Source: Candidatus Zixiibacteriota bacterium
GTDB lineage: Bacteria > Zixibacteria > MSB-5A5 > GN15 > FEB-12
Assembly: GCA_034439475.1 (NCBI GenBank)
Contig: JAWXAN010000051.1
Span: forward strand, 1-37,068
Length of the DNA stretch: 37,068 nucleotides
Reading direction: 5' to 3'
The notes beneath the pieces are model-generated. The model was not told where the DNA came from, searched no databases, and saw only the letters and a list, made by a program, of their open reading frames with translations. This document shows, one piece after another, positions 1 to 37,068 of this stretch. Both the position numbers and the translations under genes were made by a program. Within the stretch, counting starts at the first letter, position 1. Each line of letters starts with the position of its first letter.

Positions 1-427
1 CACCACTCCCTTCGGTCGCACCATTCCCTTTGGTCATTGCCGCGCCTGCCCGCCGTGGAGGGTCACTCCTCGGAAGTCGCTCCTCGCAACGACTCATTGT
101 AGTGTCATTCCAGTCCGCCACGGCGGAGAATCCATCTTCTATTCATTCGGGTATGCCACCGCTCATAGTGGGTTCTAATATGTGGTGCAGGCCGAAGATG
201 GCCTGCACGTCTATTTACCCTGGATTCCCGCGTTCGCGGGAATGACAAAGATAGCTGGGGTGACAAAATTGAGGGTGGACAGCACAGACGAGGGCAGTTG
301 TCAGGATCACGGGGATCGCTGATCTGCGAAAATCGGAAAATATGAGATTGCCATCCGCCACGCCTGCCCGCTGTGGCGGGGCGGACTCAGAGGCGAAACT
401 CGCAATGACGTACGGGGGATGTCAGAC
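1..427. repeat. Intergenic block of dispersed palindromic repeats
   Basis: No convincing gene is visible. The stretch is a patchwork of short palindromes. A 9-bp hairpin GTGCAGGCC/GGCCTGCAC lies at 185-208 and a 9-bp hairpin ATTCCCGCG/CGCGGGAAT at 224-243. A segment at about 341-413 starts TGAGATTGCC and ends CTCGCAATGACG. Related pieces recur near 5.2 kb, 14.47 kb, 34.99 kb and 36.95 kb of this window. A 71-codon open frame crosses the block, but its sequence is explained by the palindromes. The hairpins could also end transcription of the upstream minus-strand operon, although no T-run follows them. Confidence 0.7.
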
Positions 428-1456
428 CTATGTCGGAAGCGCCTTCTTCTTTGCCAGTATCGAATAATCACGCGAGACTTTGACTATTGTGTTCTTCAAC
501 CGGCCAAGTCCCGTTATCTCAAGGTCAATCGAATCGCCGTCGTTTAGCCAAACAGGAGTGTGCGCCGCGCCCGTGGCTTTTGCCTCGAGCGCCCATGTTC
601 CATTCAATTCTAAATAACAACCGGTTCCGACCGTGCCTGAACCGATAACATCGCCGGGATACAAATCGACACCGTAACTTGCCCGTTCAATTATCTCGGC
701 AAATGTCCAATTCATATCTTTGAGGTTGCCGCGAGATATTTCTTTGCCGTTATGGAAAGCTTTCATCTCAAGGTCGTATGTGTTGCCAAACGGAGTCGGG
801 AGACGGTACTGTTCAAGTTCATCGGGTGTGACTATCCAAGGCCCAATCGCGGTCGCAAAATCCTTCCCCTTCGCCGGGCCAAGATTGAGTTTCATCTCTT
901 CCATTTGAAGTACGCGCGCGGAGAGGTCATTCATAATGGTAAATCCAGCGATATGGGAGTCGGCGTCTTTTGACTCGATATTGCGTCCGGCTTTGCCGAT
1001 GACGATTGCGGCCTCGAGTTCAAAATCAAGCTGTTGGAGATGATCGATTTCGACACTGACTTCGCCCTCGCCGACAATGCTATTGTGATTGGTGAAATAG
1101 AAGATCGGGTACTGGTCAAATTCGGGAATCATCTCGACATTCCGGTTGCGTCGCGCGGTCGCGACATGCTGCCGAAAAGCGTAGCCATCGCGGCATGATA
1201 TCGGATGGGGAACTGGCGCGAGCAATTTATCGACTTTAAAGCTTTTTAAGTCTGGAAGTTTCTTATCCGACACCGCTCTCTCGACCATTTTGGCAAGCTT
1301 CAGATTTCGCTCCCAGCCCTTAAGGATCTCGGCCATAGCCGATGGAAGCTGCAAACCAAGGGTCGCGGCATTTTTTTGAAGGTCGATAACTTGATTATTA
1401 AGGAAAAGCCCCGCGCGTTCTTCGCCGACAGAATTGAGAAAAGAAACGAACTTCAA
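428..1456 (-). CDS. Fumarylacetoacetate hydrolase family protein, probable fumarylacetoacetase
   Basis: This 342-residue protein probably performs the last step of tyrosine degradation, splitting fumarylacetoacetate into fumarate and acetoacetate. The C-terminal FAH fold shows the acidic metal-binding segment LDFELEAAIVIG, the NDLSARVLQ helix and the GKDFATAIGPW segment. The N-terminal part matches the small FAH N-terminal domain. It is shorter than the roughly 420-residue animal-type fumarylacetoacetase but fits bacterial family members. The start is TTG, preceded by AAAGGAT, two bases after the stop of the aminotransferase gene, so the two are translationally linked. The FAH superfamily also includes acylpyruvases and related hydratases, so the substrate is inferred from the HPPD and homogentisate dioxygenase neighbours. 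Confidence 0.85.
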   Translation of the reverse strand: MKFVSFLNSVGEERAGLFLNNQVIDLQKNAATLGLQLPSAMAEILKGWERNLKLAKMVERAVSDKKLPDLKSFKVDKLLAPVPHPISCRDGYAFRQHVATARRNRNVEMIPEFDQYPIFYFTNHNSIVGEGEVSVEIDHLQQLDFELEAAIVIGKAGRNIESKDADSHIAGFTIMNDLSARVLQMEEMKLNLGPAKGKDFATAIGPWIVTPDELEQYRLPTPFGNTYDLEMKAFHNGKEISRGNLKDMNWTFAEIIERASYGVDLYPGDVIGSGTVGTGCYLELNGTWALEAKATGAAHTPVWLNDGDSIDLEITGLGRLKNTIVKVSRDYSILAKKKALPT

Positions 1457-1458
1457 TC

Positions 1459-2601
1459 TTATCCTTTTGCGCCTGCGAAGAGAACTGCCTCGGGCATTAG
1501 TTTGAACAGCTTGGTAAAGACGCTTTCGACAATATCAAGCGCGAATGCGGTCTCATCTTCCGTGCCGGTGTTGATACGAATGCCGTTGGGGATACCGAAT
1601 GATTTTACATGGCGCACGATGAGGCCATGGTCAAGACAGGCATTGTTAAAGGCAAAGGCAAATTCTTCAGAAGGCATAAGCAGCAGTATAAAATTTGACG
1701 CCGAAGGGACCTGGCGAATGCCGAGTTTGGCGAAGCGGTCGGACATGAGAAGCAACATGCGCCGATTTAACTCAAGGGTCTTGGTTACAAATTCAGCGTC
1801 TTCAAGCGCCGCGACTCCGGCCCACTGCGCCGGCAGAGACGGCTCAAAGGGAAGCTTCACTTTATAGAGCTGATGAATAATTTCTGGATGGGCAAAAGCA
1901 AAACCAATGCGAAGCCCGGCCAAACCGTAATCTTTCGACATCGTGCGAGTGACAATCAAATTGTCGTAGTTGTACTCCAAACCGTTCGGATAATCCGGCA
2001 GGTGCGACGAGTAATTGAAATAGGCTTCATCGAGGACGACAAATACATCGGATGGCACACGAGTCATAAACTGCTCGAATTGTGTTTTGGTGAAAATTGT
2101 CCCGGTCGGATTGTTGGCATTGGCTAGAAAAATCAGACGAGTTTTCGGTGTGATAGAATCGGCTATCTTTTCAAGGTCAAAACCATAGTCTTTGAGCTTA
2201 ATCGTTTTCAGATTCCGATTGTGTTTCCGAGTACTGACATAGATACCAATGAAAGTGGACTCAGCCGTCAGAATTTCATCGGTCTCTTCGGTGAGGGCTT
2301 TCACCATATACGAAATCAGCGAATCTGTCCCCGCTCCGGCGATAATCTGATCGGCCGGTTTGTTATAAAACTTTGACAAGGCTTGAATGAGGGAGTAGCC
2401 GCCCGGGTCGACATAGCGCGAGGTGATTGACAAAGAGCGAATCGCCGCCGCGAGGCCTTTGGGCGAGGACCCCAATGGATTTTCGTTTGAGGCGAGTTTG
2501 ACAATTCTATCAAGCTTCTTCTCGCGCCTCAATTCATCGATCGGTTTGCCGGCAATGTATGGCTGAAGCGTTTGTATGTGCTGGGGAATTTTGAATTTCA
2601 T
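1459..2601 (-). CDS. HisC-like PLP aminotransferase, possibly the tyrosine aminotransferase of the locus
   Basis: A 380-residue fold-type I PLP aminotransferase of the histidinol-phosphate aminotransferase (HisC) family. Visible marks are SNENP (38-42), NNPTG (163-167), DEAY (191-194) and the Schiff-base lysine K223 in SKDYGLAGLR. Sequence alone would call it HisC. However, no other histidine gene is near and the gene lies inside a tyrosine degradation operon, 66 bp after homogentisate dioxygenase and directly before the FAH gene. HisC-family enzymes are known to accept aromatic amino acids in several bacteria. I therefore infer that it may convert tyrosine to 4-hydroxyphenylpyruvate, the substrate of the first gene. 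Family assignment is firm; substrate is open. Confidence 0.85.
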   Translation of the reverse strand: MKFKIPQHIQTLQPYIAGKPIDELRREKKLDRIVKLASNENPLGSSPKGLAAAIRSLSITSRYVDPGGYSLIQALSKFYNKPADQIIAGAGTDSLISYMVKALTEETDEILTAESTFIGIYVSTRKHNRNLKTIKLKDYGFDLEKIADSITPKTRLIFLANANNPTGTIFTKTQFEQFMTRVPSDVFVVLDEAYFNYSSHLPDYPNGLEYNYDNLIVTRTMSKDYGLAGLRIGFAFAHPEIIHQLYKVKLPFEPSLPAQWAGVAALEDAEFVTKTLELNRRMLLLMSDRFAKLGIRQVPSASNFILLLMPSEEFAFAFNNACLDHGLIVRHVKSFGIPNGIRINTGTEDETAFALDIVESVFTKLFKLMPEAVLFAGAKG

Positions 2602-2667
2602 ACTATGTTCAGTCTTTTTGTTGTCTCGCTCTTTTTACCTTATTTTCGGCAAAAAAGAGTCGTCTCT

Positions 2668-3837
2668 TTAGCTTTTCACCAGCCAGGACTGCGCATAATC
2701 CCTGTCAAGTGTGTCGCGGACGTTGATTGTCGGACGCAATGGCGCATAAGTGTCGATCATCAGGGCATATTCATTTGTTTCTCTGGCCCCGATCGATTCC
2801 TCGGTTTTCCCCGGCTGGGGGCCATGAGGCATGCCGCCCGGATGAAGTGTAATCGAGCCTTCTTTCACACCCTTGCGGGACATGAAGTCCCCTTCGACGT
2901 AGTAGAGCACTTCATCGCTGTCGATATTGGAATGAAAATACGGCGCCGGGATAGCGCTCGGATAAAAATCAAAAAGTCTGGGCACAAAGTTACACAATAT
3001 AAAATGGCCAGTTTTGAAACAGAGATGCGCTGGCGGCGGCAGGTGGATGCGTCCAACCTTCGGATGATATGATTTTATATTAAGCGCGAAAGGATAAAGA
3101 AATCCGTCCCAGCCGACCACACCAAAGGGGTGATGGGGAACAATATGCTCGAAATATTTCTCTCCTGCCTTCAGGATAACCCGAAAATCGGTTTGATCGG
3201 ATCGCGGTTCCATATACTGCGGTACTTTTATGTCACGTTCGCAGTACGGGGCATGTTCCTCAAGCTGGCCGTATTCGTTGTGGTAATGCTTCGGGATTTC
3301 GAAAGCGGTATCTGATTCGACAAAGACAAGTTTATTATTGGCCGAATAGTCATCGAATTTGAATTGGTATGTTACGGCTCTTGGGATTATAAACTGGTCC
3401 CCTGGCTCGAACGGGATGCGTCCGAACTCGCTTAAAAATTCGCCTGTGCCATAATGCACAAAGACATACTCTGTGCCATAGGCGTTGCGGAAAAAATCCT
3501 CGGTCTCTTTGTTGACATGCGCAGTCGAAATAACACAATGGGCGTTTCTCAGAAAGACATTTCGTGCGCGAATAAAATCGCCTGGCGTCTGCTTTTGCTC
3601 GGTAAAGAAATGAAAATAGAGCACCGGCGCATCGGGCCAGTCGATATTGTTTCCCATTGGAATCTCACGCGCTGTCTTGACACTTGTGGGCAAATTAAAA
3701 TGATACTTATTTGAATAGACCCCGCTGAAACCTTTACTTGAGAAAAGCTCCTCGCGATAGAGGGATTTGCCGTCCTCTTTATAAAACGTCGTGTGCTTTA
3801 CCCTCGGAATCTCGCCTAATTTGTGGTAGAACGGCAT
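2668..3837 (-). CDS. hmgA: Homogentisate 1,2-dioxygenase
   Basis: This 389-residue cupin-type non-heme iron dioxygenase opens the ring of homogentisate to give maleylacetoacetate. The expected iron ligands are visible: H302 and E309 in the FHSNIDSDEVLYY segment and H338 in GGMPHGP. The length is slightly below the roughly 430-445 residues of animal and pseudomonad enzymes and matches the shorter bacterial form. The ATG is preceded by GAGGAA at good spacing. It follows HPPD by about 60 bp and precedes the aminotransferase by 66 bp on the same strand, consistent with one tyrosine-catabolic operon. The enzyme needs O2, which agrees with the aerobic respiratory locus downstream. Confidence 0.92.
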   Translation of the reverse strand: MPFYHKLGEIPRVKHTTFYKEDGKSLYREELFSSKGFSGVYSNKYHFNLPTSVKTAREIPMGNNIDWPDAPVLYFHFFTEQKQTPGDFIRARNVFLRNAHCVISTAHVNKETEDFFRNAYGTEYVFVHYGTGEFLSEFGRIPFEPGDQFIIPRAVTYQFKFDDYSANNKLVFVESDTAFEIPKHYHNEYGQLEEHAPYCERDIKVPQYMEPRSDQTDFRVILKAGEKYFEHIVPHHPFGVVGWDGFLYPFALNIKSYHPKVGRIHLPPPAHLCFKTGHFILCNFVPRLFDFYPSAIPAPYFHSNIDSDEVLYYVEGDFMSRKGVKEGSITLHPGGMPHGPQPGKTEESIGARETNEYALMIDTYAPLRPTINVRDTLDRDYAQSWLVKS

Positions 3838-3899
3838 CGTATTATTTCCTCTGTATTACCAGTCTCTATCGTTTACAACCAAAATCGTTGACCAATTGT

Positions 3900-5039
3900 T
3901 CAGCACGGCGGCATAACATCGACCGCTTCGCGCTCAAGATTCCCGCGAAGCTTCTGGTCTAATTCTATCGATTCAAAAAGCGACTGGAAATTTCCTTTGC
4001 CGAACCCTTGGCTGTCTCCATGTCGCTGAATAAACTCAAAGAAGAATGTCGGCCGGTCGCAGATAGGCTTGGTGAATAGCTGAAGCAGGTATCCGCCGCC
4101 TTCGATATCGCACAGTATTCCCATACGCTGAAGCTCATCGATTGACTCTTCGATCTTAACATCAGGCCGCTTGCGGAGCATATCATAGTAGGTATCAGGA
4201 ATATTGAGAAATTCGATGCCGTTTTTGCGAAGGGCTTCGATTGTCTGGACGATGTCGTTGGTGCGAAGCGCGATATGCTGTACGCCTGAACCTTGGTATT
4301 GCTCGATATATTCTTCGATCTGCGATTTTTTTAAGCCTTCAAACGGTTCGTTGATTGGATTGCGAATTTTGCTGTCTTTGGTACGCACAACTTTTGAGAG
4401 CAAAGCCGAATATTTGGTTCCAATGTCGCCCGCTTTGAAATCGATAAAGGTCTCGAAACCCATTGTGCGATTAAAATAATCCGCCCAGAGATTCATTTCG
4501 TTTTCACGCACATTACCAACTATGTGGTCTATCCCTTGGATGCCGGTTTCGACATGCGTCAATTGGATATTCTGCATCGGCTTGCAGTAGCGGGGTTTGA
4601 ATATCCCTTTGTAGTTGTCGCGATTTATATAGCACAACTCGGTGTCGTCGTAGAGCCGCACAGCCGCTTCTTCGACATACCCATTGTGGTCTTCCATTTT
4701 GTAAGGGCGGGTCACCATAACGGCACCATGGCTGGTGGCGTATCGGAATGCCGCGCCGACATCGTCAACTTCGACCGACCAGCGTTTCACACCATCACCA
4801 TGCTTGTTCACCCAGCCAAAGACATCAAACGTTCCGGGCTGAAGTGCCGATGTGATAACGATTTGGAGGTCGTTTTTCTTCAAATAAAATGAATGACGGT
4901 CCCGGACTCCGGTTTCCGGCCCGAGATAGCCGACGATATCCAGTCCAAGCGCTTTGGCAAACCAATAGCTGGTCGCCTTTGCCGAGCCGACATAGAACTC
5001 TACATAATCATATCCGCGAATACCAATTACATCTGCCAT
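3900..5039 (-). CDS. hppD: 4-hydroxyphenylpyruvate dioxygenase
   Basis: This 379-residue enzyme converts 4-hydroxyphenylpyruvate and O2 to homogentisate and CO2. It has two vicinal-oxygen-chelate domains. Iron ligands are H172 (GIDHIVGNV), H255 (VQHIALRTND) and E335 (FFFEFIQRHG), and the C-terminal GGYLLQLFTKP strand is typical. The open frame extends 40 codons further upstream, but the ATG at 5039 is chosen because GAGGT lies just before it and family homology begins there (MADVIGIRGYDYVEFYVG). It is the first gene of the minus-strand operon with hmgA, the aminotransferase and the FAH gene. It is divergent from the flavin-reductase-like gene across a repeat-rich gap. Confidence 0.95.
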   Translation of the reverse strand: MADVIGIRGYDYVEFYVGSAKATSYWFAKALGLDIVGYLGPETGVRDRHSFYLKKNDLQIVITSALQPGTFDVFGWVNKHGDGVKRWSVEVDDVGAAFRYATSHGAVMVTRPYKMEDHNGYVEEAAVRLYDDTELCYINRDNYKGIFKPRYCKPMQNIQLTHVETGIQGIDHIVGNVRENEMNLWADYFNRTMGFETFIDFKAGDIGTKYSALLSKVVRTKDSKIRNPINEPFEGLKKSQIEEYIEQYQGSGVQHIALRTNDIVQTIEALRKNGIEFLNIPDTYYDMLRKRPDVKIEESIDELQRMGILCDIEGGGYLLQLFTKPICDRPTFFFEFIQRHGDSQGFGKGNFQSLFESIELDQKLRGNLEREAVDVMPPC

Positions 5040-5535
5040 ATCTACCTCATTATCTTCTATATGGTTGTACACCAAAAGTTTCAGTCCAACCGATTTTCGT
5101 CCCCTGCTCATTAATATACAGCGGAAGGATAAAATAGAGCCAGACAGCCCAAAATGCAAGGGGAAACGGGGGAGGAGAAAGGGGTGAAGGTGGGTGTAAC
5201 GGCAATCTCATATTTTCTTTATATTTCGCGCGCAACAGAGACGTCCCGCACGAAAAATACAAAACGTGGTGTCGGGCGCCCTCGCCCGACACTATAAATA
5301 AACTGTCAGGCGGGGTCGCCCTGACAGCACAGATGTGAGAGGACAGCCTTTGTAACCTTTCCGTCTGCCCGTGCCGCCCTTCCAAGGGCGGTGTGACTTG
5401 ACGGTCATATAATTGGCGGGTTCGCGGACGGGCCCGCCCTACTTTCGGAGGATAAGAGTGTCGGGCATCCTCCTGCGCACGGTTCCCCCCCAGAATCTCC
5501 TTGCAAAGTATAACCCGCCATGGTTAAGATAGACC
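5040..5535. repeat. Divergent intergenic region filled with REP-like palindromes
   Basis: This gap separates the divergent HPPD and flavin-reductase-like genes. Bases 5265-5365 are an inverted copy, by eye about 80 percent identical, of 36795-36893. Each copy contains a GTGTCGGGC/GCCCGACAC palindrome and a CTGTCAGG-type palindrome. Further hairpins are CCGCCCTT/AAGGGCGG at 5374-5391, GGCGGG/CCCGCC at about 5415-5438 and GGAGGAT/ATCCTCC at 5447-5473. Promoters for both directions must lie here, but I could not pick one with confidence. Confidence 0.75.
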
Positions 5536-6501
5536 ATGCGCCATATCGAACCAAAAAATGTTCCCGTCAAAGAAGTTTTTGACTACCTCCTCGGAGGCAT
5601 CGGCCCGCGCCCGGTCGCTCTGGTTTCGACAATTTCAATCGACGACAAAGTCAATCTTTCTCCCTTTTCATTTTTCAATGCCTTTGGCAGCAATCCGCCC
5701 ACTGTTGCTTTTTCCCCCTCAAGACGGCTTCGGGATAATACGACCAAGCACACCTACGAAAACCTGAAAGTGACAAAAGAATGTGTGATTCAGGCTGTGA
5801 CTTATGCCATGATCCAGCAGGTGAGTCTTGCATCGACTGAGTTTGCCGAAGGGATCAATGAATTTGAGAAAAGCGGCCTGACTCCGATTCCATCCGACCT
5901 CGTCGCTCCGCCCCGAGTATCCGAATCTCCCTTTCAGATGGAGTGCAAACTGGTTCAGATGATAGAACTTGGCGGAAAACATGCCTCAGGAAATCTCGCA
6001 ATCTGCGAAGTGGTCAAATTTCATATCGCAGAAGATATTTTTGTCGATGGCATTATTAATCCCAATAGAATCGACTTGGTCGCCCGAATGGGGAGAGACT
6101 TTTACTGCCGCGCGAGCGGAGATGCCGTATTTGTGGTCAAAAAACCGATAACAACATGCGGGGTTGGCTATGACCATATCCCTGAGTTTATCCGCAAGTC
6201 CCAAGTCTTAACCGCCAATAATCTCGGCCAACTCGGCAATATCGAACGGATACCATCATCAGATGAAATAACAGCCTTCATTAAGACGGTTACTGTGTCA
6301 ACTTCTGCAACGCTTGAATCGTTCCACCGCTATGAACGACTCGGCGAATATCACAATATGCTTTCGGTCTCGCTCTCTATTGATAAAATAGAGGCATGCG
6401 AAAGACGACGATTGTTGGTTCTGACAGCCAAACGCGCGCTCGATTTTGACAACCATGACTTCGCATGGAAAACGCTTTTGTATTCACATACGCTCAAATA
6501 A
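5536..6501 (+). CDS. Flavin reductase-like FMN-binding domain protein
   Basis: This 321-residue protein belongs to the flavin reductase-like (flavoredoxin) family, which has a split-barrel FMN-binding fold. The N-terminal half has the typical GPRPVALVSTIS strand, the NLSPFSFFNAFGSNPPTVAFSP region and a later HASGNLAICEVVKF strand. About 110 residues at the C-terminus lie beyond the common domain and look helical. It stands 18 bp upstream of acetoacetyl-CoA synthetase on the same strand and opposite the tyrosine degradation operon, so co-function with aromatic degradation is likely. The reaction is unknown: it could supply reduced flavin or act as a flavin-dependent accessory enzyme. No strong ribosome binding site is seen before the ATG; the start rests on family similarity. 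Confidence 0.8.
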   Translation: MRHIEPKNVPVKEVFDYLLGGIGPRPVALVSTISIDDKVNLSPFSFFNAFGSNPPTVAFSPSRRLRDNTTKHTYENLKVTKECVIQAVTYAMIQQVSLASTEFAEGINEFEKSGLTPIPSDLVAPPRVSESPFQMECKLVQMIELGGKHASGNLAICEVVKFHIAEDIFVDGIINPNRIDLVARMGRDFYCRASGDAVFVVKKPITTCGVGYDHIPEFIRKSQVLTANNLGQLGNIERIPSSDEITAFIKTVTVSTSATLESFHRYERLGEYHNMLSVSLSIDKIEACERRRLLVLTAKRALDFDNHDFAWKTLLYSHTLK

Positions 6502-6519
6502 TATTTTAACTGATATTCC

Positions 6520-8466
<1,947 letters not shown>

Positions 8467-8573
8467 AGGGGAGGTGATTTCGCCTATCATTAGAATTGAA
8501 ATGCCAAGCGGGAAATTTTATAGAGCTGAGCTACAAATTTAGTGCTGTTTTGTTCAAAACCGTTAAAATGTGA

Positions 8574-8601
8574 TTGCAAGTTCGAGAGACGGTGATATAC
8601 T
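8574..8601 (+). promoter_or_regulatory. Candidate promoter for the trypsin-like protease gene
   Basis: TTGCAA (8574-8579) and TATACT (8596-8601) are separated by 16 bases and resemble a housekeeping sigma promoter. It lies in the AT-rich 243-base gap between acetoacetyl-CoA synthetase and the protease gene and faces the protease. The predicted leader then contains a long-range pairing, AGCACCC at 8615-8621 with GGGTGCT at 8664-8670, before GGAGG at 8694-8698. This is read by eye only. Confidence 0.4.
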
Positions 8602-8709
8602 TCTGTGAAACAAGAGCACCCGATTTTACTATGCTCAAGCAAATTTTGCCCTAAATTTTTTCGGGGTGCTACCATTAACTTCTTTAGAGAAGCGGAGGAT
8701 ATTAATTAA

Positions 8710-9498
8710 ATGATAAGCAATATGAGAGCAATCTTCCACCAGAGCTTTGTCATCTATTGGTTTGGGGCGATCCTTTTTAGCTGCGGACTAAATGCTCAAC
8801 CGCAAATGCCTAATGCGCTTCCGAGTTCAGTCTATCGGATCGTACAGTTTAACCCAGAAAAAACTTTACAGGGTACAGCAGTGATGCTGAGAGATTCGAT
8901 TAAAGGGTGTTTTCTAGTTACCAACGCTCACATGACATTTAATAGCAAAGGAAAGCTAAGTGATTCGTTGTGGGTATTCCTCAACAGCCACAGCGGTACA
9001 AACGAAGTAATCTCTGGACCAAGGAAAGTATGCCTCCGTCTCAAAGTGGATCAGTCTTCACAAGTTTATCTATCGGAAGACAAACAAATGGATATTGTGA
9101 TTGTTGATTGCACGGAAGGGAACGGATTCATATTGGATCCGACTATACCAGATAGCGTCTTCTGGATAAACGCCAACACAGTGAATAAATCTGAAATAGT
9201 AAATGTCCTTTTAGACAGCACCTCTATTTACACTGCGATCGGATATCCCTCAAAAGGAATAAACCAACAAAGCGCGATGTATCCAGAATTTAGATGGGGT
9301 CGGTACAGTGGTACCAACCAAGGTTTTCAAGTTTTTGATATTCCGGTTATCGGGGGAAGTAGCGGTTCTGCAGTATTTTATGAATTAGGGAATAAATATG
9401 CCATCGTGGGGATTATCGCTCGAGGAACCGACAAACTTTGTTTTGCGATTCCGATTGGTAGTCTCGTCGAGAGATTCGCTTCTTTCTTTCAGAGATAA
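8710..9498 (+). CDS. Exported trypsin-like serine protease
   Basis: A 262-residue protein with an N-terminal hydrophobic signal segment (about residues 13-29, LFSCGLNAQ) and a compact trypsin-like domain. The catalytic triad can be placed as H74 in LVTNAHM, D128 in KQMDIVIVDC and S218 in GGSSGSAVF. It probably acts in the periplasm or outside the cell; the substrate is unknown and no PDZ domain is present. The gene and both flanks are clearly richer in A+T than the neighbouring metabolic genes, which hints at separate acquisition. GGAGG lies 11 bases before the ATG. A start at M5 is equally possible and would give a cleaner signal peptide. It is not obviously part of an operon. Confidence 0.8.
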   Translation: MISNMRAIFHQSFVIYWFGAILFSCGLNAQPQMPNALPSSVYRIVQFNPEKTLQGTAVMLRDSIKGCFLVTNAHMTFNSKGKLSDSLWVFLNSHSGTNEVISGPRKVCLRLKVDQSSQVYLSEDKQMDIVIVDCTEGNGFILDPTIPDSVFWINANTVNKSEIVNVLLDSTSIYTAIGYPSKGINQQSAMYPEFRWGRYSGTNQGFQVFDIPVIGGSSGSAVFYELGNKYAIVGIIARGTDKLCFAIPIGSLVERFASFFQR

Positions 9499-9810
9499 TG
9501 TCAAACCATCAGATTGAGATAAAGTACTGCTCACACAACTACCGCGCAACGACTTATCCGGTATTATTCAAAAGAATGACTTTTCGGGGACTTCACCCGA
9601 CTAAGCGCTTCATACCCTGTGAGCAAATGGTCACGAAATAGACCCTGGCCAGTGAATAGTCTTATGTTTTCAGAAGTTTTGACCTACAGTCCAAATCTGC
9701 TGAATTGTGTCCCGCGGATTGCACAATAATAGATTGAAGGAGTAGTTTCGAACTCCCCCCTCCCCACATTCCTCTTGCCTTTTTTCGGGCAATCTTCTAT
9801 CGTATTCTAT
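9499..9810. other. Intergenic region without a recognisable gene
   Basis: This 312-base gap separates the protease from the amidohydrolase genes. The first half keeps the AT-rich character of the protease gene. No intrinsic terminator with a T-run was found after the protease. A weak hairpin GGAGT/ACTCC lies near 9738-9755. No clear Shine-Dalgarno sequence precedes the amidohydrolase ATG, so that mRNA may have a very short leader. Confidence 0.4.
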
Positions 9811-12800
9811 ATGAAAACACCATCCATCATCATTGCACTGCTTATCGCCGGCGGCGCCACAGCCCAGACCACTCCCCCGCAGGGAATACGGTCGAAAAAC
9901 TCCGAAAGCAAAGCGTTCACCCACGCCACCATTATTATCTCGCCCACCCAGACTATCGAGAATGGAACGATGATAATCAAGGACGGACGGGTTGTTGCTG
10001 TCGGGACAAACATTCCCGTACCGGCAGGAGCCTTCGAGTACGACCTCAAAGGGAAGCGAATCTACCCCGGCTTTATTGAGCCGTATGGTGAGTATGGCCT
10101 GAAAGATGTCGGCAAACTCAACGAGGACACCAAAAGTCAGGCGCCCAAATATGAAGGCACCCGTGTCGGCGCCAATGCCTGGAACGATGCTATACATGCC
10201 GAGCGCAACTGGGTCGATGATTTCAAACCCGAAAAAGAAGCCGCCGATAAATTTCTCGAACAGGGCATCACGGTTGTGCAGTCGTCCAAAATGGACGGCA
10301 TCTTCCGCGGGCGTTCTTTTGTAACTGACCTGTCGCAGGGTCTTTCCAACGAGGCCGTCATCAAAGCCCATGCGGCCCATTTTGGCTCATTTAACAAGGG
10401 AACATCCAACCAGCAATATCCAAGCTCCCTCATGGGAAGTATCGCGCTTATCCGCCAGAGCTTCATTGATGCCGACTGGTACGCCAAAGCCCACACGGCC
10501 TATGCCAAAAACAGCGGCCAGAAACTGCCCGAATTCAACAGTGCCATCGCCGCTATCGCCGAAAACAAAGGGCCGATATTTTTTGAGGTCGAAGACGAAC
10601 TGACCCTGCTTCGCGCAGCCATTCTGTCCAAAGAATTCAGTGTCCCATTTGTCTATATAGGCAGCAACCTGGAATATGCCCGTATCGCCGAGATTGCGGC
10701 GGTCGGCGCCCCGGTGATTCTGCCGGTTGTTTTCCCGAAAAAACCTGAAGTGAAAAGTTTTGAGGATGCGCTCGATGTCAACCTCGGCGACCTTCGCCAC
10801 TGGGAGCGCGCGCCCTACAACGCATCGGTGCTTGAGAAAAACAAAGTGCCGTTTGCCTTCACAACATTGAAGCTCAAAGACAAATCAGACTTCCTCAAAA
10901 ATGTCCGACAGACTATCGAGAGCGGTCTGTCCCCCGCCGCGGCCTTGGCTGCGCTGACCACGATTCCGGCGCAACTGTGCGGCGTCTCAAGCGAGATCGG
11001 GACTCTGGAAAAAGGGAAACTCGCCAATTTCTTTATCTCGGACTATGACATATTCTCCGACAGCGCGAAAATCTATTCGGTCTGGATTCGCGGCAACAAC
11101 GAGAAAGAAAATGTCTCGATCCATCAAAAAGATTTCCGCGGCCAATATTCGCTCTCATTTGACAACCGAACGCTTTCACTCAATCTCAAAGGGAAAATGA
11201 GCGATCCCAAGGGCGAACTCAAAGAGGGCGATAAAAAGGCGAAGCTTGAAGACCTTTCGATGGCCTATGACCGGATTTATTTCTCCGCCCCGACCGACAG
11301 CCTTGCAATGCCCGGAACAACCCGATTCACACTTCTTTCGGTGAACAACCATTATGTCGGCACGGCCTCACTTGCCGATGGCCGTACCCTCAATATGACC
11401 ATAGCCCAGACCGGGCCGTTTGTGGCCGAAGCTGATACCTCCAAGAAAGAGGATGAGAAAAAAGATACCACCCTCGTCTCAATGCAAACCTTCCCTGATA
11501 TGGCCTTCGGGTATCCCACTATCCCGACATCGGAAAATGTCCTAATCAAAAATGCCACTATCTGGACCTGCGACGACCAAGGCACTCTTGAAAATACCGA
11601 TATGCTTGTCATCAATGGTAAAATCAGCAAGATCGGCAAAAACCTGACTGCCGCATCCGGCGCCCGGGTTATCGACGCCGCCGGAAAACATCTGACAGCG
11701 GGGATTATCGACGAGCATTCGCATATCGCCATTTCTAAAGGGGTGAACGAAGGCTCGCATGCTGTCACTGCCGAAGTCCGCATTGGCGACGTTGTCAACT
11801 CAGATGACATTAACACCTACCGCGCGCTTGCCGGCGGAGTGACAGCAGTCCAACTGCTTCATGGTTCAGCCAATCCAATTGGCGGTCAGGCCCAGGTAAT
11901 AAAGCTCAAATGGGGGCAGTCGCCGGAGAAAATGAAATTTGCCGCCGCGCCCCCCTCGATAAAATTCGCACTCGGAGAAAATGTCAAACAATCCAACTGG
12001 GGCGACGACAACACTATTCGTTATCCCCAGACCCGTATGGGTGTCGAAACGATAATGAAAGACGGTTTTCAGGCAGCGCTTGAATACGAAGCCGCTTGGC
12101 GGGCATACAACACCCTTGGCAAAGGGGCCAAAGAAACCACCATTCCGCCCCGTCGGGATATCCAGCTCGATGCCCTTGTAGACATCCTCAGCTCCCGCAT
12201 GTTTGTCCACTGCCACTCCTATGTCCAGACCGAAATCTTGATGCTCATGCGACTCGCCGAGGATTTTGGATTTAAAATCACAACCTTCACTCATATCCTC
12301 GAAGGCTATAAAGTCGCCGATGAAATGGCTGCCCACGGCGCATCCGCTTCCTCTTTCTCAGACTGGTGGGCCTACAAATTCGAGGTTTACGATGCCATTC
12401 CTTACAACACCTGTCTCATGCATGAGCGGGGAGTGCTGACTTGCATCAATTCCGATTCCCCTGAAATGGGACGCCGGCTCAACCAGGAAGCCGCCAAATC
12501 AGTGATGTATTGCGGCATTCCCGAAGCCGAGGCCATCAAATTTGCAACGCTCAATCCGGCAATCATGCTCAAAATTAACGATCGCGTCGGAAGCCTCAAA
12601 GCCGGCAAGGACGCTGACTTTGTGATATGGAATGATAATCCACTCTCAATGTATGCCCATGCCGAGCAGACCTGGATTGAAGGCGCCTGCTATTTCTCGA
12701 TTGAGAAAGATGCCCAAATGCGCGAATCCAATAGAAAAGAAAAAAATGCCCTGATTCAAAAAGCCCTCAACGGCAAATCTCCTTCTGGAGGAGGCGCCGC

Positions 12801-12885
12801 AAGCTACAGTCAGGTTAAAGATGAAAAAGCTTATGAATGCGAAGATAGAGGAGACGTCTGGGATGCGCTCAACAATAACAAGTAG
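9811..12885 (+). CDS. Exported tandem amidohydrolase, N-terminal half lacking metal ligands
   Basis: A 1024-residue exported protein with two amidohydrolase (imidazolonepropionase/dihydroorotase-like) modules in tandem. The start ATG is chosen because a signal peptide (MKTPSIIIALLIAGGATAQ) begins there; the open frame runs 12 codons further upstream. The N-terminal module has the composite beta-sandwich and barrel layout, but its usual HxH site reads YPGFIEPYGEYG, with no histidines. The C-terminal module keeps GIIDEHSHIA, the FVHCHSY and TFTHILEGYK histidines, and an aspartate in CINSDSPEMG, so it should bind metal and hydrolyse C-N bonds. Substrate is unknown; cyclic imides or peptides are possible. 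The next gene overlaps its end by 23 bases. Confidence 0.85.
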   Translation: MKTPSIIIALLIAGGATAQTTPPQGIRSKNSESKAFTHATIIISPTQTIENGTMIIKDGRVVAVGTNIPVPAGAFEYDLKGKRIYPGFIEPYGEYGLKDVGKLNEDTKSQAPKYEGTRVGANAWNDAIHAERNWVDDFKPEKEAADKFLEQGITVVQSSKMDGIFRGRSFVTDLSQGLSNEAVIKAHAAHFGSFNKGTSNQQYPSSLMGSIALIRQSFIDADWYAKAHTAYAKNSGQKLPEFNSAIAAIAENKGPIFFEVEDELTLLRAAILSKEFSVPFVYIGSNLEYARIAEIAAVGAPVILPVVFPKKPEVKSFEDALDVNLGDLRHWERAPYNASVLEKNKVPFAFTTLKLKDKSDFLKNVRQTIESGLSPAAALAALTTIPAQLCGVSSEIGTLEKGKLANFFISDYDIFSDSAKIYSVWIRGNNEKENVSIHQKDFRGQYSLSFDNRTLSLNLKGKMSDPKGELKEGDKKAKLEDLSMAYDRIYFSAPTDSLAMPGTTRFTLLSVNNHYVGTASLADGRTLNMTIAQTGPFVAEADTSKKEDEKKDTTLVSMQTFPDMAFGYPTIPTSENVLIKNATIWTCDDQGTLENTDMLVINGKISKIGKNLTAASGARVIDAAGKHLTAGIIDEHSHIAISKGVNEGSHAVTAEVRIGDVVNSDDINTYRALAGGVTAVQLLHGSANPIGGQAQVIKLKWGQSPEKMKFAAAPPSIKFALGENVKQSNWGDDNTIRYPQTRMGVETIMKDGFQAALEYEAAWRAYNTLGKGAKETTIPPRRDIQLDALVDILSSRMFVHCHSYVQTEILMLMRLAEDFGFKITTFTHILEGYKVADEMAAHGASASSFSDWWAYKFEVYDAIPYNTCLMHERGVLTCINSDSPEMGRRLNQEAAKSVMYCGIPEAEAIKFATLNPAIMLKINDRVGSLKAGKDADFVIWNDNPLSMYAHAEQTWIEGACYFSIEKDAQMRESNRKEKNALIQKALNGKSPSGGGAASYSQVKDEKAYECEDRGDVWDALNNNK

Positions 12886-14185
12886 AACAGTTCTTGGCTG
12901 GGCGCTCGCTCTCGCTTTGACAACCACTGTTTCGTATGCCAACAATCTCGTTCCCGGAGCCAAACAGGATCACCCGATTCTGCTCAAAGGCGGAGATATT
13001 TACACTGTCTCCGGCAGTGTTCTCATGCAGACTGACCTCCTCTTTGAGAATGGTAAAATCACTCGCATCGAAAAGGACATTGTACCGGCTGAGAACACCG
13101 AAGTCATCGATGTCGCTGGCAAACGCGTCTATCCCGGACTTATCGCCCCCAATACAACAGTCGGCCTTATCGAAATCGGCGCCGTTCGCGCGACCAATGA
13201 CCAGTCCGAGGTCGGCAACATTACTCCCGAAGTCTGCTCGCATATTGCCTACAATCCCGATTCTGAATTACTGCCGACTATTCGGTCAAATGGCGTTACC
13301 ACAGTGCAGGTTGCGCCCGCCAATTCTCTCATAAACGGTCGTTCTTGTATTATGAACCTCGATGGCTGGACCAAAGAGGACGCGGCAGTGAAACTGCTCG
13401 ACGGCCTCTATATGTCATGGCCGTCGGTTGCTGTCTCAACCGGCTGGTGGGTTACCCAGACGCCGGAAGAGCAGAAGAAAAATATGGCCGAAGCCCGTGT
13501 GAAGCTTCGCCAGACATTCGAAAATGCGCGAGCCTATGCTCTGGCCCGAAAAGCGATGCAGAACATCGGCCGCGACCAGCGCTGGGAAGCTATGATGCCA
13601 TTCATAAGCGGCGAACTTCCGGTCTATATTCTGGCTGATGATTATCGCCAGATCAGCGAAGCCATTGCATTTGCTGAAGAACAAAAAATCCGTATGGTCT
13701 TAGTAAGCGGAGCCGAGGCATGGAAGGCGATCGACCTGTTAAAAAAGCATAGCATACCTGTGATTCTCGGCACAACAACATCGCTCCCAATGCGAACCGA
13801 CGATGATTACGACCAGCGGTTCAAACTTCCCAAAATGCTGAAAGAGGCCGGTATTCAATTCTGTTTAGGCCATTCCGGAAGCTGGGATGTTCGTAATCTG
13901 GCATTCCAGGGCGGCCAAGCTGCGGCCTTTGGCCTGAGCAAAGAAGACGCGCTCCGCGCTCTGACTCTCTCCACCGCCGAAATCCTTGGCATCGATAAAA
14001 CGCAAGGCTCGCTTGATGTCGGCAAGAACGCCACACTCTTTGTTTCCGATGGGGATGTTATGGATATGCTTGGTCAAAAAGTTACCAACATGTATATCGA
14101 AGGCCGTCTCGTGGATTTGAGTAATCGCCATAAAGAACTGTATGAGAAATATCAGGCCAAACATTATTCGCCAGTGACAAAATAG
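12863..14185 (+). CDS. Exported amidohydrolase-like protein without HxH motif
   Basis: A 440-residue exported protein of the amidohydrolase fold with a signal segment (about residues 8-26, ALALALTTTVSYA). The N-terminal sandwich (LLKGGDIYTV, GKRVYPGLI) and the C-terminal return to the sandwich (GSLDVGKNATLFVSDGD) are plain. The catalytic HxH after GLI is replaced by APNTT, and the late active-site aspartate region is also altered. It is probably a non-catalytic partner of the preceding tandem enzyme, whose N-terminal half has lost the same site. The start is placed at the ATG preceded by AGAGGAG; an in-frame ATG at 12833 would lengthen the overlap. It is translationally coupled to the upstream gene and followed by an intrinsic terminator. 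Confidence 0.82.
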   Translation: MRSTITSRTVLGWALALALTTTVSYANNLVPGAKQDHPILLKGGDIYTVSGSVLMQTDLLFENGKITRIEKDIVPAENTEVIDVAGKRVYPGLIAPNTTVGLIEIGAVRATNDQSEVGNITPEVCSHIAYNPDSELLPTIRSNGVTTVQVAPANSLINGRSCIMNLDGWTKEDAAVKLLDGLYMSWPSVAVSTGWWVTQTPEEQKKNMAEARVKLRQTFENARAYALARKAMQNIGRDQRWEAMMPFISGELPVYILADDYRQISEAIAFAEEQKIRMVLVSGAEAWKAIDLLKKHSIPVILGTTTSLPMRTDDDYDQRFKLPKMLKEAGIQFCLGHSGSWDVRNLAFQGGQAAAFGLSKEDALRALTLSTAEILGIDKTQGSLDVGKNATLFVSDGDVMDMLGQKVTNMYIEGRLVDLSNRHKELYEKYQAKHYSPVTK

Positions 14186-14245
14186 ATTATTTGCGTGTGA
14201 GAAAATAGATTCTGTTTTCCCTTTGTGTTTGTGTGTTTGTTTGTT

Positions 14246-14276
14246 CCGCCGTTACACTTGTAGCGGCGGTTTTTTT
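14246..14276 (+). terminator. Intrinsic terminator after the amidohydrolase pair
   Basis: CCGCCGTTAC (14246-14255) pairs with GTAGCGGCGG (14260-14269), ten base pairs with one T-G wobble and an ACTT loop. Seven T residues follow at once. It lies 60 bases past the stop of the second amidohydrolase gene and fits a rho-independent terminator. Confidence 0.9.
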
Positions 14277-14501
14277 GTGGGGGGGTACAGGAACTGACAG
14301 AAAGATGACAAAACCACAAAAGTGTTAAGGATATCCCTTGATAGATTTGTCAACTATGTAACCGGTCATACACTTGCCCGGTGTGAGAATAGACTGTTCG
14401 CTGAATTTGGCGCAGGACACCCCGTACGAAGCCATTTGTACAGCATAATTCTACTTTGGATCTTCGTGCAGATCGTCTCTGGCCTGCACAAAGCTTCCCC
14501 T
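14277..14501. other. Gap between convergent operons with one repeat hairpin
   Basis: The gap lies between the converging amidohydrolase and cytochrome oxidase operons. It carries an imperfect member of the GTGCAGGCC/GGCCTGCAC hairpin family at 14466-14489, with the same GTCTCT loop as the copy at 34992-35013. No T-run terminator was seen for the minus-strand operon. Confidence 0.5.
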
Positions 14502-14915
14502 TCACAACCGATACAACATCAGATAAACAATCACACCGGTCACAGATACATACATCCAGACCGGCCAGACCCATCGCGCGAGCCGTTTATGTTTGACAAA
14601 ACTGCCCCTCAAGGCAAACCAGACAATCGCGATAATGAACGGAGTCATGATAGCCGCGAGGATAATATGCGGAATAAGGATCAAGAAATACAGCGGGCGC
14701 GTCCAGTCGTAGTGTGGATACGGAACTGAACCAACATGGTAATGATAATAGAGATAGCATGTCAGAAATAAAACCGATGAGATAAGCGCCGAGACCATGA
14801 ACTTTTTATGCGTCGCAATATCGCCGCGCCTGATTCTGATAAATCCCAATACGAGGAATATCGTTGCAATAAAGTTCAACATCGCATTGACCGTCGGCAA
14901 TTGTTCAACTGACAT
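14502..14915 (-). CDS. DUF420 membrane protein, cytochrome oxidase assembly factor candidate
   Basis: A 137-residue integral membrane protein of the DUF420 family with about four transmembrane segments. Conserved-looking histidines sit between helices (ATHKKFM, YYHYHVGS, LIPHIILA, VKHKRLARW). DUF420 genes regularly accompany cytochrome c oxidase and SCO genes, and related small proteins (CtaM type) assist oxidase maturation in Firmicutes; the biochemical role is not settled. GGAGG precedes the ATG. It is the last gene of the minus-strand respiratory operon, 30 bp after the heme A synthase-SCO fusion. Confidence 0.82.
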   Translation of the reverse strand: MSVEQLPTVNAMLNFIATIFLVLGFIRIRRGDIATHKKFMVSALISSVLFLTCYLYYHYHVGSVPYPHYDWTRPLYFLILIPHIILAAIMTPFIIAIVWFALRGSFVKHKRLARWVWPVWMYVSVTGVIVYLMLYRL

Positions 14916-14945
14916 TATTCATTCCCTCCATCACGCATATCTTGT

Positions 14946-16484
14946 TCAATCATCAATTTCTTTGGCCAGCGCTTCTATATGAGTGCGAAGTATGTCCATT
15001 TTGGCGCGATCGCTATGTTCGTAGTATCCGCGTATTCGGCCATCTGGATCAACAAGAATAAATTTCGTACTGTGCATCCCCGGCAAATCGCCGCTTACCA
15101 GATAACCGGACTCGCATAATTGTTTTATTGTATCCGGCGACTCATGCCTCAGAAACAGCCAGCGCATATCATTTACGCCAAGTCCCTCAGCATACGCCTG
15201 CAAGACGTCCGGTGTGTCGTTTTCGGGATCGACAGTAAATGATAGGAACTGAACTTTGTCCGAGTGCGCGTAACGATTATATAACGAAGCCATCTCTATC
15301 GCCATAGCCGGGCAGGCGCCTTTGCAGTGAGTAAAGACAAAATCGACAACTGTGACTTTTCCGTCGAAAACAGAGTTGTCAATTTCCCCCACACGCGCGC
15401 TATCAAAATGAAACTGCGGAGCAGTTGTGATAATAGGCAGTGCGGCTCTCGAGCGTTCAGCCTGTGCGACTATGGCATACGACCCCACAGCCAGCAACAG
15501 AATCAGCGACGCTATCGCGACAAAAATCCGCATACTTATCCTTCCAGGCGCATTCGTCGATTCCTCGCGGTACGAGACCAAGGTGAACGCGACAAGGATG
15601 AGGCCAATCAAAAGCGAGGCCAGCCAGAGATGAAAGAGTTGCGTTATGGGAGACAGGCCGAATGTTATTAGTCCGAGGCCGAGAAACATCTGCAAGAACG
15701 CTATCCCTGACAATGAAAAGGCCGCGATACCAAGCGGTGTCGATTGCTTTTCTCCCTGAAATAACAAACCAAACGAGACGGCAATAGTCCCAACGATCAG
15801 GATTATGCCGGTGACGAGATGAAGACCGTAGGTTGCCCCAACCTTGGACAGCCAAGCCAGCGATGACAGAAGTGGAAATTCAGCCGCGGCGATCTCGACT
15901 TCTGCCCGAACCTGTGTACCGAGGACTATCTGCGCTATAGCGCCTAACCAAAGCAAGCCTATCCACATGCGCATTCGTTTTGATTGTGGATCGTTTGAAA
16001 GCTGAAGGCCCTTGTCTATACAATAAGCGTGTTGCGAGACGAACATGAGCAGGCTGACAATAAGCAAGGCAATCAACAGATGGAGGGTGACTACAATCGG
16101 CTGTAAATCCGATGCGACCACCTGGCTTCCCTGCCAGCCTTGGTATGCAACCAGGAGCGCGGCCCCGATACTCGGATAGAGCAGTTTTGGATACGATCGG
16201 TATTTAACCAGCGCCATAATGGCCAATGCGGCGATGATTATGCCGACCGACATGCCAACGAGCCGGTTGACATATTCAATCCATGCCAACGTCATATTAA
16301 AACTGGTCGGATCAATATCGGGCGGAATCTGTGAAAGAGAAAGGGGCGGAATCCATCGGCCAAAACATTTTGGCCAGTCGGGACAGCCCATTCCTGCGCC
16401 AGAGACACGCACCAATCCACCGACAAAGACAAGAAAGTAGGTCGATGCGGTGGCGGTCAGGGCAAGTTTACGGAACGAGGACAT
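14946..16484 (-). CDS. ctaA: Heme A synthase (CtaA/COX15) fused to a C-terminal SCO copper chaperone domain
   Basis: This 512-residue fusion joins two oxidase assembly steps. Residues 1-305 are heme A synthase with eight predicted membrane helices, the GMGCPDWPKC cysteine pair (C34, C40) and histidines H135, H222 and H285 as likely heme ligands. The first usual ligand, in the family motif EXXHR, is asparagine here (EYVNR, 70-74). A ninth helix (about 317-341) then leads to an SCO/thioredoxin-like domain (352-512) with the copper-binding CKGACP (C387, C391) and H471 in MHSTKFILVDPDG. The extra helix would place that domain in the periplasm, where CuA is assembled. ATG at 16484 is chosen over an in-frame GTG four codons upstream. 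Confidence 0.92.
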   Translation of the reverse strand: MSSFRKLALTATASTYFLVFVGGLVRVSGAGMGCPDWPKCFGRWIPPLSLSQIPPDIDPTSFNMTLAWIEYVNRLVGMSVGIIIAALAIMALVKYRSYPKLLYPSIGAALLVAYQGWQGSQVVASDLQPIVVTLHLLIALLIVSLLMFVSQHAYCIDKGLQLSNDPQSKRMRMWIGLLWLGAIAQIVLGTQVRAEVEIAAAEFPLLSSLAWLSKVGATYGLHLVTGIILIVGTIAVSFGLLFQGEKQSTPLGIAAFSLSGIAFLQMFLGLGLITFGLSPITQLFHLWLASLLIGLILVAFTLVSYREESTNAPGRISMRIFVAIASLILLLAVGSYAIVAQAERSRAALPIITTAPQFHFDSARVGEIDNSVFDGKVTVVDFVFTHCKGACPAMAIEMASLYNRYAHSDKVQFLSFTVDPENDTPDVLQAYAEGLGVNDMRWLFLRHESPDTIKQLCESGYLVSGDLPGMHSTKFILVDPDGRIRGYYEHSDRAKMDILRTHIEALAKEIDD

Positions 16485-16589
16485 GTCTACACCCACCCTT
16501 AAGTAAGGCGGAGATGAATTAAAGCCAGCAATGGCGGGAGTGAAAGAAAATTAAATCAAACGTATTGTATGTCATGGAGAACGCGCTTC

Positions 16590-17108
16590 TCAGCGGTGAC
16601 CGCCTGAGTCGCTTGAGTCTGTCGGAACCGGCTGTTTTCCTTGGTTGGTTACCGCCGATGCCATGCTGTCGGTTGGATTGCCCCCAATTCCGACTTCTTT
16701 TTTTGTACTGGCAGAATTTCCGCCCGAGCCATGAGCGGCAGGCGGGGCCTGCTGAATATTATACATATCGGCTTTAGGGTTTATTGGCCTCGCCGAGACT
16801 TTGTCGAGTTCGCCGCGCCGCATGGTATCGGCCATTGTGAACGCGATAAAAGTCGCCAATGTCGCAAGCGCCAGAAGAAAGACAGTCAGATATATTTTGT
16901 TGTCATAGAGCAAATGCATGAAAAAGAGAACAACCAGCGAGGCCTTTATTGCGGCTATCACCATTGCCACAATGAGATTGAGCGTTCCGAAATTAAATTG
17001 CGCTACCCACACCGTGACTAAGGTGAGAAACAACAATGCCCCTCCCACGCCGAGATAGATTTTCATCGGAAGGATGTGATGGTGGCCTTTTGACGATGTA
17101 TCGCTCAT
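16590..17108 (-). CDS. coxD: Cytochrome c oxidase subunit IV (prokaryotic type)
   Basis: A 172-residue protein with three transmembrane helices in its first 105 residues and the MKIYLGVGGALLFLTLVTVWV and IKASLVVLFFMHL segments typical of the prokaryotic subunit IV family. Subunit IV stabilises the oxidase and has no cofactor. Beyond the last helix there is an unusual tail of about 65 residues rich in Gly, Ser, Thr, Pro and Asn with no recognisable domain. The gene follows coxC by about 20 bp. A gap of about 105 bp separates it from ctaA. Confidence 0.88.
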   Translation of the reverse strand: MSDTSSKGHHHILPMKIYLGVGGALLFLTLVTVWVAQFNFGTLNLIVAMVIAAIKASLVVLFFMHLLYDNKIYLTVFLLALATLATFIAFTMADTMRRGELDKVSARPINPKADMYNIQQAPPAAHGSGGNSASTKKEVGIGGNPTDSMASAVTNQGKQPVPTDSSDSGGHR

Positions 17109-17130
17109 AATATATTCGCTCTCACAATTG

Positions 17131-17799
17131 TTAGGCTATCAAATACAATAACGGGAAAAGGAAAATCCAGACCAAGTCGACCAAATGCCAAAACAGTCCG
17201 GTCATTTCAATCGGCGTATAATACTGGCTCGAAAATGTATTGCGCGAGGTCTTGTATATCAGCCAGCTAATCATGACCATTCCGGCAATGACGTGAATTC
17301 CATGCAGTCCCGTCATCGCAAAATAAATCGAGAAAAAGATATGGGGATTGGTACCTTCGATTCCCTGGAAGGTGTAAAATTTCCCCGGCAATTGACCGAG
17401 ATGAAATTTGTGGGCGTATTCAAAGTACTTGATAACCAAAAATGTCCCGGCCAAGCCCAATGTCAGCCAGAGATTAATGAGCGTGATCCGCTTCTTGCCC
17501 AGCTGCATATAGCGAATGGCAAGGGCCATTGTAACCGATGAGACAATCAGCACCACGGTGTTGGTTGCTCCCAGAACAACATCCAACTGTTTGTGAGCTT
17601 CCGAGAACATCTCAGGTTTCCATGCCCGAAAGATTGCGTACGCGCAAAACAGCCCGCCGAACATAAGAACTTCAGTAAGCAAAAAGACCCACATGCCGAG
17701 TTTGGCCGAATCCGCCTGCTGTTCGGAATTGGCAAAATGGTGCTGAACGTGGCTGGCGTGCTTTGTTTTGTGGTGATCTTCAGCTGTCTCTATTGCCAT
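17131..17799 (-). CDS. coxC: Cytochrome c oxidase subunit III
   Basis: A 222-residue integral membrane protein of the COX3 family with about five helices, the short bacterial form lacking the first two helices of the mitochondrial type. Typical segments are LGMWVFLLTEVLMFGGLF near the start, MTGLHGIHVIAGM and the C-terminal YWHFVD-like segment FWHLVDLVWIFLFPLLY. The gene starts 9 bp after the coxA stop and is part of the caa3 oxidase operon. Confidence 0.93.
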   Translation of the reverse strand: MAIETAEDHHKTKHASHVQHHFANSEQQADSAKLGMWVFLLTEVLMFGGLFCAYAIFRAWKPEMFSEAHKQLDVVLGATNTVVLIVSSVTMALAIRYMQLGKKRITLINLWLTLGLAGTFLVIKYFEYAHKFHLGQLPGKFYTFQGIEGTNPHIFFSIYFAMTGLHGIHVIAGMVMISWLIYKTSRNTFSSQYYTPIEMTGLFWHLVDLVWIFLFPLLYLIA

Positions 17800-17808
17800 C
17801 TGGGAGCT

Positions 17809-19440
17809 TTACCTTCTTACCCGAAAATTTGTCTGCTCGGCCTCGCGGTCGATCAGCACCGTATCATAGTCATACGGGCCGTGTTTGACAACCGGCTCAT
17901 GCTCAAAGTTATGAGGATGAGGCGGTGAAGTCGTTTCCCATTCCATTGTCAAGGAACCCCATGGATTGCTCGGAGCGGGCGCGCCTTTAAATAGAGAATA
18001 AATAAGATAGATGACCATGATGAGAAATCCGAGTCCAAGCACGTATGAGCCGACAGATGAAAAAGCATGGAGCGGCTGGTACTGATCGACATACGTATAA
18101 TAACGGCGCGGCATTCCCTGTGAGCCGAGTATAAACTGCGTGAAAAAGGTCATGTTGAAGCCGATAAAAATAATTATACAGGCGATTCTTCCCCAGACTT
18201 CATTGTACATCTTGCCGAACATCTTGGGCCACCAGTAGTGTATGCCGCCTAAAAGCGCCATCACTGTTCCGCCCATCATAACATAATGAAAGTGCGCGAC
18301 AATAAAATAGGTGTCATGCAGGTGGACATCGACAGACAGAGCTCCGAGGAAAATCCCGGTGAGTCCGCCGATAGTAAAGAGGAACAAAAATGACAAGGCA
18401 TAGAGCATAGGTGTTTTTAAATCAATGGATCCCTTGTACATGGTTACCACCCAGTTGAAAACTTTTATGCCAGACGGGATACCGACGAAGAAAGTAAGAA
18501 ACGAAAATATCATCGCGGCGAATTCAGACTGGCCGCTGGTAAACATGTGATGCGCCCAAACAAGAAAACTTGTAAAGGCAATCCCGAGCGAGGAATAACC
18601 GATAGCCCTGTAGCCGAAAATCCGTTTATGCGAAAAGGTCGCGATGAGCTCGCTGATGATAGCCATCCCGGGCAAAATCATAATGTAGACCGCCGGATGT
18701 GAATAAAACCAGAAGAAGTGCTGGTACAGAACCGGGTCGCCGCCAAGAGCCGGGTCAAAGATACCGATGCCGAAAGAACGCTCGAGTATCAGAAGCAGAA
18801 GCGTAATGGCAAGGACAGGTGTAGCCATAACCTGTATGAGAGCGGTGGCATACAGCCCCCAGACCATAAGCGGCATTTTGAACCATGTCATCCCCGGAGC
18901 CCTGAGCTTGTGTATTGTGACAATAAAGTTCAATCCGGTCAAAATCGAAGAGAAACCGAGAATAAAGACGCCGAGTGTCATGGATAGCACCGCAGTATCT
19001 GTCGTCGTGCTGTACGGCGTGTAAAATGTCCAACCTGTGTCAACGGCTCCGGCCACTATCGAATAGAGGCAGAAAAGCGCGCCAAAGACATAAATGTACC
19101 AGCTTCCCAGATTAAGCCTGGGAAAGGCAACATCTTTTGCCCCTAACATCATCGGCAGAACAAAATTGCCGATGGCCGCCGGAATTGAGGGAATAATGAA
19201 GAGAAAAATCATTATTCCGCCATGGAGCGTGAAGAGCTGATTATATGTCTGGGCATCCATGAGATCGCGTCCCGGATTGAGCAGTTCGGTTCTGAGAATA
19301 ATCGCGAGCGCGCCTGCGACAAAAAAGAAGAACATGACGGCAGTGAAATACATTACGCCGATACGCTTGTGATCAAGAGTCAACAGCCATGATTTCAGCC
19401 CTTGCGGTTCACTCAAATAATTTGGTTGCACAAGACTCAT
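17809..19440 (-). CDS. coxA: Cytochrome c oxidase subunit I, A2-type heme-copper oxidase
   Basis: The 543-residue catalytic subunit reduces O2 to water and pumps protons. Heme a ligands are H73 (LHGGIM) and H385, the heme a3 ligand is H383 ([11 protein letters not shown]), and CuB ligands are H248, H297 and H298. The cross-linking tyrosine is Y252. The D-channel glutamate of A1 oxidases is missing: the motif reads YSHPAVY (246-252), the YS signature of A2 oxidases such as Rhodothermus marinus caa3, where the tyrosine hydroxyl is thought to replace that carboxylate. The ATG directly abuts the coxB stop. Twelve or more helices are predicted. Confidence 0.97.
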
Positions 19441-20394
19441 TTATGACCCCGACTCATTTAGAGATTTAATGAATGCAATAAGCGCATCGATCTGACGGTC
19501 ACGGAGTACACCCTGAAAGGTCGGCATCACCGGCTGGAATCCGGCATGGACTTTTGCCTGTGGATTAAGGATCGATTCGCGTATATAATTTTCATCCATA
19601 AGTACTGTCGTTCCGTTTGCCAATTGTATCTCGGTGCCGTAATAACCGACAAAGCTCGGACCTTGAATTACACTTCCATCCAGACTATGACAAGTAACGC
19701 AGGCTTTGCTTGTGTACAATTGCTTTCCATATACTGCCGGAGGAAGATCCATTCCTTCGTTGTTTGCCTTCTCAAGCCAGGCCGCGTAGGCCGAGTCATT
19801 CATTACCCGCACTTTGCCAATCATCTCCGAATGTCCCTTCCCGCAATACTCGGTGCAGAAAAGGTCGAACTCCCCGATTGCTGTCGCTTCAAACCAGGCC
19901 GTGGTATAACGATTCGGCAGGACATCCATCTTTATACGAAAATTGGGAACATAGAAGCTGTGAAGAACATCGCTTGATGACAGGAGCAGACGAACCGGAC
20001 GGTTTACCGGAACGACAAGTTGGTTGACGCTCGAGGCGCCTTCAGCGTAGGCGAATGTCCAGAACCATTTCGCGCCTGTGGTTTTTATCTCGATTGCGTT
20101 CGCAGGTGTGATATGAAGCTTCACAAAACCGCTGAAACCCCAGAAGAAAACGATGAGAACAAGAACTGTCGGAATTGCAGTCCAGGCTATTTCTAACCCC
20201 AGATTGTGGTCGACACCCGATGTAAGTTGGTCTTTCCCCTGCCGTCGGTACTTTATCGTGAAATACGTCATTAAGCCAACCACGATAAAAAACATCACGA
20301 TACTGGCATAGAGAAGAAAATCGAAAAGCGGATCGATCTCAGTCGAAATGGTCGAATGCTGAGGAGGAAGCCAGAATGTGGCAGTACTATCCAT
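19441..20394 (-). CDS. coxB: Cytochrome c oxidase subunit II with fused cytochrome c domain (caa3 type)
   Basis: This 317-residue protein has two membrane helices (about 25-48 and 70-92), a cupredoxin domain and a C-terminal cytochrome c. The CuA ligands are complete: H145, C180, E182, C184, H188 and M191 (FCTEYCGKGHSEM). The heme site is CVTCH (232-236), and a methionine in VMPTF near 285 probably gives the sixth ligand. The fused heme domain defines a caa3 oxidase, which can take electrons directly from an adjacent cytochrome such as that of ACIII. Its start overlaps the end of the SCO gene by 8 bases, and its stop abuts coxA. Confidence 0.96.
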   Translation of the reverse strand: MDSTATFWLPPQHSTISTEIDPLFDFLLYASIVMFFIVVGLMTYFTIKYRRQGKDQLTSGVDHNLGLEIAWTAIPTVLVLIVFFWGFSGFVKLHITPANAIEIKTTGAKWFWTFAYAEGASSVNQLVVPVNRPVRLLLSSSDVLHSFYVPNFRIKMDVLPNRYTTAWFEATAIGEFDLFCTEYCGKGHSEMIGKVRVMNDSAYAAWLEKANNEGMDLPPAVYGKQLYTSKACVTCHSLDGSVIQGPSFVGYYGTEIQLANGTTVLMDENYIRESILNPQAKVHAGFQPVMPTFQGVLRDRQIDALIAFIKSLNESGS

Positions 20395-21295
20395 AAATAG
20401 TGCGGTCCTTGGAAGTTATCGTCGATCCCTCGGGAATCGGGATACCCGTATTTGCCTGCTGTTGAATCTTTCGACGTTCACGGATCCAAAATATGGCAAG
20501 GAATGTCCCGACAATCATCACAGTCAACAAGCCGGCAATTTTCATCAGGTTTCCGGCGAAGAGAACATACGACTGAGCATCGGGATCATAGTGGAAACAG
20601 TACAATATCAGCCGGTCGAAAGTACTCCCGATCTTTCCTTCGGAGGCTTCGATGAGCGCAAGTTTCAGATCCCGCTCTTTAAAATCTATCCCGTACAGAT
20701 ATCGGGAAATCCGGCCGTCTTCGGTCAGGACAAATGCGGCGGCGGCATGAGCGTATTCGTCTCGCGATTCATCAAAAAAATACTTGAAACCGATGGCATC
20801 AGCGATTGTTTGCGATTGTGACTCCTTACCGACAAGAAACGACCAGCCTTGCTCCAAGCCCGGTTTGCCGAACTCAACAATATACGTTTGTTTTTTAGCC
20901 AGTGCGAGTTCCGGCGTCTCCTCCGGATTGATGCTGATTGTCACCATCTGAAATTGGTCGCCGGGAGTCCATTCGAGTTGTTTGACGCCTTTGTTCAGAC
21001 CATTCATCACAAGATTACACAACATCGGACAGCGGTAATAACCCAATGTCAGTATGATCGGCTTCCCTTTGTGGAAATAATCTCCGAGTCGGACAACTTG
21101 TCCGAGGTCGTCAGTAAATGTCAAATCAAGAGGTATTGTGTCACCGAGATGTTCGATAATATCGATCTTTTGCAGTTGCGGATTCTGATCCGTTATAACT
21201 TGAGCAAAAACAGACGCGCCGCTTAATAACCCAGACAGCGCTACTGTGAGCAACAGAGTGCAAACAATTCGAATATATTGACCGTGTGATTTCAT
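20387..21295 (-). CDS. SCO1/SenC-family copper chaperone
   Basis: A 302-residue protein with a signal or anchor helix (about 8-31), an SCO thioredoxin-like domain and a second membrane helix near 245-270 followed by a basic tail. The copper site is C89 and C93 in YRCPMLCN plus H183 in YAHAAAAF. SCO proteins deliver copper to the CuA site of subunit II, and this gene overlaps coxB. GAAGGAG lies before the ATG. This is a different subtype from the SCO domain fused to heme A synthase at 14946-16484, so the locus encodes two SCO domains. Confidence 0.92.
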   Translation of the reverse strand: MKSHGQYIRIVCTLLLTVALSGLLSGASVFAQVITDQNPQLQKIDIIEHLGDTIPLDLTFTDDLGQVVRLGDYFHKGKPIILTLGYYRCPMLCNLVMNGLNKGVKQLEWTPGDQFQMVTISINPEETPELALAKKQTYIVEFGKPGLEQGWSFLVGKESQSQTIADAIGFKYFFDESRDEYAHAAAAFVLTEDGRISRYLYGIDFKERDLKLALIEASEGKIGSTFDRLILYCFHYDPDAQSYVLFAGNLMKIAGLLTVMIVGTFLAIFWIRERRKIQQQANTGIPIPEGSTITSKDRTIYG

Positions 21296-21377
21296 AACTT
21301 TAGTCTCCTTCGTCCATTAACCTCAACATGAGTTCCAGACGATAGTTCGCGCGTAAACCAGAACCGATAACACATTG

Positions 21378-21728
21378 TCATTTGGATGTCCCCCCGTCTG
21401 GGGGAGCCGGCGCGGCTTTTCTTTCAAGCATCAACTCCTTCGCGCGCTCAATCGGAATACGGTATGTCTTGTTGGTCGTATCAACCATTTTATACTCGTG
21501 GAGAATCTGACTTTCTTTGCTTCGTGTCTCTTTTAATCTCGGATCAGTCGGAACGAGATACATCTCATGTATTTGCTTTTCCTTATACCAGATAAAATAA
21601 CTGTCCAAGGTAAAGACAAACACGCCAATAAGCGCGACGCCAATAAAGGTAAGAACGAAGATAATCTTGATGTTGACATCGCGCTTCTCGTATCCCGAAG
21701 GATGTTCCATATGTAAAGGTTCAGACAT
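21378..21728 (-). CDS. Small single-helix membrane protein of the ACIII/caa3 operon
   Basis: A 116-residue protein with one membrane helix (about 22-46, IIFVLTFIGVALIGVFVF), a charged N-terminus and a mainly polar C-terminal domain ending in a Pro/Gly-rich tail. No cofactor motif is seen. It lies between actF and the SCO gene, 19 bp after actF, the position where some ACIII operons carry a small extra subunit such as ActG or ActH. I do not recognise it with certainty. It may be a structural subunit of ACIII or an assembly factor linking it with the oxidase. Confidence 0.6.
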   Translation of the reverse strand: MSEPLHMEHPSGYEKRDVNIKIIFVLTFIGVALIGVFVFTLDSYFIWYKEKQIHEMYLVPTDPRLKETRSKESQILHEYKMVDTTNKTYRIPIERAKELMLERKAAPAPPDGGTSK

Positions 21729-21747
21729 ATCTAATTCTTCGCCATTT

Positions 21748-22947
21748 CTAATGATTCACAAAATGTAACGATTGCTCAAGTTTGGGATCATTCACCGGCA
21801 CGAGGGCGTTCCGAGAATATTTTGTCCAGAAAAACCAGAGCACAATTCCGCCAATAGCCAACATTGGCATGATCTCTATCCAGGAAAAGACCGGCCCACT
21901 GTCGTAATGGTTCGGATAGACCAGCCAGTACAGATCCACCCAGTGCATAATCAAATACCAGGTCGTCATGACCGTGAGCATTATGTAACTTCGCTTTACT
22001 GCGCGGAAGAGCATGACCAGGAATGGAAACACAAAATGGCCGAAGATTATCACAAGCGAAACGCCCTTCCAGCCATTGTTCCATCGACTGATATACCAGA
22101 TTGTCTCCTCGGGAATGTTGCCATACCAAATGATAAAAAACTGTGAGAATCCGATGTACGTCCAAAAGACCGTGAACGCAAAGAGCAACTTGCCCAGATC
22201 ATGGTAATGCTCGACTGTAATCGTGTCCTTCAAAATATTACGTGACCTGAGCCGCAAGGCTATTGCAGTTATCAGAGCGAGACTCCCGAGGAAAGAGCCT
22301 GAGAAAAAGTAGACTCCATATATAGTCGAGTACCAGTGCGGGTTGAGTGACATCAGCCAATCAAAAGCAGCAACGGTTATAGTAACCGCAAACAGAACCA
22401 TTCCGCCCGCGCTCAACCGCCGGAGTCTGATCAATTGATCTTCCTTGAATCCCCTGTCCTGCTCGAGCGAAGTCTTGTGGAGAAAATATGACAGCGTCGA
22501 CCAGATAAGGAAATAGACAATCGTACGGGCGATAAAAAACGGAGAATTAAGAAATGGACTCTTCCACTTTAGCAGTGCATCAGTGGCGACAGCATCCTCG
22601 TGGCTCCAATGATACAGCGAATGAATGCCGAGGAACATCGGAATACTTAGGAGGAACATGACTGGCAGACAAGCCATAAGCGTTTCTGAAATGCGCCGCA
22701 CCACCACACTCCAATGGGCGCCGGTCAAATGCTGGAGCATTGTAAAAAACAGCGCGCCAAGACAGAGCGATACCCAATAGGCAAACCCGGTCAGATAGGC
22801 GTGAAAGAAACGGTCATGATCCATTACATATCCGGCGATACATCCGATTACGCCAACCACTGCAACTCCGAGGGCGATGGTTCCGAAATTCCCTCTTTCG
22901 GCGATCTGAAACTGTCTGATGTTTACACTCATGTTATTGTCTTTCAC
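21748..22947 (-). CDS. actF: Alternative Complex III subunit ActF
   Basis: A 399-residue polytopic membrane protein with about ten helices, belonging to the ACIII membrane subunit family related to ActC. Typical segments are FAYWVSLCLGALFFTMLQHLTGAHWSV split over helices 2 and 3, the SLNPHWYSTIYGVYFF region and FSQFFIIWYGNIPEET. In solved ACIII structures ActF resembles ActC, but the quinol site is assigned to ActC. The gene starts 5 bp after the end of actE and is followed by the small one-helix protein. Confidence 0.93.
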   Translation of the reverse strand: MKDNNMSVNIRQFQIAERGNFGTIALGVAVVGVIGCIAGYVMDHDRFFHAYLTGFAYWVSLCLGALFFTMLQHLTGAHWSVVVRRISETLMACLPVMFLLSIPMFLGIHSLYHWSHEDAVATDALLKWKSPFLNSPFFIARTIVYFLIWSTLSYFLHKTSLEQDRGFKEDQLIRLRRLSAGGMVLFAVTITVAAFDWLMSLNPHWYSTIYGVYFFSGSFLGSLALITAIALRLRSRNILKDTITVEHYHDLGKLLFAFTVFWTYIGFSQFFIIWYGNIPEETIWYISRWNNGWKGVSLVIIFGHFVFPFLVMLFRAVKRSYIMLTVMTTWYLIMHWVDLYWLVYPNHYDSGPVFSWIEIMPMLAIGGIVLWFFWTKYSRNALVPVNDPKLEQSLHFVNH

Positions 22948-22952
22948 CTACC

Positions 22953-23573
22953 TCAATTACCTGATCCGCGTTGGTCTGCAGGCACATCGGCGGCTGTCGC
23001 ATTCTGACTTAATTGCAATGTTCTCAGGTAGGCAACAATCGCCCACCTGTCGGCTACAGGGACTTGAAAGCGATACGGCCGCATGTTCCCTTTGCCATTA
23101 GTCATCACCCAAAAAATATATCCATCGCCAGCGTCCAGTAGCCTCTGCTCATGATACGATGGAGGCGGAAGCATTCCGCGTTGAATTACTAAACCCTTAA
23201 TGTTGTCCGCCCCGCCGGTTAAGCCATGGCACGGTGTGCAATAAATCTTATAGCGCTCTTCGCCTCGGGCGAGAAGTTCTGCAGTTAGCGGAACCGGCGA
23301 GTTCCTGAGCGTGTCACCCTTGGCATCAATTCCGGTCATATATCCAATATTATCATTGAGCTGCCCGCGGGCAACAGTGCCAAAGACCGGCGGCCGCATC
23401 GTTGAGCCATCGGCAAAGAATGCGCTTTTCTCCTGCGCTTCGTATTTCGGCTGATCATCCATATTTGGATTGATGTGGATAGGCGGCAAATTCGACGGCA
23501 GATCACGCACACATCCAGCAGCCACAAGACCCGCGGCGAAAATTGCCAAGCGCAAACCAACGCGATGTCTCAT
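22953..23573 (-). CDS. actE: Alternative Complex III monoheme cytochrome c subunit ActE
   Basis: A 206-residue cytochrome c with a lipoprotein-type signal (AAGLVAAGC, Cys near residue 21), so it is probably anchored to the periplasmic face by lipid. The heme motif is CTPCHG and a methionine in GNMRPYRF is a candidate sixth ligand. ActE passes electrons from the ActA/ActB module toward the oxidase. The start overlaps the stop of actD by four bases (ATGA), showing translational coupling. Confidence 0.93.
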   Translation of the reverse strand: MRHRVGLRLAIFAAGLVAAGCVRDLPSNLPPIHINPNMDDQPKYEAQEKSAFFADGSTMRPPVFGTVARGQLNDNIGYMTGIDAKGDTLRNSPVPLTAELLARGEERYKIYCTPCHGLTGGADNIKGLVIQRGMLPPPSYHEQRLLDAGDGYIFWVMTNGKGNMRPYRFQVPVADRWAIVAYLRTLQLSQNATAADVPADQRGSGN

Positions 23574-24127
23574 TCGCCGCTCACAATCTCGGCATGTCTG
23601 CCGCCAATTGATTCAAGAAAAGATTTTGTTTTATGCTCGTCAAATTTTGGATCTTCTGACTCAACAGAAACAAAAAATCCATCGTTGCTGAATTTAGCAA
23701 ATCTGTCTGAATAGAAAAGACCATGAAACGGCTGCGGCAGTCGGTTGGCAACAAGCATCGCGATGACTGCGCCAAGCGCGGCAAAAAGAATTGTCACACC
23801 GAACGTCACTGGCACATACGCCGGATAGGAGAAAAACGGCTTACCGCCAATGATAATCGGGTAATCGATCGAACTGGCCCACCACTGAAGCAGAAGAATT
23901 AACCCGCCGCCGATAAATGCGCTCACTCCGGCGACATAGCCGACAATCGAGCGCTTCAGTCCCATGGCATGATCCATACCGTGTATCGGGAATGGCGAAT
24001 GGCAGTCAAAGCGACTGAAGCCCGCATCCCGCATCTTCTCAGCGGCATGCAACAAGTCTCCGGGGCTTGAAAATTCCGCGAGTATTCCATACACACGGTG
24101 CGGCGCTGTTTTTGTTACACGTTCCAT
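23570..24127 (-). CDS. actD: Alternative Complex III subunit ActD (DUF3341)
   Basis: A 185-residue DUF3341 protein with a soluble N-terminal alpha/beta part (VYGILAEFSSPGDLLHAAEKMRDAG split across the first strand and helix) and two membrane helices near 58-80 and 98-122. ActD is a structural ACIII subunit without cofactors. Its ATG shares a base with the actC stop (TGATG) and its end overlaps actE by four bases. Confidence 0.93.
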   Translation of the reverse strand: MERVTKTAPHRVYGILAEFSSPGDLLHAAEKMRDAGFSRFDCHSPFPIHGMDHAMGLKRSIVGYVAGVSAFIGGGLILLLQWWASSIDYPIIIGGKPFFSYPAYVPVTFGVTILFAALGAVIAMLVANRLPQPFHGLFYSDRFAKFSNDGFFVSVESEDPKFDEHKTKSFLESIGGRHAEIVSGE

Positions 24128-25536
24128 CAGTGCGTCCGCTCCAGCTGAGTCTGCGGCTCCCTATGATGCGGGTCGGCCTGAGGCAGCACGCCTTTAACTT
24201 CGGACATGGCAATGATTGGCGCAAAGCGCACGAAAAGCAGAAATAATGTCAGGAAAAGACCAAATGATCCAATAAATGTCAATACATCCCAAATAGTCGG
24301 CGAATAATAGTCCCATGATGATGGCAGATAATCGCGGGCAAGGGACATGACAATAACAAAGCGCTCAAACCACATTCCCACATTAATAAGCAGCGAGGCG
24401 ACAAACATAACGGCAATCGACGTACGCCATTTCTTAATCCAGAACACCTGTGGAACCAGAACATTGCAGGTTACCATGGTCCAGTACGCCCAGGCATAAG
24501 GCCCAAAAGCTCGGTTAACAAAAGTAAAGGCTTCGTACGGATTGCCGCTGTACCATGAAATAAAGAACTCACAGCCGTAGGCATATCCGACCATCATGCC
24601 AGTGAGAAGCATGATCATATTCATATTTTCCAAATGCTTGATGGTAATAAAATCCTCGAGATGGAAAATCTTGCGAACGATAATACCAAGGGTCAAGACC
24701 ATCGCAAAGCCCGAGAAAATTGCGCCTGCGACAAAGTACGGCGGGAATATTGTTGTATGCCACCCCGGAACTATACTTATCGCAAAGTCGGTCGAAACGA
24801 TTGAGTGAACCGAAAGCACAAGCGGGGTCGAGACACCGGCCAAGACAAGATAGGCCAACTCGTAATTTTTCCACTGACGATTTCCTCCACGCCACCCGAG
24901 CGAGAGAACTCCCAGAACAACTTTGCGGATGCGGGTTTGGGCGCGGTCACGTAACGTCGCCAAATCTGGAATCAGCCCGACATACCAAAAAATCAATGAA
25001 CAGGTAAAGTAAATGCTCACCGCAAAAAAGTCCCACAGCAGAGGGCTTTTGAAATTCGGCCAAAGGTTCATCGAGTTCGGAAGCGGGAAAACCCAGTAGA
25101 GCAGCCATACGCGTCCCACGTGAATTGTGGGAAATATCAAGGCGCAGATAACGGCAAAGAGCGTCATGGCTTCGGCAAATCTATTAATCGAAGTTCGCCA
25201 CTTTTGACGGAAGAGAAAAAGAATGGCCGAGATGAGTGTTCCCGCGTGGCCGATACCAACCCAGAACACAAAGTTGACAATCGCCCAGCCCCACCCTACA
25301 GGAATATTGATTCCCCAGATTCCTGTTCCTTCGTAGACAAGATAACCAATTGAACCGAGCAGAATCAAAACCAGCGAACCAGTCACACCAAAGGTCAACA
25401 GCCAGAGCATGGTCGTTTTGCGCTCGGCGATACGAGACACCGCTTCGGTAACAGAATTAAACGTCTGATTACCAGTGATAAGCGGCAAAGCCCTGCCCGT
25501 GTTTTCGCTCGAATGATGTTCGCTGACAGATTTCAT
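24127..25536 (-). CDS. actC: Alternative Complex III quinol-binding membrane subunit ActC (NrfD family)
   Basis: A 469-residue polytopic protein of the NrfD/PsrC family with about ten helices. Signature regions are [33 protein letters not shown], the [20 protein letters not shown] segment and [15 protein letters not shown]. In solved ACIII structures the quinol site is in ActC near the ActB interface, so this is the likely site of menaquinol oxidation. The N-terminal 40 residues are cytoplasmic and polar. It lies 17 bp after actB and overlaps actD. Confidence 0.95.
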
Positions 25537-25553
25537 AGTCTAGCTATATTCTC

Positions 25554-28500
25554 TTAACTCTCGGTCGACATTTCTAATTCAGGATGAGGATTTCGCAGTA
25601 AACCCAAATAAGTCAGTCTCGGCTTGGTGTTCAATTCTTCAAGAAGCTGATAATTTCTGGGACTCTTTTTCAATCGGGCTACATTGCTGTTGGGGTCTTT
25701 GATATTGCCAAAAACTATGGCATCGGTCGGGCATGCCTGCTGGCAAGCGGTGTGGACTTCATCGCCGCCAACATTGCGCGTCTCAAGTTTCGCCTTGAGG
25801 CGCGTGACTTCGATTCGCTGAATACAGAAGGTACACTTCTCCATCACACCTCGCGAACGAACCGTCACATCGGGATTCTTCTGCATCTGAACGGTCTCAG
25901 GAATCTCAAGCGCGTAATTGAAGAAGTTAAAACGACGAACTTTATACGGACAATTATTTGAACAATAACGCGTTCCCACACAGCGATTGTAGATCATGAC
26001 ATTGAGGCCCTGGTCGTCGTGCACTGTCGCGCCTACCGGACAGACCGGCTCGCATGGCGCATTCTCGCAATGCTGACAGGTAACCGGTTGAAGCGCGATT
26101 TCGGGTGTGTCGAGATCGCCGGAATAATACCGATCGACCCGTATCCAATGCATCTCGCGCCCTTTGGAAACTTGCTCTTTGCCAACAACTGGAATATTAT
26201 TCTCGCTCTGGCAGGCAACCACACATGCCCCACATCCAACACAGGCATTGAGATCAATCGTCATACCCCATTGAAGGTCGGAGGTATATGCAGGTTCTGT
26301 ATATATTGACTGCTGAGTTGGAATCTCAGGATGCAGTGGAAACAGCAGGCCGTTTTCTCTGAATTTGCTGAGCGTGTTCTCACGGAGAATTGGGCGCTTC
26401 TGCTTTTCCTGAAGTGGATCTCCAAGCTCAAAGCCGCCCATCGTGCCATGTTCCTGCGTCTGCGCTATAAAATGAGTACCCGGAATCTTTGTCACGCTCG
26501 CGACGCCTGAGTTCTTTGCGCTCGTAAGAAGATAGGCATTGGAACCGACATCATTTGCGACCGACCCGACATTTTTTCTGCCATACCCAAGAGCGATAAC
26601 AATTGTGTCATTGGCCTGTCCCGGCGTAATCCAGGCCGGAATGTTAATCGAGCGTCCCGCTATCTCAAGCTTCACCAGGTCGCCTGTCGCCACACCCAGC
26701 CTTTGCGCGGTGCGGAAACTAAATTGAGCAAAATTATCCCAGGTAAACTTATTGATCGGTTCGGGAAGTTCCTGCAACCAGCCATTGTTGGCATAACGGC
26801 CATCATACAAATTGCTTGGTAGCAATACAAGTTCCAGTTCACGGCCAGTCTCAACCGATGCCAAACTTCGGGCCGACGCGGCAAGCGATGAAGCATTTGT
26901 CTTTGGAGTAATGATTCCAATAGCGCTTTTAGGAACAAATCCATCATGGAGAATCTTTCTCCACTGGTTTTCAAAGTCAGAAGTGATAAAACTGTTCCAT
27001 GTCTCGCGCACAGCATCGTACCCTTTGACAATTTTTCCGGAAGCGACAAGCGCAAGCAGTTCCACATCGCTCACACTCGCATAGAGCGGATCGATAAGCG
27101 GCTGAATTACGCTCACCGTCCCATCGAGCGAACGGCCATCCCCCCAGCTTTCAAGAAAATGAGACTGATGAAGATGCCAATCAACCAACGCGCTTGTTTC
27201 ATCATGATGACTGCTCAGTTGAATTTTATTCGCCACACCTTTGAGCGCATCGGCAAACCCAAACTCAACCGGCACAGTGTAAACCGGATTTCCACCGAGG
27301 ACAACTAAGGTCTCCACAGCTCCCGATTTCATATCAGCCACTAATTTTTCAAGACCGGTAGTCGATGACTCAGATCTGTCCAGCGGTGCTATATAAGTGA
27401 CAGTCTGTCCAACATTTCCAAGCGCCTCATTGAGCGCAAATACCAGCGAGTGAACTTCAGCAGGCTGACGCCGTCCGGCCAGAATAACATTTTGACCTTT
27501 GGATGCGAGTAGATCTTTGGCCAATACATTGACAAATTTTTGGTCGATTCCCGTGTCGGCCGTATTGGCCGATGGCGCATCAAACCGCCCTATTGACAAA
27601 CCCTGACTCGACAACTCCCGCGCCAATGCCAGCACAAATCCGCCAACCTGCGATGGTTTCAGCGCAAGACGGTGATCGGCTTTCGAGCCAGTCAACGTAT
27701 AGGCCGACTCAACAGCATACAGGCGGTTCATTTCGTCCTGCTGCGAATGAACCCGGCGGCCATCGGCGAAGCCCATCGCATCGACAATATGTCCAGTTTC
27801 GCTAAATACAAAATCCGAATCGATTGACAGAATAACTTTAGCCAGGTGTAAACTGTGCAGTGGCTGTAAACGCGCTCCGGCAACAGCTTCAATGCCGTCA
27901 TAGATTGTCTCATCATTGACCGGCTCGTAGCTGACAAACTGCGCCGATGGAAACGCCTCCATGAATTCTTCTTTGAGCCGCGCAAGAGTCGGCGAAGAAA
28001 ACTGCTCACTCATTACAGCAAGACCTTGGCCTCGATTTGCGCTGAACTTGGTGAATTGTGTCGACCAATCGGCCACAAAATCATCCCATGCCACTTCTTT
28101 CCCCGAATGCGTAATATTTTTTGCACGGTCGGGATCATACAATCCAAGAATCGCGGCCTGAATCCAGATATCTGCTCTCCCTATAGTCGAAGGATGTTCA
28201 GGGTTCCCTTCGATTTTAGTCGGACGACCGTCATTGCTCTTTACCAGCAAGCCATACGAATCAAGTCCGAACGGCATCGAGGTCGCATAATGTATAGGCG
28301 TTCCAGGCTCGTAAACTTCAGGAAGAACAACATGCGGCACGATCTTCTCGATTGGGCGCCTGCAACTTGCAAGCCCCGCCATCGCAAGCGACGCCCCCAT
28401 GAGCGTCAGGAAATTACGGCGCGACCAATTGTTCTTGTCGGCTAACTCTTCGCCCGTCCCTTTTGGAAACTCGCGATGTAAAAACTCCCGGAACTGCGGA

Positions 28501-28565
28501 GTATCGGCAAGCTCATCGAGACTTCGCCAGTAATCTTTGCTCTGTGGTTTCAAATCGTCATTCAT
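25554..28565 (-). CDS. actB: Alternative Complex III iron-sulfur subunit ActB
   Basis: A 1003-residue exported protein. A twin-arginine motif SRRNFLTLMG (48-57) ends in LASC, so it may be a Tat-exported lipoprotein. The large middle part resembles molybdopterin oxidoreductases, as in all ActB, where no molybdenum cofactor is bound. From about residue 775 the ferredoxin-like part carries four cysteine clusters: CVGCGACVVACQ, CQHCENAPCEPVCP, CVGTRYCSNNCP and CTFCIQR with CQQACP. The ATG at 28565 is chosen because the protein family starts with this TAT-preceding helix (DYWRSLDELA); an in-frame start at 28652 would overlap actA. Confidence 0.95.
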   Translation of the reverse strand: MNDDLKPQSKDYWRSLDELADTPQFREFLHREFPKGTGEELADKNNWSRRNFLTLMGASLAMAGLASCRRPIEKIVPHVVLPEVYEPGTPIHYATSMPFGLDSYGLLVKSNDGRPTKIEGNPEHPSTIGRADIWIQAAILGLYDPDRAKNITHSGKEVAWDDFVADWSTQFTKFSANRGQGLAVMSEQFSSPTLARLKEEFMEAFPSAQFVSYEPVNDETIYDGIEAVAGARLQPLHSLHLAKVILSIDSDFVFSETGHIVDAMGFADGRRVHSQQDEMNRLYAVESAYTLTGSKADHRLALKPSQVGGFVLALARELSSQGLSIGRFDAPSANTADTGIDQKFVNVLAKDLLASKGQNVILAGRRQPAEVHSLVFALNEALGNVGQTVTYIAPLDRSESSTTGLEKLVADMKSGAVETLVVLGGNPVYTVPVEFGFADALKGVANKIQLSSHHDETSALVDWHLHQSHFLESWGDGRSLDGTVSVIQPLIDPLYASVSDVELLALVASGKIVKGYDAVRETWNSFITSDFENQWRKILHDGFVPKSAIGIITPKTNASSLAASARSLASVETGRELELVLLPSNLYDGRYANNGWLQELPEPINKFTWDNFAQFSFRTAQRLGVATGDLVKLEIAGRSINIPAWITPGQANDTIVIALGYGRKNVGSVANDVGSNAYLLTSAKNSGVASVTKIPGTHFIAQTQEHGTMGGFELGDPLQEKQKRPILRENTLSKFRENGLLFPLHPEIPTQQSIYTEPAYTSDLQWGMTIDLNACVGCGACVVACQSENNIPVVGKEQVSKGREMHWIRVDRYYSGDLDTPEIALQPVTCQHCENAPCEPVCPVGATVHDDQGLNVMIYNRCVGTRYCSNNCPYKVRRFNFFNYALEIPETVQMQKNPDVTVRSRGVMEKCTFCIQRIEVTRLKAKLETRNVGGDEVHTACQQACPTDAIVFGNIKDPNSNVARLKKSPRNYQLLEELNTKPRLTYLGLLRNPHPELEMSTES

Positions 28566-28584
28566 AGGTCTTCTGTTATGTAAC

Positions 28585-29232
28585 TCAGCGGTGACAAGCC
28601 GAGCAGTCCTCGGGCGGGTTGATATTTTTTTCAGCTTTAACTCGTGCGGCAAACTCTGCCTGATTATCCGGAGGAACCCAGCCCATAGTTGTAATTTCGC
28701 TCATTGGACGCAAATGTTGATCGGGATTGCGGTGGCAGTCAAGGCACCACCCCATACTGAGCGGTTCAGTCTGCTGGACAATTTCCATTTGAGCAACATT
28801 CCCATGACATGACTCACAGCCAACTCCAACCCGGATATGCGAGCTATGGCTAAAATAAGCAAAATCGGGAAGGTCATGGACACGAATCCATTCCATCGGC
28901 TTATTCTCTGCAAAACTGGCTCGAATTGGCGCAAGCGCTTCGCTTGTGGGACGAACCAAAGTGTGGCAGTTCATGCATGTCGCTGTCGGCGGGATATTCG
29001 CCTTGGCCGAACGCTCGACTGTTGTGTGGCAATAACGGCAATCCATTCCCAAATCTCCGACATGGAGTTTATGACTGTACGGAACGGGCTGTTCCGGACG
29101 ATAGCCGACATCGGTATATTTCGGTGAGCCATAATACCATATTCCGCCGACCGCCCCGGTTAATAAAAAGCCAAGCGCGAGCACAGTGACAAGCGGCAAA
29201 TTATTAAACGATTTTGGAAAAATCTGTGCCAG
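28585..29232 (-). CDS. actA: Alternative Complex III pentaheme cytochrome c subunit ActA, likely CTG start
   Basis: This multiheme cytochrome has five CXXCH motifs (from my start C65, C86, C139, C163, C210), one N-terminal helix (about 12-35) and many non-CXXCH histidines that can complete bis-His hemes. It relays electrons between ACIII hemes. The first ATG/GTG/TTG start is a TTG at 29199, which would cut off the residues before the helix. Reading upstream in frame gives L/M-A-Q-I-F-P-K-S from a CTG at 29232, a beginning that I recall for this cytochrome family, and AAAGAG lies 8 bases before the CTG. An in-frame TAA lies just upstream of that. I favour 29232, giving 215 residues; 29199 is the fallback. 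Confidence 0.88.
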   Translation of the reverse strand: MAQIFPKSFNNLPLVTVLALGFLLTGAVGGIWYYGSPKYTDVGYRPEQPVPYSHKLHVGDLGMDCRYCHTTVERSAKANIPPTATCMNCHTLVRPTSEALAPIRASFAENKPMEWIRVHDLPDFAYFSHSSHIRVGVGCESCHGNVAQMEIVQQTEPLSMGWCLDCHRNPDQHLRPMSEITTMGWVPPDNQAEFAARVKAEKNINPPEDCSACHR

Positions 29233-29307
29233 CGAAAACGCTCTTTGTTAAAAGTTTCACAAGTACGTGCGTAGAAAAATTCTCTAACCAGCTCTTTATA
29301 TATTCCT

Positions 29308-29323
29308 GATCAATTTCTTGATC
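29308..29323 (-). promoter_or_regulatory. GATCAA-GAAA-TTGATC hairpin in the act operon leader
   Basis: A perfect six-base-pair stem with a GAAA tetraloop lies in the predicted 5' leader of the act/cox operon. Directly repeated AGGAATA copies flank it on the minus strand. It may be an RNA stability element or, as DNA, a dyad operator downstream of the promoter. Function is unknown. Confidence 0.45.
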
Positions 29324-29366
29324 TATTCCTGTTTTTCTCTCACGGTATTCGCCATTTCAAGGCGAG

Positions 29367-29395
29367 AATATATAGAGGCTAAAAAATAGTGTCAA
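29367..29395 (-). promoter_or_regulatory. Strong housekeeping-type promoter of the act/cox operon
   Basis: On the minus strand TTGACA (29390-29395) and TATATT (29367-29372) are separated by exactly 17 bases. This is the best promoter match in the window. Transcription should begin near 29360, giving a leader of about 130 bases before actA. All thirteen genes from actA to the DUF420 gene could be read from it, because spacing between them is small or negative in most cases. Confidence 0.75.
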
Positions 29396-29423
29396 CCCCT
29401 AAAACCTTCTCAGATATTCGTAG

Positions 29424-29447
29424 GTCAGTGACCCTTTGGGTCCTGAC
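29424..29447 (-). terminator. Possible transcription-ending hairpin after cyoE
   Basis: GTCAG-T-GACCC and GGGTC-CTGAC form a ten-base-pair stem with one bulged base and a three-base loop. It lies between the cyoE stop and the act promoter. No T-run follows on the minus strand, so it is not a textbook intrinsic terminator; it may stabilise the 3' end or be another repeat hairpin. Confidence 0.35.
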
Positions 29448-29500
29448 GTCTTATCCGTGGTTGGTATACATCCACGTGCACCAACCTTCCCCCCACCATA

Positions 29501-30373
29501 TTACAGAAACACCCTCACCAAACTATCCGCCACCATCGCCAAAAACAACGCAAACAAATAAACAATCGAATAACCAAAAAGCGACCGCGCACTCGACTCA
29601 CTCATCTCGCGCCGTGCCTTGAAACATCGGGCGATAAACATCACGCCAAGTACCGTCGCCGCAATTCCATAGAGCCATCCTGCTCCAAGTGGAACAAGCA
29701 CGAGCGATACCGCCGAGACTATAAAAGCGTAAACGAGCATCTGATTGAGTGTCGAGGCATCTCCTTTGACCACTGGCATCATGGGAAGATTAGCTTTTAC
29801 GTAGTCGTCTTTACAAAAGAGCGCGAGCGCCCAAAAATGCGGAGGCGTCCAGAAAAAAACAATGGCGAACATTATCCAAGGAAAGGCCGCCATTGATCCC
29901 GTCGCCGCGGCCCATGCCCCTACCGGAGCCATCGCCCCGGCCGCACCGCCGATTACTATATTCTGCGCCGTGTTCGGCTTAAGCCATAACGTGTAGAAGA
30001 GAGAATAAAATAAAATCGTCGCAAGAGCCAATCCGGCTACCAGCCAATTGAAGAAGAATGCGAAAAGCGCCACTCCAATCACGCCGATTGAAATGGAAAA
30101 CACGAGAGCCTGTGTAGGCGAGATTTTTTTGAGCGGAAGTGACCGTCGTGCGCTTGTACGAGACATCTTGGCATCAATCTCCCTCTCAAAATACTGATTT
30201 AGCGCATTGGCCGATCCGCCTGTCAGAAACAAACCAACTAAGACAAGAAGAAAATTGAGAGGCTGGGTGAGGAAACTCCCTTCGATAACCAATGCCGACG
30301 CGCCGGTAAATAGCACCAGCAACATTATAGTCGGCTTTGTTAACGATAGATAATCACTTATATGTGATCGCAC
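29501..30373 (-). CDS. ctaB: Protoheme IX farnesyltransferase (heme O synthase)
   Basis: This 290-residue UbiA-family membrane prenyltransferase makes heme O from protoheme and farnesyl diphosphate, the step before heme A synthase. About eight or nine helices are predicted. Key features are the first aspartate-rich region around NQYFEREIDAKMSRT, where the family motif is NxxxDxxxDxxMxRT, and the second polar region YTLWLKPNT followed by GGAAGAMAPVGAW. The start is GTG with AGAGGA before it. It lies upstream of the act promoter on the same strand and serves the aa3-type oxidase encoded downstream. Confidence 0.94.
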   Translation of the reverse strand: MRSHISDYLSLTKPTIMLLVLFTGASALVIEGSFLTQPLNFLLVLVGLFLTGGSANALNQYFEREIDAKMSRTSARRSLPLKKISPTQALVFSISIGVIGVALFAFFFNWLVAGLALATILFYSLFYTLWLKPNTAQNIVIGGAAGAMAPVGAWAAATGSMAAFPWIMFAIVFFWTPPHFWALALFCKDDYVKANLPMMPVVKGDASTLNQMLVYAFIVSAVSLVLVPLGAGWLYGIAATVLGVMFIARCFKARREMSESSARSLFGYSIVYLFALFLAMVADSLVRVFL

Positions 30374-30729
30374 AGTATCCTCTTTTCTGTGAGGCCAATA
30401 TATAAATATAAAACATCACTGCGCCAGAGTTAGTTTGTGAATTTTTTAACTAACTTTGCTGTTTCAATGTAACAACCCTCCGCTCTTTGGCCGTCAAGGT
30501 GACAGACAGAACCACCCTCCTTGCCAGATATCCCCGACTTTATGCTCACTTTCGTTAATATTTCATCCACATCCTTGTGTACAACTTAAACGCATCTCTT
30601 CAACCTAAAGCCTCACATCATTTTAACATGTTGATATTCCATAAACAATTTCAACGAATTGTGTGGATGGGAAAGTTTAATGTGTAAACTATTAGAACTT
30701 AATGAGTTACAAATATTAGCTTTTCATAA

Positions 30730-30749
30730 GTGTTCGGTTGTCCGAACAC
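30730..30749. promoter_or_regulatory. Perfect palindrome GTGTTCGG-N4-CCGAACAC, candidate operator
   Basis: Eight-base arms are separated by TTGT in an AT-rich intergenic region. There is no T-run after it, so it fits an operator better than a terminator. A related dyad, GTTCGGATGAAC, occurs about 170 bases downstream. The arms have GTTC outside and GAAC opposite, which is the reverse order of the Gram-positive LexA box, so I do not call it an SOS box. Confidence 0.45.
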
Positions 30750-30834
30750 ATTAATTACCCCCGTTTTTATCTCTTAAGTTTACCTCGATGATAATCAATA
30801 GCATACGAAATTTCGATGCAAAACACTAATTTTT

Positions 30835-31056
30835 GTGGTTTCCAACCAGTTGACCACTAGATATTGTGTTCGTCAGAAGGGAATGCCTTTACTGTGTTAT
30901 CGAATTAGTTCGGATGAACACGCTATTCTGAGCGACCTTCCTGAAAAACCGCCGTCTTCGAATATTCATCCTGACTCAGGCAGGATAGCGATTTCGGAAT
31001 GGCGGAAGCAACGAGTTTCTGAGAAGATTTCAATGAATCTTCTTATCAATACATAG
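30835..31056 (+). CDS. Doubtful small open reading frame upstream of nrdJ
   Basis: An open frame of 73 codons starting at GTG, or 57 codons from an ATG at 30883, ends 53 bases before nrdJ. The predicted peptide (MPLLCYRISSDEH...) is hydrophilic, with no motif I recognise. AGAAGGGA lies before the inner ATG but is too close for a good ribosome binding site. It may be a chance frame in a leader. It is kept here because its strand and position would fit a leader gene. Confidence 0.15.
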   Translation: MVSNQLTTRYCVRQKGMPLLCYRISSDEHAILSDLPEKPPSSNIHPDSGRIAISEWRKQRVSEKISMNLLINT

Positions 31057-31064
31057 GACGTGAA

Positions 31065-31104
31065 TTCCTCCTTTCCCAAGGCGAGGAAAGTGAGTACAGG
31101 AGGT
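31065..31104 (+). promoter_or_regulatory. Alternative base-pairing around the nrdJ ribosome binding site
   Basis: TTCCTC (31065-31070) can pair with GAGGAA (31083-31088). The overlapping CCTCCT (31067-31072) can instead pair with the Shine-Dalgarno core AGGAGG (31098-31103). The two pairings share CCTC and exclude each other, so the leader could switch between open and hidden ribosome binding. The Shine-Dalgarno sequence AGGAGGT lies six bases before the GTG start. The switch itself is inference. Confidence 0.4.
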
Positions 31105-31109
31105 AGAAT

Positions 31110-34100
31110 GTGAAAATTGATCGGTACTTTACCAAACAAGGCGAATCGCCATACAGCCATGTGCCATTCGGCAAACGTACATCAGAGATAAAAAACCCCG
31201 ATGGTTCGACTGTTTTCAAGCTCGAAAATATCGATGTTCCCGAGCACTGGACCCAGGTAGCTGTCGATATCCTCGCTCATAAGTATTTCCGCAAAGCCGG
31301 AGTGCCGCAGATCGACGAGTCGGGCAGACCGCAAATCGATTCCGAAGGCAAACAGATAACCGGCGGTGAAACCGACGCCCGTCAGGTCTTCCACCGTCTT
31401 GCCGGATGCTGGTCGCAATGGGGTGAAAAGCACAATTATTTCGATTCCAAAGCCGATGCGCAGAATTTCTACGATGAGCTGTGCTACATGCTTGCCGACC
31501 AAGTGGCCGCGCCCAACTCACCGCAATGGTTCAACACCGGTCTGCACTATGCCTATGGCATAACTGGTGTTGCGCAGGGGCATTTTTATGTGGACCCAAC
31601 CTCACATACAATGACCGAAGCCAAAAATGCCTATGAGCATCCCCAACCCCATGCCTGCTTCATTCAATCAGTGGTCGATGATCTGGTCAACCCCGGCGGA
31701 ATCATGGACCTCTGGGTGCGCGAAGCCCGGCTCTTCAAATATGGCAGCGGAACCGGGACCAATTTCTCGAGTATCCGCGGAGCCGGCGAATCTCTCTCTG
31801 GCGGAGGACAGTCGTCGGGACTGATGTCATTCCTCAAAATTGGCGACCGAGCCGCAGGCGCTATCAAATCAGGCGGCACAACTCGCCGCGCCGCAAAAAT
31901 GGTCTGCCTTGATTTGGATCACCCCGATGTGCTGAATTTTATCAACTGGAAAGTCATCGAAGAACAAAAAGTGGCCGCATTGGTTGCCGGTTCAAAGATA
32001 ATCGGTGAGCGGCTCAAAGAAATTTTCAATGCCGCTCGCATTTCCGGCCATAACGGCGATTCCGTTTTCGAAATCGACCCAAACAAGAACAAACAGCTCA
32101 AAGACGCGCTCAAAATGGCGCGACGATTCGCTGTGCCGGAAAACTATATCAAGAAAGTTCTCGACCTCGCCACACAGGGCATCCATGATGTCGAGTTTGT
32201 CCAGCTTGATACCAATTGGGACAGCGAGGCTTATCTCACCGTCTCGGGACAGAACTCCAATAATTCTGTCCGAATTCCCAATGAGTTCTTTGAAAGACTC
32301 TACGCCGGTGAAGATTGGCATCTCAAAAGCCGCACCAACGGCACGACTATCCAAAGCATTCCAGCTCAGGAGCTATGGGGAAAAATCTGCTATGCGGCTT
32401 GGGCCTGCGCCGACCCGGGTGTGCAGTTTGATACTACAATCAATGAATGGCATACCTGCCCCGAAGACGGACGGATAAACGCCTCCAATCCCTGCTCGGA
32501 ATACATGTTCCTCGACGACACCGCCTGTAACCTTGCTTCGATAAATCTTGTCAAGCTTCTCGGTGAAAAAGGTAACTTTGACATCGCCGGATATTTACAC
32601 GCCGTCAAAGTCTGGACAGTGGTTCTCGAGATCTCCGTCCTCATGGCCGCTTTCCCTTCCAAAGCCATCGCCCAAAAAAGCTATGAGTTCCGAACATTGG
32701 GACTCGGCTATGCAAATCTTGGCACACTGCTCATGAATATGGGCATCCCCTATGATTCCCCACGCGGCTATGCCTGGTGCGGGGCCCTGACGTCGATTTT
32801 GACCGGCGAGTCGTATGTAACATCGGCGGAAATGGCCAAAGAGCATGGCGCATTCCCCGGCTACTACCGCAACCGCGAATCGATGCTCAAAGTCATCCGC
32901 AATCACCGCCGGGCCGCGCTGAATGCCGACAAGACTGAATACGAAGGTCTTACCATAAAACCGACCGGCATAAATCCGGAATATATTCCTGAGGATATCC
33001 TTAAAACCGCCCGCATGGTCTGGGATCATGCCCTTCAGTCTGGCACCATGCACGGTTTCCGTAACGCCCAAACGACCGTCATTGCGCCAACCGGAACTAT
33101 CGGGTTGCTCATGGATTGCGACACGACTGGAATCGAGCCTGATTTTGCTCTGGTGAAGTTTAAAAAACTTGCTGGCGGCGGATACTTCAAAATCATCAAC
33201 AATTCCGTCCCGCGCACCCTTGCCAAACTTGGCTACAACCAAAGCGAGGTCGATCAGATTATCGCCTATGCGACCGGACATAGAACCCTCAAAGGAGCTC
33301 CGTATGTCAACCATGAATCCCTCCAAGCCAAAGGATTCACCTCAGTAGAAATTGAAAAAATCGAAAGCGCATTGCCTAATGTTTTCGATATCAGTTTCGC
33401 CTTTAACAAGTACTCGCTTGGGGAAGAATTTCTGACCGAGATTCTCGGATTTGATGCCGACACAATGGATCGTTGGGATTTCAATCTGCTTAGGGAAATT
33501 GGTTTCACCCGCGATCAGATCGATGCCGCAAACGAGTACTGCTGCGGCACGATGACAGTCGAAGGCGCGCCTCATCTCAAAGAGAGCCACTATTCGATCT
33601 TTGACTGCGCCAACAAATGCGGCAAAAAAGGAACGCGCTTTATTTCGTATGAATCGCACATCCGCATGATGGCTGCGGCCCAGCCCTTTATCTCTGGCGC
33701 AATCTCCAAGACTATCAATATGCCGGCTGAAGCCACAATGGACGACGTCAAAAAGGCCTACCGCCTCTCGTGGGAAACCATGAACAAAGCGGTCGCGCTC
33801 TATCGCGACGGAAGCAAACTCAGCCAGCCACTCAATTCATCTTTGCTCAGTGACGACGGCGATGACATTTCCGACTCTCTCTCCGTCGCCACCGTCTCGG
33901 AGAAGATGGCCGAGCGGATTATCTACCGCTACCTCGCTAAACGGAGAAAACTGCCCAACCGGCGCGGCGGATACACCCAGAAATCAGTCATCGGTGGACA
34001 CAAACTCTATCTCCGCACCGGTGAATACTCTGACGGCACACTCGGTGAAATTTTTCTGGATATGCACCGCGAAGGTGCCGCCTTCCGCTCGCTCATGAAC

Positions 34101-34763
34101 TCATTTGCGATTGCCGTTTCGCTTGGACTGCAGCATGGTGTGCCGCTCGAAGAATTTGTCGAAGCCTTTTTGTTCAGCCGCTTTGAGCCGAACGGGATGG
34201 TCGAAGGAAACAAATCGATCAAGATGTCGACCTCGATTATCGACTATATCTTCCGCGAGCTGGCCATCACCTACCTTGGCCGGAACGATTTGGCGCATGT
34301 GGTCGATGACGATCTCCGCCATGACACAATCGGCACTCCTGCCGAAGAGGGTATTGAATTTGAAGAAGAAGTACCGGCGACTCCGTCAATTACCGGACAA
34401 TTGACCAAAGCCAGCCGGGGTGATAATGATATCCACACCAACCGTCTCCGTCCCTTTGCAAATGGCGGAAACGGAAAATCAACTCACACAAATTCTAATG
34501 GAGGGAATGGACATGCGGCGAAGATGGCGCACACGACAACAGTTGAATCAGATTCAGAACCGGAAGCGGTGCTCGAGTATGTTGCGTCGTCACCGTCTGG
34601 AAGTGCCGGTGATACCCTCCGCCGCCGTCAATCGGAAATCCGACTTGCGCGCCTGAGGGGCTACGAAGGGGACATGTGCGGCGAGTGCGGATCATTCACG
34701 ATGGTTCGCAACGGGACATGTTTAAAATGCGATGCCTGCGGAGCGACTTCGGGCTGTAGTTAA
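31110..34763 (+). CDS. nrdJ: Adenosylcobalamin-dependent (class II) ribonucleotide reductase
   Basis: This 1217-residue enzyme makes deoxyribonucleotides using a cobalamin-derived radical and needs no O2. The ten-stranded barrel core shows the substrate-site cysteine in PHACFIQS (about 183), the loop [12 protein letters not shown], the NPCSE catalytic triad motif (about 460) and [13 protein letters not shown] (about 660). After the core, residues about 930-1070 match the TSCPD-type domain of long NrdJ proteins ([17 protein letters not shown]). A low-complexity Gly/Asn/Ser/His linker follows, then a zinc-ribbon-like tail with CGECG and CLKCDACG. The start is GTG at the only well-placed position after AGGAGGT. 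It appears monocistronic and ends before a terminator. Confidence 0.95.
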
Positions 34764-35307
34764 GAGATTTTGACACTTTGTTGAGAAATCTTGACACGTT
34801 AACAATTGCGTTCGATTGATGAATTCTTTCGGTTAACAAATTCTCGCTTTTGTCATTCTGTATTTTTGTTTCCTTGTTTTGTCTTTCAGTTTCCTTTTGT
34901 TTTGTTACAAGACGCCGGGCCCGCAATGGCCCGGCGTTCTTATTTGCATTTACTCAGATGTATTTGTGCGCTGGAACTCTACTGCATCTTCTGCAGGCCG
35001 TCTCTGGCCTGCACCACATTTCCCCCTTACGTCAGGTCTTGGCTATATCGTTGCGTGAGCAAGGATATAGGTGCTAAGGCTTCCGAAGTCCGCTGCAGGC
35101 GGATGACCTGACAGTCAACTCTGGTGCGCGACCGGGACGTCCCCCACGAAGTCTTGTAGCTATTCCCCAGTTGTTCTATTCCACAACCCCCTTATGTTGT
35201 CTGTCCTAAATCAAAGCCACATAGAAGGTTATCCCTACACGAACCCATCCGTCTAAGCCTTGGCCTCCCACAACCAAACTTTTTCTTAAAAAACTTCAAT
35301 TTTCTTC
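34764..35307. other. Intergenic region after nrdJ with terminator and repeats
   Basis: No gene is seen. A T-rich segment follows nrdJ, then the terminator at 34912-34937. Next come a TGCAGGCC/GGCCTGCA hairpin at 34992-35013 and a GTCAGGTC...GACCTGAC inverted repeat spanning about 35031-35112 that encloses TCCGC/GCGGA. These belong to the same families of dispersed palindromes seen at both window ends. Bases from about 35160 to 35307 show nothing I can name. Confidence 0.5.
34912..34944 (+). terminator. Intrinsic terminator after nrdJ
   Basis: ACGCCGGGCC (34912-34921) and GGCCCGGCGT (34928-34937) form a perfect ten-base-pair GC-rich stem with a six-base loop, followed by TCTTATTT. It lies about 150 bases past the nrdJ stop. 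The tail is only moderately T-rich. Confidence 0.7.
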
Positions 35308-35335
35308 TTGACAGATTTTTCTATTGTGTTATTAT
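35308..35335 (+). promoter_or_regulatory. Strong promoter of a possible small RNA
   Basis: TTGACA (35308-35313) and TATTAT (35330-35335) have 16 bases between them in an AT-rich setting. Transcription should begin near 35342. No gene starts for more than 300 bases, and an intrinsic terminator ends about 75 bases downstream. Confidence 0.6.
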
Positions 35336-35341
35336 TGAAGT

Positions 35342-35421
35342 GCAATCGGAAAGTGTTACTCTTTCTGTGGATTACCTAATATCGTCCACCCAGGTAGATT
35401 GACCATCTATCTGGGTTTTTC
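35342..35421 (+). ncRNA. Candidate small RNA of about 80 nt
   Basis: The segment between a good promoter and an intrinsic terminator can form two hairpins. The first is CGGAAAG/CTTTCTG (35347-35353 with 35361-35367, seven pairs with one wobble, seven-base loop). The second is the terminator stem. No ORF of note is inside. It could be a trans-acting small RNA or a constitutively terminated leader of the downstream barrel-cytochrome unit. Its sequence matches no RNA family that I recognise. Confidence 0.45.
35388..35421 (+). terminator. Intrinsic terminator of the candidate small RNA
   Basis: ACCCAGGTAGAT (35388-35399) pairs with ATCTATCTGGGT (35405-35416) through twelve pairs with one wobble and a five-base loop, and TTTTTC follows. 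It lies about 50 bases after the predicted start site of the small RNA. Confidence 0.85.
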
Positions 35422-35628
35422 TTTGTCCAAAACTCAATGCCCTCACACGCATCTTCGACAAAACACACAAATGACTCCCGCACAAAAATAGTTCAAACGA
35501 CAATTCGCGCCAGAATAGGTGTGCACAAAATAGGTAGAATAGTCCACCTGATTAAAACCTTATAATAATGTAAAGATTAGGCTTGACTTGATTTCTTGCG
35601 CCTACTAAGTTCACGCGACATACCAGTC

Positions 35629-35667
35629 AAATGAAAACGAATTTCATTTAGACTGTGCAAATGAAAT
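35629..35667 (+). promoter_or_regulatory. Alternating AAATGAAA / TTTCATTT / AAATGAAA repeats upstream of the barrel gene
   Basis: AAATGAAA (35629-35636), TTTCATTT (35642-35649) and AAATGAAA (35659-35666) alternate in orientation. The middle copy can pair with either outer one; with the second it forms a nine-base-pair stem ATTTCATTT/AAATGAAAT. They lie just before the ribosome binding site AGGAGG (35677-35682). They may be repressor sites or a leader switch. Confidence 0.4.
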
Positions 35668-35690
35668 GTACTTATCAGGAGGAAGTTTTG

Positions 35691-36413
35691 TTGAATCGCC
35701 GAATTGCCATAGCTCTCATAGCGCTCTTTGGAGTCGCAATGTTCACACCCGAGGCCCGCGCCGACCGTCGTAAATACGTCTGGACTTATCAGTTTTTAAC
35801 CATGCCCGCTGATGCGACAGAACTTGAGTTCTATCAGACCACAAAAATTGGCGAGACAAAAAGCTGGGAGTATAGAGTTGAGCTTGAGCAAGGCATTACC
35901 GACCGCTGGGATTTTTCGGTCTACCAGATATTTGTCCAAGGGGAAGGCCAGTCATTGAAATGGGACGCCTTCCAGCTTCGCACACGATATAAACTTGCTG
36001 CGCCCGGACGATTCTTTTTTGATCCCCTGCTCTATCTTGAATACAACCGAAAAATAGACCTGACCAAACAGAACAAACTTGAAGCCAAACTTATTCTTGC
36101 TCGTGACTTCCAAAAGATCAACCTCTCCATAAATCCGGTCTATGAATTTTTCTTTGCGCCGGGTGAACCGGTTCACGAAGTCGGACTCGATGTTGGATTA
36201 TCATACGAGCTTTCGTACCGCTTCTCATTGGGCATTGAGTCAACATCACGGCGTGAATTTGTGAAATTGGCCGATGGTGAGACCTCGTCATATTTCGGCC
36301 CGACACTTTCATTGGCCACAGGAAGCGCCTACTACACAGTCGGCTATGCCGGCGGTTTGACCGATGAGAGCGATGACGCCCGTGTACGGTTCCTTATGGG
36401 CTTTCATTTATAA
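35691..36413 (+). CDS. Predicted outer-membrane beta-barrel protein
   Basis: A 240-residue exported protein with a clear signal peptide (NRRIAIALIALFGVAMFTPEARA, residues 2-24 split here as NRRIAIALIALF and GVAMFTPEARA). The mature part consists of alternating polar/aromatic strands (WEYRVELEQGI, WDFSVYQIFVQG, LSYELSYRFSLGIES) and ends in the typical RFLMGFHL with a C-terminal nonpolar residue. Ten to twelve barrel strands are plausible. The family is unknown to me. The TTG at 35691 is chosen because AGGAGG lies eight bases before it; TTG at 35688 and an ATG at 35661 are in frame alternatives. A cytochrome c lipoprotein gene follows after 33 bases. Confidence 0.7.
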   Translation: MNRRIAIALIALFGVAMFTPEARADRRKYVWTYQFLTMPADATELEFYQTTKIGETKSWEYRVELEQGITDRWDFSVYQIFVQGEGQSLKWDAFQLRTRYKLAAPGRFFFDPLLYLEYNRKIDLTKQNKLEAKLILARDFQKINLSINPVYEFFFAPGEPVHEVGLDVGLSYELSYRFSLGIESTSRREFVKLADGETSSYFGPTLSLATGSAYYTVGYAGGLTDESDDARVRFLMGFHL

Positions 36414-36446
36414 TATGTAGTTATCCAAGCGGACCGAAAATCTTTG

Positions 36447-36722
36447 ATGAAATGTAAATTAATACTTTTGCCGATTGTAGGGCTGGCATCGGCTATTGCA
36501 TTGGTTGCCTGCCAGGGCAATCGTGCGGCACAATCAAATGAAGGGCGAACCGATGGAGAGATCGCCTTTCGCAGTTCCTGTCAGACATGTCATTCACTTC
36601 CTAATCCTGCCAAGTGGACAGATGACCAGTGGCCGACACTTGTACAGCGCTATGGAGAACTTGCGCATTTATCAGAGCAAAAAATCGACGCCATTACCGC
36701 GTATTTGACAGCGGTGAATTAG
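36447..36722 (+). CDS. Small monoheme cytochrome c lipoprotein
   Basis: A 91-residue protein with a lipoprotein signal (LASAIALVAC, lipid-modified cysteine near residue 22) and one heme motif CQTCH near 46-50. About 70 mature residues make it one of the smallest cytochrome c types. No methionine follows the heme motif in the short domain, so the sixth ligand is uncertain. It stands 33 bases after the predicted outer-membrane barrel and may work with it in periplasmic or outer-membrane electron transfer. ATG is preferred to the TTG one codon upstream; no strong ribosome binding site is seen. Confidence 0.8.
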   Translation: MKCKLILLPIVGLASAIALVACQGNRAAQSNEGRTDGEIAFRSSCQTCHSLPNPAKWTDDQWPTLVQRYGELAHLSEQKIDAITAYLTAVN

Positions 36723-37068
36723 AAGTTCGTTGCTGGCGCGGGGGACGGTGGAGACCGTCAGATCACATCGCCCTAAGTAAGGTTGGCAAGACCAGACGGA
36801 AGGTTGCAATGGCTGCCTTCTCACATCTGCGCTGTCAGGCGCCCCCACCTGACAGTTGAAGTATAGTGTCGGGCGAGGGCGCCCGACACCACGTCATTGT
36901 TGCACTGCAGTTCGCCGCTGGCGGAATCGCACGGAGATCAATATGAGATTGCCACGTCCCTCTCAGAATCGCTCCTCGCAACGGGCATAATAGCCAAAAA
37001 GTGTTGGTAAGTTATTCATTTTGGGCGGAGTTTACAGTACCATGCGAAGTCGTTTTCTCGGTTATGAA
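36723..37068. repeat. Intergenic repeat block, inverted copy of the 5.3 kb repeat
   Basis: Bases 36795-36893 match the reverse complement of 5265-5365. They contain CTGTCAGG/CCTGACAG (36832-36839 with 36848-36855) and GTGTCGGGC/GCCCGACAC (36866-36874 with 36881-36889). Then comes a segment ATATGAGATTGCC...TCGCTCCTCGCAACG at about 36941-36986 that resembles parts of bases 72-95 and 341-413. No gene is seen up to the window end. Confidence 0.75.

Follow-up and report, generated by a model that had tools for sequence, protein, structure and literature searches.

Introduction

Are the heme and the copper steps of oxidase building physically linked, and what can a protein carrying a factor for each of them on a single chain tell about it? 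Accounts of oxidase assembly usually show heme A synthesis and copper delivery as two separate branches, and evidence for a physical heme-copper link comes, to our knowledge, mainly from human mitochondrial pull-downs. The window analyzed here (a stretch of 37,068 nucleotides, contig JAWXAN010000051.1 of the Candidatus Zixiibacteriota assembly GCA_034439475.1) contains a gene that a first-pass annotation, made from the letters alone, had read as a heme A synthase (HAS) fused to an SCO copper chaperone, with coupled insertion of heme and copper suggested as the consequence. A fusion of this kind, occurring in one branch of Zixiibacteriota, offers a natural experiment on exactly this question.

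Architecture of the fusion gene

The gene is a single uninterrupted frame of 512 codons (Table 1), and its product bears two Pfam domains on one chain, COX15-CtaA (2.3e-42; 145.6 bits against a cut-off of 29.9) and SCO1-SenC (1.4e-19; 70.9 bits against a cut-off of 22.8; residues 357-483). The AlphaFold2 model, for which an alignment of the locus proteins served as the input (mean pLDDT 90, pTM 0.84), lays the chain out as eight HAS helices, a ninth helix (316-347) and a thioredoxin-like SCO fold (359-508), and the best PDB matches retrieved for it by Foldseek were SCO proteins and, for the membrane part, the Aquifex heme A synthase 8aw5. Start, end, strand, frame, Pfam domains and model all agree with the initial claim that one frame encodes a complete eight-helix CtaA/COX15 followed by an SCO domain. 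The chance that this frame was created by an assembly or sequencing error is practically negligible: the genome is a draft MAG and relatives do carry a stop at the junction, but nine other genomes, whose proteins are 38-50% identical, have the same uninterrupted architecture, which rules out such an error in practice and makes a genuine single-frame gene near certain.

Table 1. Coordinates of the fusion gene, its parts and its neighbors within the window.
Feature	Position	Strand	Basis or remark
HAS-SCO fusion gene	14946..16484	-	512 codons + stop, ATG start at 16484; homologues share start Met
Heme A synthase part, residues 1-304, eight helices	15573..16484	-	Pfam + model
Cys pair C34/C40 (CPDWPKC), first outer loop	16365..16385	-	sequence/alignment; type 1C per PMC12808453
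E70 and N73 of ExxHR-type motif (N73 replaces first His)	16266..16277	-	alignment
H135, second conserved HAS His	16080..16082	-	alignment
H222, third conserved HAS His	15819..15821	-	alignment
H285, fourth conserved HAS His	15630..15632	-	alignment
Ninth helix, residues 316-347, counterpart of separate SCO-A N-terminal anchor	15444..15539	-	comparison + model
SCO thioredoxin-like domain, residues 352-512	14949..15431	-	Pfam, model, Foldseek
SCO CxxxC, C387 and C391	15312..15326	-	alignment
H471, distal copper-ligand His of SCO	15072..15074	-	alignment
DUF420 (CtaM-like), directly downstream of fusion gene	14502..14915	-	Pfam
coxD (subunit IV)	16590..17108	-	Pfam
coxC (subunit III)	17131..17799	-	Pfam
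coxA (subunit I), only COX1 gene found in genome	17809..19440	-	Pfam + genome search
coxB (subunit II), intact CuA site, C-terminal cytochrome c	19441..20394	-	Pfam + alignment
SCO-B, second separate SCO gene, intact CxxxC	20387..21295	-	Pfam + alignment
ctaB, heme o synthase	29501..30373	-	NCBIfam

The heme A synthase part

In the genome profile search, the HAS part covers model positions 2-321 of 322, and its transmembrane helices in the model number eight. Its cysteine pair lies in the first outer loop and no such pair is present in the third, an arrangement that makes it a type 1C enzyme; the N-terminal pair is known to matter for the activity of type 1 HAS (PMC12808453). The designation of this part as a “full” CtaA/COX15 holds for the eight helices, E70, H135, H222 and H285 but not for the first heme histidine (B. 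subtilis H60), which is Asn73 here and likewise in nearly all of the relatives; asparagine occupies this position in 34% of type 1C enzymes (PMC12808453). A single HAS was found in the window genome, which is 98.7% complete, and the N-terminal part of the fusion is predicted to be the only heme A synthase of the cell, converting heme O to heme A.

The SCO part and its topology

Both cysteines of the SCO CxxxC motif and the distal histidine, noticed already at first reading, are indeed in place, and the fold matches SCO structures in Foldseek (TM 0.83 on target), copper binding or delivery being the function predicted from motif and fold. By alternation of sides, the eight-helix part has both of its termini inside, and helix nine carries the SCO domain out, as had been proposed; charged residues of the short loops favor the same topology, although the contrast is modest. 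The ninth helix itself was rightly recognized as the element exporting the SCO domain, yet it is not an additional linker helix, as the spacing between the HAS and SCO domains (~150 nt) is equal in fused and separate loci, meaning that it is the anchor of SCO-A itself and that nothing was inserted.

An internal ATG (codon 318, 15531-15533, minus strand) preceded by a moderately Shine-Dalgarno (SD)-like GGAAGG lies in the region of the old SCO-A start. It may be a relic or a route to some free SCO product, and it is not conserved by the other fusions. A free SCO product by internal initiation is not claimed, given that ~11% of positions reach -5 kcal/mol or better and that such a site is absent from most of the other fusions.

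Operon and oxidase context

As with HAS, the genome search returned a single COX1 gene (at 98.7% completeness), and the cytochrome c domain on subunit II marks the oxidase as caa3 type; the fused HAS is thus predicted from gene content to serve the only oxidase of the genome. Across twelve loci compared, the operon runs in the order Act genes, orf116, SCO-B, coxB, coxA, coxC, coxD, HAS, SCO-A and DUF420 (one of them gave no coxD match, and some contigs stop short of the Act genes), and the second, separate SCO gene pointed out in the first-pass annotation is the SCO-B of this order. Genes for Cox11/CtaG, Caa3_CtaG and PCuAC were not found in 15 Zixiibacteriota genomes.

Several neighbors deserve a mention in their own right. 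The single-helix 116 aa open reading frame between ActF and SCO-B (21378-21728, minus strand) has no Pfam/NCBIfam match and keeps its position in nearly all Zixiibacteriota loci compared; a class II (B12-dependent) ribonucleotide reductase adjoins the oxidase operon (31110-34763, plus strand), and two adjoining amidohydrolase genes (1036 and 454 aa; 9775-14185, plus strand) have overlapping frames.

Distribution and origin of the fusion

Among 132 genomes of Candidatus Zixiibacteriota, all of them draft MAGs, ten (that of the window included) have the uninterrupted HAS-SCO architecture, and all ten fall within the family-level group of the window genome. The 47 HAS loci divide into 10 fused, 1 truncated, 10 separate with both genes in the same frame and 26 separate in different frames. 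Only one stop lies between the genes of the same-frame pairs, with an ATG directly after it in some, and many of the other-frame pairs show an ATGA overlap with an SD-like GGAGG. Nothing but the loss of a stop was needed for the fusion.

In the joint HAS+SCO tree, the fused proteins and the truncated protein of genome G039 form one clade (support 81/95, moderate), and HAS-only and SCO-only trees agree on the same group (SH-aLRT 82 and 93), whereas the same-frame separate state is scattered over the tree; a clade of the fused proteins without that of G039 was not rejected by the AU test (p 0.305). The simplest reading of these phylogenies, which have moderate to good support, is a single fusion event followed by vertical inheritance. 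Three loci are peculiar: L017 (G036) has CxxxS in place of CxxxC in its separate SCO-A and a tyrosine at the HAS Asn73 position, L019 (G058) has a stop codon within the separate SCO-A gene (an error or a pseudogene), and in L132 (G020) just the C-terminal end of HAS is in frame ahead of SCO-A, through either gene breakage or an assembly fault.

Adjacent but separate HAS and SCO-A genes also occur in some Neomarinimicrobiota and Calditrichota-related genomes, so that the neighborhood is common to at least two or three phyla. No HAS-SCO fusion was present among the matches listed for 245 genomes of the phylum of G134 (Neomarinimicrobiota), 39 of that of G133 (Calditrichota-related) and 247 of that of G141 (Balneolales; Bacteroidota or Balneolota), nor among the best 80 loci of a pattern scan of the genome collection, plasmids or viral contigs; the survey outside the phylum thus spans ~530 genomes of three phyla and those 80 loci, and rare fusions elsewhere are possible. 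The sequences behind three odd matches were examined and are not fusions.

HAS-SCO1 synteny has been described for other HAS types, and the HAS reviews give heme o synthase as a fusion partner (PMC12808453, PMC8239418, PMC9145763); fusion proteins were excluded from the alignments in PMC12808453, the accessible portions of which name heme o synthase as the sole partner. In the open-access literature, reviews of HAS included, no report of a HAS-SCO fusion was found in the portions available. Both of the fused families are already known, while their joining is, within the searches made, new and confined to one clade.

Fate of the SCO domain after fusion

Outside genus g30, all seven fused proteins have intact copper ligands (C, C and H), as do the separate SCO-A proteins apart from a single C-to-S change and a single truncated sequence. 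None of the three ligands is left in the three fused genomes of g30; the domain is still modelled with a thioredoxin-like fold, but within the same pairs it diverges faster than HAS (49-69% versus 74-86% identity), whereas the helix-nine region (82-88%) is as conserved as HAS or more so. This comparison, like the dN/dS values, is a rough guide only, dS being near or above saturation. Genome G039 (given as 100% complete) goes further: HAS, helix nine and a 21-residue tail are followed directly by DUF420, SCO-A is absent, and no SCO other than SCO-B was found in the genome.

In both g30 and G039, subunit II has its CuA ligands intact, as subunit I has its CuB motifs and SCO-B its CxxxC, from which it follows that the copper chemistry of SCO-A is dispensable there. 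SCO-B is the likely substitute, and the losses in two lineages suggest that SCO-A and SCO-B are redundant. The HAS cysteine pair is invariant throughout, g30 and G039 included, although the SCO cysteines or the whole SCO domain are gone from them.

Discussion

The reading that we favor, and hold to be fairly probable as a whole, is that of a vertically inherited fusion in which a normal HAS has a partly redundant SCO factor tethered to it on the outer face. Two neighboring oxidase-assembly genes, probably translationally coupled, would have been joined by the loss of a stop, so that SCO-A, with its own helix as the anchor, stays on the outer face in a 1:1 ratio with the synthase. In the window genome, SCO-A would still bind copper or reduce thiols during assembly of the single caa3 oxidase, presumably overlapping with SCO-B in its role, and the main effect of the fusion would be to fix the place and amount of SCO-A close to freshly synthesized subunit I and heme A. 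Judged from the aligned proteins, some fused lineages can do without copper chemistry by SCO-A.

A plainer account is possible, if on the unlikely side: a stop between abutting genes was lost and the result fixed by drift, with no benefit from the joining. The many relatives standing a single in-frame stop away from fusion, the unchanged domain spacing, the single origin and the later decay of the SCO part would all fit it, but seven deep lineages whose SCO sites are intact have kept the fusion without interruption, and helix nine in g30 is conserved at least as well as HAS. Another account is that the fusion brings copper delivery or thiol reduction to the place where heme A leaves the synthase; heme a/a3 would then go in together with CuB or CuA, and less of a pro-oxidant, half-built oxidase would accumulate. 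It elaborates the coupled insertion that the first-pass annotation had suggested, and it is unlikely in this form. A precedent makes it plausible, since in human mitochondria COX10 and COX15 are found in complexes with SCO1/SCO2 and COX11 and are held with the copper chaperones until these are loaded (PMC9232578), and both the shared HAS-SCO-A neighborhood and the failure to find Cox11/CtaG, Caa3_CtaG or PCuAC in the 15 genomes are in its favor. Against it stand the losses in g30 and G039 with the copper sites of the oxidase intact, and Paracoccus CtaA, which has no firm association with the oxidase or assembly factors (PMC5249081). Because the ligands or the whole SCO domain were later lost in two lineages, coupling, if present, is not obligatory, and the single origin of the fusion and the many relatives one stop away speak against an obligatory link as well.

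The two more specific roles initially offered for the fused domain fare differently. Service to CuB is possible, given that genes for Cox11/CtaG, Caa3_CtaG and PCuAC were not found in the 15 genomes, but lineages without a working SCO-A keep CuB nonetheless. A thiol reductase, if read as one dedicated to the HAS cysteine pair C34/C40, is very unlikely: the two sites share the outer face, SCO is thioredoxin-like and the pair matters for the activity of type 1 HAS (PMC12808453), yet the pair persists where the SCO cysteines or the domain have vanished, so such a reductase is not required. Quite speculative, too, is the notion of a tethered heme-copper assembly module, in which HAS and SCO would act together as a single device on the oxidase under construction, and g30 would have kept its metal-free SCO and helix nine as a docking scaffold after copper delivery had passed to SCO-B.

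The natural fusion lends independent, evolutionary support to the proximity of the heme A and copper steps. Moreover, one clade combines proteins with an intact SCO domain, proteins with a ligand-free one and a protein that has lost the domain but still has helix nine, so that the question whether the copper site is needed is open to a direct test.

Comparison with known systems

With type 1C HAS (CtaA/COX15), the fusion shares eight helices, a cysteine pair in loop 1 only, E70 and three of the four heme histidines, and it differs from them in the added ninth helix and SCO domain. With SCO1/SenC proteins, such as B. subtilis YpmQ and human SCO1, it has in common the thioredoxin-like fold, the CxxxC, the distal histidine and the outer-face location; those proteins, however, have a free N-terminus or lipid anchor of their own, whereas the fused SCO is anchored as helix nine of an enzyme. 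The CtaA-CtaB fusions of archaea and bacteria (PMC12808453, PMC8239418) likewise join HAS to a neighboring oxidase-assembly protein, but their partner is a heme enzyme and the one here is a copper chaperone; the chain has no UbiA-type heme o synthase domain, and ctaB is a separate gene. CtiP of Corynebacterium (PMC9145763) is also a fusion protein among the copper-center assembly factors, though one that contains Caa3_CtaG and no HAS.
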